NCBI GenBank assembly: GCA_902621345.1
Contig: CACNLV010000001.1
Location: 868,001 to 932,000 of the forward strand
Direction: 5' to 3'
Source: an uncultured Pelagibacteraceae bacterium
GTDB lineage: Bacteria; Pseudomonadota; Alphaproteobacteria; Pelagibacterales; Pelagibacteraceae
Length of the DNA: 64,000 bases
In this document: positions 1 through 64,000 of the stretch, piece by piece
How the letters are laid out: every line of letters begins with the position of its first letter
Numbering within the stretch: position 1 is the stretch's first letter
Position numbers and translations under genes: made by a program
Notes under the pieces: generated by a model
Seen by the model: only the letters and a program-made list of their open reading frames with translations
Databases searched by the model: none
What the model was told of the DNA's origin: nothing

Positions 1-388
1 TACGAACTACTGCCTGAGTAACAAACATTACGCCAATACTTACCATTGCCAATTGCACAGGGGGACTTTTGTTTGTTCGGTAATATTTAAATACTAATTT
101 ATCTATTGCTAACATGTAGCCGACCATAAAAATAATACCAAAAGGAATTGCTAAGAGGGCTGTGGGTAAAACCCCAAGACTAATTCCAACAGACTGAAAA
201 TAGAAAGTGAATAAAATTACAAACATTGTTCCAAAAGACATCATGTCCCCTGTAGCAAAGTTTGCAAATCGTAAAATTCCGTAAATCAATGTTACAAAAA
301 TCGCACCAAGTGCCAGTTGAGATCCGTATGCTAAAGCTGGAACAAAAATGTAATTTAATAAAAGTACAATTGCGTTTACAAAATCCAT
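1..388 (-). CDS. livH: Branched-chain amino-acid type ABC transporter permease, LivH family (partial, N-terminus only)
   Basis: This is the N-terminal 129 residues of an inner-membrane permease; the gene continues beyond the left edge. The translation is strongly hydrophobic and contains the LivH-typical stretch ILRFANFATGDMMSFGT near residues 37-52, where subunits of this family enter the conserved N-A-x-G-x motif. The ATG at 386-388 lies 2 bases after the stop of the upstream livF-type gene, so it is translated from the same message. It is the second LIV-type permease in the window and would pair with the LivF and LivG proteins encoded just upstream. Substrate cannot be told from the fragment. 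Confidence 0.88.
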   Translation of the reverse strand, partial: MDFVNAIVLLLNYIFVPALAYGSQLALGAIFVTLIYGILRFANFATGDMMSFGTMFVILFTFYFQSVGISLGVLPTALLAIPFGIIFMVGYMLAIDKLVFKYYRTNKSPPVQLAMVSIGVMFVTQAVVR

Positions 389-389
389 A

Positions 390-1097
390 TTAACCGCCCA
401 GAAAAGAGCTTCTTACTCTTGGGTCTTCTAGTAATTCTTTTCCAGTCCCAGAGTGCCGGTTCTCCCCAGTCACCAGAACATAACCTCTATCAGAAATATT
501 TAATGCTTGTTTTGCATTTTGCTCTACCATTAAAATTGCTACATTAGTTCTTTTCACTTTTACGATATGATCAAATAATTCATCCATCACAATAGGTGAG
601 ACACCTGCGGTTGGTTCATCTAACATTAATACAGAGGGCTTAATCATAAGTGCTCTGCCTAATGCAACCTGCTGTCTTTGTCCTCCAGATAACTCCCCAA
701 CTAATTGATTTTTTTTTTCTTTTAGAATTGGAAACAAGTCAAAAATTTCATTGATTGTCTCTTTAAACTCGGTATTTATCAAGAAAGCACCCATCTCTAA
801 ATTTTCCTCCACTGTCATACCTGCAAAAACATTTTTTGTTTGAGGAACGAAAGAGATGCCTTCTTTTACTCTGTCTTGTGGAGAAAGTTTTGAAATATCT
901 TTACCGTTGATAATTACTGAACCAGATTTTAAATTTAATAAGCCTAACATTGCTTTCATCGCAGTAGATTTTCCAGCCCCATTAGGTCCAAGGATCGATA
1001 CTATTTCTCCTCTTTCTACATTAACCGAACATGAATTAATTATATCTGGGCCATTTCCATATCCACCGGTCATGTTATTCCCCTCAAAAAATGCCAT
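390..1097 (-). CDS. livF: LIV-type ABC transporter ATP-binding protein LivF (second system)
   Basis: Cytoplasmic ATPase of a hydrophobic or polar amino-acid importer. The 235 residues match the LivF length. Walker A GPNGAGKS lies at about residues 37-44, the ABC signature LSGGQ at 137-141 and Walker B with DEPTAGVSP at about 157-169. It starts directly where the upstream livG-type gene stops (TTA at 1098-1100) and ends 2 bases before the permease start. It belongs to the left-hand, incomplete transporter set; a LivM subunit and binding protein may lie beyond the window. A urea or short-chain amide importer would look similar at this resolution. Confidence 0.92.
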   Translation of the reverse strand: MAFFEGNNMTGGYGNGPDIINSCSVNVERGEIVSILGPNGAGKSTAMKAMLGLLNLKSGSVIINGKDISKLSPQDRVKEGISFVPQTKNVFAGMTVEENLEMGAFLINTEFKETINEIFDLFPILKEKKNQLVGELSGGQRQQVALGRALMIKPSVLMLDEPTAGVSPIVMDELFDHIVKVKRTNVAILMVEQNAKQALNISDRGYVLVTGENRHSGTGKELLEDPRVRSSFLGG

Positions 1098-1883
1098 TTA
1101 ATTATCCTTTAATTTTGAGCCTCGGCCTAAATAACTTTGAATAACTTTTTCATCTTTTTTTGCATCCTCAACTGAACCTTCGAAAAGGACTGAACCTTCT
1201 GCCATTACTATCACTGGATCACATAATCTTCCTATAAAATCCATGTCATGTTCGATCATACAAAAAGTGTAACCTTTTTCTTTATTAAGTTTTTCAATAG
1301 CTGTTCCAAGATCCTTTAGTAAAGTTCTATTAACACCAGCGCCTACTTCGTCTAACAATACTAATTTTGCATCTACCATCATTGTTCGACCTAATTCTAG
1401 CAATTTTTTTTGTCCTCCCGATAAATTTCCCGCTAATTCATTTTTTAAATGACCAAGATTCAGAAAATCAATAACCTCCATTGCCTTTTCTTTAATTTGA
1501 CTTTCCTCTTTTGCAACTAATGAGGGTTTAAATAAAGCATTCATCAATTTTTCTCCAGATTGATTTCCTGGAACCATCATAAGATTTTCCATAACAGATA
1601 AATTTGTAAATTCATGGGCTATTTGAAAAGTTCTAAGCAATCCTTTTGAAAATAATTCATAGGAAGGAACATCAGTAATGTTTTCATTGTCAAAAATCAC
1701 ACTGCCAGCAGAGGATTCTAAATTTCCAGCGATTAGATTAAATAAAGTTGTTTTACCAGAGCCATTAGGTCCAATTATACCTGTAATGCTTCCCTTTTTA
1801 ACTTTAAGAGAACATTCCGATACTGCTGCCAGGCCTCCAAAATATTTTGATAAATTATTAATTTCTAAAATATCTTGTGACAT
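1098..1883 (-). CDS. livG: LIV-type ABC transporter ATP-binding protein LivG (second system)
   Basis: The second ATPase of the left-hand importer, 261 residues. Walker A GPNGSGKTT is at residues 38-46, followed by the LivG-type LRTFQIAHEF Q-loop region and the signature LSGGQKKLLELGR. Walker B reads LVLLDEVGAGV, with Val in place of the usual Pro after DE. The C-terminal MIEHDMDFI contains the switch histidine and is typical of LivG. It directly precedes livF and follows a P5C-reductase-like gene by 3 bases, so all are likely read from one transcript. Confidence 0.92.
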   Translation of the reverse strand: MSQDILEINNLSKYFGGLAAVSECSLKVKKGSITGIIGPNGSGKTTLFNLIAGNLESSAGSVIFDNENITDVPSYELFSKGLLRTFQIAHEFTNLSVMENLMMVPGNQSGEKLMNALFKPSLVAKEESQIKEKAMEVIDFLNLGHLKNELAGNLSGGQKKLLELGRTMMVDAKLVLLDEVGAGVNRTLLKDLGTAIEKLNKEKGYTFCMIEHDMDFIGRLCDPVIVMAEGSVLFEGSVEDAKKDEKVIQSYLGRGSKLKDN

Positions 1884-1886
1884 TAA

Positions 1887-2654
1887 TTATTTACTTAGTC
1901 TTTTATGTATAGCATCCAAAGTTTTTATAATTGAATTATAAACACCTTTACTTCTCATAAGTTTAAGACCTTGCTCATTTAATCCTTTAGGTGTTTGAGA
2001 CTCTTTTACTAAATATTTAAGCTCTTTTTTTGAGTTTACGACTGCATCTTCAGACAAAGCTACAAATAGAGAAGTGATATATTTCTGTGCATCTTGTCTC
2101 TTCACTCCTTTTTTTACCAACCAATCACTCATGATCTTTAAAATTTCATAATAAGCAGCCATCAACCCCGATGTTGACCAAAAATTAGTTGATAACTTTT
2201 CATTTTTAATCTCTAAAGTTGAGCCAAGTTTATCAAAAAAAAATTTTACTTTTTTATTTGGAGGACAAATTGGAACTGGTCCTTTTTTTAAAGAGATTGG
2301 AGGCAATGGTATCGCCCTTACTATTTCTGATTTAACTTTTATTATTTTTTTCAATTGTGGGATTGTGATTGTTGAAATAAAACTTATTACAGTTTGACTT
2401 GATCTAAATTTAAGATCTTTTAATATTTTTTTACCTACAGTTGGTGTGACTGCTAGAAATATCCAACTGCAACTATCAATTATTTTTTGATTATTTTTTT
2501 CGATAGAAATTTTTTTAAATCTTTTTTTGAGATTTTTAGAGATTTTATTATTCCGTGAAGAAACAAATATCCTGTTATATTTTATAGATGAATTACAAAT
2601 ACCAGTTATAACTGATGATGTAATTTTACCCGTTCCAATAAAACCTAATTTCAT
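1887..2654 (-). CDS. Pyrroline-5-carboxylate reductase-like protein (divergent ProC family)
   Basis: A 255-residue protein with an N-terminal Rossmann fold (GFIGTGKI at residues 4-11) and an all-helical C-terminal half like ProC. The family reduces pyrroline-5-carboxylate to proline with NAD(P)H. The C-terminal dimerisation and active-site part is divergent: where ProC normally has a SGSGPAY-type and an SPGGTT-type motif, this protein has STSGLMAAY and TPKGLNEQG. It may therefore use a related imine or another substrate. It sits between the CsiD-like hydroxylase gene and the second livG, in an amino-acid transport operon. Family membership is good; the exact reaction is uncertain. Confidence 0.75.
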   Translation of the reverse strand: MKLGFIGTGKITSSVITGICNSSIKYNRIFVSSRNNKISKNLKKRFKKISIEKNNQKIIDSCSWIFLAVTPTVGKKILKDLKFRSSQTVISFISTITIPQLKKIIKVKSEIVRAIPLPPISLKKGPVPICPPNKKVKFFFDKLGSTLEIKNEKLSTNFWSTSGLMAAYYEILKIMSDWLVKKGVKRQDAQKYITSLFVALSEDAVVNSKKELKYLVKESQTPKGLNEQGLKLMRSKGVYNSIIKTLDAIHKRLSK

Positions 2655-2684
2655 AATTTAAATACTTATAAAGAATTGTTTATA

Positions 2685-3599
2685 TTAATTAATAAAAAAA
2701 GAACCCCTTATTCTTAATAATTCTCTACTTAAATCTTTATTTTCTTTAAAAGGTCTTCGTCCGTGAAGCCAAAAATAGTTGTTTGCTACAATTGAAGATC
2801 CCACCGGAAGTTTTGTGATTATCTTATTTTTACTCTCTTCTAAGTTGTCAGATAACTTTTGTAAAAAAATACCTTGTTTCATATTTTTTGGTTCTGGAAA
2901 CTGATCTATATAAGAAATTTGAGCTCTACCATTTTGATCTGTTGAAAATATAGGATGTTCAACTTTATAGTCTATATTTTTACTTTTTGGTGACCCCCAA
3001 AGGAAATTTTCCTGTCCTGTTGGATCATTAAACAATTCATCACAATGTTCCCAATCATCGAGATGCAACATAGCAGTTTCACCACCTTCTGCATTTCTTT
3101 CCTCTAATTTTGACATTAACAACCAATCGGTTTTCTCTTTTACGTAAGTGCCATCTGTGTGAAGATCCATGTTTGTATACGCTTTCCTTAAATAAGAGTC
3201 GCTTTTATCGACGTGCTTTACATGAAATCTTGCATAATATTTACCAGCCATAGCATCGTAATTAGGTATACCTACTAAATGTGAAATGGCAGTTGATAAT
3301 TTAACTAAAAAATTGTCATCAATTTTTGGATTTAAATTTTGAGGTTTTATAATAAAACATCCTGTGTTTCGATCTTTTAAAATTTCATTTAAAAATTTTG
3401 ATAATTTATTATTACTCAAGTCGTCTAAACTTTTTGCAATTGTGAATCTTGTAAAAGGTTTATATTCTAAAGCAGTAGTATCGAACTTATTGAATGGAAA
3501 AATAAGTTTACTTAAAACTTCATCGCTGATGTCTATATTAACAATTCTAGATGATAGTTCGTGTTTTTCTATTTGAAATCCATCAATTTTTTCGCTCAT
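2685..3599 (-). CDS. glaH: CsiD/GlaH-family Fe(II)/2-oxoglutarate-dependent glutarate 2-hydroxylase
   Basis: A 304-residue protein that resembles E. coli CsiD (GlaH) along its length, including FDAM-type YDAMAGKYYARF (about 114-125), VDKSDSYLR, LHTDGTYV and HLDDWEH. E. coli GlaH converts glutarate to L-2-hydroxyglutarate using 2-oxoglutarate and Fe(II). Here the iron ligands would be H147 and D149 (HTD) and H279 (WLHGR), with R296 or R298 placed to bind 2-oxoglutarate. The start codon overlaps the azlD stop (ATGA). The usual partner lhgO (L-2-hydroxyglutarate dehydrogenase) is not adjacent. Family assignment is strong; the role in this transporter operon is inferred. Confidence 0.85.
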   Translation of the reverse strand: MSEKIDGFQIEKHELSSRIVNIDISDEVLSKLIFPFNKFDTTALEYKPFTRFTIAKSLDDLSNNKLSKFLNEILKDRNTGCFIIKPQNLNPKIDDNFLVKLSTAISHLVGIPNYDAMAGKYYARFHVKHVDKSDSYLRKAYTNMDLHTDGTYVKEKTDWLLMSKLEERNAEGGETAMLHLDDWEHCDELFNDPTGQENFLWGSPKSKNIDYKVEHPIFSTDQNGRAQISYIDQFPEPKNMKQGIFLQKLSDNLEESKNKIITKLPVGSSIVANNYFWLHGRRPFKENKDLSRELLRIRGSFFIN

Positions 3600-3919
3600 A
3601 CAAAACTTGTAATAAGAGATAGTATGATAGCAGAGAAAATTGTAGGGTAAACTAAATTTTTTTTAGTTATAAAGAAAATAATTATACATAAAGAAACTAC
3701 AAAAATTCTGATTAATAAATCTACTTCTGCTAAAGATCCTAATGGAAAAATAACTATTCGAGCAATTAATGCGGCAAGAGTTGAATAAGCAAGACAATTA
3801 AACCATCTGAACATTTTTGAGGTTTCTTTAATTCTTTCTGAGCTAACAACTCCTAAAAATCTTGATAAATATGTAGCTAGAGATGTGACAAATATAACAA
3901 TTAAAATATTACTTGCCAT
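3596..3919 (-). CDS. azlD: AzlD-family membrane protein, small subunit of an AzlCD amino-acid exporter
   Basis: About 107 residues with four hydrophobic segments, the size and pattern of AzlD. AzlCD pairs export branched-chain amino acids or their analogues (shown for Bacillus azaleucine resistance and BrnFE). The segment TYLSRFLG near the N-terminus is typical of the family. I place the start at the ATG at 3917-3919, because the longer reading frame to 3931 would need TTG. That start overlaps the end of azlC by 11 bases, and the stop overlaps the next gene's ATG by 4 bases, so the pair and the hydroxylase are probably coupled. Confidence 0.8.
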   Translation of the reverse strand: MASNILIVIFVTSLATYLSRFLGVVSSERIKETSKMFRWFNCLAYSTLAALIARIVIFPLGSLAEVDLLIRIFVVSLCIIIFFITKKNLVYPTIFSAIILSLITSFV

Positions 3920-4613
3920 TTTTTTCTCCAATTAAAAACGCTATTGTCCCAGCAGTAAAGCCACCAAACAAAATGCACCACTCAGCTGATAAAAAATAAA
4001 AAATAGGGCCAAGCGTTGCACCTAAGATAACCGATAAACTTATTTGAAAAGTCTTCATAGCTCCAACCATCATGCATATAAAATATATTGGATTTATAAT
4101 TGCTAAACCAATAAGTATGTCTTTGTTAAAAAAATCAGAAGCAACATAGCCAATAATTGTTGAGAATATTGCAACAGACCAAGTTGCTACTCCAATTCCA
4201 ATCCAAAAATCAATTCTATTTTGTTTTTCTATGTTTTCATAATTATCCTTCATTATCAGCCAGGAAGAAACTGCTATAAAATGACAAGATAAATAATATT
4301 TCCATCTTGGTTGATCTTGATGCATCAACAACGGCATTAACGCGACAGTCATTGGATATAATCTTGCATTTACTAACCAAACAGCCAAAAAAATATTTAT
4401 CAAAGATGCTCCGATTAACATTGACTCAGCCATTACTAGTGAGCCAGGTAAAGCGTATGTAAGGAATGTCGAAAAAATACTTTGTTGGATTGTGAAACCT
4501 AAATTTTTTAATAGTGCGCCTATAGCTATAAAACTTGCACCTAAGGCTATGGCAGGACTACCAACACCTTTTATAGCACTAAAGCCTTTTAAAAAATATT
4601 TTGTACTAATCAT
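3909..4613 (-). CDS. azlC: AzlC-family branched-chain amino-acid permease, large subunit
   Basis: A 234-residue integral membrane protein with the AzlC signature region FLTYALPGSLVMAE near residues 49-62 and ARLYPMTVALMPLL near 83-96. With AzlD it forms an exporter of branched-chain or similar amino acids in the inner membrane. It begins at the last base of the upstream livF gene and overlaps azlD. Finding an exporter co-encoded with two LIV importers suggests that the operon handles uptake and overflow of the same class of compounds; that is inference. Confidence 0.87.
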   Translation of the reverse strand: MISTKYFLKGFSAIKGVGSPAIALGASFIAIGALLKNLGFTIQQSIFSTFLTYALPGSLVMAESMLIGASLINIFLAVWLVNARLYPMTVALMPLLMHQDQPRWKYYLSCHFIAVSSWLIMKDNYENIEKQNRIDFWIGIGVATWSVAIFSTIIGYVASDFFNKDILIGLAIINPIYFICMMVGAMKTFQISLSVILGATLGPIFYFLSAEWCILFGGFTAGTIAFLIGEKNGK

Positions 4614-5398
4614 TAACCACCCAAAAACAGGCGACCAACATCTGGATTATTTAAAAGATCATCCCCTTTACCCGCAATTGCAGTCTGACCAGATACTAGC
4701 ACGTAACCAATATCCGCGAACTCGAGTCCTTTTTTAGCATTTTGTTCAACTAAAATAATTGTCTTTTTTTCATTCTCTTGGAGATCTCTTAAAATTTCGA
4801 ATACCATATCAATATATCTTGGCTCTAAACCAATTGATGGTTCATCAACTAATAATACTGATGGCTTCATTACCAATGCTCTAGAAATTTCTAATAATCT
4901 TCTTTCCCCACCCGATAATACTTTTGCAGGTTGGTTTCTTCTATTCCTTAATCTTTCATACTTTTCAAAAATTCGCTCAGCTTCCGCGTACGACTCTTCC
5001 GTTTTTTCTTTAATGAAACCACCCATTAATAAATTTTCCTCTACAGTCATATCTGGAAAAACAGAATTATCTTGCAATATATATGCTATTCCTACAGTTT
5101 TTAATTTTTCAGCTGGGGTTAGATTTGTAATTTCTTTTCCATCAATTTCTATTTGCCCAGAAAAAATATTTGTAAAACCATAAATTGAATGAAGAATTGT
5201 TGATTTGCCAGCCCCATTTGGACCAATCAAACATAGTGACTGGGCTTTACTTACGAAAAGATCAAAATTATGTAAAATTTCCATTTTTCCATAACCTGCG
5301 TTCATATTTTTAATTGTAAGATGCAAATTTGATGGTGACAGTTTTTTTAGATCTTCAGCTACTGGCGCCTTACCTAAAACTTCATATTGATTAGACAT
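4613..5398 (-). CDS. livF: LIV-type ABC transporter ATP-binding protein LivF (first, complete system)
   Basis: A 261-residue ATPase. An N-terminal extension of about 25 residues precedes the core. Walker A GPNGAGKST, the YILQDNSVFPDMTVEENL region and the signature LSGGERRLLEISRAL are all present, then Walker B with DEPSIGLEP. It is the LivF partner of the LivG at 5398-6138 and shares a base with that gene's stop, so translation is probably coupled. Its sequence differs clearly from the LivF at 390-1097, so the two sets are paralogous systems and not a recent duplication. Confidence 0.92.
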   Translation of the reverse strand: MSNQYEVLGKAPVAEDLKKLSPSNLHLTIKNMNAGYGKMEILHNFDLFVSKAQSLCLIGPNGAGKSTILHSIYGFTNIFSGQIEIDGKEITNLTPAEKLKTVGIAYILQDNSVFPDMTVEENLLMGGFIKEKTEESYAEAERIFEKYERLRNRRNQPAKVLSGGERRLLEISRALVMKPSVLLVDEPSIGLEPRYIDMVFEILRDLQENEKKTIILVEQNAKKGLEFADIGYVLVSGQTAIAGKGDDLLNNPDVGRLFLGG

Positions 5399-6138
5399 TA
5401 TTGCGCTCCTAAATAAGCATCAATTACACGCTTATCATTTTTAATTTCCTCAGGTGAACCATTAGCCAACATTTTACCGTGTGCTAAACAGAAAATATTT
5501 TCAGCCAGTTGCATTATTACTCTCATATTGTGCTCGATAACTAAAAGAGTAATCCCAAAATCTTGATTTACTTTAATTAACCTATTTATAATTCCATTAA
5601 TCAACGTAGGATTAATTCCAGCAGTTGGTTCATCTAATAATAACATTTCTGGCTCATTCATTAATGCCATGGCTAATTCTAATAATTTTTGCTGTCCAAA
5701 GGATAAATCGCCTGCTCTCAAATTTCTTTTTTGATATAAACCTACAAAATTTAGCAAATTTTCTGCCTTTTCTGTGAGTTCTTTTGGGATTATTGAAAAG
5801 ATCTTCATTAAACTCTCATCACTACCTTTGTGACTGATGAGCATATTTTCTACACAATTAAGCTTTCCATAAATTCGAGTTTGTTGAAAAGTTCTTAACA
5901 ACCCAAGTTTTGCGATAACTGGCACTGGTAGTTCTGAAACCTCTTTATCATTAAACTTGATTGAACCATTATCAATTGGGTATGTCCCAACTATTGAATT
6001 AAATAATGTTGTTTTACCAGATCCATTAGGGCCAATTAGTCCAACTATTCTACCTTTTTCAACATTCATTGATATATCAACATTCGCTTTAACACCACCA
6101 AATGATTTACTTACGTTGTTTACTTCTAAAATACTCAT
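5398..6138 (-). CDS. livG: LIV-type ABC transporter ATP-binding protein LivG (first system)
   Basis: A 246-residue ATPase of the complete importer. Walker A is GPNGSGKTTLF, the LivG-type LLRTFQQTRIY follows, the signature is the variant LSFGQQKLLELA, and Walker B is MLLLDEPTAGINP with IEHNMRVIM downstream. The Phe in place of the second residue of SGG is common in this branch. The start overlaps the livM stop (ATGA). It works with LivF, LivM and LivH at the inner membrane and with the binding protein at 8744-9982. Confidence 0.93.
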   Translation of the reverse strand: MSILEVNNVSKSFGGVKANVDISMNVEKGRIVGLIGPNGSGKTTLFNSIVGTYPIDNGSIKFNDKEVSELPVPVIAKLGLLRTFQQTRIYGKLNCVENMLISHKGSDESLMKIFSIIPKELTEKAENLLNFVGLYQKRNLRAGDLSFGQQKLLELAMALMNEPEMLLLDEPTAGINPTLINGIINRLIKVNQDFGITLLVIEHNMRVIMQLAENIFCLAHGKMLANGSPEEIKNDKRVIDAYLGAQ

Positions 6139-7196
6139 TTAAGCTCCACCTGTGCCTTACGATCTTTTTCATCCACAACTTCACCAAATCGCTCAGGATA
6201 TTTTTCTCTTAACCATCCCATTATCCCCTCCGGAAAATAGATAACTATTACAACAATTAAAACTCCTAATGCAACATACTGCCAACCTAAGAAGAAAGTC
6301 CAAAAACCCTCTTTAAAGATATGAAACACAGTTGCGCCAATTATTGGTCCCCAAAGAGTTCCTTTACCTCCTAAGATTGCCATTAAAACCATGAAAACTC
6401 CCATCTCTCTTCCGTCAAATGCAACGTCTGTTGAATCAATATATCCAACTAAACCTCCCATGATCCCTCCTGCAAGACCACAAAAGAAAGCTGATATCAT
6501 CCAACCAACTATTTTATACTTCATCGTTTCAATTCCCATAGCCTCAGCTTTATCTTCATTATCTCTAATTGCATTTAGTATTAGTTTAAATCTAGTTGAG
6601 TAAATTACCCTCACAGTTATGAAAGTTAGTACTAAAACAAAAAAACTTAAGAAATAGAAAAATTCACCTCTCGAATCTAAAGATCCAACATCAGGAAATG
6701 GTGGTGTAGTGAAACCTTGTCCAGCTCCAATGATTTCAATTCCTCCTGAAATCTCGCCAGCTGCAACTCCTAATCCTAATGTACAAATGGCAAAATAATG
6801 CCCTCTAAGTCCTAAAATAGAATATCCAATTAAACCAGCCACAATAGTTGGTACAACCGCCGCAACGATTAATCCAACAGCCATTCCTTGAAAAAATTGT
6901 GCTGGAGTGTGTACAAATGTTTTCTCACCACCACTTTCCGTCCATTCTGCTAATGGAAAAAACATTCCAACTTGGACGGAAGCACAAAGATACATTCCAA
7001 GTCCATAAAATAAAATATTACCAAAAGAATTATATCCCATTTCACCACCTTGAATATTCCATGTGGTTGCTAAAACTATTAAAACACAAAGAATTGAGAG
7101 TTGTACTTTAAAAGCTGGAAACAAAAATGGAGCAGCTATACCAAATATTAAAATTCCAATATATAAAATTAAATTTTTATTTATCATTTTAAACAT
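6135..7196 (-). CDS. livM: LIV-type ABC transporter permease LivM
   Basis: A permease of about 353 residues with roughly eight to ten hydrophobic segments. It has the LivM-type LRGHYFAICTLGLGVAAGE and the EAA-like loop AIRDNEDKAEAMGI that contacts the ATPases, then MAILGGKGTLWGPIIGA near the C-terminus. I choose the ATG at 7194-7196: it overlaps the upstream stop as TGATG, whereas the longer frame would start at TTG. The charged C-terminal tail is rich in Lys, Glu and Asp. Its gene is separated from livH by an unrelated secreted-protein gene, which is unusual. Confidence 0.92.
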   Translation of the reverse strand: MFKMINKNLILYIGILIFGIAAPFLFPAFKVQLSILCVLIVLATTWNIQGGEMGYNSFGNILFYGLGMYLCASVQVGMFFPLAEWTESGGEKTFVHTPAQFFQGMAVGLIVAAVVPTIVAGLIGYSILGLRGHYFAICTLGLGVAAGEISGGIEIIGAGQGFTTPPFPDVGSLDSRGEFFYFLSFFVLVLTFITVRVIYSTRFKLILNAIRDNEDKAEAMGIETMKYKIVGWMISAFFCGLAGGIMGGLVGYIDSTDVAFDGREMGVFMVLMAILGGKGTLWGPIIGATVFHIFKEGFWTFFLGWQYVALGVLIVVIVIYFPEGIMGWLREKYPERFGEVVDEKDRKAQVELK

Positions 7197-7792
7197 CAAT
7201 TAGATTTTATCTTTCTGATCTTCAAATTTGTCATAGCTCTACCTTTGCAAAACTTGTAATCATTATCTCCTAATTTTTTTCCAGTCGCATCATCAAACAA
7301 TTTCCAATTAAATTTTACACAATCTTTTGGTTTTTTTCCTAAACTAAGTATTTTAAGCTCTACAGTCCTTGCTCCACGATCAGTAACTGAGAATGTTCTA
7401 ATTTCACCTTTTTTCCAAAAACCTAAAGGAAACTTGCATCCATTTTTGATGTATTTAGTTCCTGATCTTCTTTGATCATATACTCTTCCCATACACTGAC
7501 CATCATTAGTAACTGTAAAAAGTTGTGTTTTTTTTACTCTACCCTCTCTATTTTTTTGCGTTCTCTTGTAAACTTTGATAATTTCCTTAGAGCCTGGAGC
7601 TCTCCAATCAATAGGGCCTACAATTTTTTTTCTGCGTTTTTCACCAAAAATTTTGTCCGCAGGAGTAAATTTTATTTCATTATCATCTCTTATCTCTCCC
7701 CCAGTAAAAAGTTCCAACGGTATAAATCTTTCATTTCCTATAGATAAATTTGGAAATGTTAACATTAATATAATTAGTAATATTTTCTTCAT
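7196..7792 (-). CDS. Unrecognised secreted (periplasmic) protein encoded inside the liv operon
   Basis: I do not recognise this 198-residue protein. Residues 1-19 are a clear Sec signal peptide (MKKILLIILMLTFPNLSIG). The mature part is basic and holds four cysteines (near DGQCMG, NGCKF, KDCVK and FCKG), enough for two disulfides, as expected in the periplasm. It overlaps livH upstream (ATGA) and livM downstream (TGATG), so it is co-translated with both permease subunits. That context suggests a periplasmic accessory of the transporter, but no function can be assigned from sequence alone. Confidence 0.8.
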   Translation of the reverse strand: MKKILLIILMLTFPNLSIGNERFIPLELFTGGEIRDDNEIKFTPADKIFGEKRRKKIVGPIDWRAPGSKEIIKVYKRTQKNREGRVKKTQLFTVTNDGQCMGRVYDQRRSGTKYIKNGCKFPLGFWKKGEIRTFSVTDRGARTVELKILSLGKKPKDCVKFNWKLFDDATGKKLGDNDYKFCKGRAMTNLKIRKIKSN

Positions 7793-8682
7793 TTTAAGTA
7801 TTCCCTTTTTCTTGATAATTTAAATCTTCTATAAACTAAGATTAATACTAATAATAAGAACACCGAACCTATTCTAAACTCAGTGCCTAAAATATAATCG
7901 GCAAATTCTTCAAAAACTCCTAGTCCCATTCCTGACATTGCAACACCAGGTAAATTTCCTAATCCTGCAACAATAACAATCATGAAAGATCTAATTGTGT
8001 ATGGAAGCCCCATATAAGGATGAATTGTAAAAGTAATTGAAATTAATGCTCCCGCAACACCACAAAGAGCTGCATTTATACCAAAAGTTGCTGCATAAAC
8101 TTTTTCTGTATCAACACCTAAAATCTTTGCAGCTCTTGCATTTTGGGCTGTAGCTCTAATTGCACGACCAAGCTTAGATTTTTTCATGTAAATTACTAAA
8201 CAAATTGCAAATAAAATGCTTATAAAAGCTGAAAATATTTTTGAATTTGGAAGCACTACATTGCTGTTAAATAACATAGTTGTTCCATAATCTGAATTTG
8301 CTAGAACAACGTCAGCTCCAAATGCAAAGTTCATTAATTGCATGAAAAGAATACTTATTCCAAAAGTTGCTAAAATAGAGATAAATAAATCTCTATCAAC
8401 TACTTTATTAATTACGAGTTTGTAAATTGCTATACCTACAAAGAACATAATTATTGGAGATACAATTACTCCCCAAGCTGGATGAATTCCATATAGATAC
8501 ATAAAGTAAGCAATGTATCCTCCTAAAATAACAAGATCTCCTTGAGCAATATTAATTATATTCATTACTCCCCATTGCAGCGCCATACCATAAGCAATCA
8601 ATGCAAATAAAATGCCAAGTAAAATTCCATCCAAACATGCTTGAACGGAAATCATTGGATATTGGAAGACCATGAAATCCAT
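7789..8682 (-). CDS. livH: LIV-type ABC transporter permease LivH
   Basis: A 297-residue inner-membrane permease. The N-terminal MNIINIAQGDLVILGGY motif (near residues 40-56) is the LivH hallmark, and AIRATAQNARAAKILGVD is the cytoplasmic coupling loop. About eight hydrophobic segments are visible. It is the first permease gene after the binding-protein gene, from which it is separated by a stem-loop at 8701-8730. It stops in an ATGA overlap with the secreted-protein gene. The other system's LivH fragment (1-388) is related but distinct. Confidence 0.93.
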   Translation of the reverse strand: MDFMVFQYPMISVQACLDGILLGILFALIAYGMALQWGVMNIINIAQGDLVILGGYIAYFMYLYGIHPAWGVIVSPIIMFFVGIAIYKLVINKVVDRDLFISILATFGISILFMQLMNFAFGADVVLANSDYGTTMLFNSNVVLPNSKIFSAFISILFAICLVIYMKKSKLGRAIRATAQNARAAKILGVDTEKVYAATFGINAALCGVAGALISITFTIHPYMGLPYTIRSFMIVIVAGLGNLPGVAMSGMGLGVFEEFADYILGTEFRIGSVFLLLVLILVYRRFKLSRKREYLK

Positions 8683-8694
8683 AATGAGTCCTAT

Positions 8695-8732
8695 AAAAAA
8701 TACCCCCTATATATATTATATTAGGGGGTATT
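8695..8732 (-). terminator. Stem-loop with U-tract after the binding-protein gene
   Basis: On the minus strand a perfect 9-bp stem (TACCCCCTA at 8701-8709 against TAGGGGGTA at 8722-8730, extended by flanking A/T pairs) closes a 12-base AT loop and is followed by six U residues. It lies between the stop of the substrate-binding protein and the livH start. Such a partial terminator or 3' stabiliser commonly gives excess binding protein over permease. Function is inferred; the structure is plain in the sequence. Confidence 0.8.
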
Positions 8733-8743
8733 TATAGATTTGT

Positions 8744-9982
8744 TTATCTTTCAGACCACGAAGGAATTGGGTGAATCAATTTAGCTGAAGCCCATTTAGT
8801 TGGAGCAACAACTTTGTTTTCACATTTTCCTCCATCATCACACATAACTTGGAAAAGTACCATTGGCTTATCAACATTCTGACCACCTTCAGCAAATTTT
8901 ATATTTCCATAAAAAGTTTGCATGTTAGTAGCAGCGAGAGCATCTCTTACTTTCTTTTGATCAAAAGAATTTGCTCTTTCAAATGCATCTTTAAATACCA
9001 ATAGCGCAGCTGATGATTCTGCTGCTTGATATGGCGGCGCATAACCAAACTCTTTAGTAAAGTCTGCATCATATGTCATACCATCTTTAAAGAAATCATC
9101 TTTGTAAGTTAGTGTTTTGTGCCACTGAGAAGCGCATAAAGCATATTGTGAGTTTTTACCATGTTGCTTTGATAATTTAGCTGCATCACAGTGAGTCATT
9201 GCTAACATTGGAACATCTACTTTCATCTCAGAAATTTGTCTGATAGCAGTAAGTGCACCTTTTGTATGACCTGAAACAACTAAAACATCTGGTTTCATTT
9301 GCTTCACTTTTACTAAAGTAGCTGCCATATCATTCAGCTCTTTTGGCAATTTATCATCGATTACCTTTTTAGAGCCAGTTCTTTTAATTGCATCCAAAAC
9401 TCCAAGTCTTACGTCTTGAGAAAACGCATCTTGCTCAAATGCCATTGCAACTGTTACACCTTTTCCATTATTCTTTTCAACTGCTAAATCTATAGCAACA
9501 TCAAGATATAAGTTAGCTGGAGCTAAAACTGCAAATAGATATTTGTAACCTTTTGTAAACAAAGATCTAGAGGCACCATTTGCTTCAACCATTGGAACAC
9601 CATATTTTTCTGTAACCGGTGCAATTGCTTTTGTCAAACCTGAGCTATACGGCCCAAGCATAAACTCAACACCATCTTGTGAGATTAATCTTTCTGCTAA
9701 CTGAGCTGCTCTTTTTGGGTTTGATTCATCGTCATAATAAATGATTTCAAACTTATAAGTTTTTCCACCAACTTTTACTCCACCCATGCTGTTAATTCTA
9801 TCAACAGCCATATTGTAACCGTTTTGTGTATGAACACCATTAGATGAGTATTTTCCAGTTAATGAAATGGCAGCACCTAAGACAATCTTATCTCCAACAA
9901 CTTTTGCAAATGATACAACTGAAGTTGAAAGTAAAATTGCTACTGCAGAAATAAAACTCAAGATTATTTTACTTATTTTCAT
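8744..9982 (-). CDS. LIV-type ABC transporter substrate-binding protein (periplasmic)
   Basis: A 412-residue periplasmic binding protein. Residues 1-26 form a Sec signal peptide ending in VVSFA. The mature protein begins with VLGAAISLTGKYSSNG, the LivJ/LivK-type first strand, and contains YYDDESNPKRAAQLAERLI and LGPYSSGLTKA. It captures the ligand for LivHMGF. It is the promoter-proximal gene of the long minus-strand run, with a good ribosome-binding site (AAAGGA) 6-7 bases before the ATG. The 90 bases upstream hold a run of TTAATTAA repeats but no clear operator. Ligand is unknown: branched-chain or other neutral amino acids, or amides, fit the family. Confidence 0.93.
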   Translation of the reverse strand: MKISKIILSFISAVAILLSTSVVSFAKVVGDKIVLGAAISLTGKYSSNGVHTQNGYNMAVDRINSMGGVKVGGKTYKFEIIYYDDESNPKRAAQLAERLISQDGVEFMLGPYSSGLTKAIAPVTEKYGVPMVEANGASRSLFTKGYKYLFAVLAPANLYLDVAIDLAVEKNNGKGVTVAMAFEQDAFSQDVRLGVLDAIKRTGSKKVIDDKLPKELNDMAATLVKVKQMKPDVLVVSGHTKGALTAIRQISEMKVDVPMLAMTHCDAAKLSKQHGKNSQYALCASQWHKTLTYKDDFFKDGMTYDADFTKEFGYAPPYQAAESSAALLVFKDAFERANSFDQKKVRDALAATNMQTFYGNIKFAEGGQNVDKPMVLFQVMCDDGGKCENKVVAPTKWASAKLIHPIPSWSER

Positions 9983-10072
9983 TTTATTTCCTTTTGTTAT
10001 TAATTAATTAATACTCAATTTAATAAATATTTTGAAAGTATTGCAAGTGGCAAAAATACTTTTACGTATGTA

Positions 10073-10687
10073 CTAATATTGTTGTGTAACAATAATAATT
10101 AAGGCAATGATTACTAAAACACTCGCTGAGATTGTATTAATTGTTTTTGGATTTGCTTTTATCCATGTAACAAGTTTTTGTGCCAACAGAGCGTAACCAA
10201 TCAAAGAAATAAAATCCAAAACAACATAAGTAGTTATTAAAATAAAAAATTGGACGATATAATTAGCACTAAAGTCAATAAATTGAGGGAATATTAAGGG
10301 AAAGAACAACCAAGCCTTAGGACTTGTGCCCGCAACTAAAAAACCATCTTTATAAAAAGAAAAAGTTCCTTTTGAGCTAATTATTTTCGAATTAACATCT
10401 TTTGGTGAAGATTTGTAAACATCATAAGCTAAATAAATTAAATAAATTACACCAATCCATTTAAAAATATTTAGGATATTTGGATTGTCAGATAAAAAAG
10501 AACCAATGACAAAAATTACTAAAGTTGCCTGTATTAAATTTGCGGTAACATCTCCAAAAGCTGTCCAAATACAATTTTTAACTCCATAATTCATTGAATA
10601 AGAGATGATTACTATTCTAGGGGTACCAGGTGTAATAAATAAAAAAATAATGATCTGTAAAAAAAGGATAAAATCCAAGGGGAGCAT
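10073..10687 (-). CDS. LysE/RhtB-family amino-acid exporter
   Basis: A 204-residue membrane protein with six hydrophobic segments and the family's N-terminal TPGTPRIVIISYSMNYG (about residues 20-36), where most members have TPGP. LysE/RhtB proteins export amino acids such as lysine, homoserine or threonine. The ATG is at 10685-10687, immediately after a hairpin plus T8 on the same strand, and there is no obvious Shine-Dalgarno site, so expression may be controlled by that structure. The final segment LVIIALIIIVTQQY is short. Substrate unknown. Confidence 0.85.
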   Translation of the reverse strand: MLPLDFILFLQIIIFLFITPGTPRIVIISYSMNYGVKNCIWTAFGDVTANLIQATLVIFVIGSFLSDNPNILNIFKWIGVIYLIYLAYDVYKSSPKDVNSKIISSKGTFSFYKDGFLVAGTSPKAWLFFPLIFPQFIDFSANYIVQFFILITTYVVLDFISLIGYALLAQKLVTWIKANPKTINTISASVLVIIALIIIVTQQY

Positions 10688-10743
10688 AAAAAAAAGATAG
10701 TCCTTAAAAACCGGGAGCTAAAGATGGCTAAAAAGGACTATCT
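10687..10743 (-). promoter_or_regulatory. Long hairpin with T8 directly before the lysE-type start codon (possible attenuator)
   Basis: An 11-bp perfect inverted repeat, AGATAGTCCTT at 10695-10705 and AAGGACTATCT at 10733-10743, encloses a 27-base loop. Read on the minus strand it is followed by eight T residues and then the ATG of the exporter gene, which is the form of a Rho-independent terminator placed in a 5' leader. A TATAAT hexamer on the minus strand at 10745-10750 would start transcription at the hairpin, though its -35 region is poor. On the plus strand the same stem overlaps a small ORF. Confidence 0.55.
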
Positions 10744-10792
10744 GATTATAATATATCAGGTCTTAAAAAAAATGCATTATAGTATTTTTTAA
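10724..10792 (+). CDS. Possible 22-residue leader peptide or small protein upstream of the TIGR03643 gene
   Basis: ATG at 10724 opens a 22-codon frame (MAKKDYLIIIYQVLKKMHYS, then IF and TAA). A purine-rich ribosome-binding site, CGGGAG, lies 6 bases before the ATG, which is GC-rich for this genome. The peptide is hydrophobic in its centre. Codons 4-7 form one arm of the 11-bp inverted repeat, and the ribosome-binding site lies in its loop, so folding could mask it. The next gene starts 14 bases after the stop. It may be a translated leader; it could also be chance. Confidence 0.4.
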   Translation: MAKKDYLIIIYQVLKKMHYSIF

Positions 10793-10806
10793 AATATAAG
10801 GATTTT

Positions 10807-11103
10807 ATGAAAAAAAAAGGTCACAGGCCAGTTACCCGCGTCAAAAATCCTCAGCCCAATATTGAAGATCCAGATTGGGTCATCTGGGCAGCTTGGGCAG
10901 ACAGAATCACTTTTGAGGAAATCGAAAAAAAAACTGGTTACTCAGAATCTGACGTCATAAAAATAATGCGAAGATCACTCAAACCCTCATCATTTAGATT
11001 ATGGAGAAAAAGGGTTCATGAAAAAAGTATCAAACATAGAAAAAAATTTGAATACTCTCGAAAACAAATATCTAGTAAAATTAAAAAAGGTGATTATCTA
11101 TAG
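10807..11103 (+). CDS. TIGR03643 / DUF2805 family protein
   Basis: A 98-residue basic protein with the conserved features of the DUF2805 (TIGR03643) family: the WVIWAAWADRITFEEIEKKTG core near residues 25-45 and a helix-turn-helix-like segment SESDVIKIMRRSLKPSSFRLWRKR (46-69). The family is widespread in marine bacteria and has no established function; the fold suggests nucleic-acid binding. A ribosome-binding site (AAGGA) is present 5 bases before the ATG. It is followed after 3 bases by glutaredoxin, so the two are probably co-transcribed. Confidence 0.82.
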   Translation: MKKKGHRPVTRVKNPQPNIEDPDWVIWAAWADRITFEEIEKKTGYSESDVIKIMRRSLKPSSFRLWRKRVHEKSIKHRKKFEYSRKQISSKIKKGDYL

Positions 11104-11106
11104 TCT

Positions 11107-11361
11107 ATGAAAAATGTTACAATATATACTGGTCCTTACTGTAATTATTGCGATGCAGCAAAAAGATTATTAACAAGAAATAACGTACAATATAAAGAAA
11201 TTAATGTAGCTGAAGTTAATGGTGCAAAAGATGAAATGATAAAAAAAGCTAATGGGAAAAAAACAATACCACAAATTTTTTTCAACGATGAACACATTGG
11301 TGGCTATGATGAAGTCAGAGCTTTAGAAAAAGAAAACAAATTAAAAAATCTTTTAAAGTGA
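11107..11361 (+). CDS. grxC: Glutaredoxin (GrxC-like, dithiol CxxC)
   Basis: An 84-residue thioredoxin-fold protein with the redox motif C12-N-Y-C15 in the context TGPYCNYCDAAK, the cis-Pro segment KTIPQIFFNDEHIGGYDE and the usual C-terminal helix. It reduces protein and ribonucleotide-reductase disulfides with glutathione in the cytoplasm. The active site reads CNYC where E. coli Grx3 has CPYC. It starts 3 bases after the TIGR03643 gene and is convergent with the next gene, with 5 bases between the two stops. Confidence 0.93.
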   Translation: MKNVTIYTGPYCNYCDAAKRLLTRNNVQYKEINVAEVNGAKDEMIKKANGKKTIPQIFFNDEHIGGYDEVRALEKENKLKNLLK

Positions 11362-11366
11362 ATTAA

Positions 11367-12098
11367 TTACTCAAGTGTAAGAACTACATCAGGTCGGTTT
11401 GCATAAAAACCTCTATTCGCAGCAGCGGTTAAAGTACAATCGGTTGCTAGTCCAGCATTTTCTAAATATCCCAATGCTGTTGATGTTCCAAAAGCAATTT
11501 TAACTGTTGGAATTTTTCCAGCCTCCATAGTAAATGGTGCTGAAAGTGCTTCTCTATACTCAAAAAAATCATCACCAGCATCAACTGTCCCTGTTGCAGA
11601 GTCTGTTCCTGTTCCGTCACCAGCTGTAGTGCTGTTCATTACATCTCCATGACTTGTACCACCTGGAATACCTGCGTAATAAGTTCCATCAACTGCAGCT
11701 CCTGAAGTTGTGCTTCCTATTCCATTTACGCTGGCGGATGCAGATGATTTTGAACGAGTATAGCAAGTTGTTGCTCCACTTGTAACACTACCAGCAACTG
11801 TAAAAGCTCTATTCATAGTAATCTGAAAATAAGTATAAGTTTTTCCAAATTCAACTTTTGATAAATCTCCTAAACTTGCTGCTGCCGCTCCAGCCGCAGT
11901 CGATGCAATATCAATAGACCCAGAATTACCAGAATATAAAACTATAGGATTATTACATGAGGCATCAGTACTGGTGCTGTCACAAATTTCAATTCTTGTT
12001 ATTGTAATTTTATAAGTTGTTGCCTCAGCTTCAAGTGCAAAAGATTTTGTGTTAAAAAAAGTTAAAATAAATAAAATTATAAAAAAAATTTTTTTCAT
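11367..12098 (-). CDS. Secreted Ala/Ser/Thr/Gly-rich protein of unknown function, paired with an inverse-autotransporter-like barrel
   Basis: I do not recognise this 243-residue protein. Residues 1-21 form a signal peptide (ending KSFA). The mature protein is dominated by Ala, Gly, Ser, Thr and Asp, nearly lacks Lys and Arg, and holds six cysteines, for example EICDS, ASCNN, TTCYT and TDCTL. Such composition is usual in exported surface or pilus-like proteins. It lies 1 base downstream of the barrel gene at 12100-12969, which suggests the pair act together at the outer membrane, possibly as barrel and passenger encoded separately. That link is a hypothesis. Confidence 0.65.
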   Translation of the reverse strand: MKKIFFIILFILTFFNTKSFALEAEATTYKITITRIEICDSTSTDASCNNPIVLYSGNSGSIDIASTAAGAAAASLGDLSKVEFGKTYTYFQITMNRAFTVAGSVTSGATTCYTRSKSSASASVNGIGSTTSGAAVDGTYYAGIPGGTSHGDVMNSTTAGDGTGTDSATGTVDAGDDFFEYREALSAPFTMEAGKIPTVKIAFGTSTALGYLENAGLATDCTLTAAANRGFYANRPDVVLTLE

Positions 12099-12099
12099 C

Positions 12100-12969
12100 T
12101 TATTGACTTGTAATAATTACTGAACCTTGGATTTCTACGGTCAAATCGTAATTTCTTCGAACTTTTTCATTTAATTTTGCTTGCATATCCTCTTTTTCAA
12201 AAGCTACATCAGATAATCCTTCATCCATCGTTCTTATATTTTCTCTAGGCGGATAAACAAATAATAGTTCAGCTTCCAAAACATCATCTACACCAGGAAG
12301 AGAAGAGTCGTCCATTGATAAGTTCAATTGTAATGAAGGGTTTATATTTAATTCTGAAATATATTTATTTCCTTTTGAGTCTTGTGAAGTTTTTTCACCC
12401 TCCCATTTATAACCTTTGAAACTAAATTTTGCCCAAGGTGTATAAGGAATTTGAGTGGTTAAGTAGTAATCCCAGCCACTAAGTATTTGTTCAGCTGTTC
12501 CATTAATAGTTTTCATATTTGTTATCTTTTGGTATCCATTTAAAGATAAATCTAATAGCGATGCTTTTGCTTCAAGTCCATATCCCAATCTCCTGTGTCC
12601 CTCGAATATGTCTGCATCAATAAAAGTATTTGCACCATACATCATTGAATTATCATCACTTAATTTTCTATAACCAATACCTAAATTACCATGAATTCTT
12701 CCATCGCTATTTACTTCTTTAGTTCTCAAGCTAAACTGCGTAAATAAGTTTGAATTATCCTCCTCAAGGATATTTCTAAGGCCTAAAATTGAAAATTTTA
12801 TCTGATCTTCATCCTTATCATTTAATTTAATAGATGTTTCAGTTAATCCTTCGCCAGGAATAAGATTTGAAATGTACTCACTTATTTTGGTATCTAAAGT
12901 ATCTGCGTTTGAGTTTGAAACTAAACCGCAGCTGAAAACAAAAAATATAGCTATTATTTTTTTTAACAT
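12100..12969 (-). CDS. Inverse autotransporter (intimin/invasin-type) beta-barrel without a passenger domain
   Basis: A 289-residue protein with a signal peptide (residues 1-22). Residues 76-190 carry the pattern of the inverse-autotransporter beta-domain: NLGIGYR, YGANTFIDAD, HRRLGYGLEAK, LSLNGYQKI and GWDYYLTTQIPY, comparable with the intimin series of FxD, RRLGxGxE, xNGY and GWDxRxxGYLP. The end, RRNYDLTVE, corresponds to the segment just after the intimin barrel. Intimins continue with Ig-like passenger domains; this protein stops there. It is followed after 1 base by a secreted low-complexity protein. Family is recognised by motif reading and not by search. Confidence 0.65.
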   Translation of the reverse strand: MLKKIIAIFFVFSCGLVSNSNADTLDTKISEYISNLIPGEGLTETSIKLNDKDEDQIKFSILGLRNILEEDNSNLFTQFSLRTKEVNSDGRIHGNLGIGYRKLSDDNSMMYGANTFIDADIFEGHRRLGYGLEAKASLLDLSLNGYQKITNMKTINGTAEQILSGWDYYLTTQIPYTPWAKFSFKGYKWEGEKTSQDSKGNKYISELNINPSLQLNLSMDDSSLPGVDDVLEAELLFVYPPRENIRTMDEGLSDVAFEKEDMQAKLNEKVRRNYDLTVEIQGSVIITSQ

Positions 12970-13017
12970 TTTTCTAATGCTATCATAAACACATATATAA
13001 TTATTGCTATTATTATA

Positions 13018-13389
13018 TTATTTTTTTTGTTTAAAGATTAAACATACACCGTTATTACAATATCTTTTACCAGTAGGTTGAGGTCCGTCCTCAAATACAT
13101 GACCATGATGAGCGTTACAATTTTTACAATGATATTCCGTACGTGCATAACCTATTAAATGATCTGTTTTTGTTTCAAATACATCTGGTAAGGATTCATA
13201 AAATGAAGGCCATCCAGATCCACTTTCATATTTTGTTTTTGAATCAAATAACTTTATATCGCAATTAGCACAATGATAAGATCCCTCTCGCTTTTCATTA
13301 TTTAATTCACTTGACCCAGGCCGCTCTGTGCCTTCTTCAAACATAACTAATTTTTGTTCTGCTGTGAGATTGGGATTTTTTTTATTCAT
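13018..13389 (-). CDS. msrB: Peptide-methionine (R)-S-oxide reductase MsrB
   Basis: A 123-residue enzyme that reduces methionine-R-sulfoxide in proteins. Two CxxC zinc pairs are present (CANC near residue 40 and CKNC near residue 88), together with SGSGWPSFYE and the C-terminal GKRYCNNGVCLIF, whose RYC cysteine is the catalytic one. A second cysteine four residues later (VCL) is unusual, since most MsrB have S or A there. It follows the HDAC-family gene after 5 bases and is probably the last gene of the 13-17 kb cassette. Confidence 0.95.
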   Translation of the reverse strand: MNKKNPNLTAEQKLVMFEEGTERPGSSELNNEKREGSYHCANCDIKLFDSKTKYESGSGWPSFYESLPDVFETKTDHLIGYARTEYHCKNCNAHHGHVFEDGPQPTGKRYCNNGVCLIFKQKK

Positions 13390-13394
13390 AACGA

Positions 13395-14288
13395 CTAAAT
13401 TAATTTAGCACATGACTGGTGCAAAAAAGAGTGTAATTCAACAAGTTTATCAATATTTTTATTGTAACCACCACCTAAAACTCCACAAAGAGGAATTCTT
13501 TTAGAAAAAAAATTTTCTGTAACAATTTTATCTCTTTCTTTTATACCATCATCCGAAATTTTTAATTTTCCCAAGCGATCATTAAAATGGATATCAACTC
13601 CTGCAATATAGAAAACAAAATCAAAATTTTCTTTATTTAATTTATTTAAATGAAATTTAAGTATATTTAAATATTCCTTATCCTCTGTATTGTCTTTAAG
13701 CTCCACATCACAATCACTAATTGATTTTTTAGCAGGATAATTTGATTTTGAATGCATGCTAAAAGTAAAAACATTTTTATTGTCCTTGAATATATCTGAG
13801 TTACCGTTTCCTTGATGAACATCCAAATCAACAATTAATATTCTATTTGCCAATTCTTTATCTAGTAGAAATTGAGAGGCAACTGCTACATCGTTAAAAA
13901 CACAATATCCTGCACCACTATCATAATTCGCATGATGGCTTCCTCCTGCAGTATTACAAGCGATACCGTGATTTATTGCAAGTTTAGATGCAAGCACTGT
14001 TCCACCTGTTGCAACTAACGACCTTTGCACTACGCTATCAACTAATGGAAAACCAATTTTTTTAACTCCCTTTTCATCTAGTGTTTTATTTTTGATTTCT
14101 TTAATATATTTTTCAGAGTGGGCACCCTTTAAAGTTTCATCTGAACACGGATATGGTTTATGAAACTTTGTTACTATCTTATTTTTTAATAAAAAATCTG
14201 CAAGATCACCAAATTTATTAATAGGAAATTTATGATCATCGCCAATTTTAGCAAAATAATCTTTATGATTGACTACAGGTAAATCCAT
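13395..14288 (-). CDS. Histone-deacetylase-family amidohydrolase
   Basis: A zinc-dependent deacetylase-fold enzyme of about 297 residues. Seen motifs are GGSHHANYDSGAGYC (active-site His pair), LIVDLDVHQGNG (zinc ligands Asp and His, with Q in place of the second H of HHG), AGVDIHFND (third zinc ligand) and LGGGYN. Bacterial relatives deacetylate acetoin-pathway compounds, acetylpolyamines or N-acyl amino compounds. I choose ATG at 14286-14288 over the TTG at 14297; it sits 1 base after the upstream stop. Substrate unknown. It is part of a cassette with a hydroxyacid dehydrogenase and an amino-acid dehydrogenase-like flavoprotein. Confidence 0.87.
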   Translation of the reverse strand: MDLPVVNHKDYFAKIGDDHKFPINKFGDLADFLLKNKIVTKFHKPYPCSDETLKGAHSEKYIKEIKNKTLDEKGVKKIGFPLVDSVVQRSLVATGGTVLASKLAINHGIACNTAGGSHHANYDSGAGYCVFNDVAVASQFLLDKELANRILIVDLDVHQGNGNSDIFKDNKNVFTFSMHSKSNYPAKKSISDCDVELKDNTEDKEYLNILKFHLNKLNKENFDFVFYIAGVDIHFNDRLGKLKISDDGIKERDKIVTENFFSKRIPLCGVLGGGYNKNIDKLVELHSFLHQSCAKLI

Positions 14289-14289
14289 T

Positions 14290-15240
14290 TTACTCAATCA
14301 CGCGAATTGGTTTGCCATTAACGCAAGCCTCTAGTGACTCGATCATTTGAGTAAAATAAATGTGATAATTTTCAGCCGTCACATATCCAATGTGAGGTGT
14401 CAGTAAGGCATTGGGCAAAAATCTTAATTTATTATTTTCTGATAAAGGCTCTTTTTCATAAACGTCTAATCCAGCACCTGCAATTACATTTGTTGATAAT
14501 GCAATAATCAAGTCGTCTTCGTTTATTATGGGACCCCGAGAGGTATTAATTAAAAATGAGGTCTTCTTCATCTTATCCATTTCTTTAAGAGTAATACAAT
14601 TTTTATATCTCTCTCCACCTTGTACATGAATAGATAAAAAGTCAGAATTTTTAATTAGATCTTCTTTGCTACAAGGCAGAACATCTAATTCCTTACAAGT
14701 GTCTAAATTTAAATTTTCACTCCAGGCCATCACTTGCATACCGAATGCCTTACCAACTTTAGCAACCTGCGTTCCTACTTTTCCGAGGCCAATCAAACCA
14801 AGAATTTTACCTTTTAATTCTACACCAACTGAAGTTTGCCAATAACCTTGATACATATTGTCAATTTCCTCTTTTAAGTTTCTTGCTAATCCAAGTATTA
14901 ATGCCCAAGTTAATTCAGGTGTTGGATTAGTATTGCTCTCAGTACCACTGACAACAATTTTTCTTTTTTTCGCGACATCTAAATCAATTGATTTATTTCT
15001 TAAGCCACTAGTGATTATAAATTTTAATTTAATTAAATTTTCTATCAAATTTTTTGTTATAGGAGTCCTTTCTCTCATTATAAGAAGAGCCTCAAACTCT
15101 GCTAATTTCTCTATAGCATCAGCTTCATCTACAAAAGGCTCACTAAAAATTTTAATTTCATATTTTCCTGATAATTTTTTTAGATCCACAAACTGTTGTG
15201 AAACATTTTGATAGTCATCTAAAATTGCAACTTTAAGCAT
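14290..15240 (-). CDS. D-isomer-specific 2-hydroxyacid dehydrogenase
   Basis: A 316-residue NAD(P)-dependent dehydrogenase that interconverts 2-oxoacids and D-2-hydroxyacids. The Rossmann motif GLIGLGKVGTQVA lies near residues 153-165. The catalytic Arg is in NTSRGPIINE, the Glu in DVYEKEPL and the His in LTPHIGYVT. It overlaps the upstream EamA transporter gene by 8 bases, and the HDAC-family gene follows after 1 base. The closest role by family could be glyoxylate/hydroxypyruvate reductase or phosphoglycerate dehydrogenase-like; it lacks the C-terminal ACT domain of long SerA. Confidence 0.88.
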   Translation of the reverse strand: MLKVAILDDYQNVSQQFVDLKKLSGKYEIKIFSEPFVDEADAIEKLAEFEALLIMRERTPITKNLIENLIKLKFIITSGLRNKSIDLDVAKKRKIVVSGTESNTNPTPELTWALILGLARNLKEEIDNMYQGYWQTSVGVELKGKILGLIGLGKVGTQVAKVGKAFGMQVMAWSENLNLDTCKELDVLPCSKEDLIKNSDFLSIHVQGGERYKNCITLKEMDKMKKTSFLINTSRGPIINEDDLIIALSTNVIAGAGLDVYEKEPLSENNKLRFLPNALLTPHIGYVTAENYHIYFTQMIESLEACVNGKPIRVIE

Positions 15241-16129
15241 AAACTTTTCTATTAGACAAATAAATGCCAGACAATATGAAAAATGCTCCTACAAAATGAT
15301 ACATCTCAAATTTTTCTTTGAAAATAATAATTGCCATAATGGCACTAAATAATGGCATCAATTGAATAAACATAGAGGCTCGATTTGGACCAATTATTTC
15401 AATCCCTTTTTGCCAAAAATAATAAGCTGCTATGGCAGGAAAAATTGCCACATAAGTTAATATTAAAAAAAAATTTTTATTTAAATTTAATTCAAGACCG
15501 ATTGATTTTTCGTAAAAAAATTGCGGAATTAAAAAAAGTATTCCTACTGAAACCATTAATTGTATCAAGGTAAATTGTGAAAATTTAAACTTATTTTTTT
15601 TAAGCAAAGTTGAATAAAGAGACCAGGTAATTACACAAACTAACATCCATATATCGCCTTTATTAAAATCTAAAGAAATTATCTTTTGGAAATCTCCATT
15701 TGAAATTATTGAGCCTATACCGATAATTGAAACTAATAATCCAATCAACTGAAAAATATTTGTTTTTTCAATTTTCATTAATGATGATAGAACAATTGTT
15801 GCTGCAGGAATAGCTGAAAGCATAAGGACAGCATTTATTACTTGTGTATAATTAAGAGCAAAATAAACTACAGAATTAAATGTGCTTATTGTAATTACTC
15901 CCATAAAACTAATTACAAGCCAATTTTTTTTTATATAGGATAGATTTTTGAAAATTTCTTTGTAGGTAAAAGGTATCAGAATAAACCAAACGGAGATCCA
16001 TCTAAAAACATTTAAAGTTAAAGGAGGAATTTCAAATAATGTTGCAAATTTTCCAACTATAAAATTACCTGACCAACAAAATGTTGCGAGCACTAAAAAG
16101 AAGTATGCTAAATAGTTTTTATTTGACAC
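15233..16129 (-). CDS. EamA/DMT-superfamily transporter
   Basis: A 298-residue protein with ten hydrophobic segments arranged as two EamA repeats (FCWSGNFIVGKF near the N-terminus; CVITWSLYSTLLKK starting the second). The family moves amino acids, nucleotide sugars or other metabolites across the inner membrane. The frame opens with GTG at 16127-16129, 4 bases after the flavoprotein gene's stop. Its position between an amino-acid dehydrogenase-like and a hydroxyacid dehydrogenase gene suggests transport of their substrate or product, which is inferred. Confidence 0.87.
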   Translation of the reverse strand: MSNKNYLAYFFLVLATFCWSGNFIVGKFATLFEIPPLTLNVFRWISVWFILIPFTYKEIFKNLSYIKKNWLVISFMGVITISTFNSVVYFALNYTQVINAVLMLSAIPAATIVLSSLMKIEKTNIFQLIGLLVSIIGIGSIISNGDFQKIISLDFNKGDIWMLVCVITWSLYSTLLKKNKFKFSQFTLIQLMVSVGILFLIPQFFYEKSIGLELNLNKNFFLILTYVAIFPAIAAYYFWQKGIEIIGPNRASMFIQLMPLFSAIMAIIIFKEKFEMYHFVGAFFILSGIYLSNRKVYA

Positions 16130-16133
16130 GAAA

Positions 16134-17375
16134 TTAAGAAAATCTTGTCGAACTATAAGGATCTAAGTTTAAATTTGTATTTTCTTTAGCTATCATTCCA
16201 GAGACTATCTTTCCAGATATTGGACCTAATGTCCATCCTAAATGATGATGTCCAAAACAATAAAACACGTTTTTATAATTTTTAGATGGACCCATTACTG
16301 GCAAAAAATCTGGTAATGTTGGCCTAAAGCCTAACCACTCATCTTCATGCTCAGGAAGGTCCCCCAACATATACTTTGCATTATTGATTAAATTATTAAT
16401 TCTTGATTTTGAAGCAGGATTATCTAAACCACCAAATTCCACAGTACCAACTACTCTTAAGCCTTGTTCCATTGGTGTTATACCGAAACCTCTATTATGA
16501 AATATGACTGGTCTACTTAAAAGATGATCACAATCTTTAAAATGAACATGGTAACCTCTCTCTGTATCTAATGGAATTTTTTCATTCAATTTATCGGTTA
16601 GTTTCCTAGAAAAAGCTCCACAAGTTATTACAATTTTGTCACAAACGAAATTTTCATTTTCACTCAACAAAATAGGTCTCTCTCCTTCAAAATTAATATT
16701 TAAAATATTCTTATTTTGAAATTTTCCACCTTTAGCTAAAAAAAGTTCAAAAAGTTTTAATAAAATCTTTTTTGGGTTTCTGGCATGTCTTGCGTATGGG
16801 TAATAAACTCCCGCATGATAAAATTTTTTAAGATTCGGTTCTAAATCATGTATATCTTTTTTATCTACCAGTTCTTGTTTAACACCTAACTCTTCTCTTA
16901 CTCTGATTTCTAGTTCTCTACTTTTTAGATTTTTATCATTCCAAACGTAGAGAATACCTTTATTTTCAACTAAGTTTTCTAGATTGATTTCCTCAAATAA
17001 TTCATCATAAGCGGGAAGAGCTAAATCTAAAATTTGGTGCATATTTTTTGCGGTGTGCATCATCTTGTTTTTAGTCGTATTTAAAATAAATTTTAAAAAC
17101 CAAGGAATCATTTTTGGTACATAATTCCATTTTAAAGCCAAAGGACCTGTTGAGCTTAATAACATGGCAGGAACATCCATTAAAATATCTGTTCTATTCA
17201 ACGATAAGGATGCGTATGGTGAAAAGTGACCTGCATTTCCATATGAGGCGACAGGACTACCAGGTTTTTCTCGATCAAATATTGTTACTTTGAAACCTTT
17301 TTTTTGTAAAAATAAAGCATTGGAAATACCTTGAATGCCAGCACCAACAACACCTATATTTAAATTTTTATTCAT
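16134..17375 (-). CDS. FAD-dependent D-amino-acid dehydrogenase-like oxidoreductase (DadA/DAO family)
   Basis: A flavoprotein of about 413 residues. The N-terminal dinucleotide-binding motif is GVVGAGIQGISNALFLQ, followed by the acidic residue in TIFDRE. The C-terminal half has the DAO-family GFRPTLPDFLPVMGP and GHHHLGWTLGPISG segments typical of DadA. DadA deaminates D-amino acids to 2-oxoacids and passes electrons to the respiratory chain. The ATG at 17373-17375 is preferred to the TTG at 17390. It is the first gene of the cassette; 50 bases separate it from rodA, which is transcribed in the same direction. Confidence 0.87.
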   Translation of the reverse strand: MNKNLNIGVVGAGIQGISNALFLQKKGFKVTIFDREKPGSPVASYGNAGHFSPYASLSLNRTDILMDVPAMLLSSTGPLALKWNYVPKMIPWFLKFILNTTKNKMMHTAKNMHQILDLALPAYDELFEEINLENLVENKGILYVWNDKNLKSRELEIRVREELGVKQELVDKKDIHDLEPNLKKFYHAGVYYPYARHARNPKKILLKLFELFLAKGGKFQNKNILNINFEGERPILLSENENFVCDKIVITCGAFSRKLTDKLNEKIPLDTERGYHVHFKDCDHLLSRPVIFHNRGFGITPMEQGLRVVGTVEFGGLDNPASKSRINNLINNAKYMLGDLPEHEDEWLGFRPTLPDFLPVMGPSKNYKNVFYCFGHHHLGWTLGPISGKIVSGMIAKENTNLNLDPYSSTRFS

Positions 17376-17425
17376 TGAAAAAATATACAATTATTCTCTG
17401 AAAAAATTTAAGCGACAAATTATAC

Positions 17426-18553
17426 TTAGGCGATTAATTGTTGGCTGTGTACCCTCGCACTCATTACTATTCCAAAGCCAATCATGGTAGCTAACATTGA
17501 AGAGCCTCCATAAGACATTATTGGCAATGGAGATCCAACTATAGGAAGCAAGCCTAGAACCATGCTCATATTTATTGTAATAAAAACAAAAATAGCGGCT
17601 CCAAAACCATAACAAAAAAGTTTAGCAAAATAACTTCTAGAATTAGCTCCAATAGCAATTATGCGATAAATTATAATAATATAAATTACTAGTAGAACCA
17701 CTGAACCAACAAAGCCGAACTCCTCTGAAAACAGAGTAAATATAAAATCGGTATGCTTTTCTGGCAAAAATTCTAAATAACTTTGAGTACCTTTTAAAAA
17801 CCCTTTGCCAAAAATACCTCCAGATCCAACTGCAATTTTGGATTGAATAATCTGATAACCTGCACCTAGAGGATCTTTGTCTGGGTTTAGAAAAGTTAAA
17901 ACCCTTAACTTTTGATAAGGTTTTAAAAAAGCTATTACAAATGGTAATGAAATTATAAATCCCAACATTGTATAAATAAAATATTTGTGATTAATTCCTG
18001 CAAACCACAAGACAGCTATTCCACTAACAGCTATTAGCACTGAAGTTCCCAAATCAGGCTGAACTATCACAAGACCCATGGGTAATAAAATTATTATTAG
18101 TGAGGTTAAAATTGTATATACTGAGTTAACATTCTCTAATTTCATTCTATGAAAATACTTTGCCAAGCACAAAATTATAAATATTTTCATAAGTTCTGAT
18201 GGTTGTAAATTTATAAAATATAAATTCATCCATCTCTTTGACCCTGAAGAACTTATTCCAAAAAAATAGGTCCATACTAGTAGACCCACCACAACTATGT
18301 AAGATAGATAGCCAATAGAAAACCACAACTTAATATTAATAAATGAAATAAAAAGCATCATCATTGTAAAAATCATTAACTTTGTAAAATGACTTTTCGT
18401 ATGAAATAAAATCTTACCTCCATCAGTCGAATACATAGTTGCTAAACTGATAAAACCGAGCAATAAAATACAAATTAGAAGAATATAATCAAAATTTCTA
18501 AATTTTTGAAAAAAAGTAAAATTGTTATTTGTTAACCTGGTATGTTGATACAT
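17426..18553 (-). CDS. rodA: Rod-shape protein RodA (peptidoglycan glycosyltransferase, SEDS family)
   Basis: A 375-residue polytopic membrane protein. SEDS features are visible: SSGSKRWMNL, QPSELMKI, QPDLGTSV, PEKHTDFIFTLFSEEFGF and the C-terminal LPIMSYGGSSM. RodA polymerises lipid II for lateral wall growth and pairs with PBP2. It is the last gene of the mreB-mreC-mreD-mrdA-rodA operon and begins directly after the mrdA stop. Length and motif order are normal for the family. Confidence 0.96.
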   Translation of the reverse strand: MYQHTRLTNNNFTFFQKFRNFDYILLICILLLGFISLATMYSTDGGKILFHTKSHFTKLMIFTMMMLFISFINIKLWFSIGYLSYIVVVGLLVWTYFFGISSSGSKRWMNLYFINLQPSELMKIFIILCLAKYFHRMKLENVNSVYTILTSLIIILLPMGLVIVQPDLGTSVLIAVSGIAVLWFAGINHKYFIYTMLGFIISLPFVIAFLKPYQKLRVLTFLNPDKDPLGAGYQIIQSKIAVGSGGIFGKGFLKGTQSYLEFLPEKHTDFIFTLFSEEFGFVGSVVLLVIYIIIIYRIIAIGANSRSYFAKLFCYGFGAAIFVFITINMSMVLGLLPIVGSPLPIMSYGGSSMLATMIGFGIVMSARVHSQQLIA

Positions 18554-20428
18554 CTAAATCTCCAAATATTTTTTTTTATTAATTGATTGTCTCATTTCAT
18601 GTCGATCAATAATAAGTTTAAATAATTTCTTTGCCATTGGAGCAGCTGTTGTGCTTCCATTGCCACCATGCTCCACAACAATACTTAATGCATATCTTGG
18701 ATTAACGTAGGGACCATAAGCGATATATAAAGCATGATCTCTTTGTTCATATGGAATTTCAGAAGTTTTTAAATCTAATTCTCTTTCTCTCTCAGTAATT
18801 TTTTTAACCTGGGCTGTACCTGTTTTGCCAGCAAATTGATATTTTGGATTGTCAATTCTTGATCGATAAGAAGTTCCCATCACTTCATTAGTAGATCCAA
18901 ACATTGCATCTTGAATAATTCTCATATTTTTAGAATTTTTATAAAGGGGGGTGTAATAATCACTTGGCTTTATTTTATCTTTATCGTCTATAACTATTTT
19001 TGGATAAATCTTATATCCTCCATTAGCGATTTGTGCTGTCATTAGGCATAATTGTATAGGTGTAGTTTGAATATATCCCTGGCCAATTCCAGTGATTATT
19101 GTCTCTCCTAATAACCATCCTTTGCCTAAAGCATTTTTTTTCCATTGGGTATTAGGAATTAATCCATCTTTCTCAATCTCGAATAAATTATCAAAAACTT
19201 TTTTTCCTAATCCAAATTTTTTTGCTGTTTCGCTTAATTTATCTACTCCAAGTTTCCTTGCTATCTCATAAAAATAAGTGTCACATGACATCTTCATTGC
19301 ATTTCTAAGGCTTACATATCCATGACCCTCTTTTTTCCAGCAATGATAGGTTTGATCATACATTTCAGTTTTTCCAGTGCATCTGACAGTAAAGTTTGTA
19401 TTTATAATTCCATTTTCTAGTGCAGATAAAGCTACGATGGGTTTTAATGTTGAGCCTGGAGAATATCTACCTTGTAAAGTTTTGTTCAATAGTGGCTTCA
19501 TTGGGTCATTACGGATTAATTGCCAATTATCTTGACTAATACCAAAAACAAACAGATTAGGGTCAAATGAGGGAGAAGAATGCATGGCAATAACTTCACC
19601 GGTAAAAATATCCATAACGCATATAGATCCTGCTTTATCTTTTAATAGTTCATTTGCTAATTTTTGAATTTCTGTATCAACAGTAAGTTTTAGAGTTTTA
19701 CCCTTTTTGCCCTTCTGAAACTCAAGCTGACTTATTCGTCTACCATACGCATTTACTTCATATCTCTCAATATCATTAGTTCCAATTAATTTTTCTTCAA
19801 AAGATTTTTCTAATCCAATTTTCCCAACTTTAAGACCCGGTACAAAATTCTTTTTTATAAGCTCTGTATTTTCAATATCCTGCTCATTTGCTTGACTTAC
19901 ATAACCAATGATGTGAGTAAAATTATCACCAAACGGATAATTTCTTGAAATAGAGATGACAGGTTTTACTCCATTTAAATCATACAAATGGTTGTTTATT
20001 TTTGAAAATTTATCCCAACTTAAATTATTAGAAACTATCAGAGTTTCCCAAGGTTTAATCTCTTTTTTCCTTTTTAAAACTTTTTTGAACTCTGAATCAG
20101 ATAACTCTAATAAATCTTTAAGCCTGTAGATAACATATTTGAAATTTTCTACTTGCTCAGGTATCACATGTAGCTGATAAGCTTCAAAGTTGCCAGCTAT
20201 AACATTGTCAAAATAGTCATGAAATTCTCCTCTGACAGGAGCCAATTTCCATTCTCTAATTCTGTTCTTATCTGATAGTGTAAGGTATTTTTTATTTTCT
20301 TTGACTTGTAAAAAAAATAATCTACTCACAATTCCTATCATTATAAAAAATTTTAGTGATCCAGTTATAAACATTCTACGATTAATTGAATTTAATTTTT
20401 TTACATTATCGCTTGATGAATTAATCAT
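18554..20428 (-). CDS. mrdA: Penicillin-binding protein 2 (MrdA), peptidoglycan transpeptidase
   Basis: A 624-residue class B PBP. A membrane anchor (about residues 20-42) is followed by the pedestal domain (GYVSQANEQDIE, VGKIGLEKSFEEKL) and the transpeptidase domain. The active-site serine lies in SPGSTLKP, the SxN-equivalent is SCD in MKMSCDTYFYE, and the KTG motif is AGKTGTAQV. It crosslinks peptidoglycan in the elongasome with RodA and MreBCD. It overlaps mreD by 8 bases. The SCD variant is the usual form in PBP2. Confidence 0.96.
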   Translation of the reverse strand: MINSSSDNVKKLNSINRRMFITGSLKFFIMIGIVSRLFFLQVKENKKYLTLSDKNRIREWKLAPVRGEFHDYFDNVIAGNFEAYQLHVIPEQVENFKYVIYRLKDLLELSDSEFKKVLKRKKEIKPWETLIVSNNLSWDKFSKINNHLYDLNGVKPVISISRNYPFGDNFTHIIGYVSQANEQDIENTELIKKNFVPGLKVGKIGLEKSFEEKLIGTNDIERYEVNAYGRRISQLEFQKGKKGKTLKLTVDTEIQKLANELLKDKAGSICVMDIFTGEVIAMHSSPSFDPNLFVFGISQDNWQLIRNDPMKPLLNKTLQGRYSPGSTLKPIVALSALENGIINTNFTVRCTGKTEMYDQTYHCWKKEGHGYVSLRNAMKMSCDTYFYEIARKLGVDKLSETAKKFGLGKKVFDNLFEIEKDGLIPNTQWKKNALGKGWLLGETIITGIGQGYIQTTPIQLCLMTAQIANGGYKIYPKIVIDDKDKIKPSDYYTPLYKNSKNMRIIQDAMFGSTNEVMGTSYRSRIDNPKYQFAGKTGTAQVKKITERERELDLKTSEIPYEQRDHALYIAYGPYVNPRYALSIVVEHGGNGSTTAAPMAKKLFKLIIDRHEMRQSINKKKYLEI

Positions 20429-20927
20429 TTAGACCCTTCAGATAATATTTAAATAAGTAAGCGAAAAACATATACAAAATAAAAGTAAAAAAAATATTTA
20501 CGAGATAACTTAAAAGTAAAAGATCATATGAAAAAAATAAAGTCAAAATTGAATAATTCATCGAATTTATCAAACTTATTATAAATAAAAAATAAAACCA
20601 ATCTTTTATCGGATTAGGTCTTATGGTAATATTTCTAAGATAGGATGTTGCAATACATATTAATATATAAGATAAGCTACTAATCCCTAAAGGTAGGCCA
20701 ACAACGGTATCATTAATTAAGCCAGCTAAAAAAACCAATAAGTAGTCAAAATTTTTAAAATCTTTCAAAGTAAAGAAAAAAATCAAAATAAAAGGGAAAT
20801 TAAAAGAAAAGTATTTAAGCTCTAAATAATTTAAGTCAAATTCGTTTAATACAGAAATGAATAATGCTATTATCGGTAAAAAAGAGTAAAATTTGAAATA
20901 AAATCCTTTTGATTTAAAATTAGTCAT
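20421..20927 (-). CDS. mreD: Rod-shape-determining protein MreD
   Basis: A 168-residue very hydrophobic protein with about five membrane segments, matching MreD in size and in its place between mreC and mrdA. The loop DYLLVFLAGLINDTVVGLPLG, which ends in the conserved D-x-x-x-G-x-PLG pattern, supports the call. It overlaps both neighbours (8 bases each). MreD links MreC to RodA and PBP2 in the inner membrane. Sequence conservation in this family is low, so context carries much of the weight. Confidence 0.9.
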   Translation of the reverse strand: MTNFKSKGFYFKFYSFLPIIALFISVLNEFDLNYLELKYFSFNFPFILIFFFTLKDFKNFDYLLVFLAGLINDTVVGLPLGISSLSYILICIATSYLRNITIRPNPIKDWFYFLFIISLINSMNYSILTLFFSYDLLLLSYLVNIFFTFILYMFFAYLFKYYLKGLND

Positions 20928-22149
20928 TAATCTGTCCTTTGTTCATTACACAATTTTTATATTCCATTGTCCCAACTTCATAACCACCATTATTTAAAAA
21001 AGACTTACGACATGTGTGACCAAATTTTAAATTTAGTCTTAAAAACTCAATTTCATCTAAATCAATATTGTATTGAGCAATTATTTGTTTTTGATCATAA
21101 ACTTCATTTCTAAAATCAGCTATTTGTTTATTTAAGTTATTAATTGTGATTTTTAACAATTCATTCTCATCTTTAAATTTTAAATTAGTTTGTTCAATAA
21201 TCTTTTTTTCGTTTTCTAATATTTGTAATTTTGTATCTACAGTATTGTTTATTTGTGAATTATCTGTTTCAAATTGTTGATCTTCATTTATGATCTCAGC
21301 TTTAGTAATTAATTCAGCAAAAACGTACTTTAGTTGATTAAAATCACTGTAAAAGTCAACTTTAAATTTTTTTGAACTTACTGTGTCGGCTACATCTACT
21401 CTCCCAATAGGAATGCCACTTTTAAAGATTGCACCAGTACCTGATGTGTAAACTATGCTGTCCTCTAAAATTAAATTTGCATTACCCTCTTTAATATATT
21501 TTATTTCTCCGTAGTTCTTACCGGTACCTGTTATGATTGCTTGAATATTTTGTGGGGCAATAGTTACAGGAACATTGGAATTAAGATCAGATAATAATAA
21601 AACTCTTGATGTTTTATAATTTACTTCAACTACTCTGCCGACTAAATAAGATCTATCATAAATATTAGTTCCAATTTTAATATTATCCTTACTACCTTTG
21701 TTAATGATAATACTTTTTAAGTATGGACTGTCATGATCAACGATTATTTTAGCTAATAATTTATCTGAACTTAAAGTATAATTATTTATAAGCTCTTTTA
21801 ATTCTTTATTTTCATATTGAGTTATTTGATCTGAGATATTTTTAGACTTTAGCTCATTAAGCTCTTCTTTATTTATTTTATAATTTTGAAAGAAAGATGA
21901 ATATTCTTTTATTTCAAAAAATGTATTTTTTAAAAAGTTTTCAGGTATTGAGACAATAAAAGAGGATCTGTATACTGCTTCGCTAATTCCCGCTTTTAGA
22001 TACCTTATAAACTTAAAATCAAAACTAGATAAAATAATTGTAAAAATAGATAAAAAAACTAATGTTAATAACGAAAATTTTTGTTGTGTGCTTTTTTTTA
22101 AAAAAGCAGAACGAATTGCAATTATAAAATCATCTCTGCTAGAGGGCAT
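20920..22149 (-). CDS. mreC: Rod-shape-determining protein MreC with an extended C-terminal coiled coil
   Basis: A 409-residue protein, longer than the common 280-370. A membrane anchor is near residues 23-45, followed by a coiled coil (about 75-115) and the beta-rich MreC core (DHDSPYLKSIIINKGS, SYLVGRVVEV, TGTGKNYGEIKYI). After residue 285 there is an extra segment: a second coiled coil (about 300-365) and a short tail with two cysteines and the pattern GTMEYKNCVM. MreC organises the elongasome in the periplasm. The extension would lie in the periplasm and is unusual. Confidence 0.93.
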   Translation of the reverse strand: MPSSRDDFIIAIRSAFLKKSTQQKFSLLTLVFLSIFTIILSSFDFKFIRYLKAGISEAVYRSSFIVSIPENFLKNTFFEIKEYSSFFQNYKINKEELNELKSKNISDQITQYENKELKELINNYTLSSDKLLAKIIVDHDSPYLKSIIINKGSKDNIKIGTNIYDRSYLVGRVVEVNYKTSRVLLLSDLNSNVPVTIAPQNIQAIITGTGKNYGEIKYIKEGNANLILEDSIVYTSGTGAIFKSGIPIGRVDVADTVSSKKFKVDFYSDFNQLKYVFAELITKAEIINEDQQFETDNSQINNTVDTKLQILENEKKIIEQTNLKFKDENELLKITINNLNKQIADFRNEVYDQKQIIAQYNIDLDEIEFLRLNLKFGHTCRKSFLNNGGYEVGTMEYKNCVMNKGQIND

Positions 22150-22152
22150 CTT

Positions 22153-24766
<2,614 letters not shown>

Positions 24767-24783
24767 AAAATTTATCTTTATGA

Positions 24784-24811
24784 AATATACAACCTATCGT
24801 TTAGATTGCAA
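24784..24811 (-). promoter_or_regulatory. Predicted sigma-70-type promoter for leuA
   Basis: On the minus strand TTGCAA (24806-24811) and TATATT (24784-24789) are spaced by 16 bases. The predicted start is about 12 bases before the leuA ATG. It lies in the 82-base ilvC-leuA gap, one of the longer gaps in the cluster. The hexamers score 4/6 and 5/6 by eye, and AT-rich DNA gives chance matches. Confidence 0.4.
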
Positions 24812-24848
24812 AATAAATCAACTAAATTAACCCAATTTGAAACAAAAT

Positions 24849-26439
<1,591 letters not shown>

Positions 26440-26440
<1 letters not shown>

Positions 26441-28206
26441 TAAACTAAGGCTTTTCCTTTACCTGTAATTTTTTTGTCTTTTTTATCATTCGGACCTAAG
26501 ATCATCTGATTATGTGGCTTTCCTGATGGTATCATCGGAAAACAGTTCTCATCAGGATCAACTCGACAATCAAAAATTACTGGACCTTTGTGTTCTAACA
26601 TATCGTTTATTTTATGATCTAATTCATTTGGGTTATTAGCCATGATTCCTTTGCATCCATATGCTTCGGCTAATTTAACAAAATCTGGCAAGGCCTCTGA
26701 GTAACTTTCAGAGTAATTCTTCTCATGAAGTAATTCCTGCCATTGTCTTACCATACCCATATATTGATTATTCAAAACAAAAATTTTGATTGGTAAATTG
26801 TATTGAACAGCTGTCGACATTTCTTGCATAGTCATTAGAACTGATGCTTCACCAGCAATATCAATAACAAGCTTATCAGGATGTGCAATTTGAACACCGA
26901 CTGCAGCTGGAAGACCATATCCCATTGTTCCAAGTCCTCCAGATGTCATCCATCTATTTGGTTTATTAAATTTATAATGTTGTGCCGCCCACATCTGATG
27001 CTGGCCAACTTCTGTTGTAATAAAAGTATCTTGATTTTTTGTTAATTCATATAATCTTTGAACTGCATGTTGAGGTTTAATAAACTCTTTGCTATTTATA
27101 AAACCAAGTGAATCTTTTTCTCTCCATTTTTCAATTTTTTCCCACCATTTAGAAACATTTTGTTTATTCGAATTTTTAAAACCATTCTTTTTAAGACTAA
27201 TAGTTTTGACTGCAGCTTTAAGAACCTCGTTTACATCACCTACGATTGCTAAATCAACTTTAATAATTTTATTTATTGAAGAAGGATCAATATCAATATG
27301 AACTTTTTTAGATTTTGGAGAAAATTCGTCTATTTTTCCAGTAATTCTATCATCGAATCTAGCTCCAATATTTATTAATAAATCACAATCATGCATGGCA
27401 TTATTTGCTTCATAAGTTCCATGCATACCAAGCATACCTATAAACTGATTATCATCTCCAGGAAAAGCACCTAGTCCTTGAAGTGTTGAAGTAATCGGAA
27501 AACCAATTATTCTCACGAACTCTCTTAGCGACTCACTTGCCTCTGGGCCTGAGTTAATAACTCCACCACCAGTGTAAACTACTGGTTTTTTCGCTTTTGC
27601 AATTAAGTCTATTAATTCATTTATTTCATCTTGAGAAAAATTACTATGCAATTTTCCATTAATTTTTTTTTCTTTTTTTGGTTTAGTATATTTGATTTTT
27701 GCGAATTGAATATCTTTTGGAATATCTACCAAAACTGGACCTGGTCTTCCTGTTGTTGCGACTCTGAAGGCTTCATGAAGAGTTTTTGATAATTCTTTAA
27801 TGTCTTTTACTAACCAATTATGTTTTGTGCAAGGTCTTGTAATTCCTGTGGTGTCACATTCTTGAAAAGCATCTGTTCCTATTAAATGCGTTGGTACTTG
27901 TCCTGAGATACAAACTAGTGGCACTGAATCCATATAAGCATCAGTTAAAGCTGTAACTACATTTGTTGCCCCTGGTCCAGAGGTTACTAAAACAACACCA
28001 GGTTTACCTGATGATCTTGCATAACCCTCAGCTGCGTGACCGGCACCCTGCTCATGTCTAACTAATATATGTTTGATAGAAGAATGATTTTTTAATTCGT
28101 CATAAATAGGAAGGACAGCACCTCCAGGATATCCAAAAATAAATTCGACGTCTTGATCCTTTAGGCATTTAAAAACAATTTCAGCTCCTGAATATAATTT
28201 AGACAT
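26440..28206 (-). CDS. ilvB: Acetolactate synthase large (catalytic) subunit
   Basis: A 588-residue thiamine-diphosphate enzyme forming 2-acetolactate or 2-aceto-2-hydroxybutyrate. Residues 1-60 hold FGYPGGAVLPIYDEL and the catalytic Glu region HEQGAGHAAEGYAR. The ThDP-Mg motif reads AGEASVLMT-27-NN, with Glu in the place where many homologues have GD. It is the first gene of the branched-chain cluster. A promoter-like pair ends only 6 bases before its ATG (28213-28242), so the message may be leaderless. Confidence 0.96.
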
Positions 28207-28212
28207 TTAAGC

Positions 28213-28242
28213 AATCTAGCTGAAGTTGTGCTAATTGGTCAA
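28213..28242 (-). promoter_or_regulatory. Predicted promoter immediately before ilvB
   Basis: On the minus strand TTGACC (28237-28242) and TAGATT (28213-28218) are 18 bases apart. The -10 ends 6 bases before the ilvB ATG, which would place the transcript start at or near the start codon. No leader peptide or attenuator fits in the 54-base gap to miaA. Confidence 0.35.
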
Positions 28243-28260
28243 GGTAAAGTAAAAAAATAT

Positions 28261-29169
28261 CTAAATATTTTTAAGAAAGTTGTCTAGCCTATTGTGCTTG
28301 ATTTTGTTCCAATCCGTCATATTTCCTCTACCCCAAGTAACCTGTCTCTTGGCGTATTGCCTAGTCTTTATTGATATTCTATCAATAACCTCATCAATTT
28401 TAATTTTTTTATCAATAAAGTCCTGAATTTCATTTAAACCTATTGCCTTGCTTGCGGTTCTTTTTTTTGAGACACTCATATTTAAAAATCTTTTACCTTC
28501 TAAGATGGCACCTTTATCAATCATATTTTGAGTTCGTTTGTTTATTTTATCTATTAAAATATTTCTAGGAAAATCAATGTAGATTTTGTAAAAGTTTTGT
28601 TCTTCAAAATCTGATTTAGTTGATTTAAACCATTCATATAAAGATCTCTTAGTGAATAATTTAACTTCATAGGCTCTGATTAATCTTTGTGTATCAGACG
28701 CATTTACAAAACTAGAGGCTTTTGGATCAAGTTCTTTCAATTTTTTAAAGAAAATTTTATTGCCTATAGAACTATTTAATTTCCGAACTTTTTCTCTTAT
28801 TCGATTTGGAATATTAGGTATATTAACTATTCCTTCGGTTAAAGCTTTAAAGTATAAACCGGTACCTCCAATAATTATTGGAACCTTATTTCTTTTTTTG
28901 ATATCTAAAATTTTTTTTTTAGCTGCTTTTAACCACTCTCCTGACGAATAATTTCTTTTTACAGGTTGGAATCCATATAAATGGTGTTTAATATTTTTAT
29001 AATCTTTTTTAGAAGGTCTAGCAGATAAAATTTTGAGTTCTTTATAAACTTGCATGCTGTCAGCATTTATAATTTCACCCTTTATTTTTTTTGCAAGTTT
29101 TATCGCAAATTCTGATTTTCCTGATGCTGTGGGTCCGTAGATTAAAATAATTTTGGATTTAAAATCCAT
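28261..29169 (-). CDS. miaA: tRNA dimethylallyltransferase MiaA
   Basis: A 302-residue enzyme that adds a dimethylallyl group to A37 of tRNAs reading UNN codons. P-loop GPTASGKSEFA is at about residues 11-21, the substrate region is NADSMQVYKEL, and IIGGTGLYFKAL and RQYAKRQVTWGRG are conserved blocks. It lies 3 bases downstream of degP in the same direction and probably shares the hflKC-degP transcript. Confidence 0.96.
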   Translation of the reverse strand: MDFKSKIILIYGPTASGKSEFAIKLAKKIKGEIINADSMQVYKELKILSARPSKKDYKNIKHHLYGFQPVKRNYSSGEWLKAAKKKILDIKKRNKVPIIIGGTGLYFKALTEGIVNIPNIPNRIREKVRKLNSSIGNKIFFKKLKELDPKASSFVNASDTQRLIRAYEVKLFTKRSLYEWFKSTKSDFEEQNFYKIYIDFPRNILIDKINKRTQNMIDKGAILEGKRFLNMSVSKKRTASKAIGLNEIQDFIDKKIKIDEVIDRISIKTRQYAKRQVTWGRGNMTDWNKIKHNRLDNFLKNI

Positions 29170-29172
29170 AAA

Positions 29173-30594
29173 TTAGTCTAATTTAATACCAATATATCTT
29201 CTTTGATTTTGACTATTGTAAATAACTAGTAAGATTGTTCTTTGATCGCTTTTTAAAATTTTTTTTACAACTTCAGATAAATCATCAATAGATCTAATTT
29301 TTTTCTTTTGTGCCTCTAAGATTATACTATTTAGCTCGATAGAGTCTTTTAATGGGCTATCGTTTTCAATTTTAGTGATCACCAACCCTGATGTTTGGTT
29401 AGGTAAATTTCTACTTTTAATATCTTCTTTATTAATCAACCTTACATTTATTTTTAGTTCATCTATTAAAGTCTCTTTTGGTGAAGTTTTTTTCTCAGCG
29501 ACTTTAAAATCTTCTGAAGTTTCTAATCTACCAAGTGTGATTGTTTTAATTATCTCTTTTTTATTTCGCCAAATTTTTACTTTTACATTTTTTCCAACTT
29601 CTGTTCTAGCAACAATTGTTGGAAGTTCTTTCATTTCTTTTATTTTTTCTCCGTTAAATTCAAGAATTATATCACCTGCTTTAACACCAGCTTCTTTAGA
29701 AGGACTATTTTCAGCAACACTTGCAACTAATGCACCTCTCGGTTCATCTAAATTCTCTACATCTGCAATCTCTTTAGTAACGTCCTGAATTCTTACTCCT
29801 AGCCAACCTCTTTTAGTTTCACCAAATTCTACTAACTGATCTATAACAATTTTTGCACTATTGGATGGTATTGCAAAACCAATACCAATTGAACCACTTC
29901 TTCCAAGAATAGCTGTGTTGATACCTATTACATCTCCATTTAAATCAAAAAGTGGTCCGCCAGAATTTCCTGAATTAATGGATGCATCAGTTTGAATATA
30001 ATCCTCATATCTAGATAAACCTAGTGAACGATTTCTCGCCGAAATAATTCCAGATGTAACAGTACCACCAAACCCAAAAGGATTACCAATGGCTATTACC
30101 CAATCACCAATTCTTGCTTTATCAGAATTTCCAAATTTAACTGGAACAAACTTCTCGTTTGAGTCTAATTTTAAAACAGCTATGTCGGAAAGAGGATCGG
30201 CTCCAATTACTTTTGCTTTAAACTCTTTATCACCGTTTACTCTTACGATAATGTCTTCTGCATCTTGAATTACGTGATTATTAGTGACCACTATACCTTT
30301 TTCATCGATGATAAATCCCGAACCTAGGGCAGCAGACTTTCTTTCTTGAGGAGCTCCAAATTCTTTGAACATATCTTCAAATGGCGAACCAGGCGGAAAC
30401 TGGAATGGAAAAGGATTGGATTGAGTAGTAACCGTTGTCGTAGTTGATATATTTACAACTGACGGCATTAATTTTTCTGCTAAGTCAGCAAATGAACCTG
30501 GAATTTCTTTAGAATGAGAAACTAGTGAATAGTTACATAAAAAAAGAACATATATAAAAAAAAGTTTTAATTTTTTAGTTTTAACTCTTAACAT
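29173..30594 (-). CDS. degP: Periplasmic serine protease Do-like (DegP/HtrA family)
   Basis: A 473-residue protease and chaperone. It has a signal peptide (residues 1-29) and the trypsin-like catalytic triad: His in VTNNHVIQ, Asp in LSDIAVLKL and Ser in GNSGGPLF. Two PDZ domains follow (GWLGVRIQ at about 265; a second after residue 375). It degrades misfolded envelope proteins. The last PDZ is short, but length is within the family range. The start overlaps the DUF2065 gene by 14 bases in the conserved hflK-hflC-DUF2065-degP order. Confidence 0.95.
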   Translation of the reverse strand: MLRVKTKKLKLFFIYVLFLCNYSLVSHSKEIPGSFADLAEKLMPSVVNISTTTTVTTQSNPFPFQFPPGSPFEDMFKEFGAPQERKSAALGSGFIIDEKGIVVTNNHVIQDAEDIIVRVNGDKEFKAKVIGADPLSDIAVLKLDSNEKFVPVKFGNSDKARIGDWVIAIGNPFGFGGTVTSGIISARNRSLGLSRYEDYIQTDASINSGNSGGPLFDLNGDVIGINTAILGRSGSIGIGFAIPSNSAKIVIDQLVEFGETKRGWLGVRIQDVTKEIADVENLDEPRGALVASVAENSPSKEAGVKAGDIILEFNGEKIKEMKELPTIVARTEVGKNVKVKIWRNKKEIIKTITLGRLETSEDFKVAEKKTSPKETLIDELKINVRLINKEDIKSRNLPNQTSGLVITKIENDSPLKDSIELNSIILEAQKKKIRSIDDLSEVVKKILKSDQRTILLVIYNSQNQRRYIGIKLD

Positions 30595-30766
30595 AATAAA
30601 TAATTACAAATCCTATTATCGCAAAAACTAATCCACCAGATCTAAGTTGTCCTAAAGGTATAAGTTCTAATTTCTTTAACATACTTTTCATTTTTGATGG
30701 AAATATGGCATATATTATACCCTCAATAAATAAGAATAGACCAAATGCAATGATCAATTCTCTCAT
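30581..30766 (-). CDS. DUF2065 family small membrane protein
   Basis: A 61-residue protein with two hydrophobic segments (about 3-18 and 43-58) and the family pattern FIEGIIYAIFPSKMKSML. DUF2065 proteins are usually encoded between hflC and degP in Proteobacteria, exactly as here, but their function is not established. The context suggests a role in membrane protein quality control. It begins 6 bases after hflC and overlaps degP. Confidence 0.88.
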   Translation of the reverse strand: MRELIIAFGLFLFIEGIIYAIFPSKMKSMLKKLELIPLGQLRSGGLVFAIIGFVIIYYVKS

Positions 30767-30772
30767 CTAAAG

Positions 30773-31642
30773 TTACTCTGTTTTAGGTTTTATATTTCCG
30801 AAAAATTTAAAAAATTCACTGTCAGGCGATAAAATTAAAGAAGTTTCACCTCCTATTAAAGCTTTTTCATATGCTTGCATGGCTCTATAGAAAGCAAAAA
30901 ACTCTGGATCTTGACCAAAAGCGTTTGCAAAAATTTTATTTCTTTGTCCGTCTCCTTCACCTTTCATTATTTCAGATTTTTTTTGAGCGTCAGCTAAAAT
31001 AACTGTTACTTCCTTATCAGCTGTAGATGTTATAGTAACTGCCATCTCAGCTCCTCTTGCTCTAAACTCCTTAGCCTCTCTCTCTCTTTCGGTTTGCATT
31101 CTTCTAAAAATTGCATCACTATTTGCTTGAGGAAGATCAGCCCTTTTTATTCTAACATCAACTATTTTAATTCCAAAATTCTGTGCTTCAGTGTTTACAC
31201 CTTCCTGAATTAACGCCATTTGTTTTGTTCTATCTTCTGATAACAGAGTTTGTAATTCTTGCTGTCCTAATACATTCCTGATTCTAGAATTTATAATAGT
31301 AGCTAATCGAGATCTTGCTACCCTCTCATTTCCAACAGAAATATAAAATTTCAGTGGATCAACAATTTGAAATCTTGCAAAAGCGTCCACAATTAGTCTT
31401 TTTTGGTCGGATGCTATTACTTCCTCTGGTGGTGTATCTAAATTTAAGATTCGTTTATCTAAAAACACAACATTTTGAATAAAAGGGATTTTAAAGTTTA
31501 ACCCAGGTTTTAAAATTATTCTTTTTGGATCACCAAATTGTAAAACAATTGCTTGATTAACTTCTTTAACAATAAATATTGAAAAAAAAGTTACCACAGC
31601 AATTGCGGCTATAATTCCAGCAGTAATTTTTCCAACATTCAT
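30773..31642 (-). CDS. hflC: FtsH-modulating SPFH protein HflC
   Basis: A 289-residue membrane-anchored SPFH (prohibitin-like) protein. A single N-terminal membrane segment (residues 5-27) is followed by the SPFH domain (QAIVLQFGDPKRIILKPGLNFKIPF) and a long helical tail with FRRMQTEREREAKEFRARG. With HflK it forms a large periplasmic cage around FtsH, encoded here at 59891-61798. It begins 1 base after hflK. Confidence 0.96.
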   Translation of the reverse strand: MNVGKITAGIIAAIAVVTFFSIFIVKEVNQAIVLQFGDPKRIILKPGLNFKIPFIQNVVFLDKRILNLDTPPEEVIASDQKRLIVDAFARFQIVDPLKFYISVGNERVARSRLATIINSRIRNVLGQQELQTLLSEDRTKQMALIQEGVNTEAQNFGIKIVDVRIKRADLPQANSDAIFRRMQTEREREAKEFRARGAEMAVTITSTADKEVTVILADAQKKSEIMKGEGDGQRNKIFANAFGQDPEFFAFYRAMQAYEKALIGGETSLILSPDSEFFKFFGNIKPKTE

Positions 31643-31643
31643 G

Positions 31644-32747
31644 TTAATTTATCGCCTTCTTTTTTAATTCTGGCAAAGGCAAATATGGAACTACACCTGA
31701 CCCGGCATTTTTTTCAATTATCACCTTGTCAATATCAGCTAAAACTTTCTCCATAGTTTCTAAATACATTCTTTCTTGCGTTACTGATTTTGCATTTTTA
31801 TACTCATTGTAAATTGCCAAAAATCTACTTGCTTCACCTTCTGCTTTTGCAACTACTTCTTTTTTATATGCTTCAGCTGCTTGCAAAATCTTTGCAGCTT
31901 CACCCCGAGCTCTTGGAATTACATCGTTAGCATAAGCTTCAGCCTCATTTTTAGATCTTTCCATGTCAGCTCTCGCTGCTTGTACATCTCTAAATGCATC
32001 AATTACCTGATCTGGTGGATCAGCTTTTTGAGTTTGCACTTGGGTGATCTGTATACCACTAGTATACTCATCTAAAATTTCTTGTATAATTTCTTGTGTG
32101 TCTGTTTCAATTACTGATCTTCCTTCAGTTAAAATTGGTTGAATGTCCGATCTTGCAATAACCTCTCTCATCGCTGTTTCAGCAGCAGCTTTTACTGTTC
32201 CCTCTGGATCTTGAATTTTAAATAAGAAGTTACCAGCGTCTTTGATTACCCAAAATACTGAAAAATCTATATTTACAATATTTTCATCTCCGGTTAACAT
32301 TAAACTTTCTTGTGGAACATCAGCAACACCACCTTGAGAAGAAAATCCACTATCTCGTTCAGACCTAAATCCAATATCCATTCTATTTACTTTAGTAACT
32401 TTTGGTGTAAGTACTGACTCTACTGGAAATGGTATGTGGTAATTCAATCCTGGTTGTGTTGTTTTTACAAATTTTCCAAATCTTAAAACTACACCTTGTT
32501 CATCAGGCAACACTCTATATAGTCCACTTGCTAACCATACGAAACCTAATATTAATAAAACTAGAATTGCTTGTTTTCCCCCAGATGAACTTCCACCTGG
32601 TAAAAACTTTTTCATTTTTTCCTGAAACTCTCTAATTATCTTATCTAAATCTGGGGGTGTTGGTCCTCTACCCGAACCATTTCCACCTCCTCCGCCTGGG
32701 GGAGATCCCCATGGGCTTCCGCCTCTTTGTTGGAAATCATTAGACAT
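31644..32747 (-). CDS. hflK: FtsH-modulating SPFH protein HflK
   Basis: A 367-residue partner of HflC. The cytoplasmic N-terminus is Gly/Pro-rich (SPWGSPPGGGGGNGSG), followed by a membrane segment (about 58-78), the SPFH domain (EQGVVLRFGKF, PGLNYHIPFPVE) and a helical domain rich in Ala and Glu. It starts the hflK-hflC-DUF2065-degP-miaA operon and is divergent from mrp with a 50-base gap. Confidence 0.96.
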   Translation of the reverse strand: MSNDFQQRGGSPWGSPPGGGGGNGSGRGPTPPDLDKIIREFQEKMKKFLPGGSSSGGKQAILVLLILGFVWLASGLYRVLPDEQGVVLRFGKFVKTTQPGLNYHIPFPVESVLTPKVTKVNRMDIGFRSERDSGFSSQGGVADVPQESLMLTGDENIVNIDFSVFWVIKDAGNFLFKIQDPEGTVKAAAETAMREVIARSDIQPILTEGRSVIETDTQEIIQEILDEYTSGIQITQVQTQKADPPDQVIDAFRDVQAARADMERSKNEAEAYANDVIPRARGEAAKILQAAEAYKKEVVAKAEGEASRFLAIYNEYKNAKSVTQERMYLETMEKVLADIDKVIIEKNAGSGVVPYLPLPELKKKAIN

Positions 32748-32755
32748 ACGCTATC

Positions 32756-32783
32756 TATATAGTGTCTAATTCATTAAAAACAA
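32756..32783 (-). promoter_or_regulatory. Predicted promoter for hflK
   Basis: On the minus strand TTGTTT (32778-32783) and TATATA (32756-32761) are spaced by 16 bases, 8 bases before the hflK start codon. It lies in the 50-base divergent gap with mrp, which must hold both promoters. Match quality is modest. Confidence 0.3.
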
Positions 32784-32797
32784 GTTAAGATCAATTA

Positions 32798-33622
32798 ATG
32801 ACTGATAAAAAGCCAGAACTTAGTGCCGCAATGAAAGGAAAAGGTCCACCAAAAGTCTTTAAAAAAAATCCAATTATTGGAACTAAGTTTACAATAGCCA
32901 TTTCAAGTGCAAAAGGAGGTGTTGGAAAGTCTACATTTGCGACGAATCTAGCTTTAGCATTAAAAAAAGTTGGTTCTAAAGTTGGAATTTTAGATGCTGA
33001 TATTTATGGACCCTCAATTCCTAAAATGTTTGGCATTGATGAAAAGCCAAAAAGTGATGGTCAAAAATTAGAACCTATAACAAAGTACGATATTCAATGT
33101 ATGTCCATTGGATTTCTTACAGATCAACAAACTCCAATGATTTGGAGAGGACCGATGGTAACAAGTGCAATTAAAACATTTACGCAAAAAGTTAATTGGA
33201 AAGAGTTAGATTTTATAATTGTAGATATGCCACCTGGCACTGGTGATACACAACTTACTTTTTCGCAAGATATAAAAATGGACGGAGCCATAATAGTTTC
33301 CACTCCGCAAGAAGTTGCTCTTTTAGATGTAAAAAGAGGGATAAAGATGTTTGATAAATTAAATGTTAAAATTTTAGGACTAGTTGATAACATGAGTTAT
33401 TTTATTGGCGATGATGGAAAAAAATATCCTATTTTTGGAGAAGGAGGGGTCAAAAAAACAGCTGAAGAATTTAATAAAGAATTTTTAGGGGAAATACCAA
33501 TTGATCCTGAAATTGGCAGATTTGGAGATCAAGGAAAACCTATCGTTGAAGCTAATCCAGAAAGTAAAATATCTCAGATTTATATTAATTTAGCTAATAA
33601 AATTAAATCCAACTACTTCTAA
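32798..33622 (+). CDS. mrp: Mrp/ApbC-family iron-sulfur cluster carrier ATPase
   Basis: A 274-residue P-loop NTPase. The deviant Walker A is SSAKGGVGKSTFA at about residues 36-48. Further blocks are DADIYGPSIPKMFG, IVDMPPGTGDTQLTF and DNMSYF. Mrp proteins bind and transfer Fe-S clusters. Many bacterial Mrp proteins have an N-terminal MIP18/DUF59 domain; here only a 35-residue basic segment precedes the ATPase. The usual CxxC after the DNMSYF block is absent, the region reading NMSYFIGDDGKKYPIFG, so cluster binding may differ. Convergent with the next gene, 2 bases apart. Confidence 0.92.
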   Translation: MTDKKPELSAAMKGKGPPKVFKKNPIIGTKFTIAISSAKGGVGKSTFATNLALALKKVGSKVGILDADIYGPSIPKMFGIDEKPKSDGQKLEPITKYDIQCMSIGFLTDQQTPMIWRGPMVTSAIKTFTQKVNWKELDFIIVDMPPGTGDTQLTFSQDIKMDGAIIVSTPQEVALLDVKRGIKMFDKLNVKILGLVDNMSYFIGDDGKKYPIFGEGGVKKTAEEFNKEFLGEIPIDPEIGRFGDQGKPIVEANPESKISQIYINLANKIKSNYF

Positions 33623-33624
33623 AA

Positions 33625-35733
33625 TTATTTGATATTTGAGATCATTATATTCACCCCATAATCAGGATTATTTTTAAAAAGTTCATAATGACTGTCTAAG
33701 TTAATTCTCAAACTATCTAACTCTTTGTTGTGAGATAGTTTTGCAAATGAATCTTGAAATGACATTGAGTAAAATGATTTTTGTGAATTTTTATAGTCAA
33801 GTGCTATCACAAAATTATCATTTTTAATATCTTTAGCCTGATCCCTAGTATATTTTGTCATTAAAGTTAGTCCGTTATTAGAAATTAAATCAAATCCAAT
33901 TCCACCAATTATATTATGTGTGGCATTATTTATATTTTTAAAAGTATAAGCACTACCATCTGACTCGTATGAAAATTTTTGCTGAGATGACGGACTCATA
34001 TCAGCATAATACTCAAAATCAAAATATGGTATCAAACTTCCAGCTTTAAATTCATAAGTATTGTCTAAACTCGCGCCTATTGAGGAAGTAAAATTTCCAA
34101 TATATTGATCATCAAATTTTAAATTCAATCCAGCTGCACCTGTTTCTGTATATTCACCAAAATGTGTTATCCCGTAATTTATTTTTATTTTTGGAGTAAA
34201 ATTCAATTTATTTTTTGAAAAAGTATCTCTTAAACTTAAGGATCCATATAATTGCTCACCATATCTTTCACCATCAGTTGATATTGAGCCACTATTATTC
34301 AATAAGTCAGAATTTATAAAACTCAAACCCAATAAGTGATCTGTAAATCTCTCTCCTCCTTTTGGTTTACTTTCATAAAAAGTTAAACTAAATGAACTCA
34401 TATCAAGCGCACTTCCAAGATCTCCCACATCAACATCGTCACTACCAAATCTTAATGCTATTCCTCTCATAATATTATCTTCACTTCTTTTATCGGCTCC
34501 AAAAGTAATTGCTGAAGTATTAATATCTTTTGAGGAAGAATTAGAAGTATCTCCAATTTTACCAATACTAATTGTACCTTCGCTCCAAAAAGACCAGCTA
34601 GAATTTTGATTTAAATCGGAGGAATTATTACTAGAAAAATAAAGAGGAATTAATTCCTCTGTAAGAGAATTTAAAATTTCGTTATTAAATTGAAACTTAA
34701 TATTTTGGTTTGTTAAATTTAATCTATTGCTGTTACGTCTTAACCATTCCATACGATTTAATACTGGATAGGTTGTATGTTGTATTAATTTTTTTGCTGC
34801 CTCTGATTGGGATTCTGCCGATGCAACATCATCTTTATTTGCTGTTGGATCAATACATTTAATGACTCCAAATCCACAACTAAGGTCGTATTCATTAACA
34901 TCTTTATTAGCAGCATTAAGATTTGAGTCTAAAACAAACATTTTAAGACCATCATTGCTGAACGATATTCCACCAACAGCAACTATTTCATTCGAAATAT
35001 CATAAGCACTCGTCCTTGAGACACTCGATAAATCAAAAGGAGTACTTAAATTAAATTCTTGAACTTTATCTTTCTTAGTTCCAGTAATAAACAATTTAGA
35101 GCCATCAGAACTAAAAGTAAATCCCATTGGTTGAGACTCAATAGTGCTAAAGGTTTTGTCACTTGTTCCTGTTGATTGTTTTTGAAGCGTTATATTTGAT
35201 AGATTATAAGGACTATTTAGTGAATATTGTTTAATCGAGTCAGCACCTGCCGTATTATAAATAAAAAGTTTTGTTCCATCAGTATTAAATTCGATACCAA
35301 CTAATCCGACAAAATCACCCGCAAAATGTTCTTCCACATGCGTGCAAGATGAAACATCATATGCAGTGCTTAAGTCAAACTCTTCTATCGTTTCAGGGGC
35401 ACCGTCTTGACCTTGGTCTACAAGGAATAATTTGGTTCCATCTGAATTAAAATTTATATCCACAACATCGTCTCCTAAACCTATAAATGAACATTCATTC
35501 GAATTTTTTGTAGCTGTTGAAACATCGAAACCAGTGGTCAAATCAAACTCATAAATTTTATTTTGACTCATTCCAACAACAAACATTTTAGTTCCACTTG
35601 GATTGAAGGCTATTGCCATTGGAATATTTTGGTTGACCTGTTTACTGTCAACAAATCCACTTACAGCTCCAAAAGCATTAACATTCAAAGAAAGAAAAAG
35701 GATTATGAAAGTTATTTTTTTTATAAATTTCAT
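33625..35733 (-). CDS. Secreted beta-propeller-like repeat protein with C-terminal outer-membrane beta-barrel
   Basis: A 702-residue protein. Residues 1-22 form a signal peptide. Residues 38-285 hold about five repeats of 45-55 residues with the pattern F-x-DGTKLFV...EFDLST-x-FDVSS, as in extracellular beta-propellers. A linker (about 295-370) follows, and from about 380 the sequence alternates in the manner of an autotransporter-type barrel (ALRFGSDDVDVG, GGIGFDLISNNGLTLMTKYTRDQ) to the end. It is probably a surface-displayed propeller. The closest named class is autotransporter barrel; the specific family and ligand are unknown. Confidence 0.7.
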   Translation of the reverse strand: MKFIKKITFIILFLSLNVNAFGAVSGFVDSKQVNQNIPMAIAFNPSGTKMFVVGMSQNKIYEFDLTTGFDVSTATKNSNECSFIGLGDDVVDINFNSDGTKLFLVDQGQDGAPETIEEFDLSTAYDVSSCTHVEEHFAGDFVGLVGIEFNTDGTKLFIYNTAGADSIKQYSLNSPYNLSNITLQKQSTGTSDKTFSTIESQPMGFTFSSDGSKLFITGTKKDKVQEFNLSTPFDLSSVSRTSAYDISNEIVAVGGISFSNDGLKMFVLDSNLNAANKDVNEYDLSCGFGVIKCIDPTANKDDVASAESQSEAAKKLIQHTTYPVLNRMEWLRRNSNRLNLTNQNIKFQFNNEILNSLTEELIPLYFSSNNSSDLNQNSSWSFWSEGTISIGKIGDTSNSSSKDINTSAITFGADKRSEDNIMRGIALRFGSDDVDVGDLGSALDMSSFSLTFYESKPKGGERFTDHLLGLSFINSDLLNNSGSISTDGERYGEQLYGSLSLRDTFSKNKLNFTPKIKINYGITHFGEYTETGAAGLNLKFDDQYIGNFTSSIGASLDNTYEFKAGSLIPYFDFEYYADMSPSSQQKFSYESDGSAYTFKNINNATHNIIGGIGFDLISNNGLTLMTKYTRDQAKDIKNDNFVIALDYKNSQKSFYSMSFQDSFAKLSHNKELDSLRINLDSHYELFKNNPDYGVNIMISNIK

Positions 35734-35760
35734 TTATAGTTTTTATTTTTTTTTTGCGGA

Positions 35761-36708
35761 CTATATCAACTTATCTCTTAGATCAAAAGCAGTCATTAAC
35801 TCATTCCATTCTCGTTTAGATAATCCTGATTTTTCAGCATCAATTTTTTCCCCACCAATCAATTTTTGAATTATCTTTTTGCCTTTTGAAGATACTTCTG
35901 TGCCACCCACTCTATAATCCATAAATGCATCGTGAGTGATTGGAACCCATTTTTTTACTGTATCAAGCATCACATCTGCGTAAGCTCTTATCTCAAACTG
36001 TGCATGATGATCTGCTCTTAATCTTAAAAAATTCATTAAGTTTAAAAGATCTGTTTTCCAGTACCACTGGGTATAAGTATTTAAAGTTAAATTCATTCTT
36101 GCAAGCTCTCTTGCTAAACCAACTTGGTTTTCATCAATCACTGAACCGTCATACCTTTCATTAAGCATGGTTTCATAATTATCATAAGTTTGTTCCGCAT
36201 CCTTCTTTAATAAATCTAAGACTTTTTTAGCTTGATCGCCTGAAAGAACGTCCCCTCTTCCTTGCCTATTACTTTGAGATTGCGCCGCTAAATTTTCTAT
36301 CGCAGGCAAATAAAATTCTTTATCTAGAATAGAATATCTTGCAGAATATTCATTCACATTTGCAGTTCTGTGCCTAATCCATTGTCTAGCAATAAAAATT
36401 GGAAGTTTAACGTGATATTTAATTTCACACATTTCAAATGGAGTGCTGTGCCAATGTCTCATTAAATATTTTATTAAGCCAGAGTCAGATGAAACTTTTT
36501 TCGTACCCTTTCCATAGGAAACTCTAGCAGCTTGAACAATAGACGTATCATCACCCATATAATCAATCACTCTTATAAATCCATGATCTAAAATGGGTAT
36601 AGCCTCGTAAAGAATATTTTCTAGTTCCTCTACAGTAACTCTTTTTGTTTTATATTCTTGAGACTGTTGATCTTTAATTTCTTGTTGCTGTTCTTTGGTT
36701 AATTTCAT
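35761..36708 (-). CDS. thyX: Flavin-dependent thymidylate synthase ThyX
   Basis: A 315-residue enzyme that makes dTMP from dUMP with methylene-THF and FAD. The ThyX motif RHRxxxxxxxS is present as [11 protein letters not shown], and [20 protein letters not shown] precedes it. It is longer than the roughly 230-residue classical ThyX at both ends, which is the form common in Alphaproteobacteria. It is divergent from the tmRNA gene, with about 45 bases between its ATG and the predicted tmRNA 5' end. Confidence 0.95.
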
Positions 36709-36718
36709 GAATAATTTA

Positions 36719-36746
36719 TTGAATCTTCAAGATTTACTTTTATATT
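36719..36746 (+). promoter_or_regulatory. Predicted promoter of the tmRNA gene
   Basis: TTGAAT (36719-36724) and TATATT (36741-36746) are separated by 16 bases. The predicted start near 36753 coincides with the first hairpin of the tmRNA precursor (GTTGG, loop TTTT, CCAAC). Hexamer matches are 4/6 and 5/6. Confidence 0.5.
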
Positions 36747-36752
36747 AAACAT

Positions 36753-37013
36753 GTTGGTTTTCCAACTATGACGATAAACGAATTTCGTAATAACCATTAC
36801 GGACGTGGGGGCAGTACCCACCACCTCCACCATTTACAACTTATGGGGGTGAACTAGATTCGACGGGTGACTAAAGGCTATTCTTTCGTTCGGAATTGTT
36901 CCTCCGTAAAGGGCTAATTTATAATTGCTAACGAAAGTTACGCACTTGCTGCCTAATTAACTTTGTTAATTAAGCAAACGGGGTTTTGGGGCACCTGGCA
37001 ACAGAACGCCCCT
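36753..37013 (+). ncRNA. ssrA: Transfer-messenger RNA, circularly permuted two-piece form (ssrA)
   Basis: The acceptor piece comes first and ends at CCA 36830-36832; its T-arm is GTGGG-GGCAGTA-CCCAC. A 12-base spacer (36833-36844) is removed, and the coding piece begins at 36845 with GGGGGTG. GGGGGTG pairs with CACCTCC (36822-36828), including the G3-U70 wobble that alanyl-tRNA synthetase needs. The tag frame is GCT at 36927 to TAA at 36954-36956, encoding ANESYALAA, a normal proteolysis tag ending ALAA. The 3' limit is set at the last base of the hairpin GGGGC...GCCCC. tmRNA rescues stalled ribosomes with SmpB. Confidence 0.95.
36989..37013 (+). repeat. 25-bp direct repeat, copy 1 (end of the tmRNA coding piece; putative att site)
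   Basis: GGGCACCTGGCAACAGAACG followed by CCCCT, identical base for base to 38585-38609. The sequence can fold as a stem (GGGC with GCCC) with an inner CTG-GCAA-CAG hairpin and is an integral part of the tmRNA. Flanking bases differ (G before and A after here; A before and T after in copy 2). Confidence 0.9.
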
Positions 37014-37088
37014 ACTCTTTTGTTAATTGATTTGCAAAATCAACGTTATTTTGAAAATACAACCTGGTTGGACGATTATGAGTCGGAA

Positions 37089-37490
37089 TTAAATTTTATT
37101 TTCTGAGGTTGCTTCTTTGTAAAATTTATCGAACATTTTTTTCATTTTCTTTTTTAAATTTACATTTCTTTTAACTAATTCGCATTGTTTACCATTGCCA
37201 AAATTAGTTAACTTTAAAGTTTTTCTATTTATATAAAAAAAATATGGTGAATCTTGAATGGCAATTCTCTCAAGATTGTATGAGTACTCTGATTTATAAA
37301 CTTTAAACCCTTGAACTAAAGAACTTTCATTTCCAACTGGGATATATTTAACTTTATATTTTCCAAATTCAAAACTTACTGAAAAATTATCACTTATTTT
37401 GCAGTACACTTTTTTTCCAACTAATTCATTTGCAAAAGCACCTCCACTTAACATTAAAACTAGAGCCACGATTACTAAAATTTTTTTCAT
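37089..37490 (-). CDS. Small secreted protein of unknown function, coupled to the HNH endonuclease gene
   Basis: I do not recognise this 133-residue protein. Residues 1-20 are a Sec signal peptide ending SGGAFA. The mature part has two cysteines (VYCKIS and KQCELV), likely one disulfide, several aromatic residues and a Lys-rich C-terminus (VNLKKKMKKMFDKFYK). Its ATG overlaps the stop of the endonuclease gene as ATGA, so the two are co-translated. It is the distal gene of the islet. A periplasmic partner for a restriction-type nuclease would be unexpected, so it may be cargo. Confidence 0.7.
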   Translation of the reverse strand: MKKILVIVALVLMLSGGAFANELVGKKVYCKISDNFSVSFEFGKYKVKYIPVGNESSLVQGFKVYKSEYSYNLERIAIQDSPYFFYINRKTLKLTNFGNGKQCELVKRNVNLKKKMKKMFDKFYKEATSENKI

Positions 37491-38461
37491 TTTTTAAAAT
37501 TTTTCCTTATTTCATCAACACTGTATGGTGGATTTTTTCTGTGTACCATACGATGACAATTTGAACATAAAACTGAGAAATCCTCAATCTTAAACTCTAC
37601 TATTTCACCTTCCGGTAAGTCCTGAATTTGTCTTTTATGGTGGGCCTCAATATACTCCTCTTTCTTCTTATTAAGACTTAATTTTCCGTATACCTTCTTA
37701 AAATTAAAACCACATGCTTCACAAGTATATCCAAGTTCTTTTTTAACTTTTCTAGAATTTGAGTAAGCCCTCTCAATTCTTCTATGAGTTTTATATTGTC
37801 TCATTTCTTTTAAAGTTGTGAGACCTTCAGATGGTTTATAATCATCCTCTGTGCTATCAGTATCAATGCCACCTTTATACGATAATAGAGAGTACAAGCT
37901 TAACATGTTATTTAGGTCTGTAATTAATTGCTCTTCACTAAAATCTTTTGAAAAATCATACTCTATTCCAAATGCATGTCCTTTTTCGTAAAGATAAGGT
38001 CTAGTAGTGTTTCCTGATAATTTTGTTGATAGATCAATTGGTTTATATTCAAAACTTTTTTTAAATTCTGGAATTCTATCTCTTATAAAATCTGCTCTTC
38101 TTAATAACTCTTTTGCTGCACCTTCAGTTTTTAGCTCCTTTTCTATATCAGTCATACCTTGATTAAAGCTTAAATAAACTCTCTTCATATCTATTGAGAA
38201 TAGATAAACGACATAATAACCCCTCATTGTAGACGTAGTAATTTCAGGATCTAACACAGCTATCCATGGAACATCGGCCCAATTAGAATGCTGACCACAA
38301 CTGCTTCTAAATTTGTAATGATCTTTATTCTTCCTAACATTAGGTTTTATTTTTTCTTTTGAGACACTGTTCATAAATGGAGCTAAGGAACTATCTTTCA
38401 TGGCTCCCATCTTTGCATTTAGATAGTTTGATGAGATTCTTATCAATGCCTCTTTAATCAT
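37487..38461 (-). CDS. McrB-N-terminal-like (DUF3578/MrcB) domain plus HNH endonuclease, predicted modification-dependent nuclease
   Basis: A 324-residue two-domain protein. Residues 1-190 resemble the MrcB N-terminal DNA-binding domain of McrB-type restriction proteins: WADVPWIAVLDPEITTSTMRGYYVVYLFS followed by VYLSFNQG. In place of the McrB AAA GTPase there is a C-terminal HNH nuclease with zinc cysteines C247/C250 and C299/C302, catalytic H274-H275 (EAHH), N301 and H307. This arrangement suggests a type IV-like nuclease that reads modified bases and cuts, acting against phage DNA. It lies in the 25-bp-repeat islet at ssrA. Family reading is good; activity is inferred. Confidence 0.8.
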   Translation of the reverse strand: MIKEALIRISSNYLNAKMGAMKDSSLAPFMNSVSKEKIKPNVRKNKDHYKFRSSCGQHSNWADVPWIAVLDPEITTSTMRGYYVVYLFSIDMKRVYLSFNQGMTDIEKELKTEGAAKELLRRADFIRDRIPEFKKSFEYKPIDLSTKLSGNTTRPYLYEKGHAFGIEYDFSKDFSEEQLITDLNNMLSLYSLLSYKGGIDTDSTEDDYKPSEGLTTLKEMRQYKTHRRIERAYSNSRKVKKELGYTCEACGFNFKKVYGKLSLNKKKEEYIEAHHKRQIQDLPEGEIVEFKIEDFSVLCSNCHRMVHRKNPPYSVDEIRKNFKK

Positions 38462-38584
38462 GATCCAAGGTTATCAAATCCTTTAATCCATGACGACTCG
38501 ATTTTTGGACGTCATATGGACGACCAGACACGTAAAATTTATATGATTTTGGAAAAATAATTGACTATAATCAAACAAAGTTAA

Positions 38585-38609
38585 GGGCACCTGGCAACAG
38601 AACGCCCCT
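38585..38609 (+). repeat. 25-bp direct repeat, copy 2 (displaced tmRNA end; putative distal att site)
   Basis: Identical to 36989-37013. It ends 1 base before the ppdK stop codon (TTA at 38611-38613 on the plus strand). Here the hairpin GGGC-GCCC is followed by TTTT, so it could act as a Rho-independent terminator for plus-strand transcripts, which would fit its being the original tmRNA terminator before insertion. Copy 1 is followed by ACTCTTTT. Confidence 0.9.
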
Positions 38610-38610
38610 T

Positions 38611-41277
38611 TTATAATTTATTTTTTTTTAATTCTGCTTGAGCTGCTGCTAATCTAGCTATGGGAACTCTGTATGGTGAACATGAAACATAATCTAATCC
38701 TGCCTCTGCACAAAAATTAATACTCTTAGGGTCTCCTCCATGTTCTCCACAAATACCTAATTTAATTTTTTTATTTTGTTTTTTTCCTTTAGCTACTGCA
38801 ATTTCAATTAAATCTTTAACACCCTCGTCGATAGATACGAACGGATCTGAAGTAAATATTTTACTATCTACATAGTCATTTAAGAATTTTCCACTATCAT
38901 CACGACTTATACCGAAGGTAGTTTGGGTTAAATCATTTGTACCAAAACTAAAAAAATCTGCATGTTTTGCGATATCTTGTGATTTAATTGCTGCCCTAGG
39001 TAATTCTATCATTGTTCCAACTAAAAATTCTATTTTTTGTTTATTCTTTTTTTGAATTTTTCTAGCAGTATTAATTACAAGATCCTTCATAATTTTTATC
39101 TCTGCTTCAGTTGAAACAAGCGGTATCATTATTTCAGGAAAAGCAGATTTTTGTTTATTCTTTTTTAAATCTGATAAAGCTTCAAAAATTGCTATGCACT
39201 GCATTTCATAGATTTCAGGGAAAGAAATACCCAATCTACATCCTCTATGGCCTAGCATTGGATTTTGTTCATGAAGTTCATCTATTCTTGAAACTAAAAC
39301 TTTTTTATCTACTCCAAGAACATTTGCAACTTCAAGAATTTCCTTTTCAGATTTTGGTAAAAATTCATGTAATGGTGGATCTAATAATCTTACAGTTACT
39401 GGTAATCCAGACATAATCTTAAAAATTTCCATAAAATCTTTTTTTTGATAAGGTAATAATTTTTCTAAAGCCCTTTTTCTATCTTCAATTGTTTTTGACA
39501 AAATCATTTCCCTTACTGACAGAATTCGTTCTTCATCAAAGAACATATGTTCTGTTCTACAAAGACCTATACCCTCAGCTCCAAATGCTCTTGCTGTTTT
39601 TGTATCTAATGGAGTTTCTGAGTTTGCTCTAACTTTTAATTTTCGAATATTATCCGCCCAAGTCATCAATTTTGAAAATTCTCCAGATATTTCAGGTTTT
39701 ATTGTTGGAACTTCACCTAAAATTATTCTTCCATTTGATCCATCAATTGTAATCACATCACCTTCTTTAATTTCAAGAGAGGATGTTTTGAAAATTTTTT
39801 GATCGTAATCAATATCAATCTCACTTGAACCTGATACACAAGGTCTGCCCATGCCTCTTGCAACAACAGCTGCATGACTAGTCATTCCACCTCTGGCGGT
39901 TAAAATACCTTTAGCTGCATGCATTCCTTGTATATCCTCAGGAGATGTTTCAATCCTAACTAAAATTGTATCCTGCATCATGTTATTTAGCCTTTCAGCA
40001 TCTTCCGATGAAAAAACTACTTTACCACTTACAGCACCAGGAGATGCAGGAAGTCCATTTGCAATTACCTTTATAGGACTTTTTTCATTTAGAGTAGGAT
40101 GTAATAATTTGTCTAAGGAGTTTGCTTCAATCCTTAAAATTGCTTCATTCTTAGAAATTAATTTTTCCTTAACCATATCAACTGCTATTTTCACAGAAGA
40201 CTTAGATGTTCTTTTACCTGAACGCGTTTGTAATATCCAAAGTTTATTGTTTTCAACCGTAAACTCTACATCTTGCATATCCTTATAATGTTTTTCTAAC
40301 TTGGTTAAAATTTTGCATAACTCAGAATAGCTTTTTGGCATGGACTCTTCCATTGATGGCTCTTTAACTTTTGCACAATTTTTTGCTTTTTTTGTTATAT
40401 ATTGTGGTGTTCTTGTTCCCGCAACAACGTCTTCACCTTGTGCATTTATTAAATACTCGCCATATATATCTTTTAAACCATCTGATGGATTTCTTGTGAA
40501 AACTACGCCAGTTGCACAATCATTTCCCATATTGCCAAAAACCATAGATTGAACATTAACTGCTGTGCCCCATTCTGATGGAATTTGATTTAATTTTCTA
40601 TATACCTTTGCTCTTTTGCTTTCCCAGGATAAAAATACTGCGGTAATTGCTCCAAATAATTGTTGATAAACATCCTGTGGAAAATCTTTTTTTGTTTTTT
40701 CACGGACTATTTTTTTAAAATCATTAATTAAGCCATCCCAGTCATCTTCATCTAATTCGGTATCTAATAAAACTCCTTTTGTTAATTTAAAATTTTCTAT
40801 TAATTCCTCAAAATGATAATTTTCGACACCCATTACGACGTTACTATACATTTGAATAAATCTTCTGTAGCTATCTTTGGCAAATCTCCCATTAGAGGTT
40901 TTGTTTGCTAGTGCGATTACAGTTTTATCGTTCAATCCAAGATTTAAGATTGTGTCCATCATTCCAGGCATAGAGACTCTTGCTCCAGATCTGACTGATA
41001 ATAAAAGAGGATTTTTTAAACTTCCAAATTTTTTAGATACATCTTTTTCGATAATTTTCAGCTCTTTTTTAATCTTATTAACTATTTTTGCATTTAACTT
41101 TTTTTTTTGATTGTAAAATAATTCACAAACTCTGGTGGAAATAGTAAACCCAGGTGGTACTGGCAAACCCATCCTTCCCATTTCAAATAAATTTGCACCT
41201 TTTCCACCCAAAAGTTCTTTTTGTTTTTTAATTTTTTTTGATTTTTTTGATTTGAAATTGAATATTAAATTATTCAT
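38611..41277 (-). CDS. ppdK: Pyruvate, phosphate dikinase PpdK
   Basis: An 888-residue enzyme that interconverts pyruvate, ATP and phosphate with PEP, AMP and PPi. The N-terminal ATP-binding domain has LGGKGANLFEMG; the central phosphohistidine domain has GGMTSHAAVVARGMGRPCVSG; the C-terminal PEP domain has GHRGCRLG and CSPYRVPIARLAAAQA. Length matches the family. It overlaps glyS by 4 bases (ATGA), so it is coupled to a tRNA synthetase gene. The islet at ssrA ends next to its stop. Confidence 0.96.
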   Translation of the reverse strand: MNNLIFNFKSKKSKKIKKQKELLGGKGANLFEMGRMGLPVPPGFTISTRVCELFYNQKKKLNAKIVNKIKKELKIIEKDVSKKFGSLKNPLLLSVRSGARVSMPGMMDTILNLGLNDKTVIALANKTSNGRFAKDSYRRFIQMYSNVVMGVENYHFEELIENFKLTKGVLLDTELDEDDWDGLINDFKKIVREKTKKDFPQDVYQQLFGAITAVFLSWESKRAKVYRKLNQIPSEWGTAVNVQSMVFGNMGNDCATGVVFTRNPSDGLKDIYGEYLINAQGEDVVAGTRTPQYITKKAKNCAKVKEPSMEESMPKSYSELCKILTKLEKHYKDMQDVEFTVENNKLWILQTRSGKRTSKSSVKIAVDMVKEKLISKNEAILRIEANSLDKLLHPTLNEKSPIKVIANGLPASPGAVSGKVVFSSEDAERLNNMMQDTILVRIETSPEDIQGMHAAKGILTARGGMTSHAAVVARGMGRPCVSGSSEIDIDYDQKIFKTSSLEIKEGDVITIDGSNGRIILGEVPTIKPEISGEFSKLMTWADNIRKLKVRANSETPLDTKTARAFGAEGIGLCRTEHMFFDEERILSVREMILSKTIEDRKRALEKLLPYQKKDFMEIFKIMSGLPVTVRLLDPPLHEFLPKSEKEILEVANVLGVDKKVLVSRIDELHEQNPMLGHRGCRLGISFPEIYEMQCIAIFEALSDLKKNKQKSAFPEIMIPLVSTEAEIKIMKDLVINTARKIQKKNKQKIEFLVGTMIELPRAAIKSQDIAKHADFFSFGTNDLTQTTFGISRDDSGKFLNDYVDSKIFTSDPFVSIDEGVKDLIEIAVAKGKKQNKKIKLGICGEHGGDPKSINFCAEAGLDYVSCSPYRVPIARLAAAQAELKKNKL

Positions 41278-43343
41278 TGCTCACTTTTAATTTTTGAAAA
41301 ATTTATAAAGCTCTGGAATGTTTTACATAACATATTAATCAGTTCCAATCTGTTTTTTTTTAATATTTCACTTTCATCATTAACCTTTACATTGTCAAAA
41401 AATTCAGATACCTCTTTTTGGCATCCAGCCAAAATTAATAATGATTTCTCATAGTTTTCATCATTTTTAATGTCAGCATAATATTTTTTAATTTCTGTTA
41501 TTTTTTTATATAAATTTTTTTCAAAATCATTTTTAAATATACCACTATCAGTTATATTATTAACCTCAATTTTTGTGTTTCTTATCTCTGTTTCAAAAAT
41601 ACTTGATGCTCTTTTATAACTTGAAGTAATGCTTTTACCAATTGGACTATTAATAACTTTATTGAGACATTTAGCTTTTTCAAAAGATGAAAAAAAATTG
41701 TTTAATGAAAATGACGATAAAGTGGCTTCAATTATATCATGTCGTATCTCTTTTTCTTTTAGATAGTATCTAAATCTATCTTTGAAAAAATCATATAATT
41801 CTTTTTGTAAATTTTTGTTCTCAAGATTAAATCCTTGATCCTCATATAAACGTGAGGAAAAAGTAAATAGATCATTTATTCTTAAATTTTTTTTATTCTC
41901 TATTATAGTTCTAATTATACCTAATGCACTCCTCCGCAACGCTAAAGGATCTTTTGAACTTGTTGGTTTTTCATTAATACCAAAAAAACCCACCAATGTG
42001 TCAACTTTATCTGTGATGGACAAAGCAATACTGAATGGTTTTTTGGGAACCTTGGAGTAAAGACCGACAGGTAAATATTGTTCCGTTATTGCGAGAGAAA
42101 TATCTTTCTCAAACCCCTGGTGTTCAGAAAAGTATCCGCCCATTATACCTTGTAGTTCTGGGAACTCACCAACAAGATCGGATGTTAAGTCAGTTTTACA
42201 AATTGAGGCGGATAGCTCTACCTTTTCTTTACTGATTAACATTTCATCTGAAATCATTCCTCCAAGTTTTCTCATGCGTTGTACTTTTTCGAAATAAGTT
42301 CCGAGACCTTTGAAAAAGTTCATTGACCTTAATTCTGATACTTTTTTTACTAAATTTTGAGATTTATCTTTATTCCAAAAAAATTCTGCATCACTTAATC
42401 TTGCATTTACAACCCTTTCATTTCCAATTTTAATAAAACCTTTTGTGTCCTTTTTGTTTGATACAATCAAAAATTCATTGGTAATTTCATTTTTATAATC
42501 AAAAGTTGGAAAATATTTTTGATGTGTCTCCATAGTCAAAATTAAAATCTCCTTCGGGACAGACAAAAAATTCTTATTAAAATTACATAATAAAATATTT
42601 GGGCTATCAACTATATTCACTACCTCATCAATAAGCTTCAAATTTTCATACACTTTTAATTTTTTTTTGTTCAACATTTTTGTGAAAGATTTATTTATTA
42701 TCTTTAGCCTTTTATTATGATCAATAAAAATACCTTTTTTTTCAAAAAATTTATTGTATGTCTTAAAATTCTTAAAAGATTTTTTTTTCTCCTCAAAATC
42801 TTGATCTATAAAAGTCAAATTTGAGGAGGTTAAATGATGAAATTTAAAATCTATTATCTTTCCATCAAATACTGATAATATTGATTTTAATGGCCTTCCC
42901 CAATTAAGCTCAAACTCTCCCCATTTCATTGATTTCTTCCACTGATAATTGCCTAAAATTTTTGGGATATATTCCTCAAGTAATTCGTGTGTTTTTAATT
43001 TAATTGATTTCGTTTTGTAAAAATAAAACTCCTCTTTTTCAGTTTTTTTTTTAACTAATTCTTGCCTTTCAATCTTGTTCGACCTTAAAAAGCCCTCTAA
43101 CGCTTGATTAGGAGCGTTTGTTTTTGGGCCTTTTATCTCTCTTGGTTTAATCTCGATTTGTTTATCTAGTCCATCAAAAACAATTACTAATCTATTTGGA
43201 GAAGATAATGAAAAACTTTTTTTTGATTTTATAGATTTGTTATCAAATAAAACTTTAAATTCCTGAAGAATTTTTTCTCTTAAATTTTTTTGAAGCCCAG
43301 CAGGAATTTCTTCACTAAAAAGCTCTAAAAAAAATTCTGACAT
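41274..43343 (-). CDS. glyS: Glycine--tRNA ligase beta subunit GlyS
   Basis: A 689-residue beta subunit of the bacterial alpha2beta2 glycyl-tRNA synthetase. The N-terminal LLELFSEEIPAG-type segment reads FFLELFSEEIPAGLQK. The HD-like region has TDLTSDLVGEFPELQGIMGGYF, with DPLALRRSALGIIR following. The C-terminal DALR-like anticodon region is present. It starts 1 base after glyQ and overlaps ppdK. Confidence 0.96.
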   Translation of the reverse strand: MSEFFLELFSEEIPAGLQKNLREKILQEFKVLFDNKSIKSKKSFSLSSPNRLVIVFDGLDKQIEIKPREIKGPKTNAPNQALEGFLRSNKIERQELVKKKTEKEEFYFYKTKSIKLKTHELLEEYIPKILGNYQWKKSMKWGEFELNWGRPLKSILSVFDGKIIDFKFHHLTSSNLTFIDQDFEEKKKSFKNFKTYNKFFEKKGIFIDHNKRLKIINKSFTKMLNKKKLKVYENLKLIDEVVNIVDSPNILLCNFNKNFLSVPKEILILTMETHQKYFPTFDYKNEITNEFLIVSNKKDTKGFIKIGNERVVNARLSDAEFFWNKDKSQNLVKKVSELRSMNFFKGLGTYFEKVQRMRKLGGMISDEMLISKEKVELSASICKTDLTSDLVGEFPELQGIMGGYFSEHQGFEKDISLAITEQYLPVGLYSKVPKKPFSIALSITDKVDTLVGFFGINEKPTSSKDPLALRRSALGIIRTIIENKKNLRINDLFTFSSRLYEDQGFNLENKNLQKELYDFFKDRFRYYLKEKEIRHDIIEATLSSFSLNNFFSSFEKAKCLNKVINSPIGKSITSSYKRASSIFETEIRNTKIEVNNITDSGIFKNDFEKNLYKKITEIKKYYADIKNDENYEKSLLILAGCQKEVSEFFDNVKVNDESEILKKNRLELINMLCKTFQSFINFSKIKSEQ

Positions 43344-43344
43344 T

Positions 43345-44226
43345 TTATATTTGTGTATCTACCCAAATTGCCGCTGCTAATTTTGTTATTTCTCTTATTC
43401 TTCCAATAAATTCTGCTCTTTGTGCAACACTAATTGCTCCACGAGCATCCAACACGTTAAAAACATGACTTGCTTTTAAACATTGATCATAAGCTGGGAG
43501 TGATATTTTTTTTTCAACAAGTAATCTTGCTTCATTTTCAACCATATCAAAAATCTTAAAAAGATTTTCTGTATTAGCATGATCAAAATTATACGCAGAA
43601 AACTCTTTTTCTGCTTGATGAAAGACCTCTCTATACTCTATGCCTTCATTGTTCCAAATCAAATCATACACATTTTTTTTCTCCTGAGTAAACATACATA
43701 TTCTTTCTAAGCCATAAGTTATTTCAACTGAAACAGGCTTACATTCAAACCCTGCCATTTGCTGAAAATATGTAAATTGAGATATTTCCATTCCATCACA
43801 CCATACTTCCCATCCTAAGCCTGCGGCTCCAAGCGTTGGGCTTTCCCAGTCATCTTCTATAAATCTAATATCATGGTTTTTATGATTGATTCCAATTACT
43901 GACAAACTATTTAAATAAAGTTTTTTAATGTCTAATGGTGATGGTTTTATGATAACTTGAAACTGGTAATAATGTTGAAGTCTATTGGGATTATCTCCAT
44001 ACCTGCCATCAGTAGGTCTTCTTGAAGGTTGTACATAAGCTGCTTTCCAAGGTTTTGGTCCTAGTGATCTTAAAGTAGTTGCAGGGTGAAAAGTTCCAGC
44101 TCCAACTTCCATATCGTAAGGTTGTAAAACTACACATCCATGTTTGCTCCAAAACTTTTGCAGATTAATTATTGTATCTTGAAAAGTTTGGAACCTTGAT
44201 TTTTTTTTATTTTTTTTAGAGACCAT
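43345..44226 (-). CDS. glyQ: Glycine--tRNA ligase alpha subunit GlyQ
   Basis: A 293-residue catalytic subunit of class II type. Conserved blocks are [52 protein letters not shown] and [20 protein letters not shown]. It activates glycine and charges tRNA-Gly with GlyS. It overlaps the upstream S49 peptidase gene by 11 bases, in an sppA-glyQ-glyS-ppdK run. Confidence 0.97.
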
Positions 44227-45022
44227 ATTTTTGCCAAACTGATCTTTCCTCTAGTATATTTGCCAGTTGATCAATATTATAATTTGAAGATGATAATTTT
44301 CTACTCAGCCAGCTTTTAGACTTTTCAAATTTTTTAATAATTACATCCTCACCAAATTTATCTTTTAATACCTGACTGGCATTTCCAATTTCATCTATCA
44401 AACCCAGCTCTTTTGCTTTTCTACCAGACCAAAATTCACCAGAAAACAATTCTACTTCTGCATTTTTTAATTTTGAGGATCTGCTTTTTTCAACAACATT
44501 TATAAAATCTTTATGCAAATCTAATTGAATATTCTTTAATCTCTCAATATCCTCTTTTTTTTCATCAAGAAATGGATCTAATGTGCTTTTATTTTTTCCA
44601 GCAGTGTGAACTCTTCTCTCAATACCTATTTTTTTAATCAATTCTGTAAATCCAAAAGATGAATAAATTACACCAATCGAACCTATTATTGAGCTGGAGT
44701 TTGCATAAATTTCATCACCAGCACATGCAATTAAATAACCACCTGACGCAGCTACATCTTCAGCAAAAACAATAACCTTTTTTTTACTTTTTTTTGCATG
44801 CTGTCTTATAAAGCTATAAATTAAATGAGATTGTACCGGAGACCCTCCAGGTGAATTGATAGTAATTGCCACGCATGGAGCTTTTTTAACTGAAAAAGCC
44901 TTTGATATTATTTCTTCTTGACCAGAAAAATCTATACCTTGTTTAAATTTTCCTACATTACCAATTACTCCGCTTAATTTTATATGTGGAACAATTATTT
45001 TCTTTTTAAAAATAGAGAGCAT
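44216..45022 (-). CDS. sppA: S49-family signal-peptide-peptidase-like serine protease (short SppA type)
   Basis: A 268-residue protease of the single-domain S49 group. The catalytic Ser lies in [20 protein letters not shown] and the catalytic Lys in [11 protein letters not shown]. The oxyanion region is [16 protein letters not shown]. Relatives degrade cleaved signal peptides in the membrane. There is no clear N-terminal membrane anchor, which sets it apart from long SppA. A strong promoter-like pair lies at 45062-45089. Confidence 0.88.
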
Positions 45023-45061
45023 TTTTTATACTTACAAAATTTTGAATGAATATAAAGACAC

Positions 45062-45089
45062 CTTATAATTGAACAATTAGGTGCGTCAA
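45062..45089 (-). promoter_or_regulatory. Predicted sigma-70-type promoter for the sppA-glyQS-ppdK run
   Basis: On the minus strand TTGACG (45084-45089) and TATAAG (45062-45067) are 16 bases apart, both 5/6 matches. The -35 abuts the -35 of the divergent ispB promoter, giving CGTCAATTGATA at 45084-45095. Confidence 0.6.
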
Positions 45090-45118
45090 TTGATAAGTAA
45101 TAAAAATAAACTTAATAT
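45090..45118 (+). promoter_or_regulatory. Predicted sigma-70-type promoter for ispB
   Basis: TTGATA (45090-45095) and TAATAT (45113-45118) are 17 bases apart. The expected start at about 45125 leaves about 12 bases before the ATG at 45137, which supports that start over the upstream TTG at 45125. Confidence 0.5.
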
Positions 45119-45136
45119 ACTAGTTTGTTTTCATAT

Positions 45137-46150
45137 ATGGGAACGGTAATTCAATTAAAAAAACAAATAAATAATTCCTATTTTCAATTGAAAGATTCGG
45201 TGGATGATAAACTAGTTTTAGTTGAGGAAAAAATTAGGTCCAAATTAGAAAGTGATGTTAGCTTAGTCAGCAGAATGACTGATTATCATCTTAAAACAGG
45301 TGGTAAAAGACTAAGAGCTTTACTTACTTTAGGTTCAGCAAAACTGTGTGGTTATACTAAGGGCGCTAGAGATATTAATCTTGCAGCTTGTGTAGAACTT
45401 ATTCATTCAGCAACCTTGATGCATGACGATGTTATAGATAATGGTTCTGTAAGAAGAGGAAAAAAAACATTAAATAAAATATGGGATAACCATTCATCTG
45501 TCTTGGTTGGAGACTATTTGTTAAGTAGATGTTTTGAAATGATGGTAGAAGATGGAAGCATTGAAGTTTTAAAATTACTGTCATCAACTTCCTCAAAAAT
45601 TGCTCAAGGTGAAGTTCTTCAGCTTCAACATAAAGGAGAAGTAGATATGTTAGAGGAAACTTATTTAAAAATTATTTCTTCCAAAACTGCAGAATTATTT
45701 GCTGCAGCCACAAAAGTTGGAGCTATTTTGTCTGACGTGAAAACAAAAGAAAAAGACGCTTTGGAGTTTTACGGAAGAAATTTAGGCTTAACATTTCAAA
45801 TAGCAGATGATACTTTAGATTATAATTCAGAACTAAAATTATTCGGAAAAAGAATTGGAAAGGATTTTTATGAGGGAAAAATAACTCTTCCAATAATTTT
45901 GTTGTTTCAAAAGGGGAATGTCCAAGAAAAAGTAAATCTAAAAGAAATTTTTTTAAAAACAAATAGAGCTGAAAATGATTTTAATTATACGTTATCTCTT
46001 ATAAAACAATATGAAATTATCAAAGAATGTTATCACAAAGCACATCACTACATTAACTTAGCATCTAACTCTTTGTCGATATTTAAAGACTGTAAAGAAA
46101 AAAATATTCTTGAAAATTTAACTTCATTTAGCCTTTCTAGAGATTTTTAA
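45137..46150 (+). CDS. ispB: Polyprenyl (octaprenyl-type) diphosphate synthase IspB
   Basis: A trans-prenyltransferase of about 337 residues making the side chain of ubiquinone. The first Asp-rich motif is LMHDDVIDNG and the second is QIADDTLDY; GGKRLRALLTLG and SSKTAELFAAA are also conserved. The start is set at ATG 45137, because the longer frame begins with TTG inside the predicted transcript start. Its stop codon overlaps the pdxH stop in the shared TTAA at 46147-46150. Confidence 0.93.
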   Translation: MGTVIQLKKQINNSYFQLKDSVDDKLVLVEEKIRSKLESDVSLVSRMTDYHLKTGGKRLRALLTLGSAKLCGYTKGARDINLAACVELIHSATLMHDDVIDNGSVRRGKKTLNKIWDNHSSVLVGDYLLSRCFEMMVEDGSIEVLKLLSSTSSKIAQGEVLQLQHKGEVDMLEETYLKIISSKTAELFAAATKVGAILSDVKTKEKDALEFYGRNLGLTFQIADDTLDYNSELKLFGKRIGKDFYEGKITLPIILLFQKGNVQEKVNLKEIFLKTNRAENDFNYTLSLIKQYEIIKECYHKAHHYINLASNSLSIFKDCKEKNILENLTSFSLSRDF

Positions 46151-46773
46151 GGACTTAAAAGACTTTTGGTCCAGCTATTATCTTCAACTAATGAATATTT
46201 TAGTCTCTCATGAATTCTGTTATCTCCATCAAGCCAAAATTCAATAGTTGATGGTTTTAAATTCCACCCCGACCAATGACTAGGTCTGGGCACATTATTT
46301 TTATCTTTATATTTGTTTCTAAAATTTTTCATTGCGTTTAGAAGTTCATTTCTATCTTTTAAAACGCTGCTTTGTTTCGAAGCCCATGCACCTATCCTAC
46401 TTTCATAAGCTCTTGAATTGTAATAATCATCTGCTACCTTTTCACTAACTGGACTTAATGTTCCTACTATTCTGATTTGTCTAAGTAAACTCTTCCAATG
46501 AAAACACATTGAAGCATTTGGATTTACTTTAATTTCTTTTCCTTTTTGACTATCTAAATTAGTGTAAAAAATAAATCCGTTTTTATCAAAACCCTTTAAA
46601 AGTACCATTCTGACAGATGGAATGCCATCTTTGCTAGCAGTGCCTAATGCTAAAGCATTTGGATCGTTGATTTCTTTCTTTTTAGCCTCATCAAACCACT
46701 TTCCAAATAGTTCAAAAGGTTCGTCTACATCTAAAAAGCACTTATTAAGACCGAGTGAGTTTTTTTCATTCAT
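46147..46773 (-). CDS. pdxH: Pyridoxamine 5'-phosphate oxidase PdxH
   Basis: An FMN-dependent enzyme of about 208 residues that makes pyridoxal 5'-phosphate. Blocks are PNALALGTASKDGIPSVRMVLLKGFD, FYTNLDSQKGKE, CFHWKSLLRQIRIVG and the C-terminal EFWLDGDNRIHERLKY. The longer frame to 46845 would overlap the divergent aroC coding region, so the ATG at 46771-46773 is preferred, leaving a 34-base divergent gap. Confidence 0.93.
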   Translation of the reverse strand: MNEKNSLGLNKCFLDVDEPFELFGKWFDEAKKKEINDPNALALGTASKDGIPSVRMVLLKGFDKNGFIFYTNLDSQKGKEIKVNPNASMCFHWKSLLRQIRIVGTLSPVSEKVADDYYNSRAYESRIGAWASKQSSVLKDRNELLNAMKNFRNKYKDKNNVPRPSHWSGWNLKPSTIEFWLDGDNRIHERLKYSLVEDNSWTKSLLSP

Positions 46774-46807
46774 AATTTTAACAAAATAATCTATACAATA
46801 TAAATTA

Positions 46808-47890
46808 ATGTCATTTAATACTTTTGGAAAGTTATTTCGTTTCACAACTTGGGGGGAGTCTCATGGGCCTGCAATTGGTTGTATAATCGATGGATGTCCC
46901 CCCTTAATAAACCTTAATGAGCAAGATATCCAAGTAGAGCTTAACAAGAGAAAACCTGGTCAATCTAAATTTACTACTCAAAGAAAAGAAAGCGATAAGG
47001 TAGAAATTCTGTCAGGTGTTTTTGAGGGAAAAACAACTGGAACTCCAATATCTTTAATAATTTATAATGAAGATATGCGCTCGAAAGATTATAATGACAT
47101 TAAAGATAAATTCAGACCAGGTCATGCAGATTATACCTATTATAAAAAATATGGAATTCGAGATTACCGAGGTGGTGGAAGATCTTCAGCAAGGGAAACT
47201 GCATCAAGGGTTGCTGCAGGTGCCGTAGCTAAAAAAGTTTTGAAGAAAAAATTAGGTAAAAAATTTAAAGTATCTGGTGCGGTCACTCAACTTGGAATTC
47301 TTGGATGTGATACAAATAATTGGGATGATAAGATAATTTATAAAAATCCATTTTTTTGCCCTGATAAATCAATGCTTAAAATATGGGAAAGATATCTTTT
47401 AAGTATTAGAAAAGCTGGTTCATCTTGTGGTGCTATTATTGAAATTAGAGTAAATGGTATTCCAGCAGGATTAGGAGCGCCAATTTATTCAAAGCTAGAC
47501 TCTGATATTGCTTCAGCGATGATGAGTATAAACGCAGTCAAAGGTGTTAATATTGGGTCAGGTATGAATTCTGCGCAATTATCAGGAGAGGAAAATTCAG
47601 ACGAAATCTCACAATTCAAAAATAAATTAAAATTCAATTCAAATAACGCAGGTGGAATTCTTGGTGGCATCTCCTCTGGTCAACAAATAATTGTTTCATT
47701 TGCAGTAAAGCCTACCTCATCAATTTTAAAGAGCAGAAAAACAATTAATAAATTTGGAAAAAATACCACTATTTCTGTTAAAGGTAGACATGATCCGTGT
47801 GTTGGAATTAGAGCAGTGCCAGTAGGTGAGGCAATGCTGTCATGCGTCTTGCTAGATCATTATCTTTTAAATAAAGCTCAATGTGGATAA
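46808..47890 (+). CDS. aroC: Chorismate synthase AroC
   Basis: A 360-residue FMN-dependent enzyme that forms chorismate from EPSP. Signature blocks are [50 protein letters not shown] and [11 protein letters not shown]-type [12 protein letters not shown] near the end. It is divergent from pdxH and convergent with dxs, with 5 bases between the two stop codons. Confidence 0.97.
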
Positions 47891-47895
47891 GTAGT

Positions 47896-49809
47896 CTATT
47901 TTTGTTTTTGTAAAATTATATTAGAATTTAATACATCTAAAATTTGTTCTTCAATAGAAATAAAGTCTAAATTTGCTTGTTTATACATGTTGTCAGGTTT
48001 GTCTTGATCTATAAAAATATCTGGGAGTTTCATTGACCTAAATTTTAAATTTGAGTCCATCAATCCTTTTTTTGTGAGAAAATCGATTACATGAGAACCA
48101 AACCCTCCGATGGATCCCTCTTCAATTGTTATAATCGACTCATGAGTTGTTGCTAATTGCCATATTAAATTTTCATCTAGTGGTTTTGCAAATCTTGCAT
48201 CCACTATTGTAATATTTACTCCTTTCTTTTTTAAATTTTCTGATGCTCTTAAGCTTTCACTTAATCTAGCTCCAAAATTTATTAAAGCTAATTTTTTTCC
48301 TTCTTGAATAATTCTTGATTTACCAATCTCTAATTTTTCATTGATTGAAGGTAATATTGATCCAACACCTACTCCTCTGGGATATCTAAATGCACATGGT
48401 CTATCATTAATTTCTGTAGAAGTATTTATCATTCTAACTAACTCTGCCTCATCACTAGCAGCCATCACAATAAAATTTGGTAACGTTGATAAATAGGTAG
48501 TATCGAAACTTCCAGCATGTGTAGGTCCATCAGCTCCAACTAATCCTGCTCTATCTATGGCAAATCTTACAGGTAAACTCTGTATTGCAACATCATGCAC
48601 TACTTGATCATATGCTCTTTGAAGAAATGTTGAGTAAATTGCTGCATAAGGTTTATAGTTTTCAGTCGCCAAACCAGCGGCAAAGGTAACAGCATGTTGT
48701 TCAGCAATACCTACATCAAAAGTTCTGTCTGGAAATTCTTTTCGAAAATTGCTTAATCCGGTTCCATCTGGCATAGCCGCAGTTATTGCAACTATTTTAC
48801 TATCTTTTTTTGCGTGCTGTATCAGTGTATCAGCAAAAACTTTAGTGTATGATGGTATTTTACTCGAACTTTTTTCCTGCTCTCCAGTCTTTACATTAAA
48901 TTTCGACACCCCATGATAATGATCTTTTGCCTCTTCAGCAAAAGAATAACCTTTGCCTTTTTTTGTTTTAATGTGAATTAATATTGGTCCTTGGTGTTTT
49001 GAGTCCCTAGCATTTTTTAAAATTGGAATTAATGAAGAAAGGTCATGGCCATCTATAGGGCCAATATAATAGAAACCTAATGAACTAAATAATGTACCAC
49101 CAGTTACTGCTGATCTTAATAAATCCTCAGCTTTACCTGCTTTTGCACTAAATCTTTTTGAAAATGCAGATGTAATTAATTTTATAGTTTCTCTTAAACT
49201 AAAATAGATTTTACCAGAGAAAATTTTAGCTAAATATGTTCCCATTGCTCCGACGGGCCTCGCAATTGACATATCGTTATCATTTAATATCACAATCATT
49301 TTAGTATTTGATGCACCAGCATTATTCATAGCTTCATAAGCCATACCTGCACTTATTGCACCATCACCGATCACTGCTATAACGTTTTCTGATTTTTTGG
49401 ATAATTTATTTGCTTCTGCAATTCCTAAAGCTGATGAAATTGAAGTTGAGCTATGAGCGGCTCCAAAAGGATCATATTCACTTTCTAAACGCTTTGTAAA
49501 CCCTGAAAGACCTCCTCCCTGCCGAAGAGTTCTGATTTTATCTTTTCTTCCTGTTAGAATTTTGTGAGGATAACATTGGTGTCCTACATCCCAAATTAAT
49601 TTATCACTTGGTGTATTGAAAATATAATGTAGTGCAACACTTAATTCTACAACGCCTAAACTAGCCCCCAAATGTCCTCCAGTAACTGATACTACGTCAA
49701 TTATTTCCTCTCTTAATTCGTCAGCAACCTTTTGCAGCTTTGTTTCAGGAACTTTTTTTAAGTCTGATGGAAAATTAATTTGATCTAAAAATTCGTATTT
49801 TTTTTTCAT
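47896..49809 (-). CDS. dxs: 1-deoxy-D-xylulose-5-phosphate synthase Dxs
   Basis: A 637-residue thiamine-diphosphate enzyme at the start of the MEP isoprenoid pathway. The ThDP motif is [15 protein letters not shown], and [12 protein letters not shown] and the C-terminal transketolase domain with [15 protein letters not shown] are clear. It overlaps ispA by 4 bases (ATGA), giving an xseB-ispA-dxs operon as in many Proteobacteria. Confidence 0.97.
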
Positions 49810-50678
49810 TTATTTCTATGCAAAATATAATTTAGGGTTTCAGATAAATTCTTAGATTTTGGTCCATGCTTTATTAATTTAGTATTAATTTTTAAAATAA
49901 GTTTATTTGCATATTTAATAGTATTTTTATATCCCAGTAAACCAATAAGAGTTGCTTTACCTTTTTTCTTATCTTTTCCTGTTTTTTTTCCTGCAGCCAA
50001 AAGGTTTCCACTATAATCAATTAGATCATCAGCAAGTTGAAATAATAAACCTATATCAGCACCAATATTTTCAAATTTTTGAATATCTTTTTTACTTTTA
50101 TTCTTTAATATTAACGGCGCTGCACAACAAAAACTAAAGAGCTTTCCAGTTTTTTTAATTTCCATTTCAATTATCTTTTTTTTTGAAATTTTCTTATGTT
50201 CGTAATTAAGATCTAAATATTGACCACCAGCAATACCAAGATGTCCAGAACTTTCAGAAATTTTATTGATTAATCTATTTTTTGTTTTTTCATTGGTATT
50301 TAAATCTTTATGGCTTAAAATTTCAAATGCCATAGTTAAGAGTGAGTTTCCAGCAAGAACGGCAGTGGACTCTCCAAATTTAATATGAGTAGAAGGCTTA
50401 CCTCTCCTTATCAAATCATTGTCCATACATGGCAAGTCATCATGAATAAGTGAATAAGCATGGATACATTCAACAGCAGCACCAATAATTATTAAAGTTT
50501 TATAATTTGAATTAAATATTGAGCCAACATCAACCAGTATTTTTGATCTTATTTTTTTGCCACCCGAAAATAATCCATATTGCATTGGAATAATCAGTTT
50601 TGATTTTTTTTGTTTTTTTATAAACCTTTTCAAAAAAATATTTGTATCTTTAGCAATTTTATTTATTTTTTTTTGCAT
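49806..50678 (-). CDS. ispA: Farnesyl/geranylgeranyl diphosphate synthase IspA
   Basis: A 290-residue prenyltransferase. The first Asp-rich motif DDLPCMDND lies near residue 80 in [19 protein letters not shown], and the second is [10 protein letters not shown]. It extends IPP/DMAPP to C15 (or C20) chains, supplying IspB and lipid carriers. It overlaps xseB by 20 bases. The C-terminal part is Lys-rich. Confidence 0.93.
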
Positions 50679-50913
50679 TATTCTTAAATGTTATTTTAGA
50701 TATGTTTTCCTTAGTTGTTGTGTTTATATCAATGAATTTTTTTTTAAATTTTTTCTCAATAATATTGTTAAGTTTTATCAAGTTTTGATATTTTTCAATT
50801 GAATTTTGTAAGTCTTTTTGACTTTCTAAATCCTCGATTATTTTATAAGCTTCAAGAGTTAATTCCTCAAGAGATGAAGACTCATAATTATTTGGTAAAT
50901 CTTTATCTTTCAT
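50659..50913 (-). CDS. xseB: Exodeoxyribonuclease VII small subunit XseB
   Basis: An 84-residue mostly helical protein with the XseB pattern SLEELTLEAYKIIEDLES followed by SIEKYQNLIKLNNIIEKK. With XseA it degrades single-stranded DNA. The position before ispA and dxs is the usual one. The C-terminus is longer and more basic than in most XseB proteins. Its ATG is only 20 bases from the divergent tsaC start; GAGAG on the minus strand serves as ribosome-binding site. Confidence 0.85.
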   Translation of the reverse strand: MKDKDLPNNYESSSLEELTLEAYKIIEDLESQKDLQNSIEKYQNLIKLNNIIEKKFKKKFIDINTTTKENISKITFKNNAKKNK

Positions 50914-50933
50914 ATAATACTCTCAGATAATAC

Positions 50934-51881
50934 ATGAAAATGAATCTTTCAAATATTAAAAAAGCTAAAAAACTGCTTTGTAATAGGGAATGTATTGCGA
51001 TACCAACAGAAACAGTTTATGGTTTAGCAGGTAATGCATACTCTGACCGAGCTTGTGAAAAAATATATAAGCTTAAAAAAAGGCCAAAAAATAACCCCCT
51101 TATAGTTCATTATTTTAATATTCTAAGATTAAAAAAAGATTGTCATATAAACAACGACTTTATTAAGTTATATAAAAAATTTTGTCCCGGTCCCATAACA
51201 TTTATTCTTGATCTTAAAAAATCATCAAAAATCTCAAAAATAATTACTAATAAAAAAAGTACATTAGCAGTAAGGTTTCCACAGCACTCAATTACAAGGA
51301 AATTACTAAAAATATTGGAATTTCCCTTGGCAGCTCCCAGTGCTAACCCCTCGTCTAGAGTAAGTGCTGTTACATCTACAGATGTAAAAGAGGATTTTGG
51401 TAAAAAAATAAAGTATGTGCTTGAGGGTGGGAAATCATCTATTGGAATAGAGTCAACAATTGTTGATCTTAGAAAGAAGCCTCAAATCTTAAGATTAGGT
51501 GGTTTAAATATTTCAAATATTCAAAAAATATTGAGAAAAAAAATATCAATAAATAATAAATCTTTAAAAATCTCCTCACCAGGACAATTTAAAGTTCATT
51601 ATTCACCAGGTTTACCTATTAGACTGAATGCCAAAAAAATTTACAAGGGTGAAGCATATTTATTAATCAGAAAAAAAAAAGTAAATAAATCAAATTATTT
51701 TTTTTTATCAAAAAAAGGCAATTTAAAAGAAGCTGCAAAAAATTTATATACCCTTTTGCGAAAAATTAAAAAAAAAGGATTTAACTCAATTGCAGTATGT
51801 AAAATCCCTCACAGGGGATATGGTAAAACCATTAATGATAGGTTATTAAGGGCATCGAGATACAATGAAAAAACCACTTGA
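50934..51881 (+). CDS. tsaC: L-threonylcarbamoyladenylate synthase (Sua5/YwlC type)
   Basis: A 315-residue protein with a YrdC domain (PTETVYGLAGNAYSDRACEKIYKLKKRP, then LAAPSANPSSRVSAV) and a C-terminal Sua5 domain from about residue 215 (SPGQFKVHYSPGLPI). It makes threonylcarbamoyl-AMP for the t6A37 modification of tRNA. ATG codons at 50934 and 50940 are both possible starts. It overlaps the following ABC ATPase gene by 17 bases. Confidence 0.93.
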   Translation: MKMNLSNIKKAKKLLCNRECIAIPTETVYGLAGNAYSDRACEKIYKLKKRPKNNPLIVHYFNILRLKKDCHINNDFIKLYKKFCPGPITFILDLKKSSKISKIITNKKSTLAVRFPQHSITRKLLKILEFPLAAPSANPSSRVSAVTSTDVKEDFGKKIKYVLEGGKSSIGIESTIVDLRKKPQILRLGGLNISNIQKILRKKISINNKSLKISSPGQFKVHYSPGLPIRLNAKKIYKGEAYLLIRKKKVNKSNYFFLSKKGNLKEAAKNLYTLLRKIKKKGFNSIAVCKIPHRGYGKTINDRLLRASRYNEKTT

Positions 51882-52593
51882 AGTAATAGGATTATCAAAA
51901 ACTTATAATATAAAAGAAGCAGTCAAAGACGTTTCTTTTAAAGTAGATCAAAATGAAATTATTGGAATTCTTGGTCCTAACGGTTGTGGAAAAACCACCA
52001 CAATAGGTATGATTTTAGGTTTATTGAAACCATCAAAAGGAAAAGTTTTAATAAATGGAACCGAAATTGAAAGCCAACGTGTAGATTTATTAAATAAATT
52101 AAATTTTATATCTCCTTATGTAGAATTGCCAAAAAAATTAACTGTTAGACAAAATTTGGAGGTTTATGGAAGACTTTATGATATTAATAAACTAAAAGAA
52201 AAAATCAATTATCTGAGTGAAAAACTGAGACTTTATGAGTTTATAGATAAATTAACTGGAGAACTATCATCAGGTCAAAAAAATAGGGTAAGTCTTGCAA
52301 AGTCAATAATTAATGACCCAAAAGTTTTACTTCTTGACGAACCGACAGCATCTCTTGATCCTGAAACTGGTGATTTTATCAGAAGTTTTTTAGAGGAATA
52401 TCAAAAAGAAAATAAAACATCAATTCTATTAGCATCACACAATATGGCTGAAGTAGAGAGACTATGTTCTTCCGTTTTAATGATGAACAAAGGGTTAATT
52501 ATTGACGAAGGTAAGCCAAAAGATTTAATTAAAAAACATGGTAGAAGAAATATGGAAGAAGTTTTTTTAAAGCTTACAAGGGATAAAGTATGA
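51865..52593 (+). CDS. ABC-2 type transporter ATP-binding protein
   Basis: A 242-residue ATPase. Walker A is GPNGCGKTT near residues 37-45, the signature is LSSGQKNRVSLAKS, Walker B is VLLLDEPTASLDP and the switch His is in LASHNMAEVERLC. This is the DrrA/CcmA-like class that drives export of lipids, polysaccharides or drugs. It overlaps both tsaC and the permease gene. Substrate unknown. Confidence 0.9.
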   Translation: MKKPLEVIGLSKTYNIKEAVKDVSFKVDQNEIIGILGPNGCGKTTTIGMILGLLKPSKGKVLINGTEIESQRVDLLNKLNFISPYVELPKKLTVRQNLEVYGRLYDINKLKEKINYLSEKLRLYEFIDKLTGELSSGQKNRVSLAKSIINDPKVLLLDEPTASLDPETGDFIRSFLEEYQKENKTSILLASHNMAEVERLCSSVLMMNKGLIIDEGKPKDLIKKHGRRNMEEVFLKLTRDKV

Positions 52594-53381
52594 ATTTTAA
52601 TAAAATGTATGGTCTTTTCCTCAGACATTTTTATTTAATCAAAAGTTCTTTACCAAGAATTTTAGATTTAATTTATTGGCCAACAATTCAAATAATATTA
52701 TGGGGTTTTATTTCAAAGTTTTTTTCAATACATAGTGACTACTATAGTAATACTCTTGGAGTAATTTTAACATGTGCAATACTTTATGATATTCTTTTTA
52801 GATCAAGTATTAGTTTTAATATGCTATTTTTAGAGGAAATCTGGAGCAGAAATTTCACAAATTTATTTATAGCACCCCTAAAATTAAAAGAAATAATTGT
52901 TTCATTAATTTTTACCGCTTTGATAAGGACGTTAATAGGATTAGTTCCTGCAATCATGTTAACCTCGCCCCTGTTTGGTGTATCGATTTTACAATTAGGT
53001 TTACCACTTTTATTTTTATTCTTAAGTTTATATTTTTTTGGGATAACACTTGGATTATTTGTAAGCTCAGGATTAATTAGATTTGGTCCATCTTTTGAAA
53101 ATATTGCATGGTCGTCCTTATTTTTGTTAGCCCCTTTAGGCTGCATTTATTATCCAATAGAAATTTTACCAGATCTATTTCAACTCATAGCAAAATGTTT
53201 ACCTCTTGTTTATATCTTTGATGAAACTAGAAATATACTTTTAAATGGATCAATTGATTATGTAAATTTTAAGCAAGCATATTTGTTGAACCTGATATAT
53301 CTAGTTATTGGAATAGTCCTATTTTATTTATCTTTTTTAAGAGCTAGAATTAATGGAACTTTAATAAATATGGGAGAATAA
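52590..53381 (+). CDS. ABC-2 type transporter permease
   Basis: A 263-residue membrane protein with six hydrophobic segments in the ABC-2 arrangement (LIYWPTIQIILWGF, PLKLKEIIVSLIF, and a late GCIYYPIEILPDLFQLIAK where the family has the YP-x-x-x-LP motif). It forms an exporter with the upstream ATPase; the ATG overlaps its stop (ATGA). The stop codon ends 1 base before the 3' end of the convergent tRNA-Arg. Confidence 0.9.
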   Translation: MNFNKMYGLFLRHFYLIKSSLPRILDLIYWPTIQIILWGFISKFFSIHSDYYSNTLGVILTCAILYDILFRSSISFNMLFLEEIWSRNFTNLFIAPLKLKEIIVSLIFTALIRTLIGLVPAIMLTSPLFGVSILQLGLPLLFLFLSLYFFGITLGLFVSSGLIRFGPSFENIAWSSLFLLAPLGCIYYPIEILPDLFQLIAKCLPLVYIFDETRNILLNGSIDYVNFKQAYLLNLIYLVIGIVLFYLSFLRARINGTLINMGE

Positions 53382-53382
53382 T

Positions 53383-53459
53383 TGGTGCGCCTGCTAGGAG
53401 TTGAACCCAGAACCTCCTGATCCGAAGTCAGGCGCTCTATCCAATTGAGCTACAGACGC
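53383..53459 (-). tRNA. tRNA-Arg (anticodon TCG)
   Basis: A 77-base cloverleaf on the minus strand. The acceptor stem is GCGTCTG/CAGGCGC, the D stem GCTC/GAGC, the anticodon stem CCTGA/TCAGG with loop CTTCGGA, the five-base variable loop AGGTT, and the T stem CTGGG/CCTAG with loop TTCAACT. The anticodon TCG is at 53423-53425 and reads CGN arginine codons. CCA is encoded. Confidence 0.96.
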
Positions 53460-53482
53460 ATATAGTATTAATATTATATTTT

Positions 53483-54463
53483 ATGGAAAAAAACATTAGT
53501 TTTATAGTTAAAGAACAAGAAAAGAATTTAAGAGTTGATGTTTTAATTAATAAAAGGGATGAATTTATAAGCAGAACTAGGATTAAAAATTTAATACTTA
53601 AAGAAAAATTAAAATTAAATAACAAAATTATTAAAAGTCCATCAAAAAGAGTCTCTGCTGGTGACTCTATTAACTTCCAAATCCCAGAGCCAGAAACAAC
53701 AGCTCTTAAACCCTACAAATTTAGATTAAAAATAGTTCATGAAGATAAAGATTTAATAGTAATTGATAAACCTGCTGGCATTATAATGCATCCAGGGGCT
53801 GGAAATTATGACAAAACAATTGTTAATGCATTAATGAATTATAACAAAAGTTTTTTATCAAATATAGGTGATGAGTTAAGACCTGGTATTGTTCATAGAA
53901 TTGATAAGAATACATCTGGTTTAATTGTGGTTGCAAAAAACAACGAAACTCATGAAAATTTGTCAAAACAATTTAACGACCACACAATAACAAGAATCTA
54001 CCAGCTTGTGATATGGGGGAAACTCAGGCCTTCTTATGGAAGGATCGAAACATTTATCACTCGTAGTCCAAAAAATAGACAACTAATGACGGTTAGTAGT
54101 TTTAAAGGTAAAAAAGCTATTACTAATTATAAAACTATTGAAGTTTTTGAAAACGAAAAGATACCGACCTTAAGTTTGGTAGAATGTAAATTAGAGACTG
54201 GAAGAACACATCAAATTAGAGTTCATATGAACTACAAGGGTAATAGTATATTAGGAGATGATAAATATAAAAAAAAATATAAAAAATTAAAAAATATTGA
54301 TTTAGATCTACAAAATTCAATTTCCAAATTAAAAAGACAATTTCTACATGCAAAAACGTTGGGCTTTATTCATCCTAGAATTAAAAAACCAGTGATTTTT
54401 TCCTCACTTTTACCACAAGAATTAAATAATATTTTAAAAAAGCTCAGAAACACTGCAAAATAA
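53483..54463 (+). CDS. rluD: Ribosomal large-subunit pseudouridine synthase, RluD family
   Basis: A 326-residue enzyme. An S4 RNA-binding domain occupies residues 15-75 (LRVDVLINKRD), followed by the RluA/RluD catalytic domain with IDKPAGIIMHPG and the catalytic Asp in VHRIDKNTSGLIVVAKN. GRTHQIRVHM is conserved. RluD modifies helix 69 of 23S rRNA. It precedes rpoH, an order seen widely in Alphaproteobacteria. Confidence 0.94.
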   Translation: MEKNISFIVKEQEKNLRVDVLINKRDEFISRTRIKNLILKEKLKLNNKIIKSPSKRVSAGDSINFQIPEPETTALKPYKFRLKIVHEDKDLIVIDKPAGIIMHPGAGNYDKTIVNALMNYNKSFLSNIGDELRPGIVHRIDKNTSGLIVVAKNNETHENLSKQFNDHTITRIYQLVIWGKLRPSYGRIETFITRSPKNRQLMTVSSFKGKKAITNYKTIEVFENEKIPTLSLVECKLETGRTHQIRVHMNYKGNSILGDDKYKKKYKKLKNIDLDLQNSISKLKRQFLHAKTLGFIHPRIKKPVIFSSLLPQELNNILKKLRNTAK

Positions 54464-54504
54464 ATTATTGAAAATAAATTATAATTAATTAAATAAACTA
54501 TTCT

Positions 54505-55398
54505 ATGAACTCAACGCTAAGTAATAATCTACCTACTTTATCTAATGAGGGTGGCTTATCCGCATATTTAGATCAGATAAAAAAGTTTCCTATGCTAGCT
54601 GCAGAAGAAGAGTATATGTTGGCAAAAAATTGGAAAACAACAGGTAATATCAAATCTGCGGAAAAATTAGTCACCAGTCACTTAAGATTGGTTGCGAAGA
54701 TAGCTATGGGTTATAAAGGTTACGGTTTACCAGTTAATGAAATGATTTCAGAGGGAAATGTAGGGTTAATGCAAGCTGTTAAAAAATTTGAGCCAGAAAA
54801 AGGTTTTAGATTGGCAACTTATGCAATGTGGTGGATAAAAGCATCTATTCAAGAGTATATTTTAAGATCATGGAGTCTGGTCAAAATCGGAACTACCACT
54901 GCACAAAAAAAATTATTTTTTAATTTAAAAAAAATTAAAAATCAAATTTCTCCGGAAACCGAGGGTGATTTAAGAGATGAGCATGTAAGCCATATCGCTA
55001 ATAAACTTGATGTAAGTAAAGAGGAGGTAGTTTCAATGAACAGAAGGCTTTCTGGTAAAGAATTCTCTCTTAACGCTCAAGTTGGTGAAGATGGTGATGA
55101 ATGGCAGGACTGGTTAGAAGACAAAGAACTCGATCACGATTTAAAATATGCTCATCATGAAGAAATGGAACAAAGAAAAGATTTATTAAAAGACTCGATT
55201 AAAGTTCTTAATGAAAGAGAGAGAGAAATTTTATATTCAAGAAGATTAAATGATGATCCAACTACCCTGGAGGATTTAAGCAAAAAATATAAAATTAGTA
55301 GAGAAAGAGTCAGACAAATAGAAAATAAAGCCTTTGAAAAACTTCAAAAACATATGTTACTTTTGGCTAAGTCAAAAAATCTATTACCTGCAAATTAA
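54505..55398 (+). CDS. rpoH: RNA polymerase heat-shock sigma factor RpoH (sigma-32)
   Basis: A 297-residue sigma factor. Region 2 contains [29 protein letters not shown] and [27 protein letters not shown]; the RpoH box follows ([12 protein letters not shown]). Region 4 helix-turn-helix is [23 protein letters not shown]. It directs heat-shock transcription. A TATAAT at 54480-54485 in the 41-base gap may be a -10, but no good -35 is seen. Its stop overlaps the purA stop in TTAA. Confidence 0.96.
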
Positions 55399-56687
55399 GT
55401 TTTAAATGGATTTTCAACTAAAATAGTATCGTCTCTTTCTGGACTTGTTGAAATGCTTGATACTTTCGCACAAATAAAATTCTCTACAGCGAAGATATAT
55501 TTTTTTGCATTTTCAGGCAAGTCGTCCATATTTTTTATACCACTTGTAGAAGTTTTCCATCCTTGAAAACTTTTATAAATAGGTTTTATTTTTAATTGAT
55601 CCTCTACAGCCGCAGGTAAATAATCTAATTTTCTTCCGTTAAGATCGTAAGCAATACACATTTTGATTTCTTCTAACTCATCTAAAACATCTAATTTTGT
55701 TAAAGCAATTGAGTCTATACCTGAAATTTTGATTGTTTGTCTGACTAAAACACCGTCGAACCATCCACATCTTCTTTTCCTACTTGTAACAGTTCCAAAT
55801 TCTTTTCCCCGTTTACCCAATAATTCACCAACGTCATCTGTTAGTTCTGTCGGGAATGGACCTTTTCCAACTCTTGTTGTATAAGCTTTTGTAATTCCAA
55901 GTACATAATTTATTGAATTAAGTCCACAGCCTGTTCCTGTAGCTGCACTCGATGCAACAGTGTTTGATGAAGTTACAAAAGGATAGGTTCCATGATCAAC
56001 ATCGAGTAAAATACCCTGGGCACCTTCAAATAAAATTTTCTTTTTTTGTTTTTTAAATTCATCAATTTTGAGCCAGACAGGTTGTGAAAATTTTAATATT
56101 TCGGGAGCTATTTTTAGTAAATCAGATTTAAGTTGATTCTTTTGAAAAATTTTTTTTCCTAAGCCTTTTCTAATCGCATTATGATGAACTAAAACTGACT
56201 CAAGTCTCTCATCTAAATTTTTTTCAGATCTTAAATCCATGATCCTTATTGATCTTCTTCCAACTTTATCCTCATATGCAGGTCCAATTCCTCTTCTGGT
56301 TGTCCCAATCTTACTCTTACCAGCTTTATCTTCTCTTATTTCATCTATTTCTTGGTGAAAAGGCAAAATTAAATTTGCAGACTCTGAAATAATAAAATTA
56401 TTTGTATTTACCTCTACACCTTTAGATTTAATTTCTTTAATTTCCTCTAATAAGGCCCAGGGATCCACAACAACACCATTCCCAATTATTGATATTTTTC
56501 CTTTTCTAACTATACCAGATGGTAATAATCTCAATTTGTAAGTTACACCATCAATTACAAGAGTATGTCCAGCATTGTGGCCTCCTTGAAATCTTATTAC
56601 GACATCCGCTTGTTCAGACAACCAATCAACAATTTTTCCCTTACCTTCATCACCCCATTGAGATCCGACGACTACTATGTTCTTCAT
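55395..56687 (-). CDS. purA: Adenylosuccinate synthetase PurA
   Basis: A 430-residue GTP-dependent enzyme of AMP synthesis. The N-terminal [16 protein letters not shown] motif holds the catalytic Asp and P-loop; [15 protein letters not shown] and [14 protein letters not shown] are also diagnostic. It starts at the last base of thiD and is convergent with rpoH, the stop codons sharing TTA. Confidence 0.97.
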
Positions 56688-57499
56688 TATTTAAATTTAT
56701 TATTTACTTTAAGAGAAATGAGATGGTTAATTGGGCCATGACCTTTTCCATATTTTGGGTTAGATTTAATTGCAGAATTTACATACTTAATACCAAGCTC
56801 ACAAGATTTCTTTACTGTTTTTCCACACGATATAAAAGTTGCGACAGCACTAGATAAAGTACAACCTGTACCATGAGTATTTTTGGTTTTATAGCGCTTA
56901 CTATCAAAAATTTTGACATCTTTTTTGTTAATAAAAATATCTCTAACTTTTCTGTCTCTTAAATGGCCACCCTTAATAAGTACATTTTTAGCTCCTAATC
57001 CTAAAAGTTTATTAGCAGCATAAATCATGTCTTCTTTATTCATAATTTTTGTTTTAGTCAAAATTTCTGCTTCTGGAATATTAGGAGTTATTAGTGACAC
57101 TTTTTTAATTAATTTCAATTTTAATAATTGAATTGCTTTACTGTCTATTAATTTTGCTCCACCTTTTGCAACCATCACCGGATCTAAAATGATTTTTTTT
57201 ATTTTGATTAAATCTAAAGCCTTTAAAACCGATCTTATAACTTTCGTAGAATGTAACATACCTATTTTAACTGCATCAGGTCTTATATCTTTAGAGGTAA
57301 AAATAATTTGATTAAAAATTTCTTTTGGATCTATTCCCACAATCGATTTTACACCGGTAGTATTTTGACTCGTGACTGCAGTTATAGCTGTCATTGCATA
57401 AGATCCAAGAGCAGTGACAGTTTTTATATCAGCCTGAATACCCGCACCTCCAGACGAGTCTGATCCTGCAATTATCAAAATTTTTGAACTTGGCTTCAA
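56687..57499 (-). CDS. thiD: Hydroxymethylpyrimidine (phosphate) kinase ThiD
   Basis: A 270-residue ribokinase-fold enzyme that phosphorylates HMP and HMP-P for thiamine synthesis. Blocks are [25 protein letters not shown] and the C-terminal anion hole [13 protein letters not shown]. The frame begins with TTG (57497-57499), and no ATG is available before the first conserved block. SAR11 strains are known to need external HMP, which would make ThiD the entry point. Confidence 0.93.
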
Positions 57500-57500
57500 T

Positions 57501-58832
57501 TTATTTTATTTTTTTTGATATGATATTAACACATTTAGATAAAAGTATTTCATTTGCACTTTCTGCCATGACTCTTATTTTGGACTCAGTTCCTGATTTT
57601 CTGACCAAAATTCTTCCATGGCCCTTGATTAATTTTTCTGCAATTTTTATAGTTTTTTTTATATCTGGTCTATAAATAATTTTTTTATCTTTGACATTGA
57701 TATTCTGTAAAAGCTGAGGTGTTTTTTTAAATTTATCAAAAAATTCACTTGCCTTTTTCCCCTTTCTTAAAGCGTAAAGAGCTTCCAAAGCCACAAGTAA
57801 ACCATCTCCTGTAGTTGCAAATTTACCCAAAATTATGTGACCTGATTGCTCACCACCCAGATTAAATCTATATTTTTGCATTTTTTCTTTAACATACCTG
57901 TCGCCAACATCAGCCCTAATAAATTTTATTCCCTTTGATTTAAAATATTTTTCTAAACCATAGTTAGACATTAAAGTGCCAACTACTCCTCCTTTTAGCA
58001 TTTTTTTATGTTGCCATCTCGTTGCTAAAGCTGCAATAATTTGATCTCCATCTATTATGTTACTTTTCTCATCACACATTATAATTCTATCAGCATCCCC
58101 ATCTAAAGATATGCCAATGTGAGCTTTGTATTTTTTAACTGCCGATTTAATTTTTCTTGGAAAAGTTGAACCACAGTTATGGTTTATATTTAAACCATTC
58201 GGATTTATGCCAATTGGTATGACTTTAGCTCCTAGTGATCTTAACAACTCAGGCCCTGCTTTATAACCCGCACCATTAGCACAATCGATAACAATTCTTA
58301 ATCCTCTTAGATTAAACTCTTTTGGAAAATTTTTTTTTAATATTTCAATATATTTTTTTGTGCCAGTTTCCAATCTTTTAACTCGTCCTAATTTTCTAGG
58401 TTGAGAAAGATATTTTGAAATTTTTTCGTCTATAAGACTCTCAATTTTTTTTTCAATTTTATCTGACAATTTCATCCCATCAGGACCAAATAACTTTAAA
58501 CCATTATCGTAGTGTGGATTATGTGAGGCTGTAATCATTATTCCCATATTGGCTTTCATTTTCTTTGTAAGCATAGCCAATCCATTAGTTGGTAAGGGTC
58601 CAAGGGTGTAAACATGCATACCTGCAGATGCTAAGCCTGAAACAAGGGCAGGTTCAAGTGTATATCCAGATAATCTAGTATCTTTAGCTATAATAGCTAT
58701 TTGTTTTTTTTTTTTTTGAGATTTGAAATAAGTTCCGCTTGCAAGTCCAAATTTGAAAAACATGTCACCATTTATATATTGACTATTAATAGCTCCTCTT
58801 ATTCCATCAGTGCCAAAGTATTTTTTTGTCAT
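57501..58832 (-). CDS. glmM: Phosphoglucosamine mutase GlmM
   Basis: A 443-residue alpha-D-phosphohexomutase that converts glucosamine-6-P to glucosamine-1-P for peptidoglycan and LPS. FGTDGIRG lies at residues 6-13, the phosphoserine loop is TASHNPHYDNG, the metal loop is DGDADR and the phosphate-binding end is RKSGTESKIRVM. It begins at the last base of folP, in the conserved ftsH-folP-glmM order. Confidence 0.96.
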   Translation of the reverse strand: MTKKYFGTDGIRGAINSQYINGDMFFKFGLASGTYFKSQKKKKQIAIIAKDTRLSGYTLEPALVSGLASAGMHVYTLGPLPTNGLAMLTKKMKANMGIMITASHNPHYDNGLKLFGPDGMKLSDKIEKKIESLIDEKISKYLSQPRKLGRVKRLETGTKKYIEILKKNFPKEFNLRGLRIVIDCANGAGYKAGPELLRSLGAKVIPIGINPNGLNINHNCGSTFPRKIKSAVKKYKAHIGISLDGDADRIIMCDEKSNIIDGDQIIAALATRWQHKKMLKGGVVGTLMSNYGLEKYFKSKGIKFIRADVGDRYVKEKMQKYRFNLGGEQSGHIILGKFATTGDGLLVALEALYALRKGKKASEFFDKFKKTPQLLQNINVKDKKIIYRPDIKKTIKIAEKLIKGHGRILVRKSGTESKIRVMAESANEILLSKCVNIISKKIK

Positions 58833-59884
58833 TAATTTTTAATTAACTCACTAAAAACCTTAATTCCTTGTATTACCTCATTTACATCATGGATTCTCAA
58901 TATTTGTATACCTTGCATCATCAGGAATATTGAAGATGCCATTGTTCCACCAATTCTATTAATACTGTCATTTTTTTTAGATATTTCTTTAATAAACCTT
59001 TTTCTAGAATTTCCTACAAGTATAGGAAAGCCAAGAGAATGAAAAATAGAAATTCCTCTAATTAGATTCATATTATGTTTCAAATTTTTTCCAAATCCAA
59101 TACCAGGATCTAAAATTATATTATTGTGCTTAATGCCCTTGGATCTTAGTAAGTTAATCTTTTGTTCGAAAAAATCGTAAATATCTAGTAGTTCATTTTT
59201 ATAATTAGGGTTTTTTTGCATATTTTCCGGTATTCCTGTTGAATGTTGGATAATAAAAGGAATCTTATTTTTTTTTAAAACTGTTAAAGTCTTGGAATCG
59301 TAGTTTAAACCAGACACATCATTTATTAACTTTACTCCTAATTCAATCCCTTTCTGCATAATTTTTGATTTTCTTGTATCTAAAGAAATTGGGAGTTTAT
59401 TTACAATTAATCTTAAAATCTTATTAATTCTTTTCCACTCATTTTTTTCATTAACTGGCTTCGAACCTGGTCTGGTCGACTCTCCGCCAACATCAATTAA
59501 ATCTGCTCCTTTTTTATACAAATTTATTGCGTGAGTTATACCCTTTTTTTTTGAATTAAATTTTCCTCCATCTGAAAAACTATCAGGAGTTAAGTTCAAT
59601 ACTCCTAATATATTTGGAATTTTTTTAAAATTTAAGTTTGAAAAGTTTCTTTTTTTTGAATTAATTTTTTTTAAATCGGAATTTATTTTTTTTCTCAAAA
59701 TTTTTGGCAAATTTTTTATTTGATCTATAGAAATTCTTTTTTTTGATTTTCTCGTAATAATTTCTATATGATCAAAGGAAATTTCTTTAATTTGATGTAA
59801 AGATATAGATTTTTTTTTCTCTACTAATTGTTTTGATAATTTTCCATAGTAGAAATTACACGCTCTTGTGTAATATCCACTCAT
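58832..59884 (-). CDS. folP: Dihydropteroate synthase FolP with an N-terminal extension
   Basis: A 350-residue protein; the catalytic TIM-barrel starts at about residue 90 with GVLNLTPDSFSDGG, then DVGGESTRPGSKPV, INDVSGL and DPGIGFGKNLKHN. It joins pABA to the pterin in folate synthesis and is the target of sulfonamides. Roughly 90 Lys/Ile-rich residues precede the barrel, where E. coli FolP (282 residues) has about 17. The extension has no motif that I recognise. Confidence 0.94.
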   Translation of the reverse strand: MSGYYTRACNFYYGKLSKQLVEKKKSISLHQIKEISFDHIEIITRKSKKRISIDQIKNLPKILRKKINSDLKKINSKKRNFSNLNFKKIPNILGVLNLTPDSFSDGGKFNSKKKGITHAINLYKKGADLIDVGGESTRPGSKPVNEKNEWKRINKILRLIVNKLPISLDTRKSKIMQKGIELGVKLINDVSGLNYDSKTLTVLKKNKIPFIIQHSTGIPENMQKNPNYKNELLDIYDFFEQKINLLRSKGIKHNNIILDPGIGFGKNLKHNMNLIRGISIFHSLGFPILVGNSRKRFIKEISKKNDSINRIGGTMASSIFLMMQGIQILRIHDVNEVIQGIKVFSELIKN

Positions 59885-59890
59885 TATTTA

Positions 59891-61798
59891 TTAATGAACG
59901 ATTTTTGGTTTTAAGCCCATCGCGCCTAGAGCAGAACTTTTATCATCTTTATCTTCTGGTTTATCTAATATTTTATCTTTTGGATAAACATTTTTATTAA
60001 TAATGTTTTCTATTTCCTCCCCGGTCAATGTTTCATAAGTGATTAACGCCTTAGCAATTTTATGTAAATCATCTATTTTTTCAGTTAATATTTTCTTTGC
60101 TTGATTATAACCCTCATCAACTAGTTTTCTTATTTCTTTATCAATTTTTTGAGCTACAGCTTCTGATACAGACTGTGTCTGTGTTACTGATCTACCTAAA
60201 AAAACCTCTTCTTGATTTTCACCGTATTCAACAGGTCCCATTTCCTCACTCATGCCATACTTAGTTACCATAGCTCTTGCAAGTTGAGTTGCTTGATTTA
60301 TATCTGATCCTGTCCCTCCACCAGCTCCTGTGGTAATATCATCTTTACCAAAAATAAGTTCTTCTGCCACTCTGCCACCAAAGCACACTGCTAATCTAGC
60401 TTTAAGATATTTTATAGAGTAACCATGCTTATCTCTTTCGGGTAGGTTCATCACCATACCCAAAGCTCTTCCCCTTGGGATTATTGTTGCTTTATGAATT
60501 GGATCGTAACTAGGCATATTAAATGAAACTAAAGCATGTCCACCTTCATGGTAAGCAGTAAGTTTTTTTTCATCCTCAGTCATGACCATGGATCTTCTTT
60601 CAGCTCCCATCATTACTTTATCTTTTGCCTCCTCAAACTCCATTAAAGTAACTATTCTCTTATTTTTTCTCGCAGCTAATAATGCTGCCTCATTAACAAG
60701 ATTTGCTAAGTCTGCGCCTGAAAAGCCTGGAGTGCCTCTTGCAATGGTTCTTAAATTTACATCTGGAGCCATCTTAATTTTTTTTACGTGTACCTTTAAT
60801 ATCTTTTCTCTACCTATAATGTCAGGATTTGATACAACAACTTGTCTATCAAACCTTCCTGGTCTAAGCAAAGCAGGGTCTAAAACATCTGGTCTGTTAG
60901 TTGCAGCGATTATAATTACGCCCTCATTAGTATCAAAACCATCCATCTCTACTAAAAGCTGATTAAGTGTTTGCTCTCTCTCATCGTTTCCCCCTCCTAA
61001 ACCTGCTCCACGACTTCTACCAACAGCATCGATTTCATCAATAAAAATTATACATGGAGAATTTTTTTTACCTTGTTCAAACATATCTCGAACTCTTGAT
61101 GCACCAACCCCAACAAACATTTCTACAAAATCTGAACCAGATATTGTGAAAAATGGTACACCTGCTTCCCCAGCAATAGCTCTTGCTAGTAAAGTTTTAC
61201 CTGTACCAGGAGGACCCACTAACAAAGCTCCTCTTGGAATTTTTCCACCAAGTCTACTAAATTTTTTTGGGTCTTTTAAAAATTCCACAATTTCCTCAAC
61301 TTCCTCTTTAGCTTCCTCTACTCCTGCAACATCATTAAAGGTTACTTTTCCTTTAAGCTCATTCATCATTTTGGCTTTTGATCTACCAAAGCCCATTGCT
61401 CCACCTTTGCCACCTTGCATTTGTCTCATAAAGAAAATCCATACTGCAATTAATAACAACATTGGAAACCAAGAAAGTAGTACGCCAAACAATGACGGCA
61501 TTTTTTCTTCAATTGGAGCTGCAGAAATGCTGACACCTTTTTCTGAAAGTTTTTCTATTAAATTTGGGTCGTTTGGTGAATATGTAGTGAAATTATTTCC
61601 GTTTGAATAAGTTCCTTTTATATTGTTTCCTTGAATTTCGACTTTCACAACTTCGCCGTTATCAACAGCCGTCAAAAATTCTGAGAATATTACTTTATTG
61701 TTACCGCGAATGTTTGCCTGGGGATTTTTGAACATGTTGTAAAGACCTATCGTCAAAAAAACTATGATTGCCCACATTGCTATATTTTTAAGATTCAT
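59891..61798 (-). CDS. ftsH: ATP-dependent zinc metalloprotease FtsH
   Basis: A 635-residue membrane protease. Two membrane segments (about 6-20 and 105-123) flank a periplasmic domain. The AAA module has Walker A GPPGTGKT, Walker [13 protein letters not shown] and the [22 protein letters not shown]. The zinc site is HEGGH. It degrades membrane proteins and regulators such as sigma-32 and is controlled by HflKC (both present in the window). Confidence 0.97.
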
Positions 61799-61861
61799 AC
61801 CCTTAAAATAAGAATTATTTAAGATTTAACAAGTGACAATTTTGGTTCATATTGATGAAAG

Positions 61862-62890
61862 TTATTGTTCTTTTGAGATAATGACTGTTTGGTTGACTTT
61901 TTCGATCAAACAACTCCCCAATGTGCTCTTAGAAAAGGAATTTTTTTGAATATTTTTGATAATTCTCTCAATTTTTTTTCCTCTTACAGAGTAATATTTT
62001 TTACTCACAAAACTTAACGAGTCAGTTAAAGATCTAAATACTATCTCATAAGGTTGTTTAAAAAATTTGTCGTTTAAAATTAGATATTTTTTTTTACTTG
62101 AAAAAAAAGAATTATTTTCTAGATTTTTTTTAACATGATAATTAACTACATCATTTGATCTTTTTAAATTTTCAATTGTTTTTATAAATTTATTTTGATC
62201 TAACCCATCATTTTCAAGTCCCTTCAAAAGTTTTCTTATTCTCACCCTTTGAAACTTTTCATCATTATTTGACGGATCTTTAACAAAAAAATTAAAAACC
62301 TTTTTAGAAATAAAAACTAAATCTTTTTTTTTTTGATTTATTAAAGGTCTTAAAATTATAAAATTATGTAATTTAGTTTTTTCACTCAATGAAACTAAAC
62401 CTTTAAGTCCACTACCCCTCAAAATTCTTATAAAAAAATTTTCAAATAAGTCCTCTTGATGGTGGCCTAATAATATATGTTTTATCCCATGCTTTTTACA
62501 TTTAGATAGCAAAAGTTCAAATCTTTTTGCTCTTGCTACTGATTGAATGTTATTGACAGGCTTTTTTCCATACCAATATAAAATTTCTGCATTTATTTGA
62601 AATTTACCAAGTATTTTTTTTACATATTTTGCCTCTATAGTAGACTCTGGTCTTAATTTATGATCGATAATATAAAATTTAGCTCTGATTTTTTTTTGAA
62701 GCGAATAAATTTTAGAGAGAAAAGCTAATGCAAGACTATCTGGACCCCCGGATACCGCAACTACAAAATTTTCATCAATATTTATAGACTTAGCAAATTT
62801 TTTATAAATTAGGCTAATTTTTTTATTGTTTAACTTACTCTTTAGTACTTTAGGAATTTTGATTTTTGCACTCAAATTTTTGAGACTCAT
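61862..62890 (-). CDS. tilS: tRNA(Ile)-lysidine synthase TilS
   Basis: A 342-residue PP-loop ATPase. The motif SGGPDSLALAFLSK (near residue 46) and LLGHHQEDLFENFFIRILRGSGLKGL are diagnostic. It converts C34 of tRNA-Ile2 to lysidine so that AUA is read as Ile. It is shorter than E. coli TilS (432) and lacks much of the C-terminal domain. It follows cpoB with a 41-base overlap if the annotated frames are used. Confidence 0.93.
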   Translation of the reverse strand: MSLKNLSAKIKIPKVLKSKLNNKKISLIYKKFAKSINIDENFVVAVSGGPDSLALAFLSKIYSLQKKIRAKFYIIDHKLRPESTIEAKYVKKILGKFQINAEILYWYGKKPVNNIQSVARAKRFELLLSKCKKHGIKHILLGHHQEDLFENFFIRILRGSGLKGLVSLSEKTKLHNFIILRPLINQKKKDLVFISKKVFNFFVKDPSNNDEKFQRVRIRKLLKGLENDGLDQNKFIKTIENLKRSNDVVNYHVKKNLENNSFFSSKKKYLILNDKFFKQPYEIVFRSLTDSLSFVSKKYYSVRGKKIERIIKNIQKNSFSKSTLGSCLIEKVNQTVIISKEQ

Positions 62891-63833
62891 ATTTAGCTTT
62901 TTGTATCACAGACTGATTGGCATCTGGATATTGTTTTTCCACACCATTAATCATTTTGCAACCTTGGTCTTTCTCTCCTATCTGAACCATTGATACACCT
63001 AACTTTAATAAATTTACAGGAGCTTTTTCACCTTTAGGGTATTTTTGGTATCCTTCTAAATATGCAGATGCAGCATCAGTATAAAGCTGTCTTATTCTAA
63101 AAGTTTCTGCATACCAATATTGTGCATTGCCAGCAAGTTTGTGCTCTGGATTTATTTGTACAAATTCTCTAAACGCTCTTTCTGCTGTAGAATAATCACC
63201 AACCTTTAAAAAGCTTGTAGCAAATTCATATTGATTTTCTGGTGACTCGCTTGGAAGAATTTTTTCTTCAGCTTGGAATGTCTCTGTAATAACTGTTGCA
63301 GTTGAATCAATTGATTGGGTTTGTTGAACTGTTTCATTTGTATTCGTGTCTTTATAAGATATTGAACCAAGATCTTGTGGTTGTGAACTGCCAGGTAAAA
63401 TTTTATCCTTGGAATTTTGAGTTAAAGTCTTTCTATCGCCATTCAAACTCGAAGCATTTTCTAAATCCTGAAATCTTATTTGATTATCGGCTTGAACTTT
63501 TGACAATCTATTTGATAGTTTATCAAGTTTAAAGTTAATCTCTTCGAATCTGTTTGTTAAATTTTGAAATTGTGTTTCAATTTCAGTGAGTTTTAATAAG
63601 TGTCTTGTTAATACGTCTTCTGAATTGGGCTCTAAAGATGTATCTGAATTATTAATTTCATTATTTAAGATTGTTGATCCTGAATAAACCGCTCTTTCAA
63701 GTGTTTTAATGTCTTTTTGCAATTGTTCTATAGTTTCATAAATATTATGATTGTCTGCCATTAAATGTGAAGAGAGCGAGAAATAAATTATTGATAAAAT
63801 TCCAAATTTTAATTTTTTAATGAACTTTATCAT
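62850..63833 (-). CDS. cpoB: Cell division coordinator CpoB (YbgF), TPR protein of the Tol-Pal cluster
   Basis: A periplasmic protein of about 327 residues. I choose the ATG at 63831-63833, which starts a signal peptide (MIKFIKKLKFGILSIIYF, cleavage near HLMA); a longer frame begins at 63881. A coiled coil (about 30-110) precedes a Ser/Gln-rich linker and C-terminal TPR repeats (EYATSF-type YEFATSFLKVGDYSTAERAF, GNAQYWYAETFR). It coordinates outer-membrane constriction with PBP1b and Tol. It lies after pal as usual. Confidence 0.92.
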   Translation of the reverse strand: MIKFIKKLKFGILSIIYFSLSSHLMADNHNIYETIEQLQKDIKTLERAVYSGSTILNNEINNSDTSLEPNSEDVLTRHLLKLTEIETQFQNLTNRFEEINFKLDKLSNRLSKVQADNQIRFQDLENASSLNGDRKTLTQNSKDKILPGSSQPQDLGSISYKDTNTNETVQQTQSIDSTATVITETFQAEEKILPSESPENQYEFATSFLKVGDYSTAERAFREFVQINPEHKLAGNAQYWYAETFRIRQLYTDAASAYLEGYQKYPKGEKAPVNLLKLGVSMVQIGEKDQGCKMINGVEKQYPDANQSVIQKAKYESQKFECKNQNS

Positions 63834-63859
63834 TGGTAATGTTATTATTAAAATAATGG

Positions 63860-63899
63860 CAAAAAAAAGACCCTCAAACATTACACGTTTAAGGGTCTT
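63860..63899 (-). terminator. Rho-independent terminator between pal and cpoB
   Basis: On the minus strand AAGACCCT (63892-63899 read as complement) pairs with AGGGTCTT (63867-63874), with a further AAAC/GTTT inner stem, and is followed by a run of eight T. It would end or attenuate pal transcripts before cpoB. Confidence 0.75.
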
Positions 63900-63910
63900 A
63901 AACTAAAAAA

Positions 63911-64000
63911 CTAATTTGCTTTTACTGTTACAGATCTTCTATTTTTTGACCAAGCTAAAGGGTTAGAACCTGAATCAACTGGTCGCTCTTTTCCATAACT
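63911..64000 (-). CDS. pal: Peptidoglycan-associated lipoprotein Pal (C-terminal fragment)
   Basis: Only the last 29 codons are in the window. The residues SYGKERPVDSGSNPLAWSKN followed by RRSVTVKAN and a stop match the C-terminal end of the OmpA-like domain of Pal, where SYGKERP and the NRR segment contact peptidoglycan. The gene continues beyond the right edge. It precedes cpoB, as expected in the tol-pal cluster. Confidence 0.9.
   Translation of the reverse strand, partial: SYGKERPVDSGSNPLAWSKNRRSVTVKAN

What the first reader, a model, noticed from the sequence alone, without database searches (positions are those of the whole stretch)
37487..38461. MrcB(DUF3578)-HNH fusion: candidate modification-dependent restriction nuclease in a streamlined genome
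The N-terminal half carries the McrB-type N-terminal domain pattern (WADVPWIAVLDPEITTS, YYVVYLFS, VYLSFNQG), and the C-terminal half a zinc-bound HNH nuclease with all key residues (C247, C250, H274, H275, C299, N301, C302, H307). The GTPase motor and McrC partner are replaced by a nuclease on the same chain. SAR11-type genomes carry few restriction systems, so a one-gene type IV-like defence against phages with modified bases would matter for their well known phage load.
Basis: partly seen in the sequence, partly recalled or inferred. Interest (0 to 1): 0.75.

Follow-up and report, generated by a model that had tools for sequence, protein, structure and literature searches.

The report
Predicted mobile anti-phage nuclease cassette
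A marine SAR11-type bacterium carries a predicted enzyme that would recognise chemically modified DNA and cut it, and the gene sits in a tiny mobile-looking cassette inserted in an RNA gene, which may show how these very streamlined cells swap phage defences.

Summary
ORF 37487-38461(-), 324 aa, joins an E. coli McrB-type modified-cytosine reader domain (PF12102, E 3.4e-48; the 11 best structural matches are all McrB-N, Z up to 11.4) to an HNH nuclease whose nearest solved relative is McrA. No GTPase or McrC lies beside it. Cleavage of modified DNA is inferred, not shown.

The main addition is the context. The gene and a 4-bp-overlapping exported protein form a 1.6-kb insert at the 3' end of the tmRNA gene, closed by a perfect 25-bp duplicate of that end; three relatives show the empty site. 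In Pelagibacterales, 15 of 21 examined loci of this gene group are bounded on both sides by copies of a tRNA or tmRNA 3' end (tRNA-Thr, tRNA-Met, tmRNA), 4 on one side, 2 not. No integrase was found in the 15. In other cassettes the same reader is joined to NOV_C or NucS-type nucleases. Cassette ends carry iterated short motifs like integrase arm sites.

Verdict: a new variant of modification-dependent nuclease, apparently spread as integrase-less tRNA/tmRNA cassettes moved in trans.

The parts
37487..38461 (-). McrB-N (DUF3578) + HNH one-chain nuclease, 324 aa; reader domain aa 9-192, HNH aa 247-308
37089..37490 (-). 133-aa ORF with a signal-peptide-like start, overlapping the nuclease stop by 4 bp (ATGA); no Pfam match
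   Evidence: signal peptide read by eye; 1 of 101 relatives (own only) has it
36737..37047 (+). permuted tmRNA gene ssrA (ARAGORN limits); in relatives the match mostly ends at about 37013
36989..37013 (+). tmRNA-proximal copy of the 25-bp direct repeat (3' end of ssrA)
38585..38609 (+). distal copy of the 25-bp direct repeat, next to the 3' end of ppdK
37014..38609 (.). inserted cassette, 1,596 bp
   Evidence: repeats; empty sites in G060, G038, G055; no integrase
38506..38522 (+). pair of TGGACG motifs 11 bp apart, possible arm-type site; a third TGGACG at 37069-37074
   Evidence: read by eye; the 8-mer test found no iterated motif in this cassette

Best explanation
The gene encodes a one-chain modification-dependent (type IV-like) nuclease. 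The McrB-N domain would flip out a modified cytosine (5mC, 5hmC or 4mC) and hold it; the McrA-like HNH would cut nearby without an NTP-driven motor. Shown: both domains, their residues, no GTPase or McrC beside it. Inferred: cleavage, substrate, anti-phage role. The gene and a probably co-translated exported protein are the cargo of a 1.6-kb insert at the 3' end of ssrA. Shown: perfect repeats, empty sites, the same arrangement at tRNA-Thr, tRNA-Met and tmRNA ends in other Pelagibacterales, no integrase found in the cassettes. Inferred: insertion by a tyrosine integrase supplied in trans by a phage or satellite.
For: McrB-N by profile and fold; McrA-like HNH with kept residues; 25-bp repeat, 0 expected in shuffles; three natural empty sites; repeats on both sides in 15 of 21 examined loci; no integrase by phmmer in 180 frames of the 15 cassettes; iterated 8-mers at the ends of 10 of 13 cassettes against a mean of 3.7 in resampled ends, 0 of 500 reaching 10; an integrase-bearing 7.8-kb element at the orthologous tRNA-Thr site in G039; no C5 methylase in the own genome.
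Against: No activity data. The HNH of the window scores just below the Pfam cut-off and is modelled poorly (pLDDT under 50 for 196-324). Y41, a position mutated in McrB-N structures, is not kept. The window's own cassette shows no iterated 8-mer at its ends. No helper integrase for the tmRNA core was found, and the 8 viral contigs with that core are phage tmRNA genes. Of the five ssrA-linked repeat intervals seen among 101 relatives only the window's carries a nuclease of this kind. L005 and L160 show no repeats.
Confidence: 0.68

Rival explanations
1. A two-gene system: the nuclease acts only with the overlapping exported protein, for example an envelope sensor, exclusion factor or immunity partner.
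For: In 9 of 21 loci a signal-peptide ORF overlaps the nuclease by 4 bp, also behind other nuclease types.
Against: L156 and L086 cassettes hold the nuclease gene alone; the mature parts of 7 compared partners are unlike each other (best E 0.023 over 24 residues).
Confidence: 0.15
2. A selfish or sequence-specific HNH endonuclease, such as a homing or nicking enzyme, in which the reader domain only binds DNA; not a defence.
For: HNH enzymes are common in phages, and PHROG HNH families match; the gene is mobile.
Confidence: 0.1
3. The repeats arise by homologous recombination or local duplication of RNA gene ends and not by an integrase; the cassettes are moved by general recombination.
For: No helper for the tmRNA core was found; single cores without a second copy occur after gene ends (L056, L063, L067).
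Against: Exact empty sites, nearly fixed orientation (17 of 19 loci), iterated end motifs, the L006 motif flanking the core of a phage site beside an integrase.
Confidence: 0.15
4. Decaying cargo without function.
For: The L006 copy is frame-broken near its N-terminus; the L007 copy is cut by a contig end, so not informative.
Against: The window gene and the other full-length copies listed are open frames with reader and catalytic residues kept at 34-99% identity.
Confidence: 0.06

Closest known systems
E. coli McrB N-terminal domain (McrB-N; DUF3578/PF12102; called ADAM/DUF3578 in PMC11090510, passages seen)
   Same: Same domain by profile and fold; W49, Y64 and L68 align with W66, Y83 and L87
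   Different: Here joined to HNH, with no GTPase and no McrC; Y41 not kept
EcoKMcrA HNH domain (6ghc)
   Same: Nearest solved HNH by profile, 3.2e-7
   Different: The DNA-reading N-half is McrB-N; an McrA-type N-half was not sought beyond the Pfam scan
EVE-HNH enzymes VcaM4I and TspA15I (PMC7897488, abstract and passages seen)
   Same: Modified-base reader followed by HNH on one chain; the paper reports preference for 5hmC and, for TspA15I, protection against T4gt
   Different: Reader is EVE (PUA superfamily) there, McrB-N here
Additive genomic island at tRNA-Lys of Methylophilaceae (PMC10872708, section 13 part 1 read)
   Same: Variable islands marked by repeats of the last 20 nt of a tRNA gene, from 330 bp and 1 CDS upwards
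   Different: Here at tmRNA, tRNA-Thr and tRNA-Met of SAR11, with one- or two-gene nuclease cargo and iterated end motifs
Hitcher elements, e.g. CALIN cassette arrays and MITEs (PMC11389934, passages seen)
   Same: Elements without their own mobility enzyme that depend on a helper
   Different: The site here is a tRNA or tmRNA 3' end; attC sites were not tested

Membership tests
McrB-N / DUF3578 (PF12102) | Profile match over the curated cut-off | tested here: met
   164 bits against 25
McrB-N / DUF3578 (PF12102) | McrB-N fold | tested here: met
   Z 11.4, rmsd 3.1 over 142 residues; rows 1-11 all McrB-N, then DUF1054 proteins at 9.4 and 9.0
McrB-N / DUF3578 (PF12102) | Modified-base pocket residues | tested here: inconclusive
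   W49, Y64 and L68 kept, Y41 not; Y41 and L68 are named in PDB titles, the roles of W49 and Y64 are recalled
HNH nuclease, McrA type | Zinc-binding Cys/His and catalytic His residues | tested here: met
HNH nuclease, McrA type | Pfam PF01844 over its cut-off | tested here: not met
   window 19.8 bits against 21.4; L002, L154 and L155 pass
McrBC type IV system | McrB GTPase and McrC nuclease | tested here: not met
   no AAA domain in the protein; no such gene among the neighbouring ORFs read; the rest of the genome was not searched for McrC
EVE-HNH modification-dependent endonuclease | EVE/PUA reader domain | tested here: not met
   the N-half matches MrcB_N and no EVE model in Pfam
Modification-dependent nuclease | Cleavage that depends on a modified base | not testable with these tools
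   needs a bench assay
Integrase-dependent tRNA/tmRNA cassette (hitcher) | Insert closed by a duplicate of the RNA gene 3' end, with an empty site elsewhere | tested here: met
   15 of 21 loci two-sided
Integrase-dependent tRNA/tmRNA cassette (hitcher) | No integrase of its own | tested here: met
   no phmmer hit of 11 integrase queries in 180 frames of 15 cassettes
Integrase-dependent tRNA/tmRNA cassette (hitcher) | Movement by a helper integrase | not testable with these tools
   G039 element and L105, L110, L117, L167 show suitable integrases and sites, not movement
Integron cassettes / CALIN | attC sites and IntI | not tested
   likeness only: several loci hold tandem intervals with one shared core (L049, L054, L156, L158, L161)

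The most novel reading that the evidence does not exclude
SAR11 bacteria have a general cassette system: one- or two-gene modules closed by tRNA/tmRNA 3' ends and integrase arm motifs, without an integrase, are moved in trans by phage or satellite integrases, stack in tandem at a few RNA genes and also settle at secondary sites such as the one beside rnhA. Interchangeable single-chain modification-dependent nucleases (one McrB-N reader joined to HNH, NOV_C or NucS nucleases) are a recurring defence cargo, so the defence occupies the same attachment sites as the integrating elements it may act against.
Probability: 0.4. Interest if true: 0.8.

Novelty: new variant of a known kind. Interest (0 to 1): 0.62.

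Why it matters
SAR11 is among the most abundant cell types in the sea, with very small genomes and many phages (general knowledge). If these cassettes work as proposed, they are a cheap way to gain and lose single-gene defences against phages or elements with modified cytosines, at sites shared with integrase-bearing elements. The McrB-N reader joined to three nuclease types would also give small, motor-free tools for modified cytosine. Both claims can be tested directly: one gene in laboratory E. coli against T4-type phages, and junction reads in SAR11 genomes.

Tried and rejected
Searches that gave nothing: relatives of the protein in IMG/VR and of the L003 protein; the tmRNA end in the phage collection; the G039 integrase in the phage collection; the motif GTGTGACGYYAGTGTGAC in IMG/VR; PADLOC gave only weak HNH-region matches (best E 0.0021) and NCBIfam nothing meaningful; signal-peptide DNA in the own genome at up to 3 mismatches. 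In one search the tRNA-Thr gene matched 1,213 phage records; the rows shown are mostly annotated tRNA genes, so it was not used.

Rejected: an McrBC system (no GTPase or McrC beside it); a prophage at ssrA (1.6 kb, two genes, none phage-like); chance repeats. I considered the extra tmRNA cores as terminators; shared cassette ends, empty sites and tandem copies argue against it, but single cores after gene ends (L056, L063, L067) stay unexplained. Of 33 IMG/VR loci with the tRNA-Thr end, 27 hold a whole tRNA-Thr gene and say nothing about integration. Inner repeats of tRNA-Leu (L085, L160, L161) are not 3' ends and were left out. L013 and L015 were not Pfam-scanned (one search failed); L162, L164, L165 and L166 were typed by likeness to scanned proteins only.

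Papers. Passages: PMC3874153, PMC7641849, PMC11090510, PMC10030836, PMC9004378, PMC7318151, PMC7897488, PMC11389934. PMC10872708: passages and section 13 part 1 of 2. All others: search listings. That the DUF3578-HNH fusion or these SAR11 cassettes are not in print rests only and the passages named. Two key papers are not held: the MDRE screen 10.1093/nar/gkz755 and the McrB-N structure 10.1093/nar/gks332.

Full report
OBSERVATION. It carries MrcB_N (PF12102, E 3.4e-48) and an HNH motif (PF01844, 19.8 bits, under the 21.4 cut-off). Across eight relatives C250, E272, H274, H275, C299, C302, H303 and H307 are invariant; C247 and N301 are in 7 of 8.

READER DOMAIN. E. coli K-12 McrB matches the same Pfam family (28.8 bits, 1.1e-6). 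A profile of ten DUF3578 domains, E. coli McrB left out, retrieves McrB chains from the PDB (7 of 8 rows up to E 1; best 3ssc 5.1e-10; the eighth row is a designed protein at 0.27). The AlphaFold model, from six rows, has mean pLDDT 54.9; residues 196-324 and some loops are under 50. Its N-half aligns to McrB-N at Z 11.4, rmsd 3.1; rows 1-11 are all McrB-N, including complexes with 5hmC, 5fC and 4mC DNA, followed by DUF1054 proteins at 9.4 and 9.0. Foldseek alone puts McrB-N first with E 3.0e-3 and nothing under 0.001. W49, Y64 and L68 of McrB align with W66, Y83 and L87; Y41 is not kept. PDB titles name Y41 and L68 as mutated positions; the roles of W49 and Y64 are recalled.

NUCLEASE DOMAIN. 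An eight-row HNH profile finds EcoKMcrA first (6ghc, 3.2e-7). So the chain pairs an McrB-type reader with an McrA-type cutter. A Priestia plasmid protein has both PF12102 and a sub-cut-off HNH match; in another alphaproteobacterium (L013) PF12102 and an McrA-like end are found. PF12102 was found in 2 of 101 relatives, 7 of 385 class genomes and 6 of 398 phylum genomes, own genome counted each time. These are lower bounds: the same search rang in 0 of 14 control genomes, though E. coli is one of them (named) and K-12 McrB passes the cut-off.

INSERT IN THE tmRNA GENE. A perfect 25-bp repeat lies at the 3' end of ssrA (36989-37013) and again at 38585-38609, directly before the 3' end of ppdK; shuffles give none. 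In G060, G038 and G055, picked by eye from the printed flanks, the ssrA core is followed at once by the ppdK 3' end. These are natural empty sites, and the 1,596 bp are an insert with the nuclease and the overlapping exported-protein ORF. Among the 101 relatives, tmRNA-linked second cores were also seen in G014, G025, G029 and G034; their cargo, by eye, is not a nuclease of this kind.

THE SAME IN OTHER GENOMES. A profile of the family matched 18 of 397 Pelagibacterales genomes. With three further loci from genome contigs (L005, L006, L007) 21 loci were examined. L004 and L152 look like one contig (length 22,105 in both) and count once. Two-sided repeats, 15 of 21: window, L152, L155, L156, L157, L158, L159, L161, L162, L163, L165, L166, L085, L086, L006. 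L157 rests on a 21-nt distal copy and holds a further 531-aa ORF. One-sided, 4: L153, L154, L164, and L007 (a tRNA-Met-like 3' half, judged by eye). None, 2: L160 and L005. Sites: tRNA-Thr 7, tmRNA 6, tmRNA core with no tmRNA gene in the stretch 3 (L006, L159, L164), tRNA-Met 2, L007 likely a third. The repeats of tRNA-Thr reach 54 nt at 100%. L156, L158 and L161 hold tandem copies. Some cassettes are near-identical between genomes (L163 and L165; L164 and L166; window and L152), so the loci are not independent. In 17 of the 19 loci with a core the nuclease gene runs opposite to the RNA gene or core; both exceptions are the tRNA-Met cassettes. In 18 of the loci, 13 of 18 target genes against 20 of 247 other ORFs of 100 aa or more lie inside such intervals; that count includes the discovery locus, treats partner genes as others and is not independent.

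CARGO IS SWAPPED. L162, L164, L165 and L166 look alike to scanned ones but were not scanned. L086/L003 keeps an HNH with a different N-domain without a Pfam match. In 9 of 21 loci a second ORF overlaps by 4 bp; its signal-peptide start is alike at DNA level while the mature parts, in 7 compared, are not.

WHO MOVES IT. Eleven integrase queries give no phmmer hit in 180 frames of the 15 two-sided cassettes. The own genome has one PF00589 match, in a 325-aa frame. In G039 a 7.8-kb element with a 451-aa integrase, a primase-like gene and a repeat of the tRNA-Thr end occupies the orthologous tRNA-Thr site. Three of 33 IMG/VR loci with the tRNA-Thr end have an integrase about 100 bp from a fragment without a whole tRNA. 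Iterated 8-mers occur at the ends of 10 of 13 cassettes tested against a mean of 3.7 (largest 9) in 500 resamplings; the window, L157 and L163 have none. The motif differs by cassette; the G039 element has its own. The L006 motif occurs twice in phage contig L167, on either side of a tRNA-like core (by eye), 1 kb from a PF00589 integrase and near an HTH_17 protein. L167 has 57% GC against 31% for the window, so it shows the kind of site, not the helper. The exact tmRNA core is in 8 viral contigs, all 8 with a tmRNA gene there. A helper for the window's own cassette was not found.

MECHANISM. The lack of a C5 methylase match in the own genome fits (the model rang in 10 of 14 controls). C5 methylase genes beside a core or an integrase in other SAR11 genomes (L068; L083) would be natural targets. 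These functional steps are inference.

NOVELTY. The parts are known. The McrB-N + HNH fusion was not described in the passages found, but a key screening paper is not held. Islands with tRNA-end repeats are known in Methylophilaceae (PMC10872708). The combination, single-chain McrB-N nucleases as cargo of integrase-less tRNA/tmRNA cassettes in SAR11, was not found. I rate it a new variant of a known kind.

Noticed in passing
L068 2653-4603 (G031); also L006 and L164: The site beside the rnhA-like gene holds a tmRNA core in three genomes, with different cargo: a C5-cytosine methylase and a 222-aa ORF (L068), DUF3578-HNH (L006), a 154-aa ORF plus a DUF3578 protein (L164).
   Followed up: partly
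L122 about 18047 to L123 5874 (G039:C72): A 7.8-kb integrative element with a 451-aa integrase, a primase-like gene and small HTH-type ORFs at the tRNA-Thr gene; satellite-like.
   Followed up: partly
L003 1042-1884 / L086 6684-7526 (G081): A 280-aa HNH protein with an N-domain of unknown family, alone in a 0.9-kb cassette at tRNA-Thr.
   Followed up: partly
L156 1387-2712, L157 4354-5679, L159 5927-7435: An N-terminal extension of about 100 aa before DUF3578 that reminds me of a HARE-HTH module (recalled; no Pfam match).
   Followed up: no
window 37490 downwards; L152, L155, L158, L161, L162, L085: The first about 35 bases of the partner ORFs are alike at DNA level, with a GC-rich stretch, while the rest is unlike; this could be a recombination point for cargo exchange.
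   Followed up: partly
L049, L051, L052, L054, L059-L062: Other intervals between tmRNA cores, some in tandem, hold mostly unknown, secreted or membrane proteins.
   Followed up: partly
L056, L063, L067: Single tmRNA-like cores shortly after gene ends, without a second copy nearby; origin unexplained.
   Followed up: no
L069-L076: Eight marine viral contigs carry their own permuted tmRNA gene with the same 24-nt core.
   Followed up: yes
L083 2527-6847 (G010): An integrase gene followed by a C5 methylase, a 153-aa ORF and a 637-aa ORF; looks like a restriction-modification island with its own integrase.
   Followed up: no
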